Source: Paenibacillaceae bacterium GAS479 (GTDB taxonomy: Bacteria; Bacillota; Bacilli; Paenibacillales; Paenibacillaceae). Taken from it: a stretch of DNA of 64,000 bases. The notes under the pieces are model-generated. The model was not told where the DNA came from. It saw only the letters and a program-made list of their open reading frames with translations, and searched no databases. The DNA is taken from contig LT629764.1 in NCBI GenBank assembly GCA_900105225.1, positions 818,098 to 882,097 of the forward strand, given 5' to 3'. Shown one piece after another: positions 1-64,000 of this stretch (positions within the stretch are counted from its first letter, which is position 1; the number at the start of each line of letters is the position of its first letter). Both the position numbers and the translations under genes were made by a program.

Positions 1-394
1 TCGCTTGCGCCTGCTCTTGGCGCGCAGCAGCTTCCGCTGACCTTGCCGCTTCAGCAGTCAGCTCGCTGCATCTCGCCTCCAGGCTCGCTTGTGCCTGCTC
101 ATAGCGCGCAGCAGCTTCCGCTGACCTTGCCGCCTCAGCAGTCAGCTCGCTGCATCTCGCCTCCAGGCTCGCTTGCGCCTGCTCATAGCGCGCAGCAGCT
201 TCCGCTGCCCTTGCCGCATCAGCAGTCAGCTCGCTGCATCTCGCTTCCAGCCTCGCTTGCTCCTGCTCATAGCGCGCAGCCACTTCCGCTGCCCTTGCCG
301 CCTCAGCAGTCAGCTCGCTGCATCTTGCTTCCAGGCTTGCCTGAGCGTCTTCATAGCGGGACTCAAACGCAGTAAGCTCTGCCGTGAGCTCCTC
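1..394 (-). repeat. 84-bp tandem repeats encoding 28-residue coiled coil
   Basis: Near-identical copies are spaced exactly 84 bp apart (a conserved CAGCTCGCTGCATCT on the plus strand recurs at 59, 143, 227 and 311). Each encodes 28 residues, exactly four heptads, with a LEARCSEL core containing a conserved cysteine. DNA identity is high, so expansion is recent; the array may continue past the left edge. Confidence 0.85.
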
Positions 395-2437
395 ACACTG
401 CACACCTAGAACCGACAGCTCCCGCTGCAGCTCTTCCTTGCCCCCTGCTGCGACACGTCGGAGCTCCAAAGTAATCTCCTCGCTGAGGGACGCCAAGCTG
501 ATCGAACCGATTTGCAGTTGCGCAGCACCTACACTGCCCGGCGCCAAATGATGGCTCTGCACCGCTTCGGCTGCGACATGGTCGCTGAGCACACTGCCTC
601 TCTTCAGATGGCCGTTATGCACCGAGCCTGCTTCCAGAGCAGCCGATCCGACGCTGCCGGGTGCAAGATGGCGGCTTTGTACAGAAGATTCGGCCAGCTG
701 CTTGGAACCGATGCTGCCCTCCTCTATTTGTTCCGCTCCGACTGAACCGCTTGCCAATCGGCTTCGCTCAACCGCTCCGTCCTGAATATGGGCTGCACCA
801 ACAGAGCGAAGCTGCAACTGTGCTTGCCCTACTGCTCCTGGAGCGAGCTTAGCATTAGAAACGCTCTGGTCCGCCAGCTTTTCCAGCGTTACTGCGCCTT
901 CCATTAGCTTCTCCGTCGAAATGGATTCCGGGGCCAGCTTGAGTGAGCTGACCATATAATCAGCCAGGTGGCGAGCCGTAACTGACCGCCCAGCCAACAC
1001 GCGGCCGTCCACAATTCCGTCTGCCAAATGGTGATTGGCTACCGCTTGCTCCCCAATGGAGCTCGCGCTGATTGATTCCGGCGCGAGATGTGCCGCCTGC
1101 ACAGCGCCTACTTGCAGCTTTTCGGAGCTGACGCTGCCTTGGGCAAGATGGCGCGTCTGTACCGCTTCATAAGCCAGCTTCGCGGAGCTGACGCTGATAT
1201 CCGCCAGCTTCTCCGCTGTCACTGCTTGATTCGATAGCTTGCTCGTTGTTACCGAGTCCGCCTGCAGCTTTTCCGAACTTACGCTCTCTTCTCCCAATTG
1301 ACGACTGCTAACAGCGCCCGGTGAAATATGGCGGCCTTCCACCCCATCCGTCCTCAGCTGCTCACCGCCGACTGCTTCCCCAGCGATAGCCTCTTGGCCG
1401 ACACTTCCTGCTCCCAGTTCACGGGCGCCTACGGCTCCCTCGACCAGATGTTGAGGCCAGATACTGGCTTCTTCCAAGTGACGCCCCTGCACAGCGCCTG
1501 CTTGGATCTGCTCCGAACCGACAGCGCCTGCTTCCAAATGCCGTGATTGAACGACTCCATCCTGCAGCTTCTCAGCCGTTACCGATCCATCCTGCAGCTT
1601 TGCTGTAGATACGGCCTGCTCGCCGAGCTTGGCATTGTCGACCGAACCGCTTGCAAGCGCAGATGCACCAATCGATTCCGGTCCATAGAGGCGATATGTC
1701 AGGCTTTCATCTGCAAGAAATTCCGCCGTCAGGGAACGCGGTTTGATATGACGAGCCTCTACAGAGCCATCTTGCAGCTTATGGCCAGGGAAGCTGCGAT
1801 CCGCCAGCTTTTCAGGCGTAATACTGCCATCCCTAATTTTGGAGACTGTTATACTGCCATCTTGCAGCTTACTGCCACCGACAGCACCGTCGGCCAAATG
1901 CTCCTCAAATATAGATTCCGAAGCAAGCTTGCTTGAGGTGACGGCGCCCTGCTGAAGCTTGATCGAGCTTACTGAGCCATCAGCAAGTGAAGCCTCGCCA
2001 ACGGCTTCCTTCGCCAGCTTGCCGGACGTTACGCTCCGAGCGGCCAGCTTTTCAGACAGCACTGATCCATCCGCAAGATCGGACCCGAATATAAGTGGAA
2101 TGGCGCTTCCCGGTGCGCGCCTCTCCTCCAGCATAGCGACCAGCATTTCGTTCATCTCAGCCGAACTAATCGGTTCAGCCTCACCGCTCGGTTCAACCTG
2201 GTCCTGCACTGCGTCCTCCGCAGTTTCTTCTAGTACAGCCCGCTCTTCATCAGTCGGCAGCAGCTCATCTTCAATTTCCAGTACTGCCGGCTCAGGCGGT
2301 GCCTCCACCCGGCTTATTCGGATCTTCTCACCGTACTTCATGTCATCAATCCACTGGATTTCCGAGTAAGTGGGGTTTTCCACCTGTAAAATCTTCTTAC
2401 GGGGCTTCGGCAGCTTGCCCTTCCGGTTGTTTGCCAT
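1..2437 (-). CDS. Giant repeat protein, WIAG-tail-like, partial (runs off left edge)
   Basis: Open from an ATG at 2437 (preceded by GGAGAGG) to the window edge, so at least 812 residues and incomplete at the C-terminus. Residues 1-122 are charged and non-repetitive. Residues 123-652 are 53 consecutive decapeptides of the form x-G-S-V-x-x-x-x-L-A with no insertion or deletion, like those in tail-fibre and surface proteins thought to form beta-solenoids. From about residue 653 it turns into a coiled coil of 28-residue repeats (four heptads) rich in Ala, Glu and Arg. No signal peptide is visible. Paenibacillus proteins named WIAG-tail have this kind of repeat; their diagnostic tail would lie outside the window, so the family name is inference. 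A spore-surface or filament role is possible but not shown. Confidence 0.75.
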   Translation of the reverse strand, partial: MANNRKGKLPKPRKKILQVENPTYSEIQWIDDMKYGEKIRISRVEAPPEPAVLEIEDELLPTDEERAVLEETAEDAVQDQVEPSGEAEPISSAEMNEMLVAMLEERRAPGSAIPLIFGSDLADGSVLSEKLAARSVTSGKLAKEAVGEASLADGSVSSIKLQQGAVTSSKLASESIFEEHLADGAVGGSKLQDGSITVSKIRDGSITPEKLADRSFPGHKLQDGSVEARHIKPRSLTAEFLADESLTYRLYGPESIGASALASGSVDNAKLGEQAVSTAKLQDGSVTAEKLQDGVVQSRHLEAGAVGSEQIQAGAVQGRHLEEASIWPQHLVEGAVGARELGAGSVGQEAIAGEAVGGEQLRTDGVEGRHISPGAVSSRQLGEESVSSEKLQADSVTTSKLSNQAVTAEKLADISVSSAKLAYEAVQTRHLAQGSVSSEKLQVGAVQAAHLAPESISASSIGEQAVANHHLADGIVDGRVLAGRSVTARHLADYMVSSLKLAPESISTEKLMEGAVTLEKLADQSVSNAKLAPGAVGQAQLQLRSVGAAHIQDGAVERSRLASGSVGAEQIEEGSIGSKQLAESSVQSRHLAPGSVGSAALEAGSVHNGHLKRGSVLSDHVAAEAVQSHHLAPGSVGAAQLQIGSISLASLSEEITLELRRVAAGGKEELQRELSVLGVQCEELTAELTAFESRYEDAQASLEARCSELTAEAARAAEVAARYEQEQARLEARCSELTADAARAAEAAARYEQAQASLEARCSELTAEAARSAEAAARYEQAQASLEARCSELTAEAARSAEAAARQEQAQA
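482..2071 (-). repeat. 53 tandem 30-bp units encoding decapeptides
   Basis: Within the partial giant protein, 530 residues divide into 53 ten-residue units (examples DGSVTAEKLQ, PGSVGSAALE) with conserved Val/Ile at position 4 and Leu/Ile at position 9. The units differ in sequence but keep length exactly, which points to selection on the protein fold rather than recent slippage. Confidence 0.85.
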
Positions 2438-2523
2438 AGTCCTCTCCTTCGATTCCGACATCATCAGAGCTACTATATGCACGAGGCTAGGCTTTTTTAC
2501 CGGTTGTGGACAGCCATCTCGAC

Positions 2524-2563
2524 AAAAAAAGTCTGTCCTTCGCCTTAAACGGCAGTCGGACAG
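2524..2563 (-). terminator. Rho-independent terminator
   Basis: On the minus strand CTGTCC and GGACAG form a stem with inner GCC/GGC pairing, followed by a run of seven T. It lies between hprK-like and the giant repeat gene and is the second of two terminators in tandem. Confidence 0.7.
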
Positions 2564-2577
2564 GAACATTTTACAAA

Positions 2578-2620
2578 ATAAAAAAAGCCGCCAGAAGATC
2601 AATCCTCCTGAAGCCGGCTC
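2578..2620 (-). terminator. Rho-independent terminator overlapping the hprK-like stop codon
   Basis: Minus-strand stem AGCCG...CGGCT with an inner CAGGAG/CTTCTG helix and a following T7 tract. The stop codon of the HprK paralogue falls in the loop, so the gene end and terminator are merged. Confidence 0.7.
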
Positions 2621-3513
2621 ATGAATTCCTCTACTGCACTATAGCCCTGTTGCTGCAAATACCAGTTGTTAGCGGCAGCCTCCACTAGGCTGGCCACGTC
2701 GCGGCCAGGCTGCAGCTGAATTTGAATATGCGGAATTTTGACACCCATATAATCGGTGTACCTTTCCTCAACTTCAAGATCATTGTTCAGGTCGTTGTCC
2801 TGCCATTTGGTCAACTCAATATCAAGCGCGATACGAGTCTCCTCTTGGAAAGCTTTGCGCCCATAAAGCCTTACGACATTGATAAGTCCGATGCTGCGCA
2901 GCGCGAGGAACTCTTTCGTTTTGCCGTTATGTGTGCCAAGCAGCGTCCTCGGACTTAGCTTTTTGAGCACGATCACATCATCAGCTACTAGTCGATGGCC
3001 CCGTCTGATCAGAGAATGAGCGGTCTCACTTTTACCAGCGCCGGAAGCTCCCCTTAGCAAAATGCCAATGCCTGACACATTCACGCAAACGCCATGGATA
3101 CCGATATGTTCGGCCAGCTCTTTGACCAGATAAGCATCCATCATCGCCATGAACTCTGCTGTTGACTGACTCGTACGCAGAAGAGGAATTCCTTCCTCCT
3201 CACAGTATCGCATCAAGTATTTGAGTCCGTCCTGACCTGCGGTAACAATAAAGCAAGGCGGATGGTATTTGACGATATTGCCAATATGAAGATTGCGCTC
3301 CAGCTCCGTCAGTTTAAGCAGATAGGTGATTTCCTTAATACCAAGCACCTGAACCCGCTCCATCGGAAAATAATCAAAATAACCGACAAACTCCAGTCCT
3401 GGCCGATGACCTCCCGGCTTGGTCACTTCGCAGTCGAGATTCCTCTCCCCCGCGAGCACCTCCAGCTTGAAATGATCAGCAAGGCGACGAACCGTCATGG
3501 TACGTTTGCTCAT
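2599..3513 (-). CDS. Divergent HPr kinase/phosphorylase paralogue
   Basis: A 304-residue protein of HprK length and layout: N-terminal regulatory domain, His140, Walker A GASGAGKS at 155-162 and the paired Asp178-Asp179 that act in kinase and phosphorylase chemistry. HprK phosphorylates Ser46 of HPr in carbon catabolite control. The family signature is degraded: where HprK has E-I-R-G followed by G-I-I-N, this protein has ALRSIGLIN (204-212), losing the acidic residue and a glycine. It is not beside lgt, the usual neighbour of hprK, so it is probably a second copy with altered activity or target. Start is supported by a GGGAGGGAG site upstream of ATG 3513. Alternative: a related HprK-fold kinase with another substrate. 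Confidence 0.85.
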   Translation of the reverse strand: MSKRTMTVRRLADHFKLEVLAGERNLDCEVTKPGGHRPGLEFVGYFDYFPMERVQVLGIKEITYLLKLTELERNLHIGNIVKYHPPCFIVTAGQDGLKYLMRYCEEEGIPLLRTSQSTAEFMAMMDAYLVKELAEHIGIHGVCVNVSGIGILLRGASGAGKSETAHSLIRRGHRLVADDVIVLKKLSPRTLLGTHNGKTKEFLALRSIGLINVVRLYGRKAFQEETRIALDIELTKWQDNDLNNDLEVEERYTDYMGVKIPHIQIQLQPGRDVASLVEAAANNWYLQQQGYSAVEEFMSRLQED

Positions 3514-3537
3514 GTTCAGGAATCTCCCTCCCGTGGA

Positions 3538-4044
3538 TCAACGTGGATCAATCCCTAGCTCATAGGTCAAATAACTCTGTTCAAGCACGTAACCTTGGGA
3601 CTCATATAGTTGTCTAGCCCTCTTATTATCCGGCGCTGTTGACAGTTGGATGTAGGCCGCTCCCGTGTCCCTCGCATGCTGCTCGGCAGCTTGAAGCAAC
3701 TTGCGTGCTGCTCCCTTGCCGCGCCAGCCCTCATCTATGTACAAGTCGTTCAGAATCCACGCGCGGCGCATAGAAAGAGAAGAAAACACTGGATAGAGCT
3801 GCGCAAAGCCGATTCGCTCTTCTCCGAATATCGCAACTAAAATAATAGAATCCTGCCTCTGGAGCCTCTCTTGGATGAACAAACGCGCGCCATCCATCTG
3901 CTCTTTCGTGTCCGGATGACCATAAAACTGCCGATATTGATGAAAAAGCAGGGAAAGCTCTTCTGCCATCCCGGTATCAGAATGCTGCGCCTGAACAACC
4001 TGGAGGAAGCTGCGGTAGTTGTTCTCGTCCTTATACTGGTTCAC
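3538..4044 (-). CDS. GNAT-family N-acetyltransferase
   Basis: About 168 residues with the GNAT core: RRAWILNDLYIDEGWRGKGAARKLL is the acetyl-CoA pyrophosphate loop region (R-G-K-G-A), followed by NKRARQLYESQGYVLEQ near the C-terminus, the usual beta-6/alpha-4 signature. Substrate unknown. I prefer the GTG at 4044 because GGAGG lies eight bases upstream; an in-frame ATG at 4059 overlaps that site. It stops 24 bases before the hprK-like start and may be co-transcribed with it. Confidence 0.85.
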   Translation of the reverse strand: MNQYKDENNYRSFLQVVQAQHSDTGMAEELSLLFHQYRQFYGHPDTKEQMDGARLFIQERLQRQDSIILVAIFGEERIGFAQLYPVFSSLSMRRAWILNDLYIDEGWRGKGAARKLLQAAEQHARDTGAAYIQLSTAPDNKRARQLYESQGYVLEQSYLTYELGIDPR

Positions 4045-4146
4045 TTTGCATACCTCCATAAAAGCTTTTTTTCACTTTAGCCGGATTGGCTGCAGCGCCG
4101 CCATGGAGAATGATGCCGAATACATGGATCGTATGACAGCTCTAGC

Positions 4147-4644
4147 TTAAGCTTGAGGTTTGAATCCCTCTTCCAAGAGATACTCCTCTGCTTCATCATA
4201 GGTTTCAAAAGCCATCTCCAAATTCAGTCCCGCGTAAAGGTACCAGAGATCCTCTTCATTACGCAGCTCAAGCGAGTTGCCTTCGGCATTCATCCAGCGA
4301 CTCTTAGTCATCCGCCTGCGCCTTGCGGCACGACTCTGTCCCGGCTCCTGAGCAGGAGCAGACGGAGCTTTGGAGAGGGAGGCGATTGAGGCCGAGGTCA
4401 AACGGCGCAGCTCTTCCGCGTCCATATCCCGGATGCTGGTGTAACCTTTATCATCCGTTTCATAACCGTCCAAAAGACCGGCGAATATATAACCGCTTCC
4501 GTTTGGATGCAGACGATATACAACCGTCTTTTTCTCGTGAAGACTTCCTTCAAAATGAAAATTAACCCTGCCCATCGACACATCGTTGCGCGTCAGCTTC
4601 GGGAAAGAAGAAAAAAGCTCTAGTTTTTCTTGGAAAGATAACAT
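4147..4644 (-). CDS. Uncharacterised 165-residue protein
   Basis: I do not recognise the family. GGAGG sits five bases before the ATG. Residues 1-70 look folded (alternating hydrophobic and polar, with VYRLHPNGSGYIFAGLLDGYE), residues 78-117 are low complexity with an SAPAQEP stretch and a basic RAARRRR run, and the C-terminus is acidic (YDEAEEYLLEEGF). No signal peptide or membrane segment. Codon use matches the surrounding chromosome, so it is likely a native gene. Confidence 0.65.
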   Translation of the reverse strand: MLSFQEKLELFSSFPKLTRNDVSMGRVNFHFEGSLHEKKTVVYRLHPNGSGYIFAGLLDGYETDDKGYTSIRDMDAEELRRLTSASIASLSKAPSAPAQEPGQSRAARRRRMTKSRWMNAEGNSLELRNEEDLWYLYAGLNLEMAFETYDEAEEYLLEEGFKPQA

Positions 4645-4809
4645 GGAAACCTCCGGTAATGTAATGAGTTGTACCTTGCATTATATCACAGAAGGCTGCT
4701 AGCTTTAATTTCCTTGACTGTAGAGCTGAGCGCGGCGGTTGAACCCTTGGAACCGAGTTTCCTGATAGGTAATTTGTCCCTCATCTCCCACAACGAGCAA
4801 ACCTCTGAA

Positions 4810-4873
4810 CTATTTATGCTCCCGTTTCAGCTTGGAGAATAGAACCGCATCGACGAATTTCCCTTTTTCGAAA
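4810..4873 (-). pseudogene. 3' end of acetyltransferase gene cut off by the IS1595 element
   Basis: Read on the minus strand directly after one TTTCGAAA copy, this encodes KGKFVDAVLFSKLKREHK and a stop at 4810. Joined to the 5' part at 6828-7314 with the element and one target copy removed, the frame runs without break through DYFFE-KGKFVDAV, the normal ending of RimJ/RimL-type acetyltransferases. It is therefore the displaced tail of that gene. Confidence 0.9.
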
Positions 4874-4898
4874 GGCTTTGTTAAACCTTAATGTTGAT
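4874..4898 (+). repeat. Left inverted repeat of the IS1595 element
   Basis: Begins GGCTTTGTTAAACCTTAATG. It matches the right end in 21 of 25 positions, differing at base 5, bases 13-15. The target-site copy TTTCGAAA precedes it. Confidence 0.9.
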
Positions 4899-4958
4899 AT
4901 TTGATAATTACGAACAAATGTTCTATTATAGAGATAACAATTTTGGTTCGGAGATGAC

Positions 4959-6011
4959 TTGTCTATGGATTTAAAGGAGCTAAAAAAGCTTGTTGATACA
5001 TTAGACGATAGGGGTAAGCAGGAGCTTATCTTCTTTTTGCAATCCCGAACCAAGGGTGTGTCGGTTCCCGTTCGAGCAATTGACGAAATCCAAGAGCAGA
5101 AGCACAAAGATGGGCTTGTTTGTCCGCATTGCAAAACCCATTCTGTCGTTCGTTTTGGGAAGTACGCTGTAAAAACACGTGCTGGAGAGGTTAAACGTCA
5201 GCGTTACCGCTGTAAATCCTGTCGCCAAACCTTTAATGACCTTACAAACACCCCTCTTCAACGAACGAGAAGAGCACATGTGTGGGTTCGTTTCATTGAA
5301 TGCATGATTGAGGGCTATTCGCTGAGAAAATGTGCCGAGCAATTAAACGGCGAAGTCACACATGTCACCTTGTTTTACTGGCGACATAAGATTCTTACTG
5401 CCCTGAAACAGTTTCCAACCGAATCATTCCAAGGTATCGTTGAAATGGACGAGACCTACTTTCTGTACTCGGAAAAAGGCAAGCGGAACATCACCGAACG
5501 CAAGCCACGTAAACGAGGCGGAAAAGCTAAATATCGTGGCATAAGCAAGGACCAAGTGTGTGTCCTCGTTGCCCGTGACCGTCAGAAAATGACTTACTCT
5601 GGCGTTCTTGGGCGTGGTCGCATTCGGACAACGAAATTAGATGAGGCGATTGGCGGATATCTATCGGACTCAAACGTGCTTTGCACGGATTCCTGGCGGG
5701 CATTCAGCTCCTATGCGAATGCAAAAGGCTTGGCTCATTACCGATTTAAGTCCGACGGAAAACAACGTGTCAAAGGCGTGTATCATATCCAAAACGTAAA
5801 CAGCTATCACAGCCGCTTGAAGAAATGGATGGACCGCTTCAATGGTGTTGCAACCAAATATTTGCATAATTATTTGGCTTGGTTCCGTTATATAGACAGC
5901 AAGGAATATGAGAATACCTTATCGAATAAGAAAAATATGTTGGTCAAATCGTGTCTGTTTACTGTCACCGACACGAACACAAAGCTTCGGCTTTCTGCTT
6001 ATTCTTATTAA
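4959..6011 (+). CDS. IS1595-family transposase
   Basis: 350 residues. An N-terminal zinc ribbon is visible (CPHC at 55-58 and CKSC at 85-88), followed by a helix-turn-helix-like segment and the DDE-fold catalytic core: Asp164 in MDETYF, Asp244 in CTDSWRAF and Asn281 in NVNSYHSRLKKW, fitting the DD(N/E/H)K pattern of the family. A basic KPRKRGGKAKYRG loop follows the first Asp, as is usual. The reading frame is intact, so the element may be active. Start is either TTG 4959 or ATG 4965; GGAG lies 5 and 11 bases upstream respectively. Confidence 0.93.
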   Translation: MSMDLKELKKLVDTLDDRGKQELIFFLQSRTKGVSVPVRAIDEIQEQKHKDGLVCPHCKTHSVVRFGKYAVKTRAGEVKRQRYRCKSCRQTFNDLTNTPLQRTRRAHVWVRFIECMIEGYSLRKCAEQLNGEVTHVTLFYWRHKILTALKQFPTESFQGIVEMDETYFLYSEKGKRNITERKPRKRGGKAKYRGISKDQVCVLVARDRQKMTYSGVLGRGRIRTTKLDEAIGGYLSDSNVLCTDSWRAFSSYANAKGLAHYRFKSDGKQRVKGVYHIQNVNSYHSRLKKWMDRFNGVATKYLHNYLAWFRYIDSKEYENTLSNKKNMLVKSCLFTVTDTNTKLRLSAYSY

Positions 6012-6043
6012 GCTAACTGGCAGAATTCTCGAATAGAAATGTC

Positions 6044-6072
6044 TTACATAAACATTGTGAATGCTTTATAAT
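6044..6072 (+). promoter_or_regulatory. Probable promoter of the passenger gene
   Basis: A perfect TATAAT at 6067-6072 with TTACAT 17 bases upstream (weak -35), 40 bases before the passenger start and after the transposase stop. The passenger can be expressed independently of the transposase. Confidence 0.55.
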
Positions 6073-6111
6073 GACAGTCAATACGAAACCACTTATTAGG
6101 AGGTTGTCATA

Positions 6112-6738
6112 TTGGAAACTGCTCAACTTATCACTCATGATAATCGTAAGATTTATCCTCATGTTTACTCTGTGAAACCAGGACCAGTACAAATTTTGCG
6201 TGTTCCTAAGATGCAATATGTATCCCAAGAAATGAGAACAGCTTTCCATATGAACTGGGCTGGACGCCCAGAACCATTAGATGAACAGTGGATTGTATGG
6301 AAAGTAGTGAACCAGTTGAAGCAAATAACAAAGAACTCAATGGGATATAAGTTTAAGTTAATGCCCCCCGAGATTATTTGGCGTAGTAAAAGTGTTGATG
6401 ATAAATATAACGTTACTCATATGATGCAAGTTCCAGATTGTATTACTTCGGAAATTTACGAAGAGGCAAGAGCAAATGTCGAGAAGAATTTACGTGGGCA
6501 AACAATTCCTAAGACCAAGTTTGTAGGAGAAGAGTTCACTATATGTGCTCAAAAACTTCATATTGGACATTATCGTGATACACAGTCAACTCTACAAGAA
6601 ATTGAAAATCATATTGAAGAGCAAGGGTACCGAATCAAAGGCAATCGAAGAGAAATTTATCTGACACCAGCTATGCAGTGTCATCTACCTGAAACATGGA
6701 AAACGATTGTAAGGGTCGAAATCGAAAAACTTGACTGA
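6112..6738 (+). CDS. GyrI-like small-molecule-binding domain protein (IS passenger)
   Basis: 208 residues, TTG start eight bases after AGGAGG. The sequence follows the stand-alone GyrI-like proteins of the COG4832 type: a VPKMQYV...RTAFHMNW opening, central LMPPEIIW strand, MMQVPDCITSEIYEEA segment, LHIGHYRDTQSTLQEIENHIEEQGY (His-Ile-Gly plus helix) and a REIYLTP ending. The GyrI/SOGA fold binds small amphipathic ligands and in some members hydrolyses or sequesters toxic compounds; the ligand here is unknown. No DNA-binding domain is attached. It lies wholly inside the IS1595 element and is more AT-rich than the surrounding chromosome, so it moves with the element and may confer resistance to a small molecule (inference). 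Confidence 0.8.
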   Translation: METAQLITHDNRKIYPHVYSVKPGPVQILRVPKMQYVSQEMRTAFHMNWAGRPEPLDEQWIVWKVVNQLKQITKNSMGYKFKLMPPEIIWRSKSVDDKYNVTHMMQVPDCITSEIYEEARANVEKNLRGQTIPKTKFVGEEFTICAQKLHIGHYRDTQSTLQEIENHIEEQGYRIKGNRREIYLTPAMQCHLPETWKTIVRVEIEKLD

Positions 6739-6764
6739 GCTAACGGGACACGATAACTCAATTA

Positions 6765-6790
6765 ACCGCCTTTTCACAAAGGTGGTTTTC
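6765..6790 (+). terminator. Terminator of the passenger gene
   Basis: ACCGCCTTT and AAAGGTGGT form a nine-pair stem with one G-T pair and a short loop, followed by TTTTC. It sits between the passenger stop and the right inverted repeat. Confidence 0.75.
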
Positions 6791-6802
6791 TTATGGTCAC
6801 AA

Positions 6803-6827
6803 ATCAACATTAGAATTTAACATAGCC
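6803..6827 (-). repeat. Right inverted repeat of the IS1595 element
   Basis: On the minus strand begins GGCTATGTTAAATTCTAATG, followed outward by the second TTTCGAAA copy at 6828-6835. It supplies the premature stop of the interrupted acetyltransferase. Confidence 0.9.
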
Positions 6828-7314
6828 TTTCGAAAAAATAATCCCGCAGCAGTCCTTCTTCCTTAAGTCCACATTTCTCCAGTAGCCGGCGAGAACTGAT
6901 GTTGTCAGGATCGATGAACGCCTCCGCACGGTTAAGTCCCATGCTTTCAAAACCAAATTCCAGGATAGCTGAAACCGCTTCCGTCATATACCCTTTCTGC
7001 CAAAAATGCGGATGCAGCTCATAGCCAATTTCGGCTCTGCTATGCTCCCGCTGCCAATTATGATAACCGCAAGTTCCTATCAGTCGATCTTCACCGCGAA
7101 GCGTGATGCCCCATCTCAAAGAAATTCCACTGTCAATCCGCTCGTTGAAACGCCGGATCTGTTCCTCTGCCTGACGTAGCTCCGTAAACGTCTCCAAATC
7201 ATAATATTCCGTGACTTCATCCAGGGAAAAATAAGCGTACATATCCGGCGCATCTTCCAGCTTAAGCCTTCGCAGATGCAGCCTTGGCGTATTCAAAGCT
7301 ACAAACTCTGTCAT
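6828..7314 (-). pseudogene. RimJ/RimL-type acetyltransferase, interrupted by the IS1595 element
   Basis: The 5' part runs from ATG 7314 (GGAGGG eight bases upstream) through TPRLHLRRL, GEDRLIGTCGYHNW, EIGYELHPHFWQKGYMTEA and NISSRRLLEKCGLKEEGLLRDYFFE, all typical of ribosomal-protein-type GNAT enzymes. At 6835 it enters the target duplication and then the element, where the frame stops after three non-native residues. The missing last 18 residues are found at 4810-4873. The truncated product loses only the final strand, so residual folding cannot be excluded, but the gene is broken. Confidence 0.9.
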
Positions 7315-7424
7315 CTATTAATCCCTCCATCGTAATCTATCGTATTAGAATAGAAGATATGGAGTATTTTTACAATCCCCGGTTCAACTTAAAAAGAGAC
7401 GCACTGGCGCCCCTTATAACCGCA

Positions 7425-8447
7425 CTATTTGATCGCATTTCTTATGATCCTGTTCCAGGAACGCAGCATTCGCATGCGACTTTGATCGTTTTGAATGAGA
7501 GCCTCAAATTTCTCATACGATTTGGACAAATCCCACTCCAAGCGATTGTTAAAGTATTTGCTGGCCATGCCATAAAACAAGTGGGGATAAAGCAAATCCG
7601 CATAAATAACTCTGCATTCTTCTAGTTTAAGGGGATGAGTCCCATGATAAGCACGCAGCATAGATGTTGCTTTGAGAATGCTCCAGCCTTTTTTCTTCAT
7701 GATTTTATTAAATATTTTGCGGATATCTCTTGCAGGAAGATCAATGGTCAGTGAATCCAAGTCAATGACGTGGTAGCCTCTGCGCGCCTTGATCAAGTTT
7801 CCAGCCGCAAAATCCTGATGACATAAATTCCGATTTATCGATACTTTGTTTACCCAATTTAGATACGCTTTACCTTGGATGATTCCCAAAGCCTCTTTAC
7901 CTTGAGCTATAAAACGATCGACATGTTTCAAATAGAGCTTTGAAAAGTCGTTGTCATTCAATTTCGCTACCGCTTTGTACAACTCAAGATTGTCCAGATG
8001 GCTCTGGTATGAGCTTTCCCAGCGGCCGAGATGACTACGTTCTCTTGTATCAGACTTGGATTGAAACCCTTGGGAAGCTTTATGAAATCGGCCCATCTCT
8101 CGCATAATCAAATTCATTTCCCTGCGCGTATAACTCTTTGGCGATGTACCTGAAACCGCGTCAGAAAGAACATAACTGCTGCCACTGGCATCGTCGGCAA
8201 AGTCTGCACCTGAGCGCGTAGCTACAATTTTCGGAATCCTAGCACCGTTTTTTTGCAGATGTTTAATCGCTTGTAAGAGGAAGAGCAGACGATCTTTGTC
8301 AGCCGGAGATTTTTTTAAAATCTTCGTCCCTGAGGACGTTTCAATACTCCAGGCCGCTTTTTTACCTTTGTCATTAATCACTTGGATATCTTTAACACTG
8401 AGAGGGTACTTGGACAGAATAGCTTTAACATTGGACTCGTTCTCCAT
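7425..8447 (-). CDS. CotS-family spore coat protein, kinase-like
   Basis: 340 residues with the aminoglycoside-phosphotransferase-like fold of the CotS/CotI/YutH family: CHQDFAAGNLI (209-219) matches the catalytic loop and IDLDSL (228-233) the metal-binding Asp motif. A Lys-containing N-lobe (TKILKKS, 41-47) is present. CotS-family proteins belong to the spore coat, where related kinases are thought to modify coat glycans or proteins. It starts two bases after the glycosyltransferase stop, so it is the last gene of a four-gene unit and is probably translated by coupling. Confidence 0.88.
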   Translation of the reverse strand: MENESNVKAILSKYPLSVKDIQVINDKGKKAAWSIETSSGTKILKKSPADKDRLLFLLQAIKHLQKNGARIPKIVATRSGADFADDASGSSYVLSDAVSGTSPKSYTRREMNLIMREMGRFHKASQGFQSKSDTRERSHLGRWESSYQSHLDNLELYKAVAKLNDNDFSKLYLKHVDRFIAQGKEALGIIQGKAYLNWVNKVSINRNLCHQDFAAGNLIKARRGYHVIDLDSLTIDLPARDIRKIFNKIMKKKGWSILKATSMLRAYHGTHPLKLEECRVIYADLLYPHLFYGMASKYFNNRLEWDLSKSYEKFEALIQNDQSRMRMLRSWNRIIRNAIK

Positions 8448-8448
8448 A

Positions 8449-9723
8449 TTATTTACCAGCCCTTAGCTTTCGCGTCGATGTTTGCTGCTTCGGCTTCTGC
8501 TTCGGCTTCTGCTTGCCCGTTTGAGATGTCCCTTTGCGCTCTCCTCTTTTAGCTGGTTTACGCAATACGCCCATCTTTGTCGGTTCACTATTATAAGCTT
8601 CCATGTAAACTTTATTGAATCGATTGGCCACATGAGTAAAGGTGAAGGCAGTGTCTACCAGTTCCCTTCCTTGGCGCGCCATGTTTGCAGCATCCTCTTT
8701 ATCAGTCAGCATAATATCAATAGCGCTTGCGAACGATTCCGGCTTATTATATTCCTTTACAATATATCCATTGACTCCGTGCGAGATGACCTCGTTATTG
8801 CCGCCGCGATCTGTCGTAATAACTGGTGTTCCGGCGGCCATCGCTTCGTAAAGCACACGCGCCAGCGGCTCCTGCCATTGCGAGCTGCATACAAACACAT
8901 CGCCCATCAAGAAATAATTTTGAATCTCATCCGAGGGGACATATTTGGTGAAAATCACCTTATCGCCATAAGGCTTAGCGAGCTGTTTTAAAATCCGTCC
9001 ATAGTTATCTACTGCATCGTCGCTGAACCACCTTCCTCCGACGATAACTAAAACCGCATTGGGATGTTTCTTTAAAACCGAGTCCATCGCTTGGATGAGC
9101 AGATGCGGGCCTTTTTTGACGCTGAGGCGACCGACAAATAAAATGACTTTTTTATTTTTTAGATTATATTTGGTACGCAGCTCTTTGCGTATCTCCTTGC
9201 CTTTATCTGTCCAACGCGGATGAAAAGTAGAGGGATCAAAGCCTGAATAAACCGCCTTGACTTTATTTCCGGAACCGGCGACCCGATCGGTCACCGTCTT
9301 TTTGATAAATTCGCTGACCGTCGTAATTTTGGTAGCATAATTCACACATAGCTCCGCATCTGCATCGGATAGTTTGTGGGTGGCAAACATCTCGTTATGC
9401 AGGCTGACAACAAAGCGACTGGAAGGACTAGCGGCCTTTAGCTTAATCAAGTTTTTAGGGCGGTTGTACACATGTACGACATCATACTTATGCTGTTTGA
9501 GCGATTCAGCAACTTTCGTGATGTATCTATCCCGTGGATAGCGGTAATAAGTTACACCCTGAATGACTTCATAATTGGGCAGCTTCTCATCGGTAATGGA
9601 GTACACGGTTACCTGATGTTTCCTCGACAGGATTGGCAGGATACCGTCAATCATGATTTGAATCGCTCCGCCTTTGACTGCAGGGCTAGGAAGCTTTTCG
9701 GTGCAAACGAATGCCAGCTTCAT
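8449..9723 (-). CDS. CotSA-like GT4 glycosyltransferase
   Basis: 424 residues with the GT-B fold of family 4: N-terminal TEKLPSPAVKGGAIQ acceptor loop, SLHNEMF, the NKKVILFVGRLSVKKGPHLLIQAM hinge and EPLARVLYEAMAAGTPVITTDRGGNNEV (E-x7-E nucleotide-sugar motif). Last 30 residues are basic and low complexity with KQKPKQKPKQ, which may anchor it to an acidic coat polymer. AGGAGG lies upstream of the start. In Bacillus a similar enzyme (CotSA/YtcC type) is encoded with CotS or with YtcAB and is a coat protein; the same arrangement here suggests spore-surface polysaccharide synthesis. Confidence 0.88.
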   Translation of the reverse strand: MKLAFVCTEKLPSPAVKGGAIQIMIDGILPILSRKHQVTVYSITDEKLPNYEVIQGVTYYRYPRDRYITKVAESLKQHKYDVVHVYNRPKNLIKLKAASPSSRFVVSLHNEMFATHKLSDADAELCVNYATKITTVSEFIKKTVTDRVAGSGNKVKAVYSGFDPSTFHPRWTDKGKEIRKELRTKYNLKNKKVILFVGRLSVKKGPHLLIQAMDSVLKKHPNAVLVIVGGRWFSDDAVDNYGRILKQLAKPYGDKVIFTKYVPSDEIQNYFLMGDVFVCSSQWQEPLARVLYEAMAAGTPVITTDRGGNNEVISHGVNGYIVKEYNKPESFASAIDIMLTDKEDAANMARQGRELVDTAFTFTHVANRFNKVYMEAYNSEPTKMGVLRKPAKRGERKGTSQTGKQKPKQKPKQQTSTRKLRAGK

Positions 9724-9746
9724 TTTTCTATGTGCCTCCTCCTAGG

Positions 9747-10691
9747 TCAACTGTACAGCTTCATGAGATCGTACATTTCCAGAGGCAGTCCTTTATCAAG
9801 CGTCACTTCCGGTTTGTAACCGAGCAGCCGACTCGCTTTGGAAATATCCGCCCATGTATGCTTAGGTTCACCATGCGTTGTCCCGGTATAGATGACTTTA
9901 GCCTTGCGTCCGATCAGCGTCTCCAGCCTACTAATGATCTCGTTCACAGAAGAGCGCTCGGCACCTCCGATATTGATCGTTTCTCCAATTAAACCTGGTC
10001 GCAGGCCGGCAGCAACCGTTCCTTGAATACAGTCTTGAATAAAGGTAAAATCTCTAGTTTGCGTGCCATCCCCGTAAACGTAAATGGGCTCGTCGGCAAG
10101 CATGCGGCGAATGAAAAGGTGAAAAGCCATATCCGATCGCTGCCTTGGACCGTATACCGTAAAAAAACGGAGAACGACTGTTGGCACGCCATCGTTGACC
10201 CGATAAACACGGCATAACTGCTCGCCGGTCTGTTTCGTTATACCGTACGGCGATAGCGGCGTCAGCTCTGCCTCTTCGGGTACTTGGCCTATTTTTTCGC
10301 CGTACACAGATGAAGTTGAAGCAAAAATTAGTTTCTGGACTCCTGTGCCGCGACAAGCTTTAAGGATTTGCTGGGTCGCCAAAATATTGCTGCTAACGTA
10401 TTCGGAGAATGAGCTGCCAAAGCTTGATCTGACGCCTGGAATACCCGCCAAATGGTAGATCATATCGACATCTGCGAGTTCTTTTGTCCAATCCAGCTGC
10501 AGCATATTTTCCTTGATGAGGGTGAAACGGGGATGATGCAGGAAAGAAATCATATTTCGTGTTCCAATTGTCTGAAGCTCCTCACGGAGAAATCCATCAA
10601 CACCAATAACCTCATGCTCGGTTTCATTCAAAAAATATTCGCACAGATGCGAAGCAATAAAACCTGCCACTCCGGTAATGAGAATCTTCAA
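9747..10691 (-). CDS. NAD-dependent nucleotide-sugar epimerase (YtcB-like)
   Basis: 314 residues, extended SDR family. NAD-binding GVAGFIASH is at 7-15, and the catalytic Ser/Tyr/Lys set is visible in FASTSSVYGE and SPYGITK. YVYGDGTQTRDFTFIQDC is a standard UDP-sugar epimerase segment. Start overlaps the stop of the dehydrogenase by four bases (ATGA), showing translational coupling. With that enzyme upstream, a UDP-glucuronate or UDP-glucose 4-epimerase is the likely activity; the product would feed the glycosyltransferase that follows 23 bases later. Confidence 0.88.
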   Translation of the reverse strand: MKILITGVAGFIASHLCEYFLNETEHEVIGVDGFLREELQTIGTRNMISFLHHPRFTLIKENMLQLDWTKELADVDMIYHLAGIPGVRSSFGSSFSEYVSSNILATQQILKACRGTGVQKLIFASTSSVYGEKIGQVPEEAELTPLSPYGITKQTGEQLCRVYRVNDGVPTVVLRFFTVYGPRQRSDMAFHLFIRRMLADEPIYVYGDGTQTRDFTFIQDCIQGTVAAGLRPGLIGETINIGGAERSSVNEIISRLETLIGRKAKVIYTGTTHGEPKHTWADISKASRLLGYKPEVTLDKGLPLEMYDLMKLYS

Positions 10692-11968
10692 GAGCGCCCG
10701 ACTCCCACATAGCGCAGTCCGGCGGCCTCTAGCAGAGTTGAATCAAGCAAGTTTCGCCCATCCAGCACAACATTGCCCTTCATCTGCTCGCTCACAGATG
10801 CCCAATCGGCATGAATCAGCTCATCCCAGCCTGTCGCCAGCACGAGCGCATCAGCCCCTACGATTGCCTCATAAGGATGCTGTGACCATGAAACGCCACG
10901 AATTGGAGGTGAAACAAGCGGGTCATAAGCTTTCACTTTCCAACCTTGACGCACAAGCTTTTTCATAAAAGCAATCGCCTGCGAAAATCGGGTATCATCG
11001 GTATTTTCCTTAAAGGTCGCGCCCCAAACGGCAATTGTCGGCTGATCGTTTCCATCCAATGCCTGTTTCAGCTTATGCAAATAAACATCCAGTTGTGTTC
11101 GGTTAATGGTACGTGCTGCATGCAGCATTTTGAGCTTAACTCCCTTTGTGCCAGCAACATAGCTGAGCGCGTTAATATCTTTGGGCAAGCAAGATCCGCC
11201 GTAGCCCAAGCCTGCTTGCAGAAATCGCGGCCCAATTCGCTGATCAAGACCAACCCCTTTGGCAACCGTTGTCACGTCTGCGCCGAAAGCTTCACATAAA
11301 CGGGCTATCTCGTTGATGAACGATATTTTGATAGCGAGGAAAGCATTGGATACGTACTTGATCATCTCAGCGTCAATCCGGTCCGTGAGGACGTATTCGG
11401 ACTCAATCGACCTGTACATCTCCTTCACAACTCTCGATGCCTGCTCACTTTTTGCGCCAATAACGATACGGTCCGGGTGGATTGAATCCTTCAGCGCTGT
11501 ACCTTCTCGAAGAAACTCCGGATTGGAGACGACATCAACCCATTGCTCCGGTACTCCAGCTTCATGTAACCGACTCTCGATCCAGTCTGATTGGCCTGGA
11601 GGTACAGTGCTCTTAACAATGACGATCGTATGCGACCTGATTGAAGCCGCCAAGTCTGCTACGACACTGTCCAGATAGGACATATCGGCGCTGCCATCCT
11701 TTCTCGGAGGCGTTCCAACTGCAATCATGACGATCGGACAAGCAGCCATATGAGCGCGAACCTCTGTATCGAAAAATAATGTTCCGTTTTGTATTCCACG
11801 TGCCACGAGCTCTTCTAACCCCGGTTCATAGATTGGAATCTCACCTTTATTTAGTCTAGCAATTTTATTGGCAATCCGATCCGTGCAATAGACAATATGC
11901 CCAAGTTCCGCCAAGACAGCAGCAGTGGTAATCCCTACATAACCAGCACCAACGATACAAATGTTCAT
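10688..11968 (-). CDS. UDP-glucose/nucleotide-sugar 6-dehydrogenase (YtcA-like)
   Basis: 426 residues from ATG 11968, chosen because AGGAGG lies ten bases upstream and the Rossmann motif GAGYVGITTA then starts at the N-terminus; a longer frame exists but lacks such a site. The catalytic cysteine lies in GYGGSCLPKD, and NPEFLREG and AVWGATFKENTDD are family hallmarks. It oxidises UDP-glucose-type sugars to the uronate with two NAD+. First gene of the operon ugd-epimerase-glycosyltransferase-CotS, comparable to ytcABC of Bacillus subtilis, which is expressed late in sporulation in the mother cell. Confidence 0.9.
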   Translation of the reverse strand: MNICIVGAGYVGITTAAVLAELGHIVYCTDRIANKIARLNKGEIPIYEPGLEELVARGIQNGTLFFDTEVRAHMAACPIVMIAVGTPPRKDGSADMSYLDSVVADLAASIRSHTIVIVKSTVPPGQSDWIESRLHEAGVPEQWVDVVSNPEFLREGTALKDSIHPDRIVIGAKSEQASRVVKEMYRSIESEYVLTDRIDAEMIKYVSNAFLAIKISFINEIARLCEAFGADVTTVAKGVGLDQRIGPRFLQAGLGYGGSCLPKDINALSYVAGTKGVKLKMLHAARTINRTQLDVYLHKLKQALDGNDQPTIAVWGATFKENTDDTRFSQAIAFMKKLVRQGWKVKAYDPLVSPPIRGVSWSQHPYEAIVGADALVLATGWDELIHADWASVSEQMKGNVVLDGRNLLDSTLLEAAGLRYVGVGRS

Positions 11969-12071
11969 CCCGAAAGCTCCTCCTATTACAACCTTCGTAT
12001 ACATTATTCTAGCTGCTGTTTCATAGTCGCGGCGGTTGTCTTGAGGGGAGAATAACCTATTAGGGGATCTT

Positions 12072-12245
12072 TCATTTTGACGTCATGGCTTCAATAATCT
12101 GGAACCGGGCTTGTTTATCTAGCTTCCCTCCCCCTCTCTTCTTGGATTTGAGAAAACTCCATTCTTCCTCCATTCGTAATCGAACGGCTTCTTACTTCGT
12201 CTCTTTTTTGTATCGATTAAATTGCTCTCCCTTCTTTGGTGGCAT
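12072..12245 (-). pseudogene. Remnant of an IS3-family OrfA
   Basis: Translating minus from ATG 12245 gives MPPKKGEQFNRYKKETK, a stop, and then EAVRLRMEEEWSF in the same frame, the usual opening of IS3-type OrfA proteins. The frame then drifts and ends at 12072, with no OrfB. The upstream GTTGACTGGAGGGGAT resembles an IS end. It flanks the GC-rich ABC/DJ-1 block and may mark how that block arrived. Confidence 0.65.
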
Positions 12246-12252
12246 AATAAAA

Positions 12253-12320
12253 TCCCCTCCAGTCAACAGTGATAGATTCATGATTTCATGAACTCTTTTT
12301 TCACTGTTGACCGGAGGGGA
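12253..12320. repeat. 20-bp inverted repeat with a nested palindrome
   Basis: TCCCCTCCAGTCAACAGTGA (12253-12272) is repeated inverted at 12301-12320 with one mismatch. The 28-base spacer itself contains TTCATGATTTCATGAA. The arms look like two IS3-type ends facing each other. Read on the minus strand after the DJ-1 gene, the hairpin is followed by GGGGATTTTATT and could also terminate transcription. Confidence 0.75.
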
Positions 12321-12325
12321 TGATA

Positions 12326-13189
12326 TCAATCTGATAATGGTGACACAGTGCGAAGCGCATGTTCGAGTGTGGCGTAAAAGTCTCGCGCGAGGCCGGTGAG
12401 TTCCGGTCCGGCCTCATCTGGCGTCCCGGCTCCGAACGGTGGTTGCGGTGCGTACTCCGCTCCCAGTTCGAGGAACCGGGCGTACTCGTCGCCGCGGAGC
12501 CTGGCCACCAGCCGCAGGGCGAGGTCCATGCCCGCTGTGACCCCGGCCGCCGTCATGAGGTCCCCGTCGATGACGACACGCTCATCTACGGCCTCGGCTC
12601 CAAAACCGGCCAGTAGATGGTGCATCGACCAGTGAGTGGTCGCGCGCCGTCCGTCAAGCAGTCCGGCCGCACCGAGGACGATGGCGCCGGTGCACACGCT
12701 CGTGACGATGCTCGCCCCGGCAGCGATGCGGCGAATCGCTGCCATGGCGGCCTCATCGGCGAGGAGGATAGGGGTGTCCCCTCCTGGCACGAGCAGCACG
12801 GTCGGGGATGTCGGGGCGTCCTCCAGCGTGGTCGTAGGGATCAACTGCAGCCCCCCGGCGCTGGTCACCGGCTCGCCCGGGGCGCCGGTCGTTGCTAAGT
12901 GCACCGTCGCCCCCAGCATGGAGGCGAGGAAGTAGTGCGGGCCGATCACGTCGAGTGTGTCGAAACCCGGGTGCAGGACGATGACGATATCCTCGTTCGC
13001 GGTGAACGTCACCCCCGGCAGTGCTGCAAGAGACTCATGCGCCGCGACGGAGCGGTCCCATGCCGCTCGCGCCGCCGGATCGTCGGGACGTCCCACCAGT
13101 TGATCGTGGGTCGCGGAATGCTGAGCGGGTTTGGTGTTCTCTGATGCGGTCATGGTCCCTGATGCGGTCACGTTCTCTGATGCGGTCAT
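12326..13189 (-). CDS. DJ-1/PfpI family protein, isonitrile-hydratase-like
   Basis: About 287 residues. The core matches the InhA-like branch of the DJ-1/PfpI superfamily: DIVIVLHPGFDTLDVIGP, VLLVPGG, then the nucleophile elbow SVCTGAIVLGAAGLLDGRRATTHW with the reactive Cys. Isonitrile hydratase converts isonitriles to N-formamides; other members act on different substrates or as sensors, so the activity is a prediction. The N-terminus carries a low-complexity TASEN-type repeat and the start is uncertain: ATG 13189 used here, with TTG 13249 overlapping the ATPase gene as the alternative. Base and codon use are strongly GC-rich, like actinobacterial genes and unlike the flanks. Last gene of a four-gene operon with an ABC importer. 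Confidence 0.75.
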   Translation of the reverse strand: MTASENVTASGTMTASENTKPAQHSATHDQLVGRPDDPAARAAWDRSVAAHESLAALPGVTFTANEDIVIVLHPGFDTLDVIGPHYFLASMLGATVHLATTGAPGEPVTSAGGLQLIPTTTLEDAPTSPTVLLVPGGDTPILLADEAAMAAIRRIAAGASIVTSVCTGAIVLGAAGLLDGRRATTHWSMHHLLAGFGAEAVDERVVIDGDLMTAAGVTAGMDLALRLVARLRGDEYARFLELGAEYAPQPPFGAGTPDEAGPELTGLARDFYATLEHALRTVSPLSD

Positions 13190-13195
13190 GTTCTC
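13140..13195 (-). repeat. 18-bp tandem repeat in the DJ-1 gene 5' end
   Basis: Three copies of a unit close to TCTGATGCGGTCATGTTC (plus strand) encode MTASEN, VTASGT and MTASEN. In-frame ATGs in the copies mean copy number could shift the translation start. Confidence 0.75.
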
Positions 13196-13241
13196 TGCGT
13201 TTCGTTGGCTTAGGTGAGTTGCAGGTTTAATAATTAGTTTT

Positions 13242-14051
13242 TTAACCAAGAAAATTCATCTCCGTTTCGTGGGCATAGGCGAGCTGCAGGCGCCCGGTGA
13301 GTGGATTGGTAATACCCTGAGCGCGGATCCCGAAGACGTCACGCAGCAGCTCCGGGGTCAGGATGTCGCCGGGCGTTCCCGACCCGACCACCTCACCAGC
13401 TGAAATGACCACGAGGCGGTCGCAGTACGCCGCGGCCAGATTGAGATCATGGAGGGTCACTAGGGTCGTCACCCCTAGCGTGTGGACGAGCGCCATCATC
13501 TCGAGCTGGTGGCGGATGTCCAGGTGGTTCGTCGGTTCGTCGAGCACGAGAATGCGAGGCTCCTGCGCGAGGGCGCGCGCCAGCTGGACCCGCTGACGCT
13601 CTCCGCCCGACAGCGTACTCATGTCACGATCGGCGAGATCGGTGACGCCGGCCCGACCCATCGCTCGTTCGATCGCGAGGACGTCCTCCGGTTTGTCGGA
13701 TCCGAGGAGGCGGCCATGCGCGATACGCCCCGTGGCGACGCACTCCGTCACGGTCAGCTCGAGATCGCTCGGCCCGTCCTGGACAACGGCCGCCGTCACA
13801 CGGGCCGCCTCCCGCGGGCGGGATTGCCAGACGTCGCGATCCGCTGCCGTCACGCGCCCGAAGGTGGGTCGGAGCATCCGGTAGACGGCGCGCAGCACGG
13901 TCGATTTTCCGCTGCCGTTGGGGCCAATAAGTCCGACGACGTCTCCGTCGGCGGACAGCGAGATTCCCTTGACGATCGTGCGCCCAGCAATCTCGACCGT
14001 GACGTCGTCGACGTGGAGTACTGCAGCATCCTTACCGCCCGGCGTCCTCAT
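13242..14051 (-). CDS. ABC importer ATPase, iron-siderophore type
   Basis: 269 residues. Walker A GPNGSGKST, signature LSGGERQRVQLARAL, Walker B RILVLDEPTNHLD and the switch His in TLHDLNLAAAYCDR are all intact. The FecE/BtuD subfamily energises uptake of siderophores, haem or cobalamin-like corrinoids. It overlaps the permease stop by four bases and its own end overlaps a possible start of the DJ-1 gene, so the operon is tightly coupled. GC-rich codon use like its neighbours indicates transfer from a high-GC organism. Confidence 0.92.
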   Translation of the reverse strand: MRTPGGKDAAVLHVDDVTVEIAGRTIVKGISLSADGDVVGLIGPNGSGKSTVLRAVYRMLRPTFGRVTAADRDVWQSRPREAARVTAAVVQDGPSDLELTVTECVATGRIAHGRLLGSDKPEDVLAIERAMGRAGVTDLADRDMSTLSGGERQRVQLARALAQEPRILVLDEPTNHLDIRHQLEMMALVHTLGVTTLVTLHDLNLAAAYCDRLVVISAGEVVGSGTPGDILTPELLRDVFGIRAQGITNPLTGRLQLAYAHETEMNFLG

Positions 14052-15115
14052 GCCTCTCCTTTACTGGATCGCCTCAGCATCCAGAGGAAGAAAGGCGCAC
14101 CGATGGCTGCTGTGAGCAGCCCGACCGGCAGTTCAGACGGAGCGATGATCAGACGTGCGACGATGTCGACGACGACGAGCAGCAGCCCTCCAGCTAAGGC
14201 CGATATGGGCAAGACCCACCTGTGATCTGAGCCGACGAACATCCGAACGGCGTGCGGAACCACGAGCCCGACGAAGCCGATCGCGCCGCTCACCGCGACG
14301 ACGACTCCGACGAGAAGCGACGTAATCACGAACATTACGAGGCGGAAACGCCCGACATCGACGCCGAGACTCGCAGCGGTCTCATCGCCGATAAGAAGTG
14401 CGTTGAGGATCCGGGCCAACAGGACGAGCACCACAGTGGCGACAACGAGGATAACAGCAGGTATGCCGAGGTCGCCCCAGTCCGCGGCGGCGAGGCTGCC
14501 GGAAAGCCAGGAAAGTACCTGGCTCACGCCTTGGCCGGGCGCGCTCGCACGCAAGACGAGGTAGCTGGTGACGGAACTGAGCAGGTATGACATCGCGACG
14601 CCTGCAAGAATCAACCGTCCCGGCGTGACGCGACCTCGACGTTGCGCGAGCGCGAACACGATCAGGGTCGTTGCTAGCGCGCCGACGAAGGCCGTCACCG
14701 GGACGGAAACGGCGGTCAGAACGCCCAGGCCCAGTGTGAGAGTCGCGACCGCCGCGACGGACGCACCGGAGGAGATCCCGAACACGAAAGGATCGGCGAG
14801 TGGATTGCGCACCACCGCCTGAAGCACCGCGCCGGAGACGGCGAGGGAGGCCCCGACGACGAGCCCGAGCAGAGCACGCGGCAGCCTGAACTCCCAGATG
14901 ATGCGCGCCTCCACATCCGTCACCGCGGTGGAGACGTTCTGCGGGGGGATGTGGTCGGCGATCACCGACAGAACCCGGTGCGGAGCGATCGGGACCGATC
15001 CGACGGATACGGAGAGCACCACGGCTGCGACGCATGCGATCATCAGAACGGCGGTGATGGACCGTCGGCGACCGGTGCGACTCGTAGGCGGCACCATGGT
15101 CAACACGGCGGTCAT
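14048..15115 (-). CDS. FecCD-family ABC importer permease
   Basis: 355 residues with about ten hydrophobic segments and the FecCD hallmarks: RLPRALLGLVVGASLAVSGAVLQAVVRNPLADP near the N-terminus and GAIGFVGLVVPHAVRMFVGSDHRWVLP before the last helices. A single homodimeric permease fits the operon, which has only one permease gene. Overlaps the binding-protein stop by four bases. Sequence style and GC content look actinobacterial. A substrate more specific than ferric siderophore, haem or corrinoid cannot be read from the sequence; the importers annotated in actinobacteria for coenzyme F420-0 are an alternative relative. Confidence 0.9.
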   Translation of the reverse strand: MTAVLTMVPPTSRTGRRRSITAVLMIACVAAVVLSVSVGSVPIAPHRVLSVIADHIPPQNVSTAVTDVEARIIWEFRLPRALLGLVVGASLAVSGAVLQAVVRNPLADPFVFGISSGASVAAVATLTLGLGVLTAVSVPVTAFVGALATTLIVFALAQRRGRVTPGRLILAGVAMSYLLSSVTSYLVLRASAPGQGVSQVLSWLSGSLAAADWGDLGIPAVILVVATVVLVLLARILNALLIGDETAASLGVDVGRFRLVMFVITSLLVGVVVAVSGAIGFVGLVVPHAVRMFVGSDHRWVLPISALAGGLLLVVVDIVARLIIAPSELPVGLLTAAIGAPFFLWMLRRSSKGEA

Positions 15116-16170
15116 GACGCAGGTACCGCGAGATTCAGGTCAGGATGAATGCCGTTCGCGATTTCAGTCAGGCCTCTCATCACGGAGATCGACGCGTCGA
15201 TATCGGCGACGGGGATCTCAACGAGCCTGCCATCCTTCACAGCAGGCAGCTCGGGGAAATTCGTCGTGATATAGTCGCTAAGGGTAGCGAATTCCTGACC
15301 CTTGAAGGTACCGACGAGGATCACGTCGGCGTCGGATGCCGCAAATTCCTCCTTGCTCAAGTAGACCGAGCCCGCCGGAAACACGCTGTTTCCGCCAGCT
15401 GTTGTGATCGCATCGTCGTAAATGCCGCCGGTGAGCACGATCAGCGGTCCTTCGCCGCCGTTGTAGAACGCGACCCGTTGCGTGGGCAGGCCCTTCACGG
15501 CGTCGACGACTGCCTGCCGCTCGGCAGCCATCCGGGCGATGAACTCCTCCGCCCGATCCGAGACGCCGAAGATCGTACCGAAGTCCCGCAAGGTTTGGTA
15601 TGGCGTCTCGATCGTCATTTTGAGAGCATCCGAGCTGCACATGTTCGCCCCGTAGACCTGGACGCCACCCTTTTCGATCTGCTCTACCGAGGCGTAGCCC
15701 TGCGAGACATCGAAGGCGTAGCCCTCCAGTGACTGGCCGACCACGAGGTCGGGGGATTTGCTCAACAGAACCTCCTTCGAGGGCCAGCTCATCGAGGTGC
15801 CAATCACGGGGAGTGCCCCGGCAGCTTCGGCCACACTGTTGGGGAAGGACGCGTAGTTACCCGCGACAGCGGTAATGCGATCCTCGAGTCCAAGGGCGAG
15901 CATCATCTCGGTCGGCGCCTGCCACAGGCTCACCACACGCTTCGGTGCCGAGTCGAACGTCAGAGTGCGCCCACAGTTCTCAACCGACACCGGATACGCC
16001 GATCCCGCCGACGTAAGGGATGTGGTCGAGCCGGGGGGGCTGGCGGTATTTGAAGCGCTATTTGCAGGAACGCTTGTCTCCGGAGCGGAACCACCAGACG
16101 AGCCGCATCCGGATAAAGCGATGACGGCGATGAAAGCTAGAATAAGCTGATTGGACTTGAATCTGACCAT
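15112..16170 (-). CDS. Substrate-binding lipoprotein, iron-siderophore/corrinoid type
   Basis: 352 residues from ATG 16170 with GGAGG nine bases upstream. The N-terminus is a lipoprotein signal (MVRFKSNQLILAFIAVIALSGC, lipobox LSGC), followed by a Ser/Thr/Pro linker and a class III binding fold: TLTFDSAPKRVVSL, LALGLEDRITAVAG, SPDLVVGQSLEG. The body is strongly GC-rich, whereas the first 30 or so codons and the upstream region match the AT-richer host, so the gene looks like a host lipoprotein signal joined to a transferred body. First gene of the importer operon. Confidence 0.88.
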   Translation of the reverse strand: MVRFKSNQLILAFIAVIALSGCGSSGGSAPETSVPANSASNTASPPGSTTSLTSAGSAYPVSVENCGRTLTFDSAPKRVVSLWQAPTEMMLALGLEDRITAVAGNYASFPNSVAEAAGALPVIGTSMSWPSKEVLLSKSPDLVVGQSLEGYAFDVSQGYASVEQIEKGGVQVYGANMCSSDALKMTIETPYQTLRDFGTIFGVSDRAEEFIARMAAERQAVVDAVKGLPTQRVAFYNGGEGPLIVLTGGIYDDAITTAGGNSVFPAGSVYLSKEEFAASDADVILVGTFKGQEFATLSDYITTNFPELPAVKDGRLVEIPVADIDASISVMRGLTEIANGIHPDLNLAVPAS

Positions 16171-16735
16171 GGAAGGAATCCTCCAATATTCTGTTTGAAT
16201 TGAAAAACAGCAAGTTATTTGACGATGGAACGAATCGTTTTTGCTACAAAGAATAGTATGCAAATCTTCGGAATTTGCCGTCCGCAAACGAATAAGATCT
16301 CTACCTTTCATCTGGCGCAGCTCCTTGCAAATGCCGCTCAACGATCGCAACCTCTTTCTCTGGCATGACGTTTCGTCACCAAAAGCTATCCGTGTCACAG
16401 AATTGATCGTATGCGTAATAATTCATTTGCTAGCCATTCACCTTATCTGTTAGACCCCCTAATTCCGGAGAGTAGCTTGTGTAAGACGGAGTAGACGTAG
16501 ATTAGCCCCATCTTTCGTTGGTGCACAACCGCTTGCTCATTTCACAGCGCGCGGATGTAACGTATGAATTCCTCTGGCGTCGCGTCTTGACCCACACAAT
16601 GAACGAGATTGGCTCGACTTTATGCAACGCTAGTGGCCTAAATAATAATAAAGCTCCATTCCTCTTTTCCGCATGACCATTAATAGCTATAGCTGTAGCG
16701 ATATTGTTAATATTTGACTAAAAAAAACAGGTGCC
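16171..16735. other. Intergenic region upstream of the importer operon
   Basis: No complete gene is seen. On the minus strand, bases around 16552-16625 encode RANLVHCVGQDATPEEFIRYIRAL and a stop, which looks like the C-terminus of a degraded gene. No Fur-type palindrome was recognised upstream of the binding-protein gene. Confidence 0.4.
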
Positions 16736-16778
16736 GCAATAAAAAAAATCCCCATTATCCTCTTCATAATGGGAATTT
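16736..16778 (-). terminator. Rho-independent terminator
   Basis: CCCATTAT and ATAATGGG form a stem with a short loop; on the minus strand it is followed by T8. It would end transcripts of the degraded gene at 16809-17075. Confidence 0.8.
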
Positions 16779-16808
16779 TACTTAATTACTCAAGTTTTAA
16801 TGGTACAT

Positions 16809-17075
16809 TTAATGATGATGTCCCGCCGGAGCCGCGGCTGGCACTGCGTCCTGCTGTTTTTCCAGCTCGGCCAGGTGCTCGATCTCTTTGGCTTCGATGG
16901 CAAACCGCTTAGCTGACATGACCGCTGAAACGCCGTTAAATTTAATGCGGTACACACCTTCCTTGTCAAGCGGTTGTATTACGGTATAAACGCCGGCTCC
17001 AGCTTTTCCGGAATTTGCAGCTCAACTGTCAGATGGGGGCCGAATCCATTTTCATCCGTTCCCGCCGTATTGGCC
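16809..17075 (-). pseudogene. Degraded gene ending in HHH, possibly YtkA/FixH-like
   Basis: Two overlapping minus-strand frames are needed. One reads GTDENGFGPHLTVELQIPEKLEP; the other continues GVYTVIQPLDKEGVYRIKFNGVSAVMSAKRF, then KEIEHLAELEKQQDA and APAGHHH before the stop at 16809. A single-base change near 16990 splits them. The strand pattern resembles the YtkA-like domain, but family assignment is weak. A terminator follows directly. Confidence 0.5.
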
Positions 17076-17183
17076 TGGCAACCGCCTTAAGATAAAATTA
17101 GGTGCACGGCACGGAGGAATCAGGGGAGAAAAATGCTGAAGGAAGTTATCGGGAGCAATCTACTTCGTCTTATCTAGTTGAAT

Positions 17184-17219
17184 GAAAAAAAATGGTCCCC
17201 ATATTGCACAGGGACCATC
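17184..17219 (-). terminator. Terminator of the exonuclease operon
   Basis: ATGGTCCC and GGGACCAT form an eight-pair stem; on the minus strand it runs into T8. It lies 28 bases after the exonuclease stop. Confidence 0.85.
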
Positions 17220-17246
17220 TAGTAATAATAAATCTATTAAACCGGA

Positions 17247-18179
17247 TTAGCTGATCAGGCTGATCAGACTGCGGAACTCCAGCTCCTCAAACTTGCGCTC
17301 GACCGCATGCCGATCAACGGCCCAGCAACAGTCATTCATCGCCAGCAGCACCGGCGCTTCGCAATGGATCGTCGCCAGTCTGCGCGACAGATGCAGCATA
17401 TCGAGATCCGCTTCGATCTTGGCGCGGATCGTCTTGGAGAGCCCGTCCAGATTAGCCAGTATCTCATCGATAGAACCATACTCCTGGACAAGTTTCATGG
17501 CGGTTTTCTCGCCAATCCCTTTTACACCGGGATAATTGTCGCTTGCATCGCCCATTAGCCCTTTGACGTCGATAATTTGCGGCGGCGTAAGCCCCCGTTC
17601 CTCCATCAGACTGTCCGGCGTATAAAGCATGTAATTGCCGTGCCCCTTTTTCATGATGATGACCGAAATCCGCTCGTCCACCAGCTGCAGTAAATCATGA
17701 TCGCCCGTAAGCACAAACACCTCATGCTCCTGACCATGCAGCCTTGCCAGCGTCCCGATGCAGTCATCCGCTTCATAACCAGGAGCTCCAATGTTAGGCA
17801 CGCCGAAGCTCGCTACAACCTCTTTGACGAGATCGAACTGCGGAATCAGATCATCCGGTGCATCAGGCCGATTCGCCTTGTACAGCGAAAACTCCTCCGT
17901 GCGGAACGTACCGCTGCCGAGATCCCAGCAACAAGCTACATGGGTTGGCTCAAACTTACGGATCGCATCCATGAAATAACGCACGAAGCCATGCACCGCA
18001 TTGACCGGCAGCCCCGTGCTTGTGCGCCTGACACTGCCGCCATAGGCGGTAGCGAAGTAAGCGCGGAACAGGATGGCCATGCCATCCACAAGGAGCAGCC
18101 GCGAACGCTCCGGCAGCTCTGCCGCTCCGGCAATCACTTCGACCGACTTCTCCTCTTCATTCCAGGTGAACAAATCCAT
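17247..18179 (-). CDS. 5'-3' exonuclease (PolA N-terminal domain type, YpcP-like)
   Basis: 310 residues from ATG 18179, chosen for the GGGAGAGGG just upstream. It holds the metal-binding acids of the FEN/5'-nuclease family: LLVDGMAILFRAYFA, ACCWDLGSGTFR, APGYEADDCIGTLA, VLTGDHDLLQLV and VKGLMGDASDNYPGVKGIGEKTA (helix-3-turn motif). It is the stand-alone form of the polymerase I exonuclease domain, which removes RNA primers and flaps. It begins two bases after the aminotransferase stop, so the two are co-transcribed. Confidence 0.9.
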   Translation of the reverse strand: MDLFTWNEEEKSVEVIAGAAELPERSRLLLVDGMAILFRAYFATAYGGSVRRTSTGLPVNAVHGFVRYFMDAIRKFEPTHVACCWDLGSGTFRTEEFSLYKANRPDAPDDLIPQFDLVKEVVASFGVPNIGAPGYEADDCIGTLARLHGQEHEVFVLTGDHDLLQLVDERISVIIMKKGHGNYMLYTPDSLMEERGLTPPQIIDVKGLMGDASDNYPGVKGIGEKTAMKLVQEYGSIDEILANLDGLSKTIRAKIEADLDMLHLSRRLATIHCEAPVLLAMNDCCWAVDRHAVERKFEELEFRSLISLIS

Positions 18180-18181
18180 GC

Positions 18182-19393
18182 CTAACCCTCTCCCTTCCAA
18201 AATACCGGCAACCAACGAGCGATCCGCTCTGCCGCCTCAATTAACCGTTCTTCTTGCTCCACAAATGCAATCCGCACATATCCTTCGCCTTCGCTTCCAA
18301 ATGCATCTCCAGGCACAACGGCAATGCCTGTATCCATTAACAAGCGTTCCGCAAAGGCACGGCTGCTCCAACGCTTGCCGCCTTGCGGCGGCTGCGGTAC
18401 GGCGGCCCATATAAACATCGTTGCTGCTGGCGGTTCCACCGGCCAGCCTGCTTCGTTCAAAGCCCGCACCAGCGCATTTCTGCGACTCTCATAAATGCGG
18501 CCGTAGCCGACATAACCAGGTTCCATTGCCTCATCGAGTGCGGCAATGGCAGCTTGCTGCACGGCGCTGAACACGCCGTAATCGATGTTTGCTTTCAGCC
18601 TGCGCAACGCACCGACTGCTTCCGGATTGCCGGCCAGGAAGCCAATACGGCAGCCGGCCATATGGAAACTCTTGGACATAGAATGGAACTCAACGGCAAT
18701 GTCCAACGCTCCAGGCAAAGCGAGTACAGACTGTGGCCGATAGCCGTCATAGCCCATCTCAGAATAGGCCAGGTCATGGACGAGAATCGTATTATGCTTG
18801 CGGCATTTGGCCAGCAGCCGTTCCAACAATTCTAGGTTGGAAGCCGCTCCAACAGGATTGCCCGGCAATCCAAGCAGCACAAAACGGGCTTCATCCCACA
18901 CCTCATCCGACAAGCTGTCCGGCTGGGGCAAAAAACCGTCCTCAGGGCGCAGCTTGAGCTGAACAGGCTCTACACCGGCAACGGCCAGCAATGCCGCATA
19001 TACCGGATAGCCGGGATCTGGCACAATCGCCTTCTCGCCCGGATTGCAGAGCGCAAGCGCAAGATGGGCAAGCCCATCCTGCGATCCCATCAACGTCACC
19101 AAGCCGTCATGCGCATCAATTTTGGCATCGAAGCGGAAGCTCATCCACTCCGCGGCTTTGCGGCGGAACGCCTCGCTGCCATGCGACGTCGGATAGCGAT
19201 AAGAGGTCGGTTTAAGCGCTGCCTCGCTCAAAGCCTGCATAATACGAGTGCTTGGCGGCAAATCAGGACTGCCTATGCTAAGGTCGATGACATCCTGTCC
19301 AGCCGCAGCAGCTGCAGCCCGCCAAGCCGCCACCTCGTCAAAAATCGAGGAGCCAAGGCGCTCCAGCTTGTCCGCTCCGATGCGATCAGCCAT
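18182..19393 (-). CDS. PLP-dependent class I/II aminotransferase
   Basis: 403 residues from ATG 19393, which overlaps the ArsC/Spx-like gene end. PLP lysine lies in SMSKSFHMAGCRIGF, with LPGNPVGAAS and the Asp/Tyr cofactor residues in VHDLAYSEMGYDG. The opening ADRIGADKLERLGSSIFDEV resembles LL-diaminopimelate aminotransferase-type (DapL-related) enzymes of Gram-positives, but the substrate cannot be fixed from sequence. Confidence 0.85.
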   Translation of the reverse strand: MADRIGADKLERLGSSIFDEVAAWRAAAAAAGQDVIDLSIGSPDLPPSTRIMQALSEAALKPTSYRYPTSHGSEAFRRKAAEWMSFRFDAKIDAHDGLVTLMGSQDGLAHLALALCNPGEKAIVPDPGYPVYAALLAVAGVEPVQLKLRPEDGFLPQPDSLSDEVWDEARFVLLGLPGNPVGAASNLELLERLLAKCRKHNTILVHDLAYSEMGYDGYRPQSVLALPGALDIAVEFHSMSKSFHMAGCRIGFLAGNPEAVGALRRLKANIDYGVFSAVQQAAIAALDEAMEPGYVGYGRIYESRRNALVRALNEAGWPVEPPAATMFIWAAVPQPPQGGKRWSSRAFAERLLMDTGIAVVPGDAFGSEGEGYVRIAFVEQEERLIEAAERIARWLPVFWKGEG

Positions 19394-19757
19394 GCCAAGC
19401 TTCCCGGTATTCCTCCGGCTTGTAACCAACGGTCACCTTATTGCCGTCGGTAACGATCGGCCGCTTAAGCAGCCTTCCATTGGAAGCAAGCAGTTGGAGC
19501 TGCTCGTCCTCGCTCATGTCGGCAAGCTTGTCCTTGAGGCCGAGCTCTTTGTAAACCTCGCCTGAGGTATTGTAAAACTTTTTCAGTGGAAGACCACTCT
19601 TGCGAACGAGCTCGCGAAGCTGCTCCTTGGAAGGGGGCTCGTCAAAAACCGGAATGCGATGCAACTCGCGGCCACCCTCCTCCAAATCCTTGATGGCTTT
19701 GCGGCAAGTGCCACACTTGCTATATTCATAGATGGTCAAATCTTGCTTACTCAACAT
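19386..19757 (-). CDS. ArsC/Spx-family thioredoxin-fold protein (YusI-like)
   Basis: 123 residues. YSKCGTCRKAIKDLEE contains a CxxC at the active site, and KRPIVTDGNKVTVGYKPEEY is the conserved cis-Pro region of the ArsC/Spx fold. The small size and motif match YffB/YusI-type arsenate-reductase-like proteins rather than the regulator Spx, which lacks the KRPIVTDG context. ATG 19757 has AAGG seven bases upstream; a GTG two codons earlier is possible. It overlaps the following aminotransferase. Confidence 0.85.
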   Translation of the reverse strand: MLSKQDLTIYEYSKCGTCRKAIKDLEEGGRELHRIPVFDEPPSKEQLRELVRKSGLPLKKFYNTSGEVYKELGLKDKLADMSEDEQLQLLASNGRLLKRPIVTDGNKVTVGYKPEEYREAWHG

Positions 19758-19845
19758 ATTCACGCCTTTCTCGATATTGAAACGATTGGTCGCAAGACCA
19801 ACAGCGCCCGCTCACATAACTCACAAAGCTCGATTAACCGGCTCA

Positions 19846-20853
19846 TCAATCAGGCTGCTGCGCCCGCAACAGCTTTTCTAAAGCATTAAGCTCAGGCGGC
19901 AGCGCTGCTGAAAAGCTCATCTCTTCCCCCGTCATCGGGTGATGGAAACTTAACCGCTCGGCATGCAGCGCCTGGCGAGCCGCCGCCTGCTCCCATGCTG
20001 CACAGCCCGTGCCAGCCGCACCAGGGCCGTACATGCGGTCGCCGATGAGCGAGCAGCCGATCCAGCCCATATGAACGCGGATCTGATGCGTGCGACCCGT
20101 TTCCAGCCGCAGTCGGAGTTTGCAGGCCGTCCCGCTCGCATAGGTCTCGACCGTCTCATAACGCGTCGCGGAAGGATAACCGATGGGAGTTACAATTCGG
20201 TAATGCGGCGCTGCCGGATCACGGTCAATCGGAGCATCTACACGTCCTAATGCTATCGCAGGTGCGCCATAGGCATACGCCAAATAACCTTTACGAATGC
20301 GCCCATCGCCATGCTGCTCCGACAGCTGTTGATGCACATACGGGTTTTTGGCGATCAGCACAAGGCCCGACGTATCCTCGTCCAGTCGATGCACAGGTCG
20401 GAAGCGCACATTCTGGCCCTGCTCTTGCCAATGATGAACAGCGGCGTTAGCGAGTGTCCCCGTATAGTGACCATGCGTCGGATGCACAACTGTGCCCGCA
20501 GGTTTATTCAAGAGTAGCAGCCAGCGATCCTCATAGACAATATTCAGCGGCAGTGGCTGAGCCAAAATATCTTCGGAGCGCTCCTGCTCCATACGAATCT
20601 CGCAAATATCCCCGGCCGCTACTGGATCGCCGGAATAAGCTCGTTTACCGTTGATCATGAGGCCTTGTTCCGTCAGCTTAAGTCGAGAAAGCAGCTTGCG
20701 AGAGACGCCCAGACGCCTCTCCAACAGCTTGGACAGCTTCCAGCCCTGCTCCGCCTCACCAGCGGTCACCGCAATCGGCTCATAGTAGCCGAGTGGCGGT
20801 ACCGTTCCTTGTACGTACCTTGGATTCGTCCTAGCTGTCGCCACGAAACACAT
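19846..20853 (-). CDS. RluA-family pseudouridine synthase
   Basis: About 335 residues: an S4-like domain (WKLSKLLERRLGVSRKLLSRLKLTEQGLMING) followed by the catalytic domain with HRLDEDTSGLVLIAKN, where the Asp is the nucleophile, and TGRTHQIRVHMGWIG. It isomerises uridine in rRNA or tRNA; which sites is unknown. The start is uncertain because the frame continues back into the adenosyltransferase gene; ATG 20853 gives a 23-base overlap and is preceded by GGGGCGG. Confidence 0.88.
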   Translation of the reverse strand: MCFVATARTNPRYVQGTVPPLGYYEPIAVTAGEAEQGWKLSKLLERRLGVSRKLLSRLKLTEQGLMINGKRAYSGDPVAAGDICEIRMEQERSEDILAQPLPLNIVYEDRWLLLLNKPAGTVVHPTHGHYTGTLANAAVHHWQEQGQNVRFRPVHRLDEDTSGLVLIAKNPYVHQQLSEQHGDGRIRKGYLAYAYGAPAIALGRVDAPIDRDPAAPHYRIVTPIGYPSATRYETVETYASGTACKLRLRLETGRTHQIRVHMGWIGCSLIGDRMYGPGAAGTGCAAWEQAAARQALHAERLSFHHPMTGEEMSFSAALPPELNALEKLLRAQQPD

Positions 20854-21403
20854 CCGCCCCACGCACGTATTCGGTATCCTGCTGTCCCGCACGAAAGTTT
20901 GCCGCCCTGGAAGCCGCAAAAAAGAAATCCGACAGTCTATTCAAATAGCGGATCACCGCTGGATTGATTTCCTTAGCGCCTGCCAGCGCCACCGTTCTGC
21001 GCTCCGCGCGGCGGCATACCGTGCGGCATATATGCAATGATGCGGCCAGAGCGGTCCCGCCGGGCAAAATGAATCGTTTGATAGGCGGGCACTCACCGTC
21101 CAGCTCATCGATCCAGCTCTCCAGCCGTTTGTTCATCTCATCGGTTACTTTAAGTTGCTCCGGCCTCGGATTCGCATAGCTGAGATCGGAGCCGCAGTCG
21201 AAAAGCTCATGCTGGATTTCTTCCAGCATCGCGGCCAGACCGGCCATTCTGGAATCTTCTATAGCTGCTGCGCGGGCTGCCCCTGTGTATGCATTCAGTT
21301 CATCTATTGTGCCAAAAGCCTCAACCTGGACATCGTCCTTATTGACACGACCGCCGATTAGGGAAGTCTGTCCGGTATCGCCCGTTCTCGTATATAACTT
21401 CAA
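20831..21403 (-). CDS. Cob(I)alamin adenosyltransferase, PduO type
   Basis: 190 residues from TTG 21403, chosen since GAAGGGA precedes it and the family opening KLYTRTGDTGQTSLIGG follows at once. The ATP-binding and substrate segments are present: VEAFGTIDELNAY, FILPGGTALAASLHICRTVCRRAERR and YLNRLSDFFFAASR. It transfers the adenosyl group of ATP to cob(I)alamin to make coenzyme B12. No cobalamin riboswitch was recognised upstream. Confidence 0.92.
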   Translation of the reverse strand: MKLYTRTGDTGQTSLIGGRVNKDDVQVEAFGTIDELNAYTGAARAAAIEDSRMAGLAAMLEEIQHELFDCGSDLSYANPRPEQLKVTDEMNKRLESWIDELDGECPPIKRFILPGGTALAASLHICRTVCRRAERRTVALAGAKEINPAVIRYLNRLSDFFFAASRAANFRAGQQDTEYVRGADVFRGDS

Positions 21404-21572
21404 TACTATCCCTTCCCGTCTCCTGTAAGTGGAGCTATAAGTATACCATATTCGCCAAGCAACCCGGCATAAAGACAACAACAAAAAAGCCTTCCCCATA
21501 GATGCGCCGGTAATAGCGCAACCATGAGAAAAGCCGGTTCAAACGATCATTCTCGTCCTAGTTGAATGAGGA

Positions 21573-21806
21573 TTAGCTCAAACGATGATGCAGGAATTCA
21601 TTGATTTTGAGATCTAGTTTTTGACTAATGGCGAGAAGATGCTCCGACTGGAACCCCGATCCCTGCTCGTACGTTTGTTCCATCTCCTTGCGAAGCTCGT
21701 CAATCTCCTCCGCAAGACCGCGCAGAAACGGGGTCCAGCTACCTGCCGATAATGACTTGGACTCCGCTTCAGCAACAAAACCGGCTTCTATCCCTGTCGT
21801 CATACG
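21573..21806 (-). CDS. Spo0E-family aspartyl-phosphate phosphatase-like protein
   Basis: 77 residues from ATG 21806 (GGGAGGG seven bases upstream). The C-terminal two-helix hairpin carries EEIDELRKEMEQTYEQG and ISQKLDLKINEFL; the S-Q-x-L-D motif defines the Spo0E family, which dephosphorylates the sporulation regulator Spo0A. The N-terminal 30 residues are extra compared with typical family members. Confidence 0.8.
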   Translation of the reverse strand, partial: RMTTGIEAGFVAEAESKSLSAGSWTPFLRGLAEEIDELRKEMEQTYEQGSGFQSEHLLAISQKLDLKINEFLHHRLS

Positions 21807-21958
21807 GCATCCCTCCCAAGTCATACTCGGCTGCAGTAAAATTCATTTCATACCTATTGTAGGACATAATTATAAAATATTGTAAATGAATCTAGCTCAT
21901 TATACCAAAAGTTCCTCTTATTGCCTACTGCGTAAAGGAGAATAAATATAATGTTTTT

Positions 21959-23179
21959 TTAATTTTTAAGTTTATTTACAAATGTACCGATACGATCCAT
22001 CGCCTCTGTCAGCTGAGCCACTGACGTAGCGTAAGAGCATCTCAAATGCCCTTCTCCGCCTAATCCGAACACATTACCAGGTACGGCTGCTACACCATGC
22101 TCCTGTACGAGCCGCTCCGCAAATTGTTCCGAGGTCAAGCCTGTACTCACGATGGACGGGAAAGCGTAAAACGCTCCTTGCGGCTCATGGCATTCCAGAC
22201 CAATCTCGCGAAGTCCGCTGACGACGAGCCTGCGCCGCTGGTTGTAGGATTCCATCATCCGCTGCATCTCTTCCAAGCCGTTCGTCAGCGCCTCATAAGC
22301 GGCTACCTGAGCCATATTGGACGCGCACATGACGGTGTACTGATGAATTTTGAGCATCGCTGCGATTATCTCATGATGTCCACAAGCATAACCGATCCTC
22401 CAGCCCGTCATTGCAAACGCCTTGGAAAAACCACTGACCAGAATAGTACGATCCTTCATTCCAGGAATCGCGGCAAAGCTTACATGTTTACTTCCGTAGG
22501 TAAGCTCTGCATAGATTTCATCGGAGATGACGATCAGATCATGCTCCTCAACGATCTTGGCAATTGGGAGCCAGTCCTCAAGGGTCATCGTGCCTCCGGT
22601 CGGGTTGCTTGGATAGCTAAGCACGAGAATCTTGGAGCGTGGAGTGATAACGGCTTTGAGCGATTCCGCCTTCAACTTGAAGGAATCACGCGCGAACGTC
22701 TCAATGCCTACCGCAACACCTCCCGAGAGAGCGGTGATCGGCGAATAGGAAATATAGCTAGGCTCAGGAATCAAAATCTCGTCGCCAGGGGTAATCAGCG
22801 CACGCAGCGCCAAATCGATCGCTTCGCTGCCCCCCACCGTGACGAGAATCTCTTTGCCGGGATCGTAGTCTACGCCGAAGCCATCGCTCAAATACTGGCC
22901 GATTGCGCCGCGCAGCTCAATTGTACCGGCATTGGACGTATATTGCGTTTTGCCCGCTTCAAGCGCGGCCACGCAAGCATCGCGCACATGCCATGGGGTG
23001 ACAAAGTCCGGCTCGCCTACACCGAGTGTGATGACATCCTTGCGACTGCTAGCCAGATCGAAGAAACGACGGATACCGGAAGGCTTCATTTCCCGCACCT
23101 GAGGGGATAAGTAATCGGACATGCTGCGCACGACCGTTCCCTGAGGGCTGCTTTTAATGAATTCTTTGGATAGACTCAT
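21959..23179 (-). CDS. Class I/II aminotransferase (AlaT/PatA-like)
   Basis: 406 residues: GVGEPDFVTP, YPSNPTGGTM, SDEIYAELTYG and PLP lysine in SGFSKAFAMTGWRIGY. It follows an Lrp-type regulator with a 15-base gap, the same order as alaR-alaT in Bacillus subtilis, where AlaR activates the alanine transaminase gene in response to alanine. That context favours alanine:2-oxoglutarate transamination, but the PatA branch is close in sequence. Confidence 0.87.
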   Translation of the reverse strand: MSLSKEFIKSSPQGTVVRSMSDYLSPQVREMKPSGIRRFFDLASSRKDVITLGVGEPDFVTPWHVRDACVAALEAGKTQYTSNAGTIELRGAIGQYLSDGFGVDYDPGKEILVTVGGSEAIDLALRALITPGDEILIPEPSYISYSPITALSGGVAVGIETFARDSFKLKAESLKAVITPRSKILVLSYPSNPTGGTMTLEDWLPIAKIVEEHDLIVISDEIYAELTYGSKHVSFAAIPGMKDRTILVSGFSKAFAMTGWRIGYACGHHEIIAAMLKIHQYTVMCASNMAQVAAYEALTNGLEEMQRMMESYNQRRRLVVSGLREIGLECHEPQGAFYAFPSIVSTGLTSEQFAERLVQEHGVAAVPGNVFGLGGEGHLRCSYATSVAQLTEAMDRIGTFVNKLKN

Positions 23180-23194
23180 GTCGGCTCACCCTCG

Positions 23195-23686
23195 TTACGG
23201 CGTAACCAGCAACCGCTGATCGCCTTCTTTTTCTTCTAAGATTATGCCGTCCTGCTTGTATTTCTTCAAAATAAAAAAGGTTTTTGTGGAAAGCACGGAA
23301 TCAATAGGTGAAAGCTTGCCCGATACAAAATTGGCAACCTCGTTGAGCGTGCGTCCTTCCACTTCAACGAGCAGATCGTAGGCTCCAGACATCAAATATA
23401 CGCTTTTCACTTCCGGATACAGGTAAATGCGCTCGGCAATGCCTTCGAAGCCGCGTCCTCTCTCCGGCGTAATTTGAACCTCGATTAAGGCGGTGACCTT
23501 CTGATCGTCCACTTTGCTCCAGTTAATTACGGGCGCGTATTTGACGATGACGTGATCCTGTTCCAGTTCCGCGATCGCTTGCTCCACCTCATTCTGCGGT
23601 TGTCCGAGCATTGTTGCGATCAGTTGTGGGCTCCTGCGCGCGTCTTCTTTCAGCAGTTCGAGCACCTTAAGTTTCTTATCATCCAT
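23195..23686 (-). CDS. Lrp/AsnC-family transcriptional regulator (AlaR-like)
   Basis: 163 residues from ATG 23686 (AAGGGAG upstream). N-terminal winged helix (KKLKVLELLKEDARRSPQLIATMLG...VEQAIAELEQDHVIV) and C-terminal RAM ligand domain (TALIEVQITPERGRGFEGIAERIYLYPEVKSVYLMSGAYDLLVEVEG). RAM domains bind amino acids and form octamers. Located immediately upstream of the aminotransferase in an alaR-alaT-like unit. Confidence 0.9.
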   Translation of the reverse strand: MDDKKLKVLELLKEDARRSPQLIATMLGQPQNEVEQAIAELEQDHVIVKYAPVINWSKVDDQKVTALIEVQITPERGRGFEGIAERIYLYPEVKSVYLMSGAYDLLVEVEGRTLNEVANFVSGKLSPIDSVLSTKTFFILKKYKQDGIILEEKEGDQRLLVTP

Positions 23687-23806
23687 CGTCTTTATAACTC
23701 CCTTCCTGAAGCGGTATAAAGAACATTTTACAACGTAAACAAGTCGTTTGGAAAGCGAAATAAGGAAAGGCAACGGCTGTAGGCCCTTACAACCCGTGTT
23801 ATGTAG

Positions 23807-23836
23807 AAAAGGCCGGATGGGGGCATCCGGCCTTTT
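23807..23836. terminator. Bidirectional terminator
   Basis: AAAAGGCCGGATG and CATCCGGCCTTTT make a 13-pair stem with a 4-base loop, A/T tracts on both sides. On the minus strand it follows the CotF-like gene. Confidence 0.85.
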
Positions 23837-23845
23837 GAAATAGCT

Positions 23846-24238
23846 TTAGTTATAAAGCGGCGAGTCGGATTGCTGCTGCCCCATCGGCTGCGCCATGAAC
23901 GGCTGTGCCTGTTTCATACCGCTAAGCCGCTGCCCGATGAATTGCTGCGTCTGCTGCTGCGTATGCGTGTACGTCTGAATTTGCTTTTGAATCTCCTGAC
24001 GGAGCACCGGAGAGGAGGTATCGTACATATTGGCCGATTGCATGGCGTTATAGAGTTCGCCTTGCATTTGCAGGCTGCTGTTCGTCAGATCCGTGAACAT
24101 CTTGCGGACATCGGGACAGGTTGATTCCGTCGCCGCCGTTGCGTATTCACGAACGACCCGTTTCAAGTCGGAGAGTACGGTATACGCCCAGTCAGCGTCC
24201 GGAAGCTTAGGCAGTTGCATCCCATTCTGCTGATTCAT
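23846..24238 (-). CDS. CotF-like spore coat protein
   Basis: 130 residues. Helical coat-F domain: DADWAYTVLSDLKRVVREYATAATESTCPDVRKMFTDLTNSSLQMQGELYNAMQ, then a Gln-rich tail (TYTHTQQQTQQF, MGQQQ). The family is deposited in the inner spore coat of bacilli. A second, shorter helical protein of similar type is encoded 28 bases upstream and the two probably form one sporulation transcript. Confidence 0.82.
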   Translation of the reverse strand: MNQQNGMQLPKLPDADWAYTVLSDLKRVVREYATAATESTCPDVRKMFTDLTNSSLQMQGELYNAMQSANMYDTSSPVLRQEIQKQIQTYTHTQQQTQQFIGQRLSGMKQAQPFMAQPMGQQQSDSPLYN

Positions 24239-24266
24239 AAGTAAGACCTCCTAGTGTTGGATTGGC

Positions 24267-24491
24267 TCAATTTTGCGGAGTTGTCGGGGCAAGCGATTGA
24301 TGCTGGTTCAAAGCGTTCATCAGCGTGCTGTAGTTCTGTCCATGCGTCGTGACCATTTGGGACAAAAGTTGGCTAATTCCAGCATCGCTAATGCTAGTAG
24401 CTGCACAAGCACATTGTTTCATAAGAAGGTCTTCATTGGACATGGAGTCGGCGATGTACTCCAGTTCTTTTCCGGATATCGGCTGTAGCAT
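24267..24491 (-). CDS. Small CotF-type partner protein
   Basis: 74 residues: ISGKELEYIADSMSNEDLLMKQCACAATSISDAGISQLLSQM resembles the first half of coat-F-like proteins (domain often found in the short paired gene), with an adjacent CAC motif and an Ala/Thr/Pro-rich end. The start ATG 24491 is preceded by GGGAGG. Confidence 0.7.
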   Translation of the reverse strand: MLQPISGKELEYIADSMSNEDLLMKQCACAATSISDAGISQLLSQMVTTHGQNYSTLMNALNQHQSLAPTTPQN

Positions 24492-24595
24492 GGTAGTGCC
24501 TCCCTTAGATCAAGGTTTAAGTTTCCAAGGGGTAGCATGCCCAGGCAGGGAAAGGATATGTACGCGGAACAGACGTTTTCATCTCCTCCGCGGCT

Positions 24596-25246
24596 TCATA
24601 TGAACAAAGCATGAATAGCGGACAGAGGCAGCATCAACTGCTGTCCATCGGCCCCGGTCATGAAAACGAATCCTTCCTCGACATGACCAAGTACCCCCGC
24701 TACATCCGGTAGCACTCCGCGGCAAATGACGGCTACCTCGCCCTCCAGCCTTATCAATTGCTGCTCGAATTGCCTGGCCAGACCGAGCGACAGTGGTCGA
24801 AGCGGAAACTGCTCGGGACTGAGCCGATAGGGAGACATCCCGGGAGAATAAAGTGATAGCGCCTGCAAATGCTGAAACGGAATTAACACAGCGCCATGCA
24901 GCGGCGTACAGAAGATAACAAAATCGTTCATCAAACCAGCCAAATAACCATGCAGTACATGGGAAGCAGACAGCCTCGCCTCGGAAAAGACTCCTTTTGC
25001 GGCCATTAGTGCCGAGCGGTACCCTGAATAAGCAGTTGCTGCTGTCTCCGTCAGCCCAATCGACTCCGCCGGCGCCAGCATCCCCATGTCTTTGACCTGA
25101 TGAAGCGGGATGAAAACCTCTCTGCGACTCCCTTCGTCAATGAGCACGAGCAGATCCCTATGCCATACTTTTAAGATCCCTTCCGTTTCCCAGCCTTCTA
25201 ATTGAATCTTTACCCGCCTATGCAGCCATACATTTTTTACGCTCAA
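24596..25246 (-). CDS. Protein with two Sm-like/DUF2642-like segments, divergent from cotH
   Basis: 216 residues from TTG 25246, chosen because GGAGGGG lies seven bases upstream. Residues 1-50 (SVKNVWLHRRVKIQLEGWETEGILKVWHRDLLVLID...EVFIPLHQVK) and the last 50 (LEGEVAVICRGVLPDVAGVLGHVEEGFVFMTGADGQQLMLPLSAIHAL) each look like a small beta-barrel of the Sm/DUF2642 type, a fold seen in several Bacillus spore proteins. No signal peptide. Divergent from the cotH gene by about 210 bases, which suggests shared sporulation control (inference). Confidence 0.6.
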   Translation of the reverse strand: MSVKNVWLHRRVKIQLEGWETEGILKVWHRDLLVLIDEGSRREVFIPLHQVKDMGMLAPAESIGLTETAATAYSGYRSALMAAKGVFSEARLSASHVLHGYLAGLMNDFVIFCTPLHGAVLIPFQHLQALSLYSPGMSPYRLSPEQFPLRPLSLGLARQFEQQLIRLEGEVAVICRGVLPDVAGVLGHVEEGFVFMTGADGQQLMLPLSAIHALFI

Positions 25247-25456
25247 AACAATCGCCCCTCCACAGTCAAGCGCTTCTCGTATTGCGGCGCCGCCATCCAT
25301 TCCTTTACTGCATCCTATGCAGCCTGTCTTCCGCCCGCATGGGGATTTGCCGCGAACTATTGGCCTGCTTTGCATCCGAACCAACTGGAGCCTTGCAGAA
25401 TAGTTTATCGCATAGGCAAATGCCAGGGCAGGCATAGGCAAGGGAGGCGGACGGGT

Positions 25457-26578
25457 ATGAGAGCTGGATTGCCAGTCAGATCAGTCTATATTAATGCCAT
25501 CGGCGAGGCTGAGCTGGCTAAGGACGCGTGGAGCCGAAGATTTATTCCCGTACAGTTGAAAGCAGGAGGTCGAACAACTGGAGCCCGGATCCGGCATCGT
25601 GGGGGACATACCCGCGAGTATCCCAAGAAATCTTATGAAATTCAGTTGGATGGAGGACTCGTGCTGCATTGGAATGCCGAATCGGATGATCCTTCGATGA
25701 TTCGCAACGCCCTGTCTTTCCGCTTCATGGAACAGATCGGCGTGCCGGCCCCTCGTACACGACATGTTTGGCTGGACATCAATGGAGAGACGCTGGGACT
25801 CTACCTTGAGATTGAGGCCGTGAATTCGCGTTTTTTTGCCCTGCGGAATATTCCTTATCGCTCTTTGCTCTATGCAGCCAATGACAGCGCCAACTTCGAA
25901 CGTACTCACAGCGATTCGGTAATACGCAAAAAGGATCTCTCGGAGGGCTATGAGTTCATGGAAGGTGACGGAGAAACGATTTCTCGGTTATGCACCTTCA
26001 TTCGTGACATTCACCGCCAGAAGGGAGATAAGCTCCGCGCTCTGCTGGAAGAGTATGTAGACATTCCGGCTTATTTCAGCTGGCTGTCGGGAGTTGTGCT
26101 CACCGGCAACTTTGACGGCTTCGAGCAGAATTATGCGCTGTATGAGGAAGCGGAAGAGCGTAAATACAACATTCTACCTTGGGATTACGAGGGTACATGG
26201 GGCCGCAACTGTTACGGCAAACCTTGCTCTGCCGGAACAGTTCGTATTGAAGGTTACAACGGCTTGACTCGTCGCCTGCTCCAATTTCCAGACTTGAAGC
26301 GCAACTATGCACTTAAGCTGGAAAAAATGCTGGAGGAGGAATTTACGAACGAGCAGGTCGGACCTGTCATTGACGAACTGCATGGGCGACTTGCGCCGGC
26401 AGTTCGTGTGGACTCCAGTCGCCTCGCGACAAAAAGCTTATTCAGTGAAGAGGCTATGTTCATCCGCCGTTACATGGAGGAAAGAAAGCTCATTATTTTG
26501 CATGAGCTTAAGCGTTGGCAAGGCGCTCTATCTTCCGTAATGCCGGCCCGCGTCCGTGTGAAAGGGATTGAGGGATGA
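25457..26578 (+). CDS. cotH: CotH-family spore coat protein kinase
   Basis: 373 residues from ATG 25457 (GGGAGG nine bases upstream; the frame is open further back but lacks a site). CotH proteins are atypical kinases that phosphorylate coat proteins such as CotB and CotG. Visible motifs: TTGARIRHRGGHTREYPKKSYEIQ (ATP-site Lys region), GVPAPRTRHVWLDINGETLGLYLEIE, GNFDGFEQNYALYEE and LPWDYEGTWG (metal-binding Asp). A typical partner substrate (CotB/CotG) is not encoded nearby. Confidence 0.88.
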   Translation: MRAGLPVRSVYINAIGEAELAKDAWSRRFIPVQLKAGGRTTGARIRHRGGHTREYPKKSYEIQLDGGLVLHWNAESDDPSMIRNALSFRFMEQIGVPAPRTRHVWLDINGETLGLYLEIEAVNSRFFALRNIPYRSLLYAANDSANFERTHSDSVIRKKDLSEGYEFMEGDGETISRLCTFIRDIHRQKGDKLRALLEEYVDIPAYFSWLSGVVLTGNFDGFEQNYALYEEAEERKYNILPWDYEGTWGRNCYGKPCSAGTVRIEGYNGLTRRLLQFPDLKRNYALKLEKMLEEEFTNEQVGPVIDELHGRLAPAVRVDSSRLATKSLFSEEAMFIRRYMEERKLIILHELKRWQGALSSVMPARVRVKGIEG

Positions 26579-26652
26579 CCCGGATACAATCATTAGGATA
26601 AATATTCTTGGTGCATTCTCATGATACATTCTCTTCATACGCACACTTGGCT

Positions 26653-28011
26653 TTATCCTCTTCGCGTTCCGCCTGCTGTTGTACCAGAGCCGGTGCAGGT
26701 TGCGGTATCCAGCATATTCCGAATCCACCACCAGCCCAAAATCGGAGCCGATCCCAGCGCTAACAGTAGCCAGGGGAATCCACTCTCTCCGGCAGCCGAA
26801 CCGGCCACAATCAGAAAAGCCGTCGTCCCAACCAGCCGACCGGCTGTCAGCGCTGCTTCCCGAAGTACAGTAAGCTCCACCCTGTTCTGCACGGCCTCGT
26901 CATTTCTACCCATCAGATCGAAGACGGACGAGGTCATCGGAATCATGTATAACGGCGCAAATAGCGAGGTGCCGATGCCAAGCAGGAGCAGGCTGGAATA
27001 GGACATGCCTCCCAGCAAAGGGAGGATGACTCCGGCAAGCGCAAGCGTGCCGCCAAGCATCGCCCATTTGCGGCGAGAAGGCTTTAACCAGCGCCCGCAC
27101 AGCCAGAAGGTCGCCATTGCAACTAATGACGTTACGAGATAAAACGTACCAACCTTTTGCTCCGCGCCAGTTGCGGCATAAACCGCCAAGCCAAGTACAA
27201 ACATAAATACACCATCCCTCAGCCCTTGAAGAACGATGGCAGGTGCAAACCTCCGCCAAGGGCTATTCACAATGCGAAGCTCCTTAATCGGGAAGCTCCA
27301 GTTGTACTTGCCTTGTGGAGGACGTTTGCGGATGCTTGCACTAATAATTGCCGCGGTCGCGAACAGAGCAAGCGATAGGCTGAAAATAAACGTATAACCG
27401 ACATTCCCCCGGCTAGCGCCGATAATTAATCCCGATAGGAATGGGGCTGCCATGCCAACGGCGGAGGCTAACAAGCCAGCCATACCGTTGTAGGCGTCGC
27501 GGTTGTTTTTCTCGGTAATTTCAAAATAGAGAACATTGTAGGCAAGCCAAAAACAGCCGCTGGCAGTACCGCTAATCAGACCGAGAACGGCCGCCCAATC
27601 CACCGCCCGCTGCCCGAGCAGCAGCACAGCTAAATAAAAGGCTCCCGACAGCGCAAGCCCAGCTCGTAGTGAGGAGACTAATCCTTTGCGCTTGACCCAG
27701 GAACCCACCAGCCACACACAAAGTCCACCAGCAGCGTATTGCAGTAAGGAGAACACGCCGACCAATAGGTAGGACTGATTCGCTTTGAATAGATATACCG
27801 GAACGAATACGCCGGACAGTGCATTGGCACTGTTGAACAGCGTAAGCACGAGCAACAGCTTCAGCGGCTGCCCTCGCAGTAACCCTTTTCTCGAAGGACG
27901 AGGAAGCACTTCTTCGCTTTTCACAGGCGACACCCCCATCGCCACAGAATGCCCAAAAAACGAAAAATCACGCACAAGTACGTTGTGCCAAAGCAGAGCT
28001 AACCCACCCAT
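26653..28011 (-). CDS. MFS transporter (YqgE-like)
   Basis: 452 residues with twelve hydrophobic segments in two halves of six and a central basic loop (RKRPPQGKYNW). LLVGSWVKRKG-type loop between helices 2 and 3 is the usual MFS signature site (GGLCVWLVGSWVKRKGL). The first 45 residues look cytosolic and the start is uncertain: ATG 28011 is used, but ATG 27937 would give a more usual length. Substrate unknown; convergent with cotH. Confidence 0.82.
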   Translation of the reverse strand: MGGLALLWHNVLVRDFSFFGHSVAMGVSPVKSEEVLPRPSRKGLLRGQPLKLLLVLTLFNSANALSGVFVPVYLFKANQSYLLVGVFSLLQYAAGGLCVWLVGSWVKRKGLVSSLRAGLALSGAFYLAVLLLGQRAVDWAAVLGLISGTASGCFWLAYNVLYFEITEKNNRDAYNGMAGLLASAVGMAAPFLSGLIIGASRGNVGYTFIFSLSLALFATAAIISASIRKRPPQGKYNWSFPIKELRIVNSPWRRFAPAIVLQGLRDGVFMFVLGLAVYAATGAEQKVGTFYLVTSLVAMATFWLCGRWLKPSRRKWAMLGGTLALAGVILPLLGGMSYSSLLLLGIGTSLFAPLYMIPMTSSVFDLMGRNDEAVQNRVELTVLREAALTAGRLVGTTAFLIVAGSAAGESGFPWLLLALGSAPILGWWWIRNMLDTATCTGSGTTAGGTRRG

Positions 28012-28157
28012 TAGTGTTCCGTAACTACTCTTTCAACTAGCTTGATTTCGAGCGCTGGAAGGGACTACGATGTCCTAACGGATCTCAGAAGCGCTATTTG
28101 ACCGGGAATAATGAAATATTTTGTTGATATTCCGTTCCATATAAAAATCTGTTAAAC

Positions 28158-28199
28158 AAAATAAGCTGGCTCCGGTGAATTACCGGAACCAGCTTATTT
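28158..28199. terminator. Bidirectional terminator
   Basis: AAATAAGCTGG and CCAGCTTATTT enclose an inner CCGGT/ACCGG stem. It lies between the MFS gene start and the small membrane protein gene, so it probably ends the transcript of the minus-strand genes at 28.2-29.6 kb. Confidence 0.8.
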
Positions 28200-28243
28200 G
28201 CTAAATTTAATGTCTTCTTAATGGGCCTTGGCGATTAAAAAAT

Positions 28244-28417
28244 TTATTTTTTCCGATCGGCCTTTAAATAAATCAACGCCAACAAGAAAAACAAACTCGA
28301 TAAGATGATCTCGATTCCACTTTCTTGCAAATGATTTCCGCCGCCGCTAAGCCAGACGCCAGTGAAAAAACCCAAAGCAATACATATCGTAATTTCTAAC
28401 AATTTTAGTTTCATCAT
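28244..28417 (-). CDS. 57-residue two-segment membrane protein
   Basis: MMKLKLLEITICIALGFFTGV opens one hydrophobic segment and IILSSLFFLLALIYLKADRKK is the second, separated by WLSGGGNHLQESG. AAAGGA lies five bases before the ATG at 28417. Unknown function; the size, site and spacing support a real gene. Confidence 0.65.
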   Translation of the reverse strand: MMKLKLLEITICIALGFFTGVWLSGGGNHLQESGIEIILSSLFFLLALIYLKADRKK

Positions 28418-28465
28418 CTGTGTCCTTTAATCCTTTAACCTTTATCTTTACCATTTATCCATTGC

Positions 28466-29065
28466 TTAATTCTCGCTGTCCAACGCTTCCGTCATATAGG
28501 CACGTGACGAGAAATCAAGCTTTGTAGACACTTCGTGGCATTTTGGGCAGACATAAAGCTGAAGCTTAATGCTGGAAGGCAGCAGCTGACGCTTTAGCGA
28601 AGGAGGCTCAACCGCTTCGAAGTTGCCTGGGCCGAGCAGGCTTGTACCGCCATGCATCATAAACTCCCGACAAGCAGGACACTCCGGCATTTCCTCTTGA
28701 TCGTCGAGAATCCGCTGAACCTTTTCATCGGCTCTAAGCCAAGTCTGTGGTCGTCCAGCACCTGCCCAACCAGTGTCATCTCCAGCATCCTCGTCTTCCC
28801 ACTCAGCTTCAGCTTCCATGTTGCTAGGGGAATTAGTAACACGTTCGTTACGCTCAATGGCTCGGCGGGCTTCCTCGTATTCAGCCTCTTCATCCTCATC
28901 CTCATCTGCGGCTTCTCCACCTAAGCCAACTGTACGGTATCGGCCCAGCTCATTGCTGCAATGAGGGCAATGCTCCTCGGGACCGAGCTCCTCGTCCCAT
29001 ACGATTTCGGAATCACACCACGGACATACAACGTCCACGGTGCGCTCTTGTTGATTATTTTCCAT
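28466..29065 (-). CDS. Zinc-ribbon protein with acidic linker
   Basis: 199 residues. N-terminal CPWC...CPHC (residues 14-36) and C-terminal CPAC...CPKC pairs each form a four-cysteine zinc site; between them is a very acidic stretch (DEDEDEEAEYEEARR). No enzyme motif is seen and I do not recognise the function. It precedes small membrane and DUF350 genes on the same strand only in the sense of a loose cluster. Confidence 0.75.
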   Translation of the reverse strand: MENNQQERTVDVVCPWCDSEIVWDEELGPEEHCPHCSNELGRYRTVGLGGEAADEDEDEEAEYEEARRAIERNERVTNSPSNMEAEAEWEDEDAGDDTGWAGAGRPQTWLRADEKVQRILDDQEEMPECPACREFMMHGGTSLLGPGNFEAVEPPSLKRQLLPSSIKLQLYVCPKCHEVSTKLDFSSRAYMTEALDSEN

Positions 29066-29114
29066 GATTATGCAATTCCCTTCCTCAGCATAGCTCGCCT
29101 CATAGGCAAGCCTG

Positions 29115-29189
29115 CTATGTCAAATACAAAATCCCAAGCACAAAAAATAAAACCGCTAATATTGCCAGTGTACCCCATAAATACTTCAT
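29115..29189 (-). CDS. 24-residue single-pass membrane peptide
   Basis: MKYLWGTLAILAVLFFVLGI followed by LYLT and a stop. GGAGG sits eight bases before the ATG at 29189, 18 bases downstream of the DUF350 stop, so it would be translated from that transcript. Strong site and perfect hydrophobic segment argue for a real small protein. Confidence 0.6.
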   Translation of the reverse strand: MKYLWGTLAILAVLFFVLGILYLT

Positions 29190-29207
29190 AAACGCTTCCT
29201 CCGTCTA

Positions 29208-29624
29208 TTAAATCGTGGCGCCGATCACATAGGATACGGATACCGATATGATCATGGCGATTAGCCCGACCGCGCGGTTATCCTTGCGAATCTCCTCGTC
29301 AATCCGAAATACCGGCGTCAAAAATTCAAATAGGAAATACGCCAGGAGCAGAACTACGAATCCACACGCCCCCCAAAGCAGACTCTCATAGATGGAATCA
29401 CCGGCTCCTGCAGAAAAGCGGAAGATGTTGCAGATGCCGAAAATCTTGCCGCCTGTCGCAAGCGCGACCGAAACATTGCCCTTGCGGATTTCTTCCCAGC
29501 ACTCATAACGCGTCACCCATTCAAAAACCGTCAAGAACAGGATCAGCGCCATTACTACTACAGCGACATAAATCACGGATGAAGCATAGGCATTGTCAAG
29601 CAGCCTGTCAACGATTCCAGACAT
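29208..29624 (-). CDS. DUF350 family membrane protein (YjfL-like)
   Basis: 138 residues, four hydrophobic segments (SSVIYVAVVVMALILFLTVF, NVSVALATGGKIFGICNIF, SLLWGACGFVVLLLAYFLFEF, NRAVGLIAMIISVSVSYVIGA). The N-V-S-V-A-L and D-N-R-A-V-G-L motifs mark the duplicated DUF350 unit. Function in bacteria is not established. AAGGAAGG precedes the start; it lies 21 bases after mutS2 and may be co-transcribed. Confidence 0.85.
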   Translation of the reverse strand: MSGIVDRLLDNAYASSVIYVAVVVMALILFLTVFEWVTRYECWEEIRKGNVSVALATGGKIFGICNIFRFSAGAGDSIYESLLWGACGFVVLLLAYFLFEFLTPVFRIDEEIRKDNRAVGLIAMIISVSVSYVIGATI

Positions 29625-29645
29625 CGCTTCGCCTTCCTTCCGGAA

Positions 29646-32009
29646 TTACTTGAGCTCCGCGACCGTAACTCCTGCGCCGCCCTCACCGTAGTTACCGAGC
29701 CTATAGCTCTTCACATGAGAGTGGCGGCGGAGGAAATCCTGAATGCCGGCTCGTAATACACCGGTGCCTTTGCCATGGATAATGTACACTTGCCCCATGC
29801 CCGAGAGGAACGATTCATCAAGGAAACGATCCACCTCGATAATGGACTCATCCAAGTTGGAGCCGCGAAGATCCAATTCCATCTTTACGTTATCCTCGCG
29901 AGTTCGTTTCAACGTTGCAGCCGCAGCCTTAAGCGCTACCTTTGGTGCAGGAGCTTGCTTGACCAGCTCCAGGTCAGTCAGCTTGACCTTCATTTTCATA
30001 ATGCCAAGCTGTACCAGTGCCTCTGAGCCGGAAAGCTCTACGACATGCCCGCGCTGATTGAGGCTATGCACCCGAACCTCGTCACCCGACTCAATGGCAC
30101 GCTCAGAAGCAGCGACGCGGGAATTTTGTCTTCCTTGGACGAGCTGAGGTGAAGCCTCCTCCAATCGCTTGCGAGCCTCGGTCAGCTTATGATCTTTGAC
30201 CGACGCCCCTTCCTCACGCTGAAGCTGGCGCAGCTCTTGAATGATCTCGTCGGCCTCGCGGCGGGCTTTTTGCACGGCTTGCCGCGCCTCCTCCTGCGCC
30301 TTCGCCAGCATGCGCTCGCGCTGCTCCTCGAAACGGCGCAGTTCCTCATCATAGAGGTTGCGCTCCTCTTCAAGCTCGCGGCGCAATTGTTCCGCACCGG
30401 CTCGCTCCTGCTCTGCACTCTGGCGATCGCGCTCCAGTGACTGGATCATATTTTCCACTCGGAGATCATCCTCGCTGACCTCGCCGCGCGCTTGTTGAAT
30501 AATCATCTTGTCCAGACCGAGCCGCTCTGCGATTGCAAAGGCATTACTTCGCCCTGGAACGCCAACGAGCAAGCGATACGTTGGACTTAACGTAGCCACG
30601 TCAAACTCCATACTGGCGTTGATGAGTCCGCTTCGATTATAGGCGTAAGCCTTCAGCTCGCTATAATGGGTTGTCGCCAACAGTCGGCACCCTGTCCGAT
30701 GAATATGGTCAAGGATCGAGATCGCCAGTGCTGAGCCTTCGGCAGGGTCGGTACCGGCTCCCAATTCATCGAGCAGCACGAGGCTGCGCGGAGTCATTTC
30801 CCGCAAAATGCGGATGATATTGGTCATATGACTGGAAAACGTACTAAGACTCTGCTCAATGCTCTGCTCATCGCCGATATCGGCGTAAATGGCATCAAAC
30901 ACACATAACTCCGTCCCGTCATCAGCCGGCACAAACATACCTGACATTGCCATCAAGCTTAGCAGACCAACTGTTTTGAGTGCGACCGTTTTACCGCCGG
31001 TATTGGGGCCGGTGACGATAATACCGGTATGACTAACTCCAAGCTCCAGGTGAAGAGGAACGGCTTTATCGCGATCAAGCAGTGGATGGAAACCACGCTT
31101 CATTATAATTCGGCCTTCATCGTTCATTCGTGGCTGCTCGGCCTTCATCTCATGAGCTAGCTGCGCCTTAGCAAAAGCAAAGTCCAAGTGAGCCAAATAA
31201 TCATGATTAATGGCCAGGTCCTCAGCTGCTTCTGCGGCAAGTGCGGTCAGCTTTTGGAGAATGCGTTCAATCTCGCGCGCTTCAGCAGCCTTCGTTTCGC
31301 GCAGCTTGTTGTTCATCGCTACGACTGCCTCCGGCTCGATAAACAGCGTCGCCCCGGAGTTGGACTGATCATGAACTATGCCACCGAAATGGCCGCGATA
31401 CTCCTGCTTGACTGGAATGACATAGCGGTCTCCGCGAAGTGTAATCAGGCTGTCCTGCAGCATCTTCTGTACAGACGAGGAGCGCAGCATTCCTTCCAGC
31501 TTTTCGCGAACTTTGCCTTCACCTTGCCGCAGCTCCCGACGGATGCGGGCCAGCTCAGGACTTGCGCTGTCCAGCACCTCACCAGTTTCCTCGATGCAGT
31601 CGAGAATTTCATCTTCCAGCTCCCGCCTCGGATACATGCTCTCTGCAAGATGAGCAAGCAGCGGCATAGGCTTTTCTTCATGCAAATGCAGCACATGATT
31701 GCGCACTCTGCGGGCTCCCCGTGCGGTAAGTGCGATCTCCAACAGCTCGATAGGACTTAATGTCCCGCCGATGACTGCACGCTTCAAATGAGCACGAATG
31801 TCGGCTACTCCACGGAAAGGCGCATTGCCTTTGAGCCGATAAGCGTCCGATGCCTCGGCTGTTGCTTGCAAAGCATGAGCAACTTGCTCGAGCTCAGAAT
31901 TCGGAGTGAGATCCTCCGCCATCTGTAAGCCCATCGGAGTAGCTGTATGTTGAACTAATTTATGAATAATTTTGGCATATTCAAGTGTGTGTAAAATTTT
32001 GCTGTCCAC
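29646..32009 (-). CDS. mutS2: Endonuclease MutS2
   Basis: 787 residues, GTG start. MutS-type ATPase with Walker A GPNTGGKTVALKTVG, LVLLDELGAGTDPAEGSALA (Walker B) and STFSSHMTNI signature; then a long coiled coil (about 510-640) and a C-terminal Smr nuclease domain with LDLRG, HGKGTGVLR and RLGNYGEGGAGVT. MutS2 acts on branched or recombination intermediates and on collided ribosomes in Bacillus rather than in mismatch repair. In many Bacillales it follows zapA-cvpA-polX; here cvpA and polX are missing between zapA and mutS2. Confidence 0.95.
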   Translation of the reverse strand: MDSKILHTLEYAKIIHKLVQHTATPMGLQMAEDLTPNSELEQVAHALQATAEASDAYRLKGNAPFRGVADIRAHLKRAVIGGTLSPIELLEIALTARGARRVRNHVLHLHEEKPMPLLAHLAESMYPRRELEDEILDCIEETGEVLDSASPELARIRRELRQGEGKVREKLEGMLRSSSVQKMLQDSLITLRGDRYVIPVKQEYRGHFGGIVHDQSNSGATLFIEPEAVVAMNNKLRETKAAEAREIERILQKLTALAAEAAEDLAINHDYLAHLDFAFAKAQLAHEMKAEQPRMNDEGRIIMKRGFHPLLDRDKAVPLHLELGVSHTGIIVTGPNTGGKTVALKTVGLLSLMAMSGMFVPADDGTELCVFDAIYADIGDEQSIEQSLSTFSSHMTNIIRILREMTPRSLVLLDELGAGTDPAEGSALAISILDHIHRTGCRLLATTHYSELKAYAYNRSGLINASMEFDVATLSPTYRLLVGVPGRSNAFAIAERLGLDKMIIQQARGEVSEDDLRVENMIQSLERDRQSAEQERAGAEQLRRELEEERNLYDEELRRFEEQRERMLAKAQEEARQAVQKARREADEIIQELRQLQREEGASVKDHKLTEARKRLEEASPQLVQGRQNSRVAASERAIESGDEVRVHSLNQRGHVVELSGSEALVQLGIMKMKVKLTDLELVKQAPAPKVALKAAAATLKRTREDNVKMELDLRGSNLDESIIEVDRFLDESFLSGMGQVYIIHGKGTGVLRAGIQDFLRRHSHVKSYRLGNYGEGGAGVTVAELK

Positions 32010-32300
32010 GAGCGTTCCACAGCCCCTTTCTAGGACATTATAACGGATGGATTAAGCGCGCGCACGGGGCGAGTTCAACCATACATGAATTTGGCCTAAA
32101 ACAACCACACTACAACTGTGGCTCCTGGCGAAACATCTTTCTGCTCTTCCTTCGGGAAGACAATTGGAAAAGTCCTCGCAGCAGGGCACATGGAACCAGA
32201 ACAATAAAGCTGCTAAACAGCAAAAAGCAATTGCGCAGACGGGAAACCTATCCGCAGCAAAATCACGCTTAGCAACCAAACATTCTAGGAGGGAATTCGC

Positions 32301-32657
32301 ATGAGCTTTCTTGGACATGTCGTGCGCTTCGTCGTTTCGGCGATCGTGCTGATGCTGGTCGGCTTTATCGTTCCCCAGTTCGCAGTAGGCGGCTTTTGGA
32401 GCGCTTTGCTTCTGGCGCTCGTCATCGCGCTGTTCGGCTGGGTAATTGAAGGAATCTTCGGCAAAAGAGTCACACCATTCGGCCGCGGAATCGTCGGCTT
32501 CGTCGCCAGCGTCATCGTCATCTATGTGGCCCAGTTTATTGTTGGCGGCGTAACCGTAACTTGGCTTGGCGCCATCCTTGCTGCTTTGGTGATCGGAATT
32601 ATCGACCTGTTCATTCCGACTCCATTCGACGCTGGACGGAGCAAAGAAGCACGTTAA
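32301..32657 (+). CDS. YvlD-like phage-holin-family membrane protein
   Basis: 118 residues with four hydrophobic segments and IVPQFAVGGFWSALLLALVIALFGWVIEGIFG, RGIVGFVASVIVIYVAQFIVGG and the IDLFIPTP ending typical of the mycobacterial-4TM holin superfamily to which YvlD belongs. AGGAGGG lies upstream of the ATG. In Bacillus YvlD relatives are linked to envelope stress operons, but it stands alone here, inserted between mutS2 and zapA on the opposite strand. Confidence 0.82.
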   Translation: MSFLGHVVRFVVSAIVLMLVGFIVPQFAVGGFWSALLLALVIALFGWVIEGIFGKRVTPFGRGIVGFVASVIVIYVAQFIVGGVTVTWLGAILAALVIGIIDLFIPTPFDAGRSKEAR

Positions 32658-32831
32658 TTCAGAGGAAATCGGAAGATTGCCATCTCGGCAACTTCCGACT
32701 TCTTACATAGATTGTCATCATTTGTTCATTCCTTTTGGCAGCCTGTCCATTCCAGCAAGCCGTCGAATTGGGTATGATGAAGATAACAATCTTGTAAATT
32801 CTGAACCCCCCGATCCGAAAGGAGCTTGTAT

Positions 32832-33227
32832 ATGATTCGTACTTTATCCCGGCGCCTGCCGCTTTTCGCTTTGACTGCGCTTATTCTGCTAGTTACTGCT
32901 GCATGCGGAGGAGGAGCCGTTCCAACATCCGATGGTCCGACTGCGGCTGTTGAGACTACTGCGGAGCCAACACAAGAAGTTGTTATCAAAGCAACGAACT
33001 ACGAGTTCGACCAGAAGACGTACACAGTCAAAAAAAGCGATGCTCTGAATATTAAGCTTGAAAGCGACGGCATCCATGGCATCCGTATCAGTAACACATC
33101 GGTCAAAATGAAGCCCGGTGAAGCAAAGGTGTATTCCTTCAGCCTTGCTGGCGAATACCAAATTGAGTGCAGCATTCCTTGCGGCCCTGGTCATGAGCGA
33201 ATGAAAGCTGTGCTCAAAGTCGTCTGA
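32832..33227 (+). CDS. Cupredoxin lipoprotein with a CuA-like copper site
   Basis: 131 residues from ATG 32832 (AAAGGAG seven bases upstream). Lipoprotein signal with lipobox TAAC, then a cupredoxin fold: SDGIHGIRISNTSVKMKPGEAKVYSF supplies the first His, and CSIPCGPGHERM supplies Cys, Cys, His and Met in the C-x3-C-x3-H-x2-M spacing of the binuclear CuA centre of cytochrome oxidase subunit II. No membrane helices or oxidase subunits are nearby, so it is a free-standing copper protein on the outer face of the membrane; electron transfer or copper delivery is inferred. Confidence 0.82.
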   Translation: MIRTLSRRLPLFALTALILLVTAACGGGAVPTSDGPTAAVETTAEPTQEVVIKATNYEFDQKTYTVKKSDALNIKLESDGIHGIRISNTSVKMKPGEAKVYSFSLAGEYQIECSIPCGPGHERMKAVLKVV

Positions 33228-33236
33228 TTAAACGAA

Positions 33237-33287
33237 AACAGCCTTCCGAATACCGTGTTTTACTACGGTATTGGAAAGGCTGTTTTT
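33237..33287. terminator. Bidirectional terminator between cupredoxin and zapA-like genes
   Basis: AACAGCCTT...AAAGGCTGTT outer stem with inner AATACCGT/ACGGTATT, followed by T5 on the plus strand and flanked by A-rich sequence on the other side. It serves the convergent genes. Confidence 0.88.
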
Positions 33288-33304
33288 ATGTTGTTTAGGT
33301 GAAA

Positions 33305-36300
33305 TCAGCTCTGCTCAATGAGTTCGATCCACTCGTTGTATTCAGTCTGAAGCTTGGAGTACTCCGTCCGAAGCTTGTCGAACTCCGTTTTTAGCTGCTC
33401 GTAGGAAGTGCTGATTCGCTCATTGTCATGCTGCAGCTGATCAATATCCTGTCGGCTGCCGGAACGTTCCTCCTCCAGCTGTCGAAGTGCATCTTCCATT
33501 CGCTCCACCGCCGTATCTGAAGCGGCGGCCTCTTGTAGGGCGAGCTGCAACTGACGCTTCAACTCTTCCTCATTCTCGGCGCGATCGCTCTCCAAACGGG
33601 AAAGCCGTTCCACCTCTGTACCGCGCTCGGCGGCCAGTTGTTCCAACCGTTCACGCTCGCGACTCAATGTCTCCATGCGTTGCTGCCAATCGCGTTCCGC
33701 CTGCTCACGAGCCGATTCTGCCAAACCAATCGTTTCTGAGGCGCGCCGCTCAAGCTGCTGGAGCCTTGTTGTTGCATCGGCCAACTGCTGGCGGAGTTCC
33801 TGCGAATCTTGTTCATGAGTGGCTTTGTTTGTCTGCAGCAGTTCTGCAGATTCGCGAACCTGCTCCTCGAGCTCAGCAGCCCGACGGCGGGACAGCTCAA
33901 GCTCTTCCTGCGAGCCGCGCAGCATGCGTTGAGACTCTTCTAAAAGACGGCCGCGCGCTTCCTCTTGCTCCATAACGAACAGTAAATGTTCTTCCGCCTC
34001 AGCAATTCGCTTGGCCCAGTCCTCCCGAGCTTCAGCCAGTGCTTTGCGAGCCGAATCCGTTGCCCCTTTAAGCTCTGCGCGCTCTTCTTCCCACAATGAC
34101 GACAGACGTTGCTTCTCTGCCTCTGCATCCGCCTCGATACCTGCTGTTTGCGAGTTCCATTGCTGCTCACGTTCACGCAGCTGACGTTCTGCCTGCTCTG
34201 CACGATCCAGCGCATCCACAGCTTCCGCCTGCAGCTCTTCTAACTGCTTCGCCGTCGCTGCCTGCTGTTGCCCGGCATTCCCGCGCAGTTGCTCCAGCTC
34301 CGCTGCATGAGCAGCCTCCAGCTGTTCGCGAGCTTCTAACGCCATAAGCTGCGCCAGCTCCAACTCCTCGGCAGCTTCGCGGCGCAAGCGATCCGCCTCG
34401 GCAGCCGCTGCTGCCTGCAGCTTGGCCGCACGCTGCTCAGCGGCTTCAGCCGCCTCGCGCAGCAATGCCTCCGCAGCTTGCTCGCGCTGCACTACCTGCG
34501 CGTCTGCGCTCTCTCGCGCATGCGCAATTTCTGCCTCGGCGCGCTCCAGCGCCTCGCGCAGCTCAGCCGCTGCAGCTTCGCGCTCTGCAGCAGAGCTCGC
34601 GCGCAGCCGCTCCAGCTCCGCCTCTACCGCGGCGGCGCGTTCCGCCAGCGCTTGCTGCTGCCGCGCTGCCGCAGCAAGCTGCTCGCGGGCCTCTTGCAGC
34701 TGCCCGCGCGCCTCGGCGCCGTCCTGCTCCGCAACGTCCGCGCGCGAGTCAACCTCCGCGAGGCGGCCCTCCGCCTCCTCGCGCTTCGTCAGCTCCGCTG
34801 CTAGCCGCAGCTCCGCTTTTTCGCGCAGCTGCAGTTCCTCCTGCAGCTGCAAACCAGATGCCTCCAGCCGGATGCTGTGCTCCTCCAGCTGTTGCTCAGC
34901 ATCCTCGCGCTTCGCCTGCTCCGCAGCAAGTTGCTGCTGCGCCTCGCTAAGCGCGACTTCTGCGGCTTTGCGTTCCGCAGCCGCACTCGCCTGCAGCTCT
35001 TGCAGACGCTGCTCCAGCTCGGCACGCTTGCGCTGCGCCTCAGCCAACCGCTCCCGCTGACCCGCCAGCCCAGCTTGCAGCTCGTCAGCTCTCTTCTCCG
35101 CTTCCGCTTCAGCCTGGACCAATTGCGCTGCATGCGCCTCGCTTAGCCGCTCCAGCTCGGCACGCTGCTCCGCCTCGCGTCCTACAAGCTTTGCTTCAAG
35201 CTCGCCAACTGCCTTCTCCGCTTCCGCAGCAGCCTGGGCCAATTGCGCTGCATGCGCCTCGCTTAGCCGCTTCAGCTCGGCACGCTGCTCCGCCTCGCGT
35301 TCAGCAAGCTTCGCTTCAAGCTCGCCAACTGCCTTTTCCGCTTCCGCAGCAGCCTGGGCCAATTGCGCTGCATGCACCTCGCTCAGCCGCTCCAGCTCGG
35401 CACGCTGCTCCGCCTCGCGTCCAGCAAGCTTCGCTTCAAGCTCGCCAACTGCCTTTTCCGCTTCCGCAGCAGCTTGGGCCAACTGCTCTGCATGAGCCTC
35501 GCTCAGCCGCTTCAGCTCGGCACGCTGCTCCGCCTCGCGTCCTGCAAGCTTCGCTTGCAACTCACCAGCTGCCTCTTCCGCAGCTGTCATAACTTCTAAC
35601 AGCTGCGTCTCAAGCTCACCAGTTGCCTTCTCTGCAGCTGCCGCAGCCTCGGCCAACTGCGCCGCATGGGCCTCGCGCAGCCGCTCAAGCTCTGCTCTCT
35701 GCTCCTCCAGTTGCGTACCATGCGCCTCGCTAAGCCGTTCAAGCTCTGCTCTCTGCTCCTCCAACTGCGCACCATGCGCCTCGCTAAGCCGCTCAAGCTC
35801 CGCACGCTTCTCCGCCTCGCGTCCAGCGAGCGCACCTTCAAGCTCGGCACGCTGCTGCAGCTTCAGCGCCGCCAGCTCTTGCTCGCGGTTTTTGCGCTCA
35901 GCAAGCAGCTTCGCTTCCAGCCCGCCAATCTGCTCGCGATACAGCGCTTCACGTTGTCCAAGCTCGTCGCTCTGCTGTTCTAGTAGCTTAGCTCGCTCTT
36001 CTTCACGCTCGCGGCATTCCGCCTCGTAAAGCTGCTCAAGCTCTGCACGCTCACGTTCACGTGCTTCGGCTTCGCCATTATACAGCTGCTGAAGCTCGCC
36101 AATGCGCGCCATTAAGCGCTCTTCCAGCTCCAAAAGCTCCAGCGCGTAAGTCTCTTCCCGCGCAGACAGCTCCGTCGCATGAGCAGCCTGCAACGACTCA
36201 CGCTGCTGCTCGTATTGCAGAGCCGCCTCCGCGCGCTCTTCCTCAAGCCGCTTCTGAAGCTCGTTGCGGCTTTCTTCCAGCTGCACGCTCAGGCGATTCC

Positions 36301-37042
36301 GTTCGGTTTCCAACTGCTTTTGAACAGCTGCACGCTCCGATTCGTAACGCTTCTGGGCTTCCTCCAGCTTCTCTGCATGGAGTGCCTCACGCTCGCGGGC
36401 TTCCGATTCATATAAGCGCTCCCATTCCTGGCGTTCCGTCTCCAACAGCTTGGTGGCGTCGCTGCGCTCCTCCTCGTGGCGACGCTGCAGCTCATCATAC
36501 TGCTCCCGATGAGCCTCCAGCAAACGCTCACGTTCCAGCTGCCACTTCCGTTCCAGTCCAGCCGCCGCTTCGGCGCTTTCGCGCTCCAAGCGCTCCGTCT
36601 CATCCTTAACAGCAGCTTGTACAGCGGCTAGTCGTTCCTCCGCCTCGGCGCGCAGCTTGCCTTCAGCAGTTTCCCGCTCCTCCGAAAGACGCAACAGCTC
36701 GATAAGAGCCTCTTCCTCTTGGCGAAGCAGTTCAGCTTTTGCTCCCTCCGCTGCTTCCTGAGCCTTTTCCAGTTCACCCATCAGCGTTTTGCGGATATTC
36801 TGCTCTTCCTTGAGCAGTTCGCTGTCCTGCTTCAGACGGAAAACATCCTCCGCCATATGCATGGCCGCAAGCACCGCCAGCCTCGGCATGTCCAGCCTAG
36901 GGTAACCCTTGGCCAATTTATGCATGTTATCATCGACAAGAGCCGCCACTCTACGGATATAGTCCGAGCTGGTATGCCCTGTCAATCTGTATTGATGTCC
37001 GTATATATCCACCGTAACTTTTAAGCGATCGGCTTCTTTCAA
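33305..37042 (-). CDS. zapA: ZapA-domain protein with giant coiled-coil extension
   Basis: 1,245 residues from TTG 37042, chosen because GGGAGG lies eight bases upstream; a longer frame without a site starts at 37150. Residues 6-80 are a normal ZapA domain (LKVTVDIYGHQYRLTG, DYIRRVAALVDDNM, YPRLDMPRLAVLAAMHMAEDVFRL), the FtsZ-bundling cell division factor, usually about 85-100 residues in bacilli. Residues 80-1245 are unbroken Glu/Ala/Leu/Arg coiled coil, including four 40-residue repeats. Place in the genome (downstream of pheST) is that of the native zapA, so this seems to be the organism's own ZapA, not an extra copy. A Z-ring spacer or scaffold role is inference. Confidence 0.85.
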   Translation of the reverse strand: MKEADRLKVTVDIYGHQYRLTGHTSSDYIRRVAALVDDNMHKLAKGYPRLDMPRLAVLAAMHMAEDVFRLKQDSELLKEEQNIRKTLMGELEKAQEAAEGAKAELLRQEEEALIELLRLSEERETAEGKLRAEAEERLAAVQAAVKDETERLERESAEAAAGLERKWQLERERLLEAHREQYDELQRRHEEERSDATKLLETERQEWERLYESEAREREALHAEKLEEAQKRYESERAAVQKQLETERNRLSVQLEESRNELQKRLEEERAEAALQYEQQRESLQAAHATELSAREETYALELLELEERLMARIGELQQLYNGEAEARERERAELEQLYEAECREREEERAKLLEQQSDELGQREALYREQIGGLEAKLLAERKNREQELAALKLQQRAELEGALAGREAEKRAELERLSEAHGAQLEEQRAELERLSEAHGTQLEEQRAELERLREAHAAQLAEAAAAAEKATGELETQLLEVMTAAEEAAGELQAKLAGREAEQRAELKRLSEAHAEQLAQAAAEAEKAVGELEAKLAGREAEQRAELERLSEVHAAQLAQAAAEAEKAVGELEAKLAEREAEQRAELKRLSEAHAAQLAQAAAEAEKAVGELEAKLVGREAEQRAELERLSEAHAAQLVQAEAEAEKRADELQAGLAGQRERLAEAQRKRAELEQRLQELQASAAAERKAAEVALSEAQQQLAAEQAKREDAEQQLEEHSIRLEASGLQLQEELQLREKAELRLAAELTKREEAEGRLAEVDSRADVAEQDGAEARGQLQEAREQLAAAARQQQALAERAAAVEAELERLRASSAAEREAAAAELREALERAEAEIAHARESADAQVVQREQAAEALLREAAEAAEQRAAKLQAAAAAEADRLRREAAEELELAQLMALEAREQLEAAHAAELEQLRGNAGQQQAATAKQLEELQAEAVDALDRAEQAERQLREREQQWNSQTAGIEADAEAEKQRLSSLWEEERAELKGATDSARKALAEAREDWAKRIAEAEEHLLFVMEQEEARGRLLEESQRMLRGSQEELELSRRRAAELEEQVRESAELLQTNKATHEQDSQELRQQLADATTRLQQLERRASETIGLAESAREQAERDWQQRMETLSRERERLEQLAAERGTEVERLSRLESDRAENEEELKRQLQLALQEAAASDTAVERMEDALRQLEEERSGSRQDIDQLQHDNERISTSYEQLKTEFDKLRTEYSKLQTEYNEWIELIEQS
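35110..35590 (-). repeat. Four 120-bp tandem repeats in the ZapA coiled coil
   Basis: Copies align at exactly 120 bp and encode a 40-residue unit containing REAEQRAELERLSEAHAAQL and AEKAVGELEAKL. Forty is not a multiple of seven but equals 7+11+11+11, so the helix may be a mixed heptad/hendecad coil. High DNA identity shows recent expansion; weaker copies continue to about 35840. Confidence 0.85.
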
Positions 37043-37172
37043 GGCGGTATCCTCCCGTTGTTGTTTGAGCTGCTCTCCTGATGTCTGTCTCCGTTGCCGG
37101 AGGGCCGCTGGGGCCGCTCCTGCGGTAGCTCGTTCCGGCATAACCTTCATCCGAAGCCGCTTACCGCCGCTT

Positions 37173-37202
37173 TTTATACGATAGCCCTACAGAGGGCTGC
37201 AA
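37173..37202 (-). promoter_or_regulatory. Candidate sigma-A promoter of zapA
   Basis: On the minus strand TTGCAG (37202-37197) and TATAAA (37178-37173) are 18 bases apart, 130 bases before the TTG start. Confidence 0.5.
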
Positions 37203-37249
37203 TTAATTCGGATAACACTGTAACCGTCTCTAACATCCTTTATAGGTGT

Positions 37250-37352
37250 TGTTCAAAAAGCCCCCCCATTGATCAAGAGGTGAGCCAGAAGCCAGCTCGA
37301 CATCGAATCTTGTGTTCACCTTCTCGGTGCCCAATGATGACCTTTTTGAACA
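37250..37352. repeat. 103-bp MITE-like inverted-repeat element
   Basis: TGTTCAAAAAG at 37250-37260 is mirrored by CTTTTTGAACA at 37342-37352, and weaker inverted similarity continues inward (AAGAGGTGA against TCACCTTCT). No coding capacity. It lies between pheT and zapA and looks like a miniature transposon or a folded RNA element. Confidence 0.6.
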
Positions 37353-37459
37353 TGAACTTATAATAGAACGATTATAAATAAAACGACTATAGGCCTCTTC
37401 TAGCTTTGTTTATGCCTGTTTTCAGAACGGTTTCAATTATGATATTTCTCTCATTTAAC

Positions 37460-37511
37460 AAGGAAAAGCCGCATCTGCAGCCCCTAGCGGGGACTACTTC
37501 GATGCGGCTTC
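37460..37511 (-). terminator. Terminator of pheST
   Basis: AAGCCGCATC and GATGCGGCTT form a ten-pair outer stem with an inner CCCC/GGGG helix; on the minus strand it ends in TTTTCCTT just after the pheT stop. Confidence 0.85.
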
Positions 37512-37524
37512 ATGCGTTTCCTGC

Positions 37525-39963
37525 CTACTTCCTTAATTCAGCAGAGAAAGATTGTTCCAAAGCAGATACAGCCGAAGCATGCGCGGCAGTAACTTCATCA
37601 TCGGTCAGCGTGCGCTCCGGATGGCGGTACACAAGCGCCAACGCGACGCTCTTGCGACCTTCGCCAAGCTTCTCTCCCGTATAAACGTCGAATACTTTCA
37701 CCGACTCAAGCAGCTCGCCGGCAGCTTCCCGTACGACAGCTGCCAATGCAGCCGCTGGCACGCCAGCATCTACCGTGACCGCGATGTCGCGATCTGAAGC
37801 CGGATAACGCGGCAGCACACGGTAAGCAATCGTGCGGTCCACTACATCATACAACGCGCCGAGATCAAGTTCAGCGACATAAACATCTTCCAAGTCGCTC
37901 CCTTGCTGCAGCTCTGGATGGAGCTGGCCGACGTATCCGATAATCTCTTCGCCGCGTTCGCCGGAGAGCTTAATTGCTGCGGTACGTCCAGGATGCAGAT
38001 CGCCCGGAGCGGCGGCCTCATACGATACAGATTCGCTCAGCCCAAGCGTCGCGAACATCGTTTCCAGCACACCTTTGGCGTCATAAAAATCAACCTTCTC
38101 AGCGTTTTGGTTCCAAGCAGCCGCACGGCGCTGTCCGGTCAAAAGCAGAGCGAAGCGATGTTTCTCCTGCGGCAAACGAGTCAGTTGCTGCTCGTCGGTA
38201 TGGAATACCGTTCCGATCTCGAACAGCGCCAGATCATGGTTTTTACGATTGCGGTTGTAGGCCGCCGTCTCAAGCAGCTGCGGCAGCAACGACGTGCGAA
38301 GCACGCTGCGCTCCTCGCTCATCGGCATAGCCAAACGAATCGGCACAACACCATGCGACAGCTCAGGGAACAGCCCCGCCCGCGCCGGAGCTGTGAAGGA
38401 ATAGCTAATCACTTCATGCAGACCGGCATCCGACAGGCGGCGGCGCAGCTCGCGACGTACCGCTTGCGGCACAGTCAGCGCACCTGGCGTCGTTTCGCCA
38501 ATGATCGGCGTCGTTGGGATATTGTCGTAACCGTAAAGGCGGGCTACCTCTTCAATCAGATCGACATCACGCGTAATATCACCGCGGCGAGTCGGCACCT
38601 GAACCTTAATGACGCCTTGAGCAGACACCTCGGAATCAAAGCCCAGCCGACCGAAAATCGTCTGAACCTCCAGCTTGGACAACTCCATGCCAAGATAGTT
38701 GGCGATGCGATCCAGACTTATCTCGATAACGGCAGGCTGGACGGAATGAACAAGCTCTTGAGCGATGCCCTCGGTCACAAGACCGTTGCCGAGCCCAGCG
38801 ATCAGCGAAGCGGCGCGATCAAGCGCCGGAATGACGCGAGCCGGATCGACCTCTTTCTCAAAACGCAGGCTTGCTTCCGAACGCAGACCAAGCTGGCGGG
38901 AAGTACGGCGTACTACAGAACCGTCAAACTTCGCCGATTCAAGAATAATGTTCACGGTATCCGCAGAAACCTCGGAATTCGCGCCGCCCATAACTCCTGC
39001 CAAGGCAATCGCCTTTTCGCCGTCCGCGATTACGAGCATATGTGGCTGCAGCTTGCGCAGTTGGCCGTCCAGCGTTTCCAGCTCTTCGCCTTCGCGCGCC
39101 AAGCGTACGATAATCTCGCCTCCCGCCACACGGTCGGCGTCGAATGCATGTAAGGGCTGGCCGTATTCCAACATTACATAGTTAGTTACGTCAACGATAT
39201 TGTTGATCGGGCGAATACCCGCTGCCATCAGCCTATTTTGCAGCCAGAGCGGGGATGGGGCAACGGTGACATGTTTGATATAACGCGCGCTGTAATGCGG
39301 ACATTCATCGCGTGCCTCGATGCGTACCGACAGATGGTCCGAAGTCTGCTCCGCAGCATCAAAAATCCCACCCTCAGGCAGCTTTATCGGACGTCCCATA
39401 AGGGCGCCGATTTCGTAAGCTACACCGATATAACTCAAGGCATCGGAGCGGTTTGGCGTCAAATCAAGCTCCAACACATGCGTGCCCAGATCAAGCACTT
39501 CGCCAATCGGCTTGCCAAGCGGAAGCTTCGGCAGCACGAGGATGCCCTCCTGCTGCTCTTTTGGAAGCAGCTTGTCGTTCAGGCCGAGCTCGCGTGCAGA
39601 GCAGATCATGCCCTGCGACTCCACACCGCGCAGCTTGGCGCGCTTGATCGCAAAATCACCTGGCAGCTTAGCTCCGATTGTCGCAACTGGAACATGCTGG
39701 CCCGCATCTACGTTAGCTGCGCCGCATACGATTTGCAGATCCTCACCAGTGCCGACATCAACTTTACATACGTTCAGCTTGTCTGCATCGGGATGTTTGG
39801 TTTTCTCCTTGATGTAACCGACAACTACGCCGGTCACGCCTTTGTCCATAGACTCGATCGCATCAATCTCGATGCCTCCGGACGTCATTTTCTCCGCAAT
39901 CTCCTCTGGCGTCAGCCCTTCGAGGTTGATATAATCCGCCAGCCAGCTCGTTGAAATCTTCAT
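37525..39963 (-). CDS. pheT: Phenylalanine-tRNA ligase beta subunit
   Basis: 812 residues, normal length. Domains in order: N-terminal, tRNA-binding EMAP-like (about 40-150, HPDADKLNVCKVDVG), B3/B4 editing domain (HYSARYIKHV, NNIVDVTNYVMLEYGQPLHAFD), B5 (RGDITRDVDLIEEVARLYGYDNIPTT), catalytic-like core and C-terminal FDX-ACB anticodon-binding domain (PRYPASDRDIAVTVD). With PheS it forms the alpha2-beta2 enzyme that charges tRNA-Phe and edits Tyr. Starts 22 bases after pheS. Confidence 0.97.
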   Translation of the reverse strand: MKISTSWLADYINLEGLTPEEIAEKMTSGGIEIDAIESMDKGVTGVVVGYIKEKTKHPDADKLNVCKVDVGTGEDLQIVCGAANVDAGQHVPVATIGAKLPGDFAIKRAKLRGVESQGMICSARELGLNDKLLPKEQQEGILVLPKLPLGKPIGEVLDLGTHVLELDLTPNRSDALSYIGVAYEIGALMGRPIKLPEGGIFDAAEQTSDHLSVRIEARDECPHYSARYIKHVTVAPSPLWLQNRLMAAGIRPINNIVDVTNYVMLEYGQPLHAFDADRVAGGEIIVRLAREGEELETLDGQLRKLQPHMLVIADGEKAIALAGVMGGANSEVSADTVNIILESAKFDGSVVRRTSRQLGLRSEASLRFEKEVDPARVIPALDRAASLIAGLGNGLVTEGIAQELVHSVQPAVIEISLDRIANYLGMELSKLEVQTIFGRLGFDSEVSAQGVIKVQVPTRRGDITRDVDLIEEVARLYGYDNIPTTPIIGETTPGALTVPQAVRRELRRRLSDAGLHEVISYSFTAPARAGLFPELSHGVVPIRLAMPMSEERSVLRTSLLPQLLETAAYNRNRKNHDLALFEIGTVFHTDEQQLTRLPQEKHRFALLLTGQRRAAAWNQNAEKVDFYDAKGVLETMFATLGLSESVSYEAAAPGDLHPGRTAAIKLSGERGEEIIGYVGQLHPELQQGSDLEDVYVAELDLGALYDVVDRTIAYRVLPRYPASDRDIAVTVDAGVPAAALAAVVREAAGELLESVKVFDVYTGEKLGEGRKSVALALVYRHPERTLTDDEVTAAHASAVSALEQSFSAELRK

Positions 39964-39985
39964 ATTCGGTGTCCCCTCTCTTTCC

Positions 39986-41020
39986 TTACATTCTTGCGAA
40001 CTGGCTCAGGAAGCGCAGATCATTCGTGTAGAAATGGCGAATATCATCGATACCGTATTTGAGCAGAGCGATGCGCTCGATGCCCATACCAAAAGCAAAA
40101 CCGGTCACTTCCTCAGGATCGTAACCGCCGGCTTGGAGCACCTTTGGATGAACCATGCCGCAGCCGAGAATTTCCAGCCAGCCCGTTCCTTTGCACATCC
40201 GACAGCCTTTGCCTCCGCATTGGGAACAGGTCATATCAACCTCGGCGCTTGGTTCGGTGAACGGGAAGAAGCTTGGGCGCAGGCGGATACGCGCTTGTTT
40301 GCCGAACATCTCCTGTACGAATTGCAGCAGCGTTCCTTTGAGATCGCTCATGCGGATGCCTTTGCCAACGACGAGACCTTCCACCTGATTGAACTGGAAG
40401 GAATGAGTCGCGTCGTCATCATCGCGGCGGTAAACCTTGCCAGGGCAGATGATTTTGAGCGGGGATTTACCGTTCATCGCCTTCATCGAGCGGATTTGCA
40501 CAGGAGAAGTCTGCGTACGCATCAGAATTTCATCCGTAATGTAGAAGGAATCCTGCATGTCGCGGGCTGGGTGGTTTTTAGGCAGATTAAGAGCCTCGAA
40601 GTTGTAATAATCGGTCTCCACCTCAGGACCTTCCGCAATCGTGTACCCCATGCCGATGAAAATATCCTCGATCTCCTGAGCTACCTTGTTGAGCGGATGA
40701 ACCGCTCCTGCAGGCAGCGGGCTGCCCGGCAAAGTGACGTCAATCGTTTCGGAGCGCAAACGCTCCTCCGTTTCAGCGCGGCGGAATGCGGCGCTTTTCT
40801 CCTCGATAACGGCCTCAATCGCGCCGCGAACGCTGTTCGCTACCTCACCGATGACCGGACGCTCCTCTGCGCTAAGTGCGCCCATGCCGCGCAAAATCTC
40901 GGTCAGCGCACCCTTTTTGCCCAAATACTTAACGCGAAGATCACTCAGCTCCTGTGGGCCTGTTACTCCTTGCAGCTCCTGCAGCGCTTCTGCGCGCAGC
41001 GCCTCCAAACGTTCCTTCAT
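39986..41020 (-). CDS. pheS: Phenylalanine-tRNA ligase alpha subunit
   Basis: 344 residues from ATG 41020, supported by AGGAGG eight bases upstream; the frame continues back into the leader but that part is the T-box RNA. Class II synthetase motifs: [51 protein letters not shown] near motif 2/3 and [22 protein letters not shown] (motif 3). [13 protein letters not shown] insertion is present, common in Gram-positive PheS. Confidence 0.97.
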
Positions 41021-41094
41021 CGCTAATGCCTCCTTGTGCTTAGTTCCAGCCAATCTGCTCAGCGGGATCAATTTACTTTTTCTGGGATATAAAA

Positions 41095-41460
41095 AAACAA
41101 AAAAGGCCCTCTCCGCTAGGGACGAAAGGACCGTGGTACCACCCTGATTCCAGCCGTAAGAAGGCACGAATACGAGCACAAACATGGGGCTCGGATTTCG
41201 CAATACTTCTCAGCGCATGAATGCGCCTGGCTGCTTAATAGCCGAATAACGGACGGCTGACCCGCGAGTCTCTATTGGCGCTGAATCGGCGCGTTCAAGT
41301 CTCAAGCTCTGGAGTGAATTCGGGCCGGCTGGTTGTCCGGGATCGCTCTCAATCGGCGGCGTTCCCTCCCTGTGGATCAAGCACGGCGTACTAGTCTCCG
41401 TCATCGCTGTATGGGATGTGTTACAGACATGATTTTTTCAGACATTTTATTTCAAACACT
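41095..41460 (-). promoter_or_regulatory. T-box riboswitch leader of pheST (Phe)
   Basis: The T-box GGGTGGTACCACGG is at 41144-41131 on the minus strand, followed by a terminator hairpin (GGTCC/GGGCC) and a long T-rich run at about 41090-41105. Upstream, AGTA (near 41390) and GAATTC with a candidate UUC specifier at 41318-41316 fit the specifier-loop E motif. Uncharged tRNA-Phe pairing would stabilise the antiterminator and switch on pheST. Confidence 0.9.
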
Positions 41461-41468
41461 GATTACTC

Positions 41469-41497
41469 ATTATATCTATCGCAAGCGCAAGTTGCAA
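41469..41497 (-). promoter_or_regulatory. Sigma-A promoter of the pheST leader
   Basis: On the minus strand TTGCAA (41497-41492), 17-base spacer and a perfect TATAAT (41474-41469), placing the transcript start just before the T-box structure. Confidence 0.75.
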
Positions 41498-41532
41498 CCT
41501 GCATAAGACCAAGTTGCTACCTTCATAAGACC
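41489..41532. repeat. Tandem 22-bp direct repeat over the pheST promoter
   Basis: Two copies, AAGTTGCAACCTGCATAAGA and AAGTTGCTACCTTCATAAGA plus CC each, differing at two positions. The first copy contains the -35 hexamer. Confidence 0.7.
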
Positions 41533-41553
41533 AAACTGTCACTTGGCATGGGC

Positions 41554-42021
41554 TTAGCTTTTACGCCAAATCCCGCCTGAACAATGGGTAAATCCGCATT
41601 TTTGATAAAAGTCCAAATGTTTGGCAGCAAACGTCAAAGTGACGATTTCAAGCCCTTGCCGTTCTGCTTCCTCCAATAATGTTGCGATTAATTTTCGACC
41701 GATGCCTTGTTTTTGATAATCTGGATGAACGATTACATCCTCTAAATATCCATGCTGCAACCCCATGCCGGTAATGTAGCCAAAAGCAATAAGCTTGCCG
41801 TCTGCGTCCCTTGCACCCGCCCAGAAGTTGCATCGTTCAAACAGAACTGGATAATCACCGTCTCGTCGTTCCCAGCCTGCTGACTCCCGAAGATTGGGCA
41901 CTTCAATCTCCAAGAGCTTTGGGTTGATTATAATTTCGATTTTGTACTCCCCTTCATATCGTTTTGCGGTGCGACGATCATCGGCTTGTCCTGCGTCCAA
42001 TAATGATAAGGCAATATCCAC
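41554..42021 (-). CDS. GNAT-family N-acetyltransferase
   Basis: Up to 155 residues. Core GNAT motif: LEDVIVHPDYQKQGIGRKLIATLLEEAERQG (Q-x-x-G-I-G acetyl-CoA loop) and LDFYQKCGF near the end. The start is unclear: GTG 42021 lacks a good ribosome binding site and the first 35 residues do not look like the domain, so an internal start after AAGGGGAG near 41945 is possible. Substrate unknown. Confidence 0.8.
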   Translation of the reverse strand: MDIALSLLDAGQADDRRTAKRYEGEYKIEIIINPKLLEIEVPNLRESAGWERRDGDYPVLFERCNFWAGARDADGKLIAFGYITGMGLQHGYLEDVIVHPDYQKQGIGRKLIATLLEEAERQGLEIVTLTFAAKHLDFYQKCGFTHCSGGIWRKS

Positions 42022-42045
42022 CCGTTACTACTATGCGTTATCTGC

Positions 42046-42879
42046 TCAAAAGCTCTCCGGTCCCCGGTTGCGATCCATCAAGCCATGCTCGAAGGCATAA
42101 CGAGTCAGTTGCACGCGGTTGTCGAGATGCAGCTTTTGCAGGATGTTTTTGAGATGGTTTTTGACCGTATGCTCGGATATTCCGAGCGTGTGGGCCACCT
42201 CGCGGTTGGGCTCTCCTAGAGCGACTCGCTCCAAAATCTCCTTTTCGCGCTCGGTGAGCGGGGTGGTGGACTGGCTCGTGGAACTGCGCGACGGAGTCGA
42301 AGCAGCCGATGCCACGCGGCTCTCGCGACTGCGATTGGGAAGAAACTCATGAAGAATTCGTGTGGCGAGCTCACGGCTCATCGGAGCTTCGTCCAGCGAT
42401 ACCGCTCGCAAGTAATCCAGCCATGCGGATGGCGAAAGATTTTTTAGCAAATAACCTTGCGCACCCCGCTTGATCGCTTCGAACAAATCGGCTATGTCGT
42501 CAGATACGGTAACCATAACAATCTTTACCGAAGGCAGGATACTTTTGATGCGCGAGGTCGCTTCCAGCCCATCGATACCCGGCATGCGGATATCCATCAG
42601 AATGAGTTCCGGCTGCAGTTGCTCCGCGAGCAGTACCGCCTCTTCACCGCCCGAAGCCTCGCCTGTCACTTGGAAAAAAGCATCCTCTGAGAGAATGATA
42701 CGCATTCCTTCGCGTCCATGTGGGTGATCATCCACGAGCATTACGCTCACAGGGCCTCGACTCGCTACAGATGCCTCTTTACCGTCCAGCGTTCCCTCAT
42801 GATCACTGTTTAATGGCTTCTGGCCATTGCCTCCGCCACTCCCAGACTGATCAAAACCCGACTGCTGATTTGTATTCAA
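42046..42879 (-). CDS. NarL/FixJ-family response regulator
   Basis: 277 residues, TTG start eight bases after AGGAGG. A 42-residue polar N-terminal tail precedes the receiver domain (VMLVDDH, phospho-acceptor Asp in LILMDIRMPG, Thr in MVTVSDD, Lys in YLLKNL); a Ser/Thr-rich linker leads to the LuxR-type HTH (LTEREKEILERVALGEPNREVAHTLGISEHTVKNHLKNI). Cognate kinase is the next gene upstream on the same strand, 71 bases away. Confidence 0.92.
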   Translation of the reverse strand: MNTNQQSGFDQSGSGGGNGQKPLNSDHEGTLDGKEASVASRGPVSVMLVDDHPHGREGMRIILSEDAFFQVTGEASGGEEAVLLAEQLQPELILMDIRMPGIDGLEATSRIKSILPSVKIVMVTVSDDIADLFEAIKRGAQGYLLKNLSPSAWLDYLRAVSLDEAPMSRELATRILHEFLPNRSRESRVASAASTPSRSSTSQSTTPLTEREKEILERVALGEPNREVAHTLGISEHTVKNHLKNILQKLHLDNRVQLTRYAFEHGLMDRNRGPESF

Positions 42880-42950
42880 ATGCTCCGCCTCCTTTTGACT
42901 GCCGATTTAATTACATCATACTTGTCATACTTGCTCCCTAACGATGCGAT

Positions 42951-43817
42951 CTAGCGCTGATTTACTCGTCCTACCTGCGAAGAATTCTTTACAATCTCCA
43001 CCGTGGTGCCTTGCTTCTGTCCGTCAGATGGGCTCCGAAAAGCAAAGTCCCAACCGGCTCCGCGAGCCCGGTCATTCATCATCCGAACTCCGTAACGGCC
43101 CTTTGCCAGCTCCGCTCCAGCAGCAGCGCCCACCCCATCGTCGGTGACGGAGCAGCGGAAACCGTCCGTTCCTTCCTGCCTACAGGTTACTTCAACGAAG
43201 GAAGCGGCCGCATGTTTGCGTACATTCATCAACGCTTCCCGGATGATGGCCAATAGTTCAACCTTTTCGCGGCTTGTCAGCAGCACATCAGGCAGTTTCC
43301 AGTCAATTTGCATCTCGATTCCGGAATCCTGCAACTCAGCAGCTGCCCCACTCAGCGACTGCAGCCATGGCAAGTCGGACACCTCCGGTGCAGAGCGCAA
43401 ATTGGCAATCGATTCCCGGACATCCTCGTAAACATGGCGCACTGTACCTCGTATTTGCTCCGTCGTCTCACGGATCTCCTCCGACGATTGCGCCCGGTCG
43501 AGTCTGTCCAGCTTGACCGAGAGCAGAAAAAGTGACTGAGATATGCCGTCATGCAGCTCCCGAGCCAGCTGATCCCGCTCCTGGATGGACACTTTCACCG
43601 CCTGCTCCCGACGCAGCTCTTCCTGCACATTGTCATGCATGCGGAACAACTTGCTAAGCAACGTAACGGTCACAAGAAACACGAGAATTGGACTGATAAC
43701 ATTGCCGGTGTCCATAGAAACGTAAGGTAGCAAAAACGTGTGCCTCGCGTATTCCCAGGCGGCGGTCAGAAAGGTCGGCGTCCATAGGATCAGCCGCTTA
43801 ATCGTTACTGCCTTCAT
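42951..43817 (-). CDS. Sensor histidine kinase, HisKA_3 type
   Basis: 288 residues. Two N-terminal hydrophobic segments with a very short external loop, then a dimerisation helix with the phospho-acceptor His in RELHDGISQSLFLLSVKLD and an HATPase domain (EALMNVRKHAAA, VTDDGVGAA, YGVRMMNDRA). The lack of an outside sensor domain puts it in the intramembrane-sensing (LiaS-like) style. It lies between the regulator gene and a copper-resistance gene, 19 bases from the latter's stop; a copper link is possible but unproven. Confidence 0.9.
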   Translation of the reverse strand: MKAVTIKRLILWTPTFLTAAWEYARHTFLLPYVSMDTGNVISPILVFLVTVTLLSKLFRMHDNVQEELRREQAVKVSIQERDQLARELHDGISQSLFLLSVKLDRLDRAQSSEEIRETTEQIRGTVRHVYEDVRESIANLRSAPEVSDLPWLQSLSGAAAELQDSGIEMQIDWKLPDVLLTSREKVELLAIIREALMNVRKHAAASFVEVTCRQEGTDGFRCSVTDDGVGAAAGAELAKGRYGVRMMNDRARGAGWDFAFRSPSDGQKQGTTVEIVKNSSQVGRVNQR

Positions 43818-43836
43818 GCTCGCTCACCTGCTTTCA

Positions 43837-45759
43837 TCAGTAGTTGCGGAAGCTTGTTTGCACTTCTCGCTCCACACCTTTTTCATCAACGACCCGAATC
43901 TCGGCCCTCCAAAGACCTGGGAAAGGAAGATAGGTTCCCGTAGTACGATAAGCCGTTTTTATATAACCGTCGAAAGTGCTAATCTCATCATCCTGGAACT
44001 TTTCAAGCGGGATTTCGATCGCGCCAACCTCAGGCTTGTCGACAGGAATAAGGCTCAGCTTGACGGATTTTGGATTGCCAAGCGATTTGAACATCCAGAT
44101 GCGCGTTGTGAATTCATTGCTGCCTGGCACATTGGGGGTGATCCGCAACGAGACATGCATCTCGCTGCCCATCTTATGCCATGAGACGGGCTCGTTAGCC
44201 GGCAGCGGGCTGATATAAGTAAACACGGCGACTATGACGAGAATGAGCCCCATCAGCGCACCGTCCGCCTTGAGCAGGACGCCACTCGGGAAGCCAGAGC
44301 GCTTCATACGGCGACGTAGCAAAAAGCCAATTACGGTGACCAGTATAACAAGTCCCGCTTTTACAAGCAGCAGTATACCCCATGGGGTTATTAACAGATA
44401 CTCCAGCTTGGTCATATATAACAGCGTGAGTAGAATTCCGCTCAGTGATAACACGGCGATGCTGATCCATGCTGCACGGGAGAAGCTCTCTGCGAAACGT
44501 CCTGCCTCCTTGCGTTCTCCGTACCAAAGCGCGATCAACAGCATCAGGCCGCCGGCCCAAAGAGCTGCTCCAACCAGATGCACGAAGTCGAGCGACAGCG
44601 TTGCCCAGCGAGGCGAAGAAGCCGCCGCATGTCCGTTCCACGTTTCTGTAGCAAGCAGCAGCAGTCCCCAAACGGCACGCAGTGAAACTCGCCCCACTGG
44701 CAATGAGAGTCCGGCAAAAGCGAGCAATAGCAGAGCTACATAGCTCTGACCGACCGACGTGCTGGTGAACAGCGGTATCCATTCCGCCGAGGACTGGCCC
44801 ACCATAATCCCCGTACTTTCCACGAAAACGTACAACAGCGAGACTAGAACGAGCGCTTGCGCCGGAAGTTTAGCGAACCTTTCGCGTAGCAGCTGTGAAA
44901 TACCTTCCCAGCGGCTGCGATACAAAAGTGGCCAAAGCGCGCAGCCAGCAGCCAGCATCAAGGCCACATAATAAAGGAAGCGCACAGCATACAGCACAAG
45001 AGTCGCTGTCGTCAGAGCATCATCGCTATGCCCTTCATGCCCGAGTTGGGTGTGGATATTGTATGTAGAAGCGTCTTTTGCCGGAGGGGGCTCGCCAATA
45101 ACGAACACATAAGAGCCATTAACAGGATGGCCATCCTCGGATATGACCTTATAGTTTACGGTATAAGCACCGGCTTTCAGCGACGGCAGCCCCAGTGTCA
45201 ACGTCAGGCCGTCTTCGCTGAGCAACGCCTTGTTGTTCGTTACTTTGGACGAGTTGCCGTCCAATACTTCAAGCACCCCGACTGAGGCTTCCAGCTTTTC
45301 GTTAAAGGTGACTTTGACCTCGGCTGGCGGGCTCTCCAGACGCGCTCCCGCCGCGGGATAAGCCTCCTTGAGGGCAGCATGGGCCGAAACTTGATCCGGG
45401 GCCGCAAGCATTAGCGGCATGAGGGCTATGAACGCCAGCAGAAGGCCGGCTATTGGCCGCTTTGGGCGGGTGAGGAGCCGCAATTGGCAGGCGGAAAGCC
45501 GCTTTGGGCGGGTGATGAGCCTCATTTGGTGAGCGGAGAGCCGCTGTAAGCAAGCGTAGGACCGCTGCTGGCGAGCGGAGCGCCGCAATTGGCGGGCGGA
45601 AAGCCGCTGTGGGCGGGTGATGAGTTCCATTAGGAGGCTGAAGAACCGCATTAGGCGGGCTTTTGGCGAGCCTACAGCATGGAACATTTTCCATGCCCCC
45701 ACCAGCCTCAGCAGAAGGAAAAGATATAAATTAATAAAAGGCCCTGTAAAGGCATTCAT
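43837..45759 (-). CDS. CopC-CopD fusion copper protein (YcnJ-like)
   Basis: 640 residues from ATG 45759 (GGAAAGGAAG upstream). A signal-like segment (AGLLLAFIALMPLMLAAPDQVSA) is followed directly by HAALKEAYPAAGARLESPPAEVKVTFNE, the CopC domain whose N-terminal His binds copper; then a GHEGHSD linker, eight CopD-type membrane segments and a C-terminal YtkA-like domain. Such proteins bind and import or handle copper. Unusual: about 104 residues lie before the signal peptide, including ten basic heptads (see repeat), so either the true start is internal or the protein has a novel cytoplasmic tail. Confidence 0.82.
   Translation of the reverse strand: MNAFTGPFINLYLFLLLRLVGAWKMFHAVGSPKARLMRFFSLLMELITRPQRLSARQLRRSARQQRSYACLQRLSAHQMRLITRPKRLSACQLRLLTRPKRPIAGLLLAFIALMPLMLAAPDQVSAHAALKEAYPAAGARLESPPAEVKVTFNEKLEASVGVLEVLDGNSSKVTNNKALLSEDGLTLTLGLPSLKAGAYTVNYKVISEDGHPVNGSYVFVIGEPPPAKDASTYNIHTQLGHEGHSDDALTTATLVLYAVRFLYYVALMLAAGCALWPLLYRSRWEGISQLLRERFAKLPAQALVLVSLLYVFVESTGIMVGQSSAEWIPLFTSTSVGQSYVALLLLAFAGLSLPVGRVSLRAVWGLLLLATETWNGHAAASSPRWATLSLDFVHLVGAALWAGGLMLLIALWYGERKEAGRFAESFSRAAWISIAVLSLSGILLTLLYMTKLEYLLITPWGILLLVKAGLVILVTVIGFLLRRRMKRSGFPSGVLLKADGALMGLILVIVAVFTYISPLPANEPVSWHKMGSEMHVSLRITPNVPGSNEFTTRIWMFKSLGNPKSVKLSLIPVDKPEVGAIEIPLEKFQDDEISTFDGYIKTAYRTTGTYLPFPGLWRAEIRVVDEKGVEREVQTSFRNY
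45448..45657 (-). repeat. Ten 21-bp repeats encoding basic heptads
   Basis: Seven-residue units such as RPKRLSA, CQLRLLT, RQLRRSA and HQMRLIT repeat ten times without a gap. Exact 21-bp phasing and the DNA core CCGCCCAAAGCGGC point to a minisatellite that happens to stay in frame ahead of the copC signal peptide. Confidence 0.8.
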
Positions 45760-45783
45760 GCTTGCCCTGCACTTCCTTTCCAA

Positions 45784-46193
45784 CTGTAATTCCTGCCTAT
45801 ATTTTACTTGATGGAATCCAATGGAACCAACCGGATTGTGAACATTTCGGGAAGGGAGCTGCGGGCGTGAGAGTCAACTAGGATGGCAAGCACAATAGCG
45901 GGCGGAATGACGTAAATCCGAGGGGAAATGGATTGTTCGCGGTTGCACGAAGAACAGGGCTGCGAGCGAAGCTGCCGGCAGAATAAAAGCTGAGAACAAC
46001 AGGCTGAATTTGCAGGAATCTGGCCGGAGGCGATAACGGCGTAGGCGAGGAAGCAACGAATATGTAACCTCCTAGCGGCACATTCTATGTAGGATTAACA
46101 AGTGAGATGAAACATGGAAGAGGAAAACAAACCTCATCTTTTAATGATGATCTATCTGGCGCTATATTTTGCTGAAAACACGGCTGCACAAAC
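45784..46193. other. Intergenic region without recognised gene
   Basis: No coding region with a ribosome binding site is visible on either strand. The sequence is of ordinary composition and leads into the 51-bp repeat array. Confidence 0.5.
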
Positions 46194-46680
46194 CAAGTAG
46201 CAGGAGCTGCTTGATAGTCGCGACGGAGCTTGCTTTTTTCAAATCAAGTAGCTAAAGCTACTTGAAAGCCGCGACGAAGCTCGCTTTTTTCAAACCAAGT
46301 AGCTAAAGCTACTTGAATGCCGTGGCGGGGCTCGCTTTTTTCAAATCAAGTAGCTAAAGCTACTTGAACGCCGTGGCGGGGCTCGCTTTTTTCAAACCAA
46401 GTAGCAGAAGCTGCTTGATAGTCGCGACGGAGCTTGCTTTTTTCAAACCAAGTAGCTAAAGCTACTTGAAAGCCGCGACGAAGCTCGCTTTTTTCAAACC
46501 AAGTAGCTAAAGCTACTTGAATGCCGTGGCGGGGCTCGCTTTTTTCAAATCAAGTAGCTAAAGCTACTTGAACGCCGTGGCGGGGCTCGCTTTTTTCAAA
46601 CCAAGTAGCTAAAGCTACTTGAACGCCGTGATGGAGCTCGCTTTTTTGAAATCAAGTAGCTAAAGCTACTTGAGAGCTCT
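46194..46680. repeat. 51-bp tandem repeat array, nine full copies plus a partial
   Basis: Copies begin at 46194 and every 51 bp to 46653. Each starts with the palindrome CAAGTAGCTAAAGCTACTTG (8-bp stem, 4-base loop), followed by a variable middle and GCTCGCTTTTTTCAAA. Copies 1-4 and 5-8 match pairwise, showing a higher-order 204-bp duplication. Stop codons in all plus frames and several TGA on the minus strand argue against coding. It ends 39 bases before a small gene. Confidence 0.95.
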
Positions 46681-46718
46681 GCTATGCAGAACTTTTACAA
46701 CATCGAGGAGGTTAGTTA

Positions 46719-46880
46719 ATGTCAGAGCCATTTGAACCCTATCGTTATGCCGATCTTAGCGGGTTTCAGCAAGCTGTGGAGCAAATCCGCGGTTTAGAGG
46801 ATAAGTTATCCAAAGAAACTGGTCATCCCGTCACGTTGATCGCATTCGAGCCCACTGAGAACAAGTCAGAGTCCCTTTGA
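46719..46880 (+). CDS. 53-residue protein downstream of the repeat array
   Basis: MSEPFEPYRYADLSGFQQAV opens the protein, followed by EQIRGLEDKLSKETGHPVTL and an IAFEPTENKSESL end. GAGGAGG lies seven bases before the ATG, and a strong terminator follows the stop. No family recognised; a short helix and strand are likely. The good site and terminator make it a credible gene. Confidence 0.7.
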   Translation: MSEPFEPYRYADLSGFQQAVEQIRGLEDKLSKETGHPVTLIAFEPTENKSESL

Positions 46881-46891
46881 TCTATAACGGC

Positions 46892-46936
46892 AAATGGCCG
46901 CCCTCGCTGACAAAGGTCAGCGTAGCGGCCATTTTG
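46892..46936. terminator. Bidirectional terminator
   Basis: AAATGGCCGC and GCGGCCATTT outer stem, inner CTGAC/GTCAG. It serves the 53-residue gene (plus) and the cyclotransferase-like gene (minus), whose stop codon lies within it. Confidence 0.88.
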
Positions 46937-47327
46937 AACTGTGCAGATACGGGCATCCTCGGTCATTCGGCCATACATAAATCCAACCTGCTCGGTTCGA
47001 ATCCTGGAGATCCACCGTCCAGATCCGCTCATAATCATTCAGCTCCTCTCCCCCGCTGAATTCCTCCAGACGGTCGGCGGACTCAAGTCCTTCCCGATCT
47101 ATGCGCAGCCACCAGCCCAGCGTTTGTGAGTCTGCTAAGCCGATCTCACATTCACGTGGAACGCGAACTAAAGCTGGATAAGCTCCGTTAGCCGCATCGA
47201 CAAGACGTCCTCTGACGATACCGGGCACGGCCTCCTGCACCCAGCCCGCTACAGCTCCGTAATTACGTTCGCCCGGTTGCAAAGAGCCGTAAACAAACAG
47301 CCAGACTTGCTCCTGTACCCTACTCAT
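46917..47327 (-). CDS. Gamma-glutamylcyclotransferase-fold (AIG2-like) protein
   Basis: 136 residues from ATG 47327, overlapping the pxpA stop as ATGA. WLFVYGSLQPGERNYG is the substrate-binding YGSL motif, and VRGRLVDAANGAYPALV and ADRLEEFSGGE carry the fold's conserved positions including the Glu. Family members release 5-oxoproline from gamma-glutamyl compounds. Coupling to pxpA, the first subunit of 5-oxoprolinase, fits this: one makes 5-oxoproline, the other opens it to glutamate. Confidence 0.82.
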   Translation of the reverse strand: MSRVQEQVWLFVYGSLQPGERNYGAVAGWVQEAVPGIVRGRLVDAANGAYPALVRVPRECEIGLADSQTLGWWLRIDREGLESADRLEEFSGGEELNDYERIWTVDLQDSNRAGWIYVWPNDRGCPYLHSSKWPLR

Positions 47328-48100
47328 GTGAACCTCGGCGCGGCAATAGAGACGCCAACCGTTTCCAAGCCGCTTCGGATCATCGCAGCTGCTTTGGCCG
47401 CTCCCGGACCGTCGCCATGCAGGCATAATGTGTCAGCACGAACTTTCGCCATACCTCCGCCGATCGCTATAACCTCGCTGCGGAGCGCAATCGATAGAGC
47501 TTGCTCAAGCACCTTATCAGGATCATGCAGCACAGCACCTCGCACATCGCGACCGGCCAAGCTGCCATCCAGAAAATAGCCCCGGTCTGCGAAGCCTTCG
47601 GTTATAGCTGGCAGCCCAAGTGAGACTGCGGCCTCCAGTAGTTTGCTGCCTGTTTGGCCATAGATGGCCAGTCCTCCAAGGTCCGCAGCCACCCGAGCAA
47701 CGGCTAACGCATGCTCCAAGCTACTGCCACACTGGTGGTAGAGCGCACCATGTGGCTTAATATGACGCAGCTGTCCGCCCGCTGCGCGAACGAAAGCTTG
47801 CAGCGCCCCCACTTGGTACAGAACTGCTTCATAAACCTCTTCAGCCGATAGTCCCATCGGCCTGCGTCCAAATCCCTGACGGTCCGGATAGCCCGGATGG
47901 GCTCCGATGACAACGCCCGCCTTTAAGCAGCGCTCAACGGATTCGCGCATCGTTCGCGGGTCACCCGCATGCCAGCCGCAGGCGATGCTAGCGCTCGTTA
48001 TGCTGGAGAGAAGCGCTTCGTCCGCGCCGAAGGAATAAGCACCGTATCCTTCGCCAAAGTCAGCATTCAGATCAATCGTTATATTTTGAATGGGAGACAC
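47324..48100 (-). CDS. pxpA: 5-oxoprolinase subunit PxpA (LamB/YcsF family)
   Basis: 258 residues. DLNADFGEGYGAY, SITSASIACGWHAGDPRTM, GAHPGYPDRQGFGRR and HIKPHGALYH are family signatures. With PxpB and PxpC it forms the ATP-dependent 5-oxoprolinase. Start is odd: GTG 48100 overlaps its own AGGAGG, while an in-frame ATT at 48091 sits eight bases from it at ideal distance; a non-standard AUU start or a weak GTG start is implied. Confidence 0.92.
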   Translation of the reverse strand: MSPIQNITIDLNADFGEGYGAYSFGADEALLSSITSASIACGWHAGDPRTMRESVERCLKAGVVIGAHPGYPDRQGFGRRPMGLSAEEVYEAVLYQVGALQAFVRAAGGQLRHIKPHGALYHQCGSSLEHALAVARVAADLGGLAIYGQTGSKLLEAAVSLGLPAITEGFADRGYFLDGSLAGRDVRGAVLHDPDKVLEQALSIALRSEVIAIGGGMAKVRADTLCLHGDGPGAAKAAAMIRSGLETVGVSIAAPRFT

Positions 48101-48130
48101 CTCCTGGATTGTTCGAATGAGTGATAATTT

Positions 48131-48171
48131 GAATGAATGAATAAATGAGTGAATAAGAGAATGAGTGAATA
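48131..48171. repeat. GAAT/GAGT tetranucleotide microsatellite
   Basis: About ten imperfect GAAT, GAGT and AATA units in the gap between pxpC and pxpA. Confidence 0.7.
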
Positions 48172-48297
48172 ACTGAAATTACTAGTAGTTTTATTAGACG
48201 AAGGAAATGATTGAACTCTAATACCTCATAAACGGGTGCAAGAGCGAGCTTAACAGTGCAAAGCTAAACGAGAGTATTTTCGTTGTAGTTGCACGCT

Positions 48298-49338
48298 TCA
48301 TCTCGGAAAAACCTTCAATCGCAGGGCTGCATCTAAAAGATTAAGCTCCTGTTCCTGCTGCAATTGAAGCTGCTGCGCCTCCTCAAGCTCCACGGATGCG
48401 AAGCGCACTTTGTCGCCCGGCCGAACCTGCGCTAGCAGGGGCATATCGGCGGAGACGACATGCAGGATGACCGGGTAGCCGCCTGTCGTCTGGCACCCTG
48501 CCCCCAGCACTACGGGGGCGCCGCCAGGCGGCAGCTGCACGGCCCCCGGCAGGACACCGTGCGAGAGAATATCCGCACGGTGCTCCAGCATAATCGGCGG
48601 GCCGTCCGGCTGCAAGCGGACGCCCATCCGATCGCTGGCGGGAGAGGCGGTCAGCCGCTCCCGCCAAAGCCGCATACGGGCAGCTTCGCTGAGCTGCCCG
48701 TATGCGGCCCCCGGCACCGCGCGAAGCACGGTGCCGGAGCCGGCTGCGCCGCGCGCCATGAGGCGCGGCGCGAGCCACGGCGCGGCGGCGGGGCATAGCC
48801 CGCCGCCGGAGGCGCCTGCGGCGGCGCGCTGCGCGAGCGCCGCCGTCCATGCTGCGGCGCGCGCCGAAGGCTCGCCGCAGGCAAGGGCATCGCCGGCCGC
48901 GAAGCGCCGGGCGATACCCGCAGGCGGCCCGGCGCTTACGCCGCCGGGCTCCGACAGGCCGCCGACACCTCCGGCGACGGCCAAATAAGCGCGGCAGCCG
49001 CTGCGAGCGCGGCCGATAGCAACGATGCTGCCTGCCGGCAAGTAGACGGCGCGCCAGGTCGGCAGCGGCCATCCGTCCACGGCCGCCTCCATATCTGCGC
49101 CGCATAGAGCGGCGAGCAGCCCTTCAGGCGCTTCGACCCGCAGCTGCGGTCCGCTCAGCGTCAGTTCTAGCGCGCCAACCCCGCGCTCGTTGCCGCAAAG
49201 CAGATTTGCCGTCTGCAAAGCTACGGCATCCATCGCTCCACCAGCGGGCATACCCTGAGATCGCCAGCCCGGTCGGCCCAGATCCTGCAGCTCCATCATC
49301 ATACCTGGATGGAGCACATGAAAAGCAATTTTCCGCAT
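48298..49338 (-). CDS. pxpC: 5-oxoprolinase subunit PxpC (KipA-like)
   Basis: 346 residues of the biotin-dependent carboxyltransferase-like AHS2 family: MMMELQDLGRPGWRSQGMPAGGAMD, NLLCGNERGVGALELTLSGP, SDRMGVRLQPDGPPI, LSHGVLPGAVQLPPGGAPVVLGAGCQTTGGYPVI. GC content rises sharply in the middle (48700-49000), with Ala/Gly/Pro-rich loops. Same strand as pxpA, 197 bases apart; pxpB lies 2.5 kb away beyond a regulator/fabF pair, an unusual split of the operon. Confidence 0.92.
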   Translation of the reverse strand: MRKIAFHVLHPGMMMELQDLGRPGWRSQGMPAGGAMDAVALQTANLLCGNERGVGALELTLSGPQLRVEAPEGLLAALCGADMEAAVDGWPLPTWRAVYLPAGSIVAIGRARSGCRAYLAVAGGVGGLSEPGGVSAGPPAGIARRFAAGDALACGEPSARAAAWTAALAQRAAAGASGGGLCPAAAPWLAPRLMARGAAGSGTVLRAVPGAAYGQLSEAARMRLWRERLTASPASDRMGVRLQPDGPPIMLEHRADILSHGVLPGAVQLPPGGAPVVLGAGCQTTGGYPVILHVVSADMPLLAQVRPGDKVRFASVELEEAQQLQLQQEQELNLLDAALRLKVFPR

Positions 49339-49508
49339 CCTACCTTTCCCTCCTCCCGCACTTATCTCTGCTATCCGGTTCTCTTCCTGCTACTCTGCCA
49401 AACCACTCTGTCCGAACCAAGCTATAAGACCGTCATCAGGCCGCTTCTGGCGAGCCGTTGTCGTATTTGGCGTAAGGTGTATCCCTAATAATACTCGCTC
49501 ACCACCCA

Positions 49509-50390
49509 CTACCCATCCACCATCCGCCCGCTCCCGACGTCATCCGCGCTCATCAGCCGCCGCATCTTGCGGGCTGTCGTTGTATCCGGCGCAGGCGTAT
49601 AAATGCTGCAACGAAGATCCTGATCTCCCTGCACCTGCAGGCTTGTCAGTTGGAATTGCATTTTGCCAGCTTTGGCGTGGCGGAATTCCAAAATAACCTC
49701 CGGAGCCGTGCTAACTCGGCTCTCGTCCCATAACTTGCGGAAACGCGGATGATGAAGCTCCATCTCCTCGATAAAAGACTCATACCAGTCATCGTCTGCA
49801 TATTGGCCATAATAGGAGCGGAAAATCGCTAAATATCCGCGAACGAATTGCTCCCAATTGATCGCAAGCCGCTGCAGCTCAGGCCGAGTAAACAACAGAG
49901 TAATCATATTCCGCTGTTCCGTTGGCACAGTCCCGAAGTCCAGAAATACGCGAGCTGCTGCATCATTCCACCCAGCGATCCGGCAGCGCCTATCCGAGAT
50001 GATCGCCGGACAGCTGGACAGCTCATTCACAATGAGCTGCAGCGCCGCCGAAGGAAGCGGCGGGGCATCCGCCGCACTCCCCTCCGCCTCGCCCATAGGA
50101 GCATTGCCGTCACTCGCAAGCGAAGCAAGGTACTTCCGTTCATCCCCGCTCAACCCCAGCGCCTTGGCTACTGATTCCAACACGGACGCGGATACGCGAA
50201 TGTCCCGCCCCTGCTCCAGCCAGGTATACCAGGTCGGGCTAACGCCGGCCAGCTGCGCCACCTCTTCCCTTCTAAGCCCAGGCGTGCGCCTCCTTCCTCC
50301 AGCCGGAAAGCCATGCTCCTCTGGAACCAACGCCATGCGCCGCGACCGGAGAAAATTCGATAAAGCTTGAAGCCGAGCCTGCCGATTCAT
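49509..50390 (-). CDS. XRE-type regulator with MmyB-like ligand-binding domain
   Basis: 293 residues. N-terminal helix-turn-helix preceded by RRTPGLRREEVAQLAGVSPTWYTWLEQGRDIRVS, the family's opening motif, then a PAS-like MmyB domain (DRRCRIAGWNDAAARVFLDFG, NMITLLFTRPELQRLAINWEQFVRGYLAIFRSYYGQYADDDWYESFIEEM, HPRFRKLWDE). At least one MmyB-domain structure contained a fatty acid, which suits the fabF-type gene divergent from it. It probably controls that promoter and its own through the palindrome at 50417. Confidence 0.88.
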   Translation of the reverse strand: MNRQARLQALSNFLRSRRMALVPEEHGFPAGGRRRTPGLRREEVAQLAGVSPTWYTWLEQGRDIRVSASVLESVAKALGLSGDERKYLASLASDGNAPMGEAEGSAADAPPLPSAALQLIVNELSSCPAIISDRRCRIAGWNDAAARVFLDFGTVPTEQRNMITLLFTRPELQRLAINWEQFVRGYLAIFRSYYGQYADDDWYESFIEEMELHHPRFRKLWDESRVSTAPEVILEFRHAKAGKMQFQLTSLQVQGDQDLRCSIYTPAPDTTTARKMRRLMSADDVGSGRMVDG

Positions 50391-50416
50391 GCCGCTCCTC
50401 CTTTATCCTGTTACCT

Positions 50417-50432
50417 TTTATACTAGTATAAA
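50417..50432. promoter_or_regulatory. Perfect 16-bp palindrome, candidate operator
   Basis: TTTATACTAGTATAAA lies 27 bases from the regulator start and 79 bases from the fabF start. It also contains TATACT/TATAAA that could serve as -10 boxes, so a dimeric regulator bound here would block transcription. Confidence 0.65.
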
Positions 50433-50510
50433 CGACAACTTGTACCAGCATAAGTCCTGTGGCAAAATGCCTTCAAGACCATAACGGATCAACAAGGAGC
50501 TGAAGGGCAA

Positions 50511-51800
50511 ATGAATATTCACCGCAGTCTCAACAAGCCGAAACCCCAACATCGCGTTGTCATTACCGGCATGGGTGCCGTCAGCCCTTTCGGGCATAAC
50601 GTTTCCTCACTATGGGAAGGGCTGGCCGCCGGCCGCTCCGGCATTCGAAGAATCAGGGACAGCGGTATCTCCCCCGAGCTCCTGCAGCAAATGGATGAAG
50701 ATGCGATTGCTGGCATCGTACCCGATTGGGATGGAGAAGCCAGATTCGGACGCAAGGAAGCGCGAAAAATGGATCGCTTCGTCCAGTTTGCCCTGGCCGC
50801 CGCCGAGGAGGCGTTGCAGCAATCCGGACTGGACAACGGCAAGCTTGTTCCCGAACGGACCGGGGTTTATGTCGGCTCCGGCATCGGGGGCATCGGTACC
50901 TTGATGGAGCAAGCAAATGTGCTCTTCAAACGCGGCCGCTCTCGTGTCAGCCCAACGCTTGTGCCGATGATGATTGCCAATATGGCAGCCGCGATGATTA
51001 GCATTCGCTTCGGAATAACCGGCCCCGTATTAGCGCCGGTTACCGCCTGCTCGATCGGCAATACGGCTATTGGAGAAGCGATGCGCCTTATTCGCAGCGG
51101 AGAGGCCGACGTTGTCATCGCCGGAGGTGCTGAAGCGGCTGTGTCCCCGGTCGCGCTGGCTGGCTTCGGCAATGCAACCGCGCTTGCTTCATTCAAAGGC
51201 GATCCTGCCGCAGCCAGTCGCCCCTTCGACGCCGAACGCAGTGGATTCGTCATCGCCGAAGGCGCCGGTATCGTCGTACTTGAATCACTGGAGCATGCGA
51301 TGGGCAGAGGTGCCGAGCCGCTTGCCGAGGTGCTGGGATACGGCGCCACCTCCGATGCTTGGCATATGGTCGCAACTGATCCAAGCGGAAAAGGCGCAGC
51401 AGCAGCCATGCGTCTGGCTCTGGAGGACAGCGGCCTGACTCAAGGCGATATCAGCGTTATAAGCGCTCATGCAACCGGCACCTCTGTAGGCGATCTCTCC
51501 GAAACGAGGTCAATTCGCAGCGTGTTCGGCGACGGGGCGGATCGTATCCCAGTGACAGCAAATAAATCTATGACCGGCCATATGCTCGGGGCTGCGGGTG
51601 GAGCCGAAGCCATCGCTCTAGTGCACATGCTGCGCGAAGGGCTCATCCCTCCAACGATCAACCGGATGACGCGGGATCCGCTCTGTGATCTGGATTATGT
51701 ACCGCTTCAAGCCCGCCATGTGAAACTGCAGGTAGGGCTGTCCAATTCCTTCGGCTTCGGCGGGCATAACGCGGTTATCGCGCTTGGTCGTTTCAGTTGA
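50511..51800 (+). CDS. Beta-ketoacyl-ACP synthase II (FabF-like paralogue)
   Basis: 429 residues. Condensing-enzyme fold with active Cys in VTACSIGNTAIGEA and two His in SAHATGTSVGD and TGHMLGAAGGAEA; NSFGFGGHNAVI closes the fold. It extends acyl-ACP with malonyl-ACP. No other fab genes or acyl carrier protein are nearby, and it is divergent from an MmyB-like regulator, so it may be a dedicated enzyme for a modified fatty acid or secondary lipid rather than the housekeeping FabF. AAGGAG lies upstream of the ATG. Confidence 0.9.
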   Translation: MNIHRSLNKPKPQHRVVITGMGAVSPFGHNVSSLWEGLAAGRSGIRRIRDSGISPELLQQMDEDAIAGIVPDWDGEARFGRKEARKMDRFVQFALAAAEEALQQSGLDNGKLVPERTGVYVGSGIGGIGTLMEQANVLFKRGRSRVSPTLVPMMIANMAAAMISIRFGITGPVLAPVTACSIGNTAIGEAMRLIRSGEADVVIAGGAEAAVSPVALAGFGNATALASFKGDPAAASRPFDAERSGFVIAEGAGIVVLESLEHAMGRGAEPLAEVLGYGATSDAWHMVATDPSGKGAAAAMRLALEDSGLTQGDISVISAHATGTSVGDLSETRSIRSVFGDGADRIPVTANKSMTGHMLGAAGGAEAIALVHMLREGLIPPTINRMTRDPLCDLDYVPLQARHVKLQVGLSNSFGFGGHNAVIALGRFS

Positions 51801-51874
51801 AACTTGTAATGATGGAGCTTTTATTGCCTGTTATCTAAGCTAAGTTATTTAAAAGTTCCCACCAGCCTTTTTCA

Positions 51875-52657
51875 TTACAAAGGAACAAACCGGATACGAT
51901 CTCCCGCCGTAAGCAGCGAAGGTCGTTCTCGCGAAATATCCACCAGCACCGTGTCCGTGCGGCCGATCAACTGCCAGCCGCCGGGCGATTCCGACGGGTA
52001 AATACCAGTCTGCGCTCCTCCGATGCCGACCGAGCCTGCAGGCACGCGAATTCGCGGCGTCTCCCTGCGGGGCTGAGCCAGCTCGGGGGGCAAACCGTCA
52101 AGATAAGGAAAACCGGGTAAAAAGCCGATCATGACAACCCGATAAACCGGGGATGAATGCGCTCTGACAAAAGCCTCCGGCGACATGCCGCTGCGCCGGG
52201 CTGCTTCCAGCAAGTCGGGCCCTCCATCCCCGCCGTAACGGACGGGAATCTCGATAGGAGGCCGTTCCGGCACTTTTTCGAGCGGAGGCAACAGGCTGAG
52301 CCTGTTGTCTATCCTAATTTTGGCCGATTGCCATAAAGCAGGGGCTCCCTTATTTTCCTTGGATCTGCTTTCAATAGAAACGTTCCTGTCGGACTTGAAC
52401 AGCTTAATCGGATCGTATACAGCAAGCACCGAATCATATCCCGGCACGGCATCCTCAAGCCATTCCCAGCCGCTAGCCTCCAACCATGCAGCTGCGTGAG
52501 CCATCTGCCGCTGCAAACGCTCCCCCTGCAGCGCTGGCTCGCTGGAGCGGATCATAATTGCCCTGTCGCCTGCCGGCAGGCTCATCAGCAAAGGATTGCC
52601 TACGGGATTATAAAGCTCGCTGTTTCCCGCTCCTCTAGTTCCGTCATTTTGCTCCAT
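51875..52657 (-). CDS. pxpB: 5-oxoprolinase subunit PxpB (KipI-like)
   Basis: 260 residues from ATG 52657 (GGGG eight bases upstream). AHS1-domain motifs: RYGGDGGPDLLEAARRSGMSPEAFVRAHSSPVYRV, MIGFLPGFPYLDGLP, TPRIRVPAGSVGIGGAQTGIYP and ESPGGWQLIGRT. KipI-like members can also inhibit the sporulation kinase KinA in Bacillus. Separated from pxpC by the fabF/regulator pair, convergent with fabF. Confidence 0.92.
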   Translation of the reverse strand: MEQNDGTRGAGNSELYNPVGNPLLMSLPAGDRAIMIRSSEPALQGERLQRQMAHAAAWLEASGWEWLEDAVPGYDSVLAVYDPIKLFKSDRNVSIESRSKENKGAPALWQSAKIRIDNRLSLLPPLEKVPERPPIEIPVRYGGDGGPDLLEAARRSGMSPEAFVRAHSSPVYRVVMIGFLPGFPYLDGLPPELAQPRRETPRIRVPAGSVGIGGAQTGIYPSESPGGWQLIGRTDTVLVDISRERPSLLTAGDRIRFVPL

Positions 52658-52983
52658 GATCACATCCCCTTTCTTCTATATAAATTGAAATTGGACTTAT
52701 GACAGCGGAACTCGCTCTTCTGCCTCGACTGAACTGGGACTAACAACGGGACTCGCTCCCTCACTCGGTAGTTAGTCTCGTTAAACTAATACAGTCCACT
52801 TTTCGCGCTCAGCTTTCCCTCTATTTTAACATCTCCTTGGAATAGCTAACTTGAAAAGAAGAAACTCTATTTGGTATAGTTAGTGCTTCATCTCACCTCA
52901 TTTAAAATGTATCCACATAGTTATGAAATGACTTTTCCGACAGGCGCTTATTAAAGCTTGCGCTGCGGCATTTCGCTAGCTCA
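52658..52983. other. Intergenic region with an inverted repeat
   Basis: No gene recognised. GACTAAC and GTTAGTC around 52738-52777 form an inverted repeat with a 26-base loop rich in CTCGCTCC, upstream of pxpB. Confidence 0.45.
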
Positions 52984-53020
52984 AGCAGCCCCGCGGCTCA
53001 AGTCGCGGGGCTGCTTTCTA
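52984..53020 (+). terminator. GC-rich hairpin upstream of the ABC/sigma operon
   Basis: AGCAGCCCCGCG and CGCGGGGCTGCT form a 12-pair stem with an 8-base loop, followed by TTTCTACTTATTT. No gene precedes it on this strand, so it may be an attenuator in the leader of the downstream operon or a barrier to read-through. Confidence 0.65.
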
Positions 53021-53159
53021 CTTATTTGCTGATTTGCTGGCTTTGCTCGCTGGGGCTAGTCGCTCTGCCAGCAAGCTAAAAAGATTTCGCAGCTTCCAGC
53101 TTTTCCATAGAAACTTTTTGCTGGAGGCAGTCGTTGATTGCACAGGAGGCTACAACATC

Positions 53160-54044
53160 ATGCTTACCGCCCACATGCTGGGAAAACAATATAAAACAGA
53201 TTGGGCACTGCGACCGCTAACCCTTCAGCTAGGGACCGGATTGCACGGACTGCTTGGCCCGAACGGCGCCGGCAAATCGACGCTGCTGCGGCTATTCGCC
53301 GGAATGCTCGCGCCAACGACAGGCGACGCTCTGCTCCGTGGCAGCTCGGTACGGGATTTCCGTCGCAATGGCAGCCGGATCGGCTACCTTCCGCAGAACA
53401 TGCGGGTGCTGCCCCAATTCACCGCTCGCCAGTGGCTGCTTCATGCGGCTTCACTGCAAAGCAAAGCTAGCCTCAAGGAGCGGATGTTAATCGTCGACGA
53501 TGTGCTGGAACAGGTTAATCTGCGGAGCGAGGCCGATGTGCAGGCCCGTTCCTACTCTTTCGGCATGATTAAACGTCTGGGCGTCGCGCAGGCACTGCTA
53601 TCAGCCAGCGATCTGCTCATCGTCGACGAGCCAACCGCCGGGCTTGATCCCGAGGAACGAATCCGTCTCCGCCGAGTACTCGCCGAAGCAGCAGCGACGA
53701 GAGTTGTATTGCTCTCAACGCATGTACTCGGTGATATCGGGGCCAGCTGCCGCGAGGTAATCGTGCTCGGCCGTGGACGGCTGATGTACCATGGCAGCAC
53801 GCAGGGTCTGGCAGGGTTTGCCGAAGACCGTACTTGGGCCTGGGAAACGTCTGAGAATGAATGGCGACGGATGCCGCTGGACGGTCTGCTTTCCGCCCGC
53901 AAAACGGATGAAGGCATTCTGTGCCGCGCCTTGTCGGAGCGCTCGCCCTCGCCTTTTGCACAGCGTGTCGAGCCGACGATGGAAGAAGGCTATCTGGCTC
54001 TGATGGGACATCAGGATCACCAGGAAGCGGGAGGACTGTTCTGA
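53160..54044 (+). CDS. ABC transporter ATPase
   Basis: 294 residues from ATG 53160 (CAGGAGG ten bases upstream; an open frame without a site precedes it). Walker A GPNGAGKST, Walker B LLIVDEPTAGLDPEE and switch His in LLSTHVLGDI are intact, but the signature is YSFGMIKRLGVAQAL instead of LSGGQ, as in many ABC-2 exporters with fused permeases. Stop and the next start overlap (TGATG). First gene of a five-gene unit. Confidence 0.92.
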   Translation: MLTAHMLGKQYKTDWALRPLTLQLGTGLHGLLGPNGAGKSTLLRLFAGMLAPTTGDALLRGSSVRDFRRNGSRIGYLPQNMRVLPQFTARQWLLHAASLQSKASLKERMLIVDDVLEQVNLRSEADVQARSYSFGMIKRLGVAQALLSASDLLIVDEPTAGLDPEERIRLRRVLAEAAATRVVLLSTHVLGDIGASCREVIVLGRGRLMYHGSTQGLAGFAEDRTWAWETSENEWRRMPLDGLLSARKTDEGILCRALSERSPSPFAQRVEPTMEEGYLALMGHQDHQEAGGLF

Positions 54045-56287
54045 TGCGCATCATGTTGCGACAAGCGGCGATGGAGCTAAGATCGCTGATGTTGCTGCGC
54101 TGGACGCTACTGCTGCCCGCCGCTGCCGCAGTCTGGATGATTTTGCATACATGGAGATTACGCCCTGAATCGTCTCAGGACGTCAATCTGTACGCTGCAG
54201 ATACCCATATCATGCTGCTCATGCTCACAACAGCCATCCCACTGCTGCTCGGCGTACTCCTGATCCGGCGCGACCTGCTTCATCCTTCTGCAGAATGGCT
54301 GTTTCGGCTGCCCGTCTCAGCCGGCGGTTGGATGGCTTCCAAATGGCTGGCAGGGTTTGCTTACATGACACTATACACAGTAGCAGTCAGCGCCGCCTAT
54401 GCCGCTTCCGCTCTTCGCCACGACGTGCCCCCTTATTCAATCTGGCGTCAGATCGGCCTGTATGCGCTAATGTACGAGCAAGCTTTCGCCCTGTCGCTGG
54501 CGCTCGGCTTATTCCTGGGCGTGCTGCTGCCGCTCCGCTTCTCGCTGCCGGCCGCGTTCTGCGCCTGGGTGTTCGGCTCGTTATTTCTGCAAACCTATAT
54601 CAGGCCCGTTTATGAACTGGGCTGGTTGAAGGCGTTTTACTTGCAGCCGCTGTTCAACAATAGTCTTATAGGCAATGAGGCTTGGTCCTTTATTTTGGCA
54701 AAAGGTGAAATGCTGCGCATCATTCTATTCGGTGCTGTATTCGCGATCTTCCTGCTCACAGCAGGAGCCGCCCTGCTTGGACGCAGCAAACCGCCGCTCA
54801 ATCGGCGGCGTCCATGGCTGCTGACGCTGGCAGCTCTGCTTGCATCAACAGCCGCTTTCCTGCCCTTCTCCTCACTTAACATGGAGAGAAACGAGCACCG
54901 TGAACAGCTGGAAGCAGCGGCAGCCCAGCCTGACGAGCTTCAGGAACCGGCTCCCTACCGCTTCCAACTGGACCGGATGAAGTTGCAGGTGAATTCGTTG
55001 CCGGAGCAAACCGGCTTCGAGGCTCAGGCTACCTTGGACATCCCTACCATCCACGGCAAGCTGTTGCCCGCTGAAGGAAACGTTCTTCTTTATCGCAAAG
55101 AAAGCACCGTTTCACTATTACTTTATTCTTCGCTTGAGGTGCGCTCGGTGGAGTTGAATGGCGTGCCAATTACTTGGGAGCGCCAAGGTGACCGGATCCA
55201 ATTTTCCGAGGATCTGCTCAATCCGTACCAATACACACAGACTGTAGAGATCACCTATAACGGCGGGCTAGACGAATGGCTGAGCGGAGCTGGCGGCAGT
55301 GAAAGCTATCTCGCATTCACACGCAAAAACGCCGTCTACCTGCCCGCATCACTAGGCTGGTACCCGCTGCCGGGCGGCGATACACTGCTCGCACTTGGCC
55401 AAGATCAGCATCTGCAAGATCGACCGGCATCCAATATTACGCCGAATACGGAGTACGAGGTCGTTCTGTCCGGGTTCGAGACGCAATTGTTCGGAACGAT
55501 CCAGAATGAAGAAGTATCGTCAGACTCTACCCGCTTCGGGGGCGTTTCCGATAGCGGCTTAACGGTAGTGGGCGGCCGATTCCAACGCATCAAGCTCGCC
55601 GGCGAGCCGATCGAGATCGTGACGACTCCGGGCAATGCCGATGAGGCCAATGATTTTCTGAAGCGTTTTACAGAGCGCCGCAAAGGTCTGGAGACACTGA
55701 CCGGAGCTCCACTGAACTCGGTGCGGCAGATTTTCTTTTTCCCGATGCATATGATCGGTACTCCAATGGAGACGCCTTCTATCACGCGTTCCTGGTATGC
55801 CGAGAATGACACTTTGTTCATTCCGCAGACGGAACATCGTAATCTCGATAGCTATGCCGAGGATGCGTTGAGCACATTGCTGTTATTCGGAGATACGGGT
55901 CGCGGTGCTGAAAATGCTCGTAAAGAAGCATTGGCAAAACCCTCCGTTGCCTTGGAGATCCGCTCCGCTTATGCTTATTTGTATAATAAAGAGAGCGGGG
56001 ATAAGGACCCATACCGGCTCCAAGCCGATGAAACGCCGGAATGGAAGGCGATCCAGACGCTGATCGACGCGGCTTATGAGCGTGGCCATGCTGGCCAAAT
56101 TCATGAAGTGCTGGAGCGACTCCGCCAGTTCGGACTGACATTGCCGGAGCCGCCGCGCAGCGCAGCCGGAGAGTGGCTCGCTACGGATGCTGTTCCTTAT
56201 ATAACAATGAACGATTTCATGAGAGAATGGCGCAAATTAATGCCGGATGACAGGCTGCCAGTCATGCCCCAAGTAGAAGGAGGTTAA
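54044..56287 (+). CDS. ABC-2-type permease fused to an M1-peptidase-like external domain
   Basis: 747 residues. About seven hydrophobic segments in residues 1-285 form the permease part. Residues from about 300 lie outside and resemble the N-terminal half of M1 aminopeptidase-like domains (VNSLPEQTGFEAQATLDIPTIHGKLLPAEGNVLLYRK, SLEVRSVELNGVPITWERQGDRIQFS, AVYLPASLGWYPLPGG). Where an M1 enzyme would carry HEXXH, none is found, so the domain is likely non-catalytic and may bind a peptide or cell-wall ligand. Starts within the upstream stop codon. Confidence 0.75.
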   Translation: MRIMLRQAAMELRSLMLLRWTLLLPAAAAVWMILHTWRLRPESSQDVNLYAADTHIMLLMLTTAIPLLLGVLLIRRDLLHPSAEWLFRLPVSAGGWMASKWLAGFAYMTLYTVAVSAAYAASALRHDVPPYSIWRQIGLYALMYEQAFALSLALGLFLGVLLPLRFSLPAAFCAWVFGSLFLQTYIRPVYELGWLKAFYLQPLFNNSLIGNEAWSFILAKGEMLRIILFGAVFAIFLLTAGAALLGRSKPPLNRRRPWLLTLAALLASTAAFLPFSSLNMERNEHREQLEAAAAQPDELQEPAPYRFQLDRMKLQVNSLPEQTGFEAQATLDIPTIHGKLLPAEGNVLLYRKESTVSLLLYSSLEVRSVELNGVPITWERQGDRIQFSEDLLNPYQYTQTVEITYNGGLDEWLSGAGGSESYLAFTRKNAVYLPASLGWYPLPGGDTLLALGQDQHLQDRPASNITPNTEYEVVLSGFETQLFGTIQNEEVSSDSTRFGGVSDSGLTVVGGRFQRIKLAGEPIEIVTTPGNADEANDFLKRFTERRKGLETLTGAPLNSVRQIFFFPMHMIGTPMETPSITRSWYAENDTLFIPQTEHRNLDSYAEDALSTLLLFGDTGRGAENARKEALAKPSVALEIRSAYAYLYNKESGDKDPYRLQADETPEWKAIQTLIDAAYERGHAGQIHEVLERLRQFGLTLPEPPRSAAGEWLATDAVPYITMNDFMREWRKLMPDDRLPVMPQVEGG

Positions 56288-56291
56288 TTCC

Positions 56292-56882
56292 GTGACGGAT
56301 GAAGATTTGGTCCAGGGAATGATGAACGGCGACCAGGCCTGTTTTGAAGCGCTTGTTCACCGTTATCATGCCCCTTTATCCGGATTCCTGCAGCGACAGC
56401 TGAAGGATCCTGGGCGAGCGGAGGATATCGTGCAGGAAACATTCCTCAAGCTGATCCGCCAGCTCAAAGATAAACGTAATCCCGATAATGTCCAGGCTTG
56501 GCTGTATCGGGTTGCGATGAATCAGTGCCGTGACTATTGGAAAAGCTCCGGTTATCAAACCGACCGCAACCGCTTTGGCGAGCCGCCGGAGCGCAAAGAC
56601 GAACGGACTTCCGTTGTGGAGCTGGCCGAGCGTCAGGAAACACGCCGCGAAATCCGGCAAACGCTCGACGAACTTCCTAAGGTGCAGCGAGAAGTTGTGC
56701 TGCTCCGCTTTTATCAGGATCTTAAGCTGCAGGACATTGCTGACGTGCTCCAACTGCCGCTTGGCTCGGTGAAAACGCATTTGTATAAGGCGCTCCGCCG
56801 ACTAAAGTCCAAGCTGAGCAAGGAACAGGAAGTTCCACTACCCGCGAGAGGAGGCAAAAAAGATGGAATTGCCGAACGATAA
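56292..56882 (+). CDS. ECF-family RNA polymerase sigma factor
   Basis: 196 residues, GTG start eight bases after AAGGAGG. Region 2 (FEALVHRYHAPLSGFLQRQLKDPGRAEDIVQETFLKLIRQL, with the DxVQETF -10 recognition helix) and region 4 (LDELPKVQREVVLLRFYQDLKLQDIADVLQLPLGSVKTHLYKALRRLK). It starts four bases after the permease stop and overlaps the next gene. The layout sigma, membrane protein, ABC ATPase recalls the sigY-yxlCDEFG operon of Bacillus subtilis, in which the ABC genes belong to the sigma factor's own unit. Confidence 0.92.
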   Translation: MTDEDLVQGMMNGDQACFEALVHRYHAPLSGFLQRQLKDPGRAEDIVQETFLKLIRQLKDKRNPDNVQAWLYRVAMNQCRDYWKSSGYQTDRNRFGEPPERKDERTSVVELAERQETRREIRQTLDELPKVQREVVLLRFYQDLKLQDIADVLQLPLGSVKTHLYKALRRLKSKLSKEQEVPLPARGGKKDGIAER

Positions 56883-57708
56883 AGAATTAAAGCAGTTGGA
56901 AGATGAGCTTCGCGCCCCTTTGGCATCCCTTCAAGTGTTTCCCGTTAAAGCGGCTGACACAGTACGCTTGCTCGCGGCTCTACAGCCAGCCTTCGAAGCG
57001 TTGCGGCCGGAACTGGCGGGAAGCGGTGTGCCCGACTGGATGAAGGACAATCAGGCTGGCTCCAAGCACCCAACATTGCTTAAGCTGCTTCGTACTCAGC
57101 TTGGAGCTTACTCGCGGGCCTACTGGCTGGCCAGCCTCGGCGTTTTTCTGATGCTGATGTACATTTTGCCTTACGGCTCGGGGGAAGAAGGCTCCTCCAT
57201 GCTCAGCGAGGTGAGCGGCAAATTGTCGCTTTTCCTGCCGATGATGTTCCTCTCTGGTCTGCTATATAGCTTCCGCAGTTGGAACCGGGAAATGCGCACG
57301 ATCGAAAGTATCACCCCTTATCCGCCTGCGCTGCTGTTAATGGCCCGAGTCATGATTGTCGGCGGCCTCAATGTGCTGTTTGGCCTGGCAGCGTCGCTGT
57401 ATTTGGCCTCGCGGCTCGAACAGTTTCCGGTGTTACCGTTTATCCTACAGTGGATGTCGCTCATTCTGCTTATTGCTGGCGGAGCCGCTTATGTCATGCT
57501 TAGAGCAGGTGTCAAAAGCTCCTTCGTCATCGGTTCTCTGTTCTGGATGGGTTGGAACGTGATGGAATATGTACTGCGCATGCCGGAAAACGGCAGCTCC
57601 GCGCCGGAAGCAATTCGCACCGCGATTTACTGGCTCTGTCTTGGCGCCGGTATCATGATGACCTGGATGGCCTACCGCCGCAGCCTTGTGATCAAACGCG
57701 TCGTATAG
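56863..57708 (+). CDS. Membrane protein, candidate anti-sigma factor or permease
   Basis: 281 residues. The first 85 residues are cytoplasmic and helical (ELPNDKELKQLEDELRAPLASLQVFPVKAADTVRLLAAL), with no zinc-binding H-x3-C-x2-C motif. Six hydrophobic segments follow (SLGVFLMLMYILPYG to WLCLGAGIMMTWMAY). Its overlap with the sigma gene suggests a membrane-tethered anti-sigma role; its shape and the ABC ATPase that follows 12 bases later also fit a permease. It may do both. Confidence 0.7.
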   Translation: MELPNDKELKQLEDELRAPLASLQVFPVKAADTVRLLAALQPAFEALRPELAGSGVPDWMKDNQAGSKHPTLLKLLRTQLGAYSRAYWLASLGVFLMLMYILPYGSGEEGSSMLSEVSGKLSLFLPMMFLSGLLYSFRSWNREMRTIESITPYPPALLLMARVMIVGGLNVLFGLAASLYLASRLEQFPVLPFILQWMSLILLIAGGAAYVMLRAGVKSSFVIGSLFWMGWNVMEYVLRMPENGSSAPEAIRTAIYWLCLGAGIMMTWMAYRRSLVIKRVV

Positions 57709-57720
57709 GGGGCTGCAAGT

Positions 57721-58572
57721 ATGATCGAGCTTAGCGGAGTGCGCTGGGAGCGGCGTGCTGGCGTATTCACACTGGATGTTCCCCGCCTGCTGCTGCGCGA
57801 GGGCATCACGGTGATGGCGGGAGCGAATGGCTCTGGCAAATCCTCGCTGTTACAGCTGCTCGCAACAGCAGAATTTCCGGACCAAGGCGGTATTCGTTAC
57901 GGCACGATGAGCGGCGACCGCGATCTGGCAGCGATTCGGGCTTCAATCGGCTATGTGCCGACTGGGCTTGAGCTGTACGAGGATATGAAGACGGAGAGGC
58001 TGCTGCGCTACTTATCCGAACTGAAGGGTGAAGCCGGCAAAACCGAGACAGATCGCGTCATAGCGCTATTCCAACTTGAGCCGTACCGGCGGCGAGCAAT
58101 CAAAACGCTGCCTCAGGGCATCCGTCAGCGCATCGCCTTGGCTCAGTCAGTCATCGGCTCACCGGACTATCTTTTTTTGGACGAGCCGCTCAACGCGCTT
58201 GACTCCATCGAAAGGCTGCGGCTAATTCGCTTCCTGGCATCCTATGCACGAGGACGCTCCGTCGTAGTCTCTACCCATGAGCTGAATGAATGGGAAGCGT
58301 GGGTCACCCGCATCCTGTGGCTGGACGAAGGCAAGCCGCTGTTCCATGGTACGCCTCAGTATTGGACAGCAGGGCTGCCCAATATGGTCTGGGCCGGAGC
58401 CGTAACCCATGAGCGATACTTGGAGCTTCCGCCCGAGGCGCTGCTCCAGGTTCGACCGGAGCAGGAGCTCTGGAGCGTGCGCCTGCTGGCGGAGAGCAGT
58501 CCCGGACGGGAATTCTCCCGTCAGGAGGCCACTCTCGAGGATGCTTACTTTATCCGCTCTCGGGCTAGATAG
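57721..58572 (+). CDS. Second ABC transporter ATPase
   Basis: 283 residues. Walker A GANGSGKSS, Walker B YLFLDEPLNALDSIE and STHELNEW are clear; the signature is degenerate (LPQGIRQRIALAQS). The C-terminal 80 residues, after LDEGKPLFHG, are a regulatory tail as in other exporters of this type. Last gene of the operon; a terminator-like hairpin lies 80 bases downstream. Confidence 0.9.
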   Translation: MIELSGVRWERRAGVFTLDVPRLLLREGITVMAGANGSGKSSLLQLLATAEFPDQGGIRYGTMSGDRDLAAIRASIGYVPTGLELYEDMKTERLLRYLSELKGEAGKTETDRVIALFQLEPYRRRAIKTLPQGIRQRIALAQSVIGSPDYLFLDEPLNALDSIERLRLIRFLASYARGRSVVVSTHELNEWEAWVTRILWLDEGKPLFHGTPQYWTAGLPNMVWAGAVTHERYLELPPEALLQVRPEQELWSVRLLAESSPGREFSRQEATLEDAYFIRSRAR

Positions 58573-58653
58573 AAGTCGTTCGTTTTGGGTAATATGAAGC
58601 GGTTGATGAACTTCTCCTCTCGTCACTCATTGGTTTGACATTGTAAGTTTATT

Positions 58654-58701
58654 AAGGGGCCGTCCCAAAAGTCATTGTTAGATGACTAAGGGTCGCCCCT
58701 T
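58654..58701. repeat. Palindromic element resembling paired IS1182-type ends, probable terminator
   Basis: AAGGGGC...AGTCA and TGACT...GCCCCTT form a two-part stem. The left arm reads GGGGCCGTCCCAAAAGTCA, close to ends of IS1182-like elements, and the right arm is a degenerate inverse. TTTAAATTTGTTTT follows, so it can terminate the ABC/sigma operon. Confidence 0.6.
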
Positions 58702-58720
58702 TAAATTTGTTTTGAAATAG

Positions 58721-58761
58721 CCGAGAAGACTTCCCTCTTCTATACGAGGAAGTCTTCTCGG
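58721..58761. repeat. 14-bp perfect inverted repeat
   Basis: CCGAGAAGACTTCC and GGAAGTCTTCTCGG with a 13-base loop, 19 bases after the preceding palindrome and without a T tract. Confidence 0.8.
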
Positions 58762-58859
58762 CTTAGATCGCAAGTACTATATAGGCTGGTGGCGCTGTAT
58801 TGGTTTTGAATCTGAGGCGCTTTGAGCTTTGTTCTTCTACATGAACTTGAGCACCCTCA

Positions 58860-59056
58860 TGCCGTAACGAAACTCAGAAGCCTTATTTCAGCAAAATGAG
58901 GGGGTTTCGAGACGTAACGGAACTGACAGACGTTATTCAGGGGGGTCTTGTTGTAAAATCAACCTTTTTGACTCAAATAACGCCGCTCAGTTTCGTTAGC
59001 CATTTCATTTGCTGTTTTGAGGGGGAATAGGCTCTCTCAGTTCCGTTAGGATGTGC
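58860..59056. repeat. Cluster of four diverged TAACGRAACTGA-type repeats
   Basis: Two copies in plus orientation (TAACGAAACTCAGAAGCCTTATT near 58866 and TAACGGAACTGACAGACGTTATT near 58915, given here only as similar units) and two inverted (ATAACGCCGCTCAGTTTCGTTA near 58977, CTCTCTCAGTTCCGTTA near 59034). No gene lies in 58573-59118; this looks like a dispersed intergenic repeat family. Confidence 0.65.
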
Positions 59057-59118
59057 AAGAATAAGCCGGGTACTTCGAGCTTAAATTTCCTCTGCCAGAT
59101 GCAGCGGAAATTTAGCGG

Positions 59119-59589
59119 TTATCCGTTCAATACCAATTCCATTGCTGATTTTCTAAGTATGAATCCTCTTTTTTCATAAACTGATTTGCCATCTGTAGAA
59201 GCGTTTAAAATTATACGACCGACATTATTGCTTTTTGCAAATTCAATACAATTATCCATTAAAGCCGTTGCGATTCCCATTCCCCTATAATTAGGAATAG
59301 TGTAGACATTCGTTATGTAGGCATCAATTCCTAAGAGATTGAGTAAATATGGTGGGCGCATGATTAAAATTAATCCGCATGTTCCAATTATTTTCCCCTG
59401 GGATTCTGCAACAAATGAGATGTAATCTCCATTATTCAAATGTTTTTCATAATACATCTTATTAGCACTTCTGACCCTTTCCATCTCCTCCTGATTTTTT
59501 ATATTTCCTACTTCTTGAAGTAGTTCAATTCGAAGTTCAAGCAGACTTTCTACATCAGATTGTTTCGCACGCCTTAGATCAAATTCCAT
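59119..59589 (-). CDS. GNAT-family N-acetyltransferase
   Basis: 156 residues from ATG 59589. VYTIPNYRGMGIATALMDNCIEFAKSNNVGRIILNASTDGKSVYEKRGFILRKSAMEL holds the R-G-M-G-I-A acetyl-CoA loop and the usual C-terminal signature. It is clearly AT-richer than the core genes and opens the accessory region. Substrate unknown. Confidence 0.87.
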   Translation of the reverse strand: MEFDLRRAKQSDVESLLELRIELLQEVGNIKNQEEMERVRSANKMYYEKHLNNGDYISFVAESQGKIIGTCGLILIMRPPYLLNLLGIDAYITNVYTIPNYRGMGIATALMDNCIEFAKSNNVGRIILNASTDGKSVYEKRGFILRKSAMELVLNG

Positions 59590-59707
59590 ATGGAACGCTC
59601 TTCTCCTAAATAAAATATACCGTACCATATTGGAGTTAAATTCTGTGCTTGACTTATGCTACGGTTCAACGCGATGGATTTAAGTGAGGTTTTGTGTTTT
59701 CGAATTT

Positions 59708-60880
59708 TCACAATGCCAATAGATCAGTAAATATCTTTCTTCTGATTGAATTACTTTGGTTTGTAAAATCGGTATTATTAACCCAGTTTACCAATGAATC
59801 CAGATCAGAAATGGATTTTTCTGGATTTCCGCTATTATATGCAAAGTATCCTACTAGATATAGAACAAAATCTATTCTATCTAATTTATCCAGTAAATCA
59901 TATTCACTTAAAAAGTTTAAAGTTGTTTCTAATGAATTAAGGGTTAAAGAAATTATATCCTTTAATTTATTTGCTTCTAACTTTATTAGCAAATCTTCTT
60001 TAGTATCTGATGGTATTGGAGCGTAGTTATTATTGTGGATTTTTTGCTTAACTAACACTTCATATGCTGGATTTAATGCCGCAATTGGATAAGATACATT
60101 CGTTGTGAATGGATTAAACAGTTCATCTAAACCATAATCTCTAACTTTATCTCTAAACGGTTTAGTGTAATTAATATAAATATCAAGATTGTGAATTTTC
60201 AACTTAGAAAATGCCATTTGAAGAGTTGTAACTCTACTACCAGCATTATTTAATATTTCAAACCATTCAATTTGTTCATCTTCAGTTAAATTTTCAGCAA
60301 TATTAATTGTATAGTTATAGCTATGGATCTTACTACGCACTTGAATTAGCACTGGATACAGAGAGCTAATTAAGTCCTTTTTAATTAAATAATCTTCCAA
60401 AAGCTTATTATCCTCATTTAAAAGTACTCCCACTGGTATTTGAGAATCATTAGGTGCACCTTCAATAATTCGAAACTTGGCTCTAGATACATCCAATACT
60501 ATATTTCTAAAGTCTTCGTGGTTAATAAATGCCTTGAAATTCGTAGTTAATCTTTGTTGACCATCAACGACGGATTGATGATCAGCTTGAATACCAGAAT
60601 TATCAACAATCTCACGATCAATGAATGAAATCTGTGGAACTAGATTCTCATTATTAATTTGATTAATAGAAATCGGAGAAACGGGTGCTTTACCAAATAG
60701 TTGATAGTTAAATAAATCTACACTTTTCTTAAATGTCCAACTAATATCACGCTGATACAACGGAAGAGTAATTTTATCATCTTTAATTTTCTTACACATA
60801 TTTGCGATCTCCATACTGTAACTCTTTTTTGTTGGGTTAAAAGATGTTGCTTCCCGTAATTTTTTATGAACAACAACCAT
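59708..60880 (-). CDS. Orphan DUF262 protein (DGQQR motif)
   Basis: 390 residues. LPLYQRDISWTFKKSVDLFNYQLFG and SVVDGQQRLTTNFKAF are the hallmark motifs of DUF262, the ParB/sulfiredoxin-related NTPase domain of GmrS and SspE-type anti-phage nucleases. In those proteins a DUF1524 HNH domain follows; here the C-terminal half has no HNH motif, so only the NTPase/sensor part is present. Strongly AT-rich and without a neighbouring partner gene, it looks transferred. A defence role is an inference from the domain. Confidence 0.82.
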   Translation of the reverse strand: MVVVHKKLREATSFNPTKKSYSMEIANMCKKIKDDKITLPLYQRDISWTFKKSVDLFNYQLFGKAPVSPISINQINNENLVPQISFIDREIVDNSGIQADHQSVVDGQQRLTTNFKAFINHEDFRNIVLDVSRAKFRIIEGAPNDSQIPVGVLLNEDNKLLEDYLIKKDLISSLYPVLIQVRSKIHSYNYTINIAENLTEDEQIEWFEILNNAGSRVTTLQMAFSKLKIHNLDIYINYTKPFRDKVRDYGLDELFNPFTTNVSYPIAALNPAYEVLVKQKIHNNNYAPIPSDTKEDLLIKLEANKLKDIISLTLNSLETTLNFLSEYDLLDKLDRIDFVLYLVGYFAYNSGNPEKSISDLDSLVNWVNNTDFTNQSNSIRRKIFTDLLAL

Positions 60881-60935
60881 AAAAAACGCCCCCTTGAATT
60901 TCTTGCTGCTAGAAGTAGCAGCTACCTATTTAAAT

Positions 60936-60964
60936 AATATAGGTAATGTTTAAATTTAAGTCAA
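60936..60964 (-). promoter_or_regulatory. Sigma-A promoter of the DUF262 gene
   Basis: TTGACT (60964-60959) and TATATT (60941-60936) on the minus strand with a 17-base spacer, 56 bases before the start codon. GGGGGCG acts as the ribosome binding site. Confidence 0.7.
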
Positions 60965-61271
60965 CACAACAAATACAATCCACTTTTCGCTAAGTATTTA
61001 TATAAAAAGACACTAGCGGTGCATAAATAATGACGAGATTTTTGTATGTCTGAATATTAATTATATAATTTACCTCGGTGTCTGCAGCGGAAAACTTCCG
61101 GAATATTGAGGAGTATACTTTCTAAACGCAGTATTTATATGAACGAAAAAAATATGGGTAATAACAATATTACGTTACAAGTCATATTTTCAGCTTTCTC
61201 TAAATTGTTTTTGGCAAAAATAGCGCACTACCCTTCTGCTGATTTCGTAATGGTTCTCCCTTATTTTGATA
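60965..61271. other. AT-rich intergenic region
   Basis: No gene with a ribosome binding site is seen; a 60-codon plus-strand frame at 61106-61288 lacks one and overlaps the TetR gene end. Confidence 0.45.
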
Positions 61272-61853
61272 TTATCTTAACAATGTAAGTATTTCTTTTA
61301 CAGAATTATCAACAAATACTCTTTCAGGACGATATTTCATGAACACAGTAAGTCCTATTAGAGATATGATTAACGTCTGCGCTAAACCCTTTGAGTTAAT
61401 ACCGCTATCAAGCTCACCTGAGCGTAAGCCTCGTTCAATCGTTTCCTGGAATATTACCGAGAGATACATCTGATGTTCTCTTGTTAGGATTTCAAATTTC
61501 TCATCATGAGGCGCAAGTTCCACCATCGAATTGATGCAAAAGCAACCCCAGTTCGGACTTGTTTCATATTCTTTTGCCACCATATTTTCAAAAAAGGCAC
61601 GGAAAGCCTCTTTAACAGAAGAATTGTTTTGAAGATTGGTGCGAACATAGGCAGCATGGGAAGTCGTATATTTTCGTAACGCAGCTTCAAATAATCCTTT
61701 TTTGTCTCCAAAGGTGGAGTATATGCTTGGACGCTGAGTGCCCATTCTTGATGTCAAGTCGCTTAAAGAGGTAGCTTCGAACCCTTTTTCCCAAAATAGT
61801 TGCATAGCTGCATCCAATGCCTTTTCCTCATCAAATTCGCGTTGTCGAGCCAT
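61272..61853 (-). CDS. TetR/AcrR-family regulator
   Basis: 193 residues from ATG 61853 (GAGGGG five bases upstream). N-terminal HTH: FDEEKALDAAMQLFWEKGFEATSLSDLTSRMGTQRPSIYSTFGDKKGLFEAAL; C-terminal TetR_C-type ligand domain with NWGCFCINSMVEL. It is divergent from an MFS efflux gene and both starts are preceded by the same 15-bp sequence, so it likely represses both. Confidence 0.92.
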   Translation of the reverse strand: MARQREFDEEKALDAAMQLFWEKGFEATSLSDLTSRMGTQRPSIYSTFGDKKGLFEAALRKYTTSHAAYVRTNLQNNSSVKEAFRAFFENMVAKEYETSPNWGCFCINSMVELAPHDEKFEILTREHQMYLSVIFQETIERGLRSGELDSGINSKGLAQTLIISLIGLTVFMKYRPERVFVDNSVKEILTLLR

Positions 61854-61868
61854 AGCAACCCCTCTTTT

Positions 61869-61883
61869 CATATCGAACGGTAT
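61869..61883. promoter_or_regulatory. Candidate TetR operator, copy 1
   Basis: CATATCGAACGGTAT just upstream of the TetR start and downstream of its -10 box; an identical 15-mer is at 62056-62070. Confidence 0.65.
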
Positions 61884-61889
61884 AATATA

Positions 61890-61918
61890 ATTTTATTATT
61901 TGAAGATTATCCTGTCAA
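61890..61918 (-). promoter_or_regulatory. Sigma-A promoter of the TetR gene
   Basis: TTGACA (61918-61913), 17-base spacer, TAAAAT (61895-61890) on the minus strand. Confidence 0.75.
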
Positions 61919-62055
61919 TCAAGATTAAGATTTTGTAGCTCTTAGATCTCCTATAATGGAACAATATCAAAAATTTCCCGCTCCATAGCAGCCTGTCCTC
62001 TACAAGATCCTCTTGGCAGTTATCTTTTTTCGGAGTTATATTTATCAATAAATTA

Positions 62056-62070
62056 CATATCGAACGGTAT
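62056..62070. promoter_or_regulatory. Candidate TetR operator, copy 2
   Basis: Second identical CATATCGAACGGTAT, upstream of an AGGAGG at about 62084 on the MFS side. Confidence 0.65.
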
Positions 62071-62210
62071 TTTATTTATTTTAAGGAGGCATCATCTTTG
62101 AGGAAGTTTGTTGAAGAACCGAAAGTCATTACCGTGATTATACAGGCAAACACGTTGAACAAGCTCAAGAAGCGCTCATAACATCAGAATCAGTGCCCAC
62201 ATCTTTAATG
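62071..62210 (+). other. Leader with possible gene remnant before the MFS gene
   Basis: AGGAGG followed seven bases later by TTG opens a 27-codon frame (RKFVEEPKVITVIIQ...) that stops; another frame reads YRDYTGKHVEQAQEALITSES straight into the MFS start. This may be a degraded upstream gene or an extension removed by frameshift. Confidence 0.4.
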
Positions 62211-63361
62211 TCTCGCAAGGTTGCACTCTTATTTGCAATCGCCTGCGGACTGGCAGTCGCCAACATATATTACGCGCAACCTTACTGGACGCTATTTCAA
62301 ACGAGTTCGGTATTACTCATTCATCCGTCGGCATTGTTATTACAATCACTCAAGTTTGTTACGCACTTGGACTGCTACTGCTAGTGCCCCTCGGAGATTT
62401 ATTAAATCGACGTTGGCTGATCACTGGACAGATGCTTATATCCGTGTTGGCTTTAATTGTGGTTGGCACCGCCTCCACCAGCATGGTGTTATTCATAGGC
62501 ATAGCTGCGATTGGATTGCTTGCCGTTGTGACACAGACGCTCGTTGCGTTCGTGGCAACTTTAGCTGCCCCAGCCGAACGTGAGCGTGCTGTGGGTGTTG
62601 TGACAAGTGGAATCGTAATCGGTATTCTACTGGCGCGAACTTTCGCTGGTGTAATAACGGATGTAGCCGGTTGGCGTTCTGTCTACCTTGTCTCTGCTGT
62701 ATTAACGCTAATCATGGCCTGTGTATTATTTCGGGTGTTACCGCATTATGAGCACAAAAGAGAATCATTATCCTACCTACAGTTGCTTCGTTCGCTGCTC
62801 ACGTTGTTCGCACAAGAACGAATTCTGCGAATCCGTGGTGCACTAGCCCTGATGATTTTTGCCGCTTTCAGTATATTATGGACTTCCCTAGTGCTGCCTC
62901 TTAGCGCTCCACCGCTTTCTCTTTCACATACTGTGACTGGAGCTTTTGGTCTCGCTGGAGTTACTGGGGCATTAGCAGCAGCACGAGCAGGTCGTCTTGC
63001 CGATCGAGGCTTAGGGAAGAAGACCACAGGCGTGGCATTAATTCTGTTGCTTATATCATGGTTGCCAATAAGTTATACTCAACATTCGCTTCTCGCATTA
63101 ATCGTCGGTATTATCCTTCTTGACCTGGCAGTACAAGCCGTACATGTCACCAATCAGAGCATGATCCTTACTTTGCGCCCTGAGGGACGCAGTAGGCTTA
63201 CTGCTGGTTACATGATTTTCTATTCCATTGGTAGCGCCACCGGGTCAATCGCATCTACCAGTATCTATGTTTACTCAGGCTGGAATGGAGTTTGCTTGTT
63301 AGGTGCAATTGTCAGTGCTTTGGCTCTTCTATTCTGGGCATTGACCCATCGCATTAAATGA
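62211..63361 (+). pseudogene. MFS efflux transporter with a frameshift near 62284
   Basis: The 5' frame reads MSRKVALLFAIACGLAVANI YYAQP, then goes out of frame. In the +1 frame the expected sequence continues at once: LLDAISNEFGITHSSVGIVI and on through LGLLLLVPLGDLLNRRW to the end at 63361, ten or more membrane segments in all. One missing T in CCTTACTGG (62281-62289) explains it. The rest of the gene is intact, including ERERAVGVVTSGIVIGILLARTFAG. Either a recent inactivation or a sequencing error. A drug-efflux role with the divergent TetR regulator is inferred. Confidence 0.8.
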
Positions 63362-63396
63362 AAGTATTTGTGAATGTTGATTTGGACTACTCCAAA

Positions 63397-63839
63397 TCAA
63401 CATTCACAAAAATTTTCCTCGACCAGCTCCTCAAATGAATCCGCTAATAATTGGATCTCTCCCGAATCGTGATAACAGATAATAACCTTTCCTGCCTGAT
63501 TGATAATTATCGGATCGCCGGACCCATTCATAGAAATGACATAGCTGGTTCGTAAAACTTTTGCAATGGGAAGCTCCTTGAATTGCTCTCGGAACCCCAG
63601 CGTTAAATCGACAACCGTTTCATTTCCGAGACTAGAGCCATTAGAGAAGGCATACACCGCAAGTCCAGCATATGCTCCCCCAAACGTTCTGATGAAGTGT
63701 ACGTAGTCCTCGTGAAAGTTTACTTCCAGCTGTTGCTGGGCCTTAACAATCTCCTCCTGGCTCGCGGGGATGCCTACTAGTGTGCGATTATCTTCTTTAT
63801 GAAAAAAATCTTTAATCTCTCCATTAACGCATCTTTCAT
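63397..63839 (-). pseudogene. SMI1/KNR4 (SUKH) immunity-type gene with a poly-T frameshift
   Basis: AGGAGG seven bases before ATG 63839 gives MKDALMERLKIFF and then leaves the frame. The main frame, from KDFFHKEDNRTLVGIPASQEEI to LADSFEELVEENF, is the SUKH fold (VNFHEDYVHFIRTFGGAYAGLAVYAF, GDPIIINQAGKVIICYHDSGEIQLL). Seven A on the plus strand (63802-63808) instead of eight joins them. SUKH proteins commonly neutralise polymorphic toxins. The slippery run suggests phase variation, decay or a read error. Confidence 0.75.
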
Positions 63840-63949
63840 TATTGAACCTCCTCACCGGTGGATAAACAGTGGTGTAACAATTAATAGATTTCGCCGTAAT
63901 AATTAATTTATTATGAATTGAAGCTTTCATTTTTTATTTTCAAAATTCA

Positions 63950-64000
63950 TATTTCTCAAATCGTTTTCTGAGGGTTTCTTCGTGCGGGATCCACTCCCAA
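63950..64000 (-). CDS. C-terminal end of an unknown gene, partial at right edge
   Basis: The minus strand from the edge reads WEWIPHEETLRKRFEKYEF and a TGA at 63952-63950. It ends 111 bases before the SUKH gene on the same strand, the position where a secreted toxin gene would be expected. Only 16-19 residues are visible and no domain can be named. Confidence 0.35.

What the first reader, a model, noticed from the sequence alone, without database searches (positions are those of the whole stretch)
33305..37042. ZapA fused to a giant coiled coil of about 1,160 residues
A normal 75-residue ZapA domain, in the native zapA position next to pheST, continues without break into one of the longest coiled coils expected in a bacterium. 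ZapA cross-links FtsZ filaments over short distances; a rod of this length would change Z-ring geometry or connect it to other structures. Internal 120-bp repeats show that length is still evolving.
Basis: partly seen in the sequence, partly recalled or inferred. Interest (0 to 1): 0.75.

Follow-up and report, generated by a model that had tools for sequence, protein, structure and literature searches.

The report
Division-ring protein with giant rod
A small protein that ties cell-division filaments together has, in this bacterium and many of its relatives, been stretched into a rod several to more than ten times the usual length while both of its ends were kept, which suggests an unusually long-range cross-linker in the division ring.

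Summary
The gene at 33305-37042 (minus strand) encodes a 1,245-residue ZapA from a conserved TTG start, the only ZapA found in its 5.52 Mb genome. It is not a local fusion. All 8 genomes searched in its genus have a long ZapA (open frames 974-1293 aa), and 140 of the 150 matches printed for its family are 500 aa or more. 134 matches in the class outside the order have a median of 102 and a maximum of 258 aa. Within the order, frames run from 129 to 1,746 aa. Short and long forms share two conserved ends: the ZapA head and a C-terminal tip (EYxKLQxEYNEWIELIEQ) resembling the ordinary ZapA C-terminus. So the rod looks like an insert inside ZapA, not an added tail. It is proline-free, has hydrophobic spacing of about 3.6 residues, and is under purifying selection (dN/dS 0.14). 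Repeat units mostly keep the coiled-coil seam in phase. Best explanation: an FtsZ-binding head at one end and the ancestral self-association helix at the other, giving an FtsZ cross-linker with a reach of about 180 nm (or twice that tip to tip). Shown: architecture, range, selection. Inferred: oligomer geometry and function.

The parts
36845..37042 (-). ZapA head (residues 1-66), including TTG start at 37040-37042
   Evidence: Pfam ZapA 9-93; PDB 2mmv E 2e-16; AlphaFold beta-beta-alpha-alpha, Foldseek top 5 rows all ZapA; conserved in 64 sequences of 300 aa or more down to about residue 66
37051..37056 (-). GGGAGG ribosome-binding site
   Evidence: Sequence; conserved in 8 of 8 genus genomes
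33395..36844 (-). Coiled-coil rod (residues 67-1216)
   Evidence: No proline, periodicity 3.6; conservation mostly at coil baseline over the first 80 positions; dN/dS 0.142 over 1,086 codons against P. herberti
35079..35581 (-). Tandem array, 120-bp (40-aa) unit, 4.2 copies
   Evidence: P. herberti lacks one 40-aa unit here
35653..35800 (-). Tandem array, 54-bp (18-aa) unit, 2.7 copies
   Evidence: P. herberti lacks one 18-aa unit here
33308..33394 (-). Conserved C-terminal tip (residues 1217-1245), ...KLQTEYNEWIELIEQS, resembling the ordinary ZapA C-terminus
   Evidence: no second match in own genome at E 10; predicted as part of a single helix
37525..39963 (-). pheT, upstream neighbour
39986..41203 (-). 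pheS
29646..32009 (-). mutS2, next minus-strand gene downstream

Best explanation
It is a ZapA whose C-terminal helix has been lengthened internally. Two heads form a dimer that binds FtsZ, as in ordinary ZapA. The helices leave the head as a coiled coil of about 1,150-1,190 residues (about 177 nm if straight, 0.1485 nm per residue). The far end carries the ancestral ZapA end helix, which in characterised ZapA bundles two dimers into a two-headed tetramer. Retaining that end while lengthening what lies between would give a long-reach FtsZ cross-linker: either tips meet (heads about 350 nm apart) or a tip docks near the opposite head (about 180 nm). Length evolves by gain and loss of repeat units that mostly keep the hydrophobic seam in phase. 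Shown: architecture, range, tip retention, seam bias, selection. Inferred: parallel dimer, tip self-association, cross-linking over distance.
For: Head: Pfam, PDB sequence and fold matches. Own FtsZ begins MLEF; PMC12216130 section 7 (that section read) says Gram-positive FtsZ conserves a phenylalanine at position 4 and suggests a function similar to the Phe2 that binds ZapA. Tip: in frame at the end of 75 of 83 proteins (73 of 81 genomes; two loci repeat genomes already counted); in 5 more genomes it lies in a later piece of the same region. A tip profile scores 8 of 19 ordinary ZapA C-ends above all 807 rod segments used as controls. The residues after the head fall mostly to coil baseline while the tip stays conserved. 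PMC12216130 section 7: tetramers are held by four bundled C-terminal helices. PMC12754632 (passages): tetramerisation is essential for ZapA function in E. coli. Repeat units up to 45 aa: 21 of 25 keep the seam, expected 49%, binomial P 3e-4.
Against: No oligomer was modelled or measured. Rods show no antiparallel charge complementarity (53 sequences, mean r -0.03), so full-length antiparallel pairing gets no support. The tip-profile alignment to ordinary ZapA falls mainly on its first half and its register is ambiguous by a heptad; 7 of 19 ordinary ends score like the top 3% of rods or lower, and two of the 8 best ends are near-identical to each other. The best solved Bacilli relative, 2mmv, is titled a ZapA mutant dimer, so tetramerisation in Bacilli is not established here. 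The seam test does not correct for relatedness.
Confidence: 0.5

Rival explanations
1. Adaptor: the tip binds another protein (nucleoid, membrane or divisome), so one polypeptide does what ZapA plus a coiled-coil partner (ZapB in E. coli, ZauP in Caulobacter) do elsewhere.
For: A strongly conserved tip at the end of a variable spacer also fits a partner-binding end. PMC12754632 passages describe ZapA-ZapB-MatP and ZapA-ZauP-ZapT as a signal from the chromosome terminus. Rod length tracks genome size weakly.
Against: The tip resembles the ordinary ZapA end, which needs no new partner. The genome-size trend loses much of its strength without its 5 largest contrasts.
Confidence: 0.25
2. Loss of constraint: the rod is a tolerated spacer whose length drifts by repeat slippage, without a role for its length.
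For: Length varies widely among relatives, and the closest named relative differs by single repeat units.
Against: Rod dN/dS 0.105-0.153 in the 3 pairs with dS below 0.5; 0.07-0.27 in 5 more pairs with saturated dS; one pair not computable. Seam-preserving unit lengths; long in 140 of 150 printed family matches. None of these shows that length itself is selected.
Confidence: 0.17
3. It takes over the ring-organising role of EzrA, which most of these genomes seem to lack.
For: Only 7 of 60 genomes of the order pass the Pfam EzrA cut-off, best 71.9 bits; in the class sample 95 of 151 pass, up to 664 bits. In the own genome the only match, below cut-off, falls on the end of the ZapA rod itself.
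Against: Members of the order with ordinary-length ZapA also lack EzrA (e.g. six genomes with 182-222 aa frames, no match), and so do several families outside the order with short ZapA.
Confidence: 0.07
4. Annotation or assembly artefact.
For: Two of 81 genomes show the frame broken, and three more change frame at or after a run of unknown bases.
Against: Open in 8 of 8 genus members, dN/dS 0.14, single-contig own genome.
Confidence: 0.01

Closest known systems
ZapA of E. coli, Klebsiella and Geobacillus (PDB 4p1m, 9isj/9isk, 2mmv; Pfam PF05164)
   Same: Head sequence and fold, helix leaving the head, C-terminal end pattern
   Different: Chains of 86-107 residues; here roughly 1,140 extra residues lie between head and end
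ZapB (E. coli) and ZauP (Caulobacter) (seen in passages of PMC12754632; coiled-coil nature of ZapB and of the Caulobacter pair from reference titles there)
   Same: Coiled coil working with a ZapA head
   Different: Separate proteins there; here one polypeptide, and no sequence comparison with them was made
EzrA (PF06160)
   Same: Long helical Z-ring regulator of Bacilli (recalled)
   Different: Membrane-anchored (recalled), no ZapA head; the only own-genome match is below cut-off and falls in this rod
Scy and FilP of Streptomyces (search listing only; Scy length and hendecad repeats recalled)
   Same: Long bacterial coiled coils
   Different: No ZapA head (recalled); not compared by sequence

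Membership tests
ZapA (PF05164) | Pfam score over curated cut-off | tested here: met
   29.3 bits whole protein, 64.6 for the domain in the genome scan; cut-off 23.8
ZapA (PF05164) | beta-beta-alpha-alpha head with long C-terminal helix | tested here: met
   AlphaFold model (residues 1-30 low confidence, pTM 0.39); Foldseek top 5 rows are ZapA, only the first with E below 0.001
ZapA (PF05164) | Sole zapA, beside pheST | tested here: met
ZapA (PF05164) | Binds FtsZ and bundles it as a tetramer | not testable with these tools
   Needs protein; FtsZ phenylalanine at position 4 is present
ZapA (PF05164) | Length near 100 residues (usual, not strictly defining) | tested here: not met
   1,245 aa; 134 class matches outside the order: 74-258 aa
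EzrA (PF06160) | Pfam score over cut-off | tested here: not met
   20.4 bits against 39.6
Coiled coil | Hydrophobic periodicity near 3.5-3.67 | tested here: met
   Window rod 3.62-3.63; 65 of 66 rods exceed all 100 of their shuffles, peaks 3.48-3.66

The most novel reading that the evidence does not exclude
A bacterial family uses a length-tunable ZapA as a molecular ruler or reach arm of the Z ring: two ends fixed, spacer length evolving in coiled-coil-compatible steps and growing with genome (perhaps nucleoid or cell) size, replacing separate ZapB-like or EzrA-like factors.
Probability: 0.18. Interest if true: 0.88.

Novelty: new variant of a known kind. Interest (0 to 1): 0.64.

Why it matters
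ZapA is a textbook short-range FtsZ cross-linker. An order of bacteria whose ZapAs run from about 130 to 1,740 residues, with the same two ends and a freely varying reach, is a natural experiment on what cross-link distance does in the Z ring: swapping rods of different length between strains would test it directly.

Tried and rejected
Antiparallel charge complementarity along the whole rod: no signal in 53 sequences. EzrA replacement: absence is order-wide and not tied to ZapA length. The higher-scoring EzrA matches in the order that I looked at (L120-L123) are secreted or membrane proteins, judged by eye. Giant ZapA elsewhere in the phylum: 179 of 199 genomes had a match, not all rows printed, and the printed rows show none outside the order: two 666-aa frames read as 107 aa in the fetched DNA, and four frames of 248-354 aa (L147-L150) have Gly/Ala-rich tails instead of coils. 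Class-level inserts in L126, L129 and L131 (175-258 aa frames) look independent. Genome size against length: rho 0.47 over 147 family rows; independent contrasts r 0.64 on 54 genomes with a usable PheT end and 0.57 on 74 of 81 genomes (left out: two broken genes, two contig-end genes and the three with unknown bases), falling to 0.37 without the 5 largest contrasts; sign test 45 of 68, P 0.01, and not significant in any of three subsets. Kept as a lead. Literature: nine full-text searches, eight of them on ZapA, Paenibacillus or Bacilli division; the listings (cut to 8-20 papers) show no report of long ZapA, and only openly licensed PMC papers are held. PMC7246612: passages only.

Full report
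Observation. On the minus strand of 33305-37042 an uninterrupted frame starts at a TTG (37042) behind GGGAGG and encodes 1,245 residues. The longer frame from the ATG at 37150 is less likely, because the TTG and its ribosome-binding site are conserved in 8 of 8 genomes of the genus while the upstream frame is not. Residues 9-93 match Pfam ZapA, and the genome holds no other ZapA match at E 0.001. The nearest solved protein is Geobacillus ZapA, 2mmv. AlphaFold, with only 3 aligned sequences, gives two strands, a helix and then one unbroken helix from residue 52 to 149, with low confidence in the first 30 residues. Foldseek's first five rows are ZapA structures, the first at E 6e-4 and the others above 0.3. 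The last 180 residues are predicted as a single helix, mean pLDDT 90.

Rod. Residues 96-1215 contain no proline and are rich in Glu, Ala, Leu, Arg and Gln. Large hydrophobic residues recur every 3.62-3.63 residues, with a power of 5.1 against a maximum of 2.1 in 300 shuffles. In the set of 66 rods (two genomes occur twice; three have runs of unknown bases dropped), 65 exceed all 100 of their own shuffles; the exception is L106. Peaks lie between 3.48 and 3.66, and 56 of 66 have no proline. The strong periodicity of large hydrophobic residues argues for a coiled coil over a lone helix, though 84-residue windows of the window rod starting at 656-712 and 824-880 are only weakly periodic; when Ala is counted as hydrophobic the signal drops to 2.4 (shuffle maximum 2.1).

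Range. The genus: 8 of 8 genomes have one ZapA, open frames 974-1293 aa. The family: 391 of 394 genomes have a match; the call prints 150 rows, the best-scoring ones, with a median of 961 aa, 140 of 150 at 500 or more, and a maximum of 1,616. The order: 60 of 60 genomes, 129-1,746 aa; a second family (f6) is also mostly long (18 of 19 genomes at 500 or more, range 139-1,746), one (f7) intermediate (8 genomes, 238-425, two of them cut by contig ends), and six families have 129-306 aa. The class outside the order: 134 best matches of 74-258 aa, median 102; one further weak match below the cut-off, in a 1,456-aa frame, was left out. Frames are counted stop to stop and so include some untranslated upstream codons.

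Two conserved ends. Of these 83 proteins, 75 end in a tip of the general form EYxKLQxEYNEWIxLxE. Five more show it in a later frame or beyond a run of unknown bases. Two are cut by contig ends, and one short form (L099, 126 aa) lacks it. The search word fixed the Trp and its near neighbours, so their invariance is partly built in. But Leu at -14 and -7 and Glu at -4, outside the word, are also invariant in 69 of 69 distinct tips. In 64 sequences of 300 aa or more the head is conserved to about residue 66; the following 80 positions are mostly at coil baseline. The tip has no second match in the own genome at E 10.

Origin of the tip. Ordinary ZapAs of other Bacilli end in, for example, EYFRLREEYDELLRILEE; by eye this aligns without gaps with EYAKLQTEYNEWIELIEQ. 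A profile of tips scores 8 of 19 ordinary C-ends above all 807 rod segments; the others range from just below that to undistinguished. I conclude, with some uncertainty about register, that the rod lies between the head and the ancestral end. [quoted passage not shown]

Evolution of length. Against P. herberti (93% identical) the window protein has one extra 18-aa unit and one extra 40-aa unit, each one unit of its two tandem arrays, and lacks a 14-aa stretch. All three lengths fit 3.5-3.67 periodicity. Over the set, 21 of 25 recent repeat units of up to 45 aa do so, against 49% of lengths (P 3e-4; relatedness not corrected; 11 of 14 distinct lengths). Rod dN/dS is 0.142 over 1,086 codons, with dS 0.24; the head, over 75 codons, gives 0.216.

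Mechanism. The heads should bind FtsZ; the genome's FtsZ begins MLEF, with the phenylalanine that PMC12216130 suggests acts as hook in Gram-positives. A tip kept at the end of a freely varying spacer most simply still does its old work of joining dimers, now at a distance of one or two rod lengths (about 177 nm each). That step is inference. A tip that meets another protein is the main rival.

Novelty. Searches for ZapA with Paenibacillus, coiled coils, Bacillus or divisome showed no description in the papers listed (openly licensed papers only, some lists cut). The protein is a ZapA; its size, clade-wide range and two-ended design make it a new variant.

Noticed in passing
window 33305-37042 and family genomes: ZapA length rises with genome size (rho 0.47, 147 genomes; contrasts r 0.57 on 74, 0.37 without the 5 largest).
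   Followed up: partly
order sample, 60 genomes: EzrA passes the Pfam cut-off in only 7 of 60 genomes (best 71.9 bits) against 95 of 151 in the class sample.
   Followed up: partly
window 32301-33227: Between zapA and mutS2 lie two plus-strand ORFs (a holin-like 4-TMS protein by Pfam and, by eye, a cupredoxin), where in L115 and L116 a CvpA-like ORF (by eye) follows zapA.
   Followed up: no
L067, L072: Two long zapA genes look frameshifted inside the rod, with the tip in another frame downstream; assembly error or real break not decided.
   Followed up: no
L147-L150: Four genomes of one genus outside the class have ZapA with a Gly/Ala-rich tail in place of a coil.
   Followed up: no
window 41554-45783: CopC/CopD copper protein with a two-component system and a GNAT acetyltransferase upstream of pheS.
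   Followed up: no
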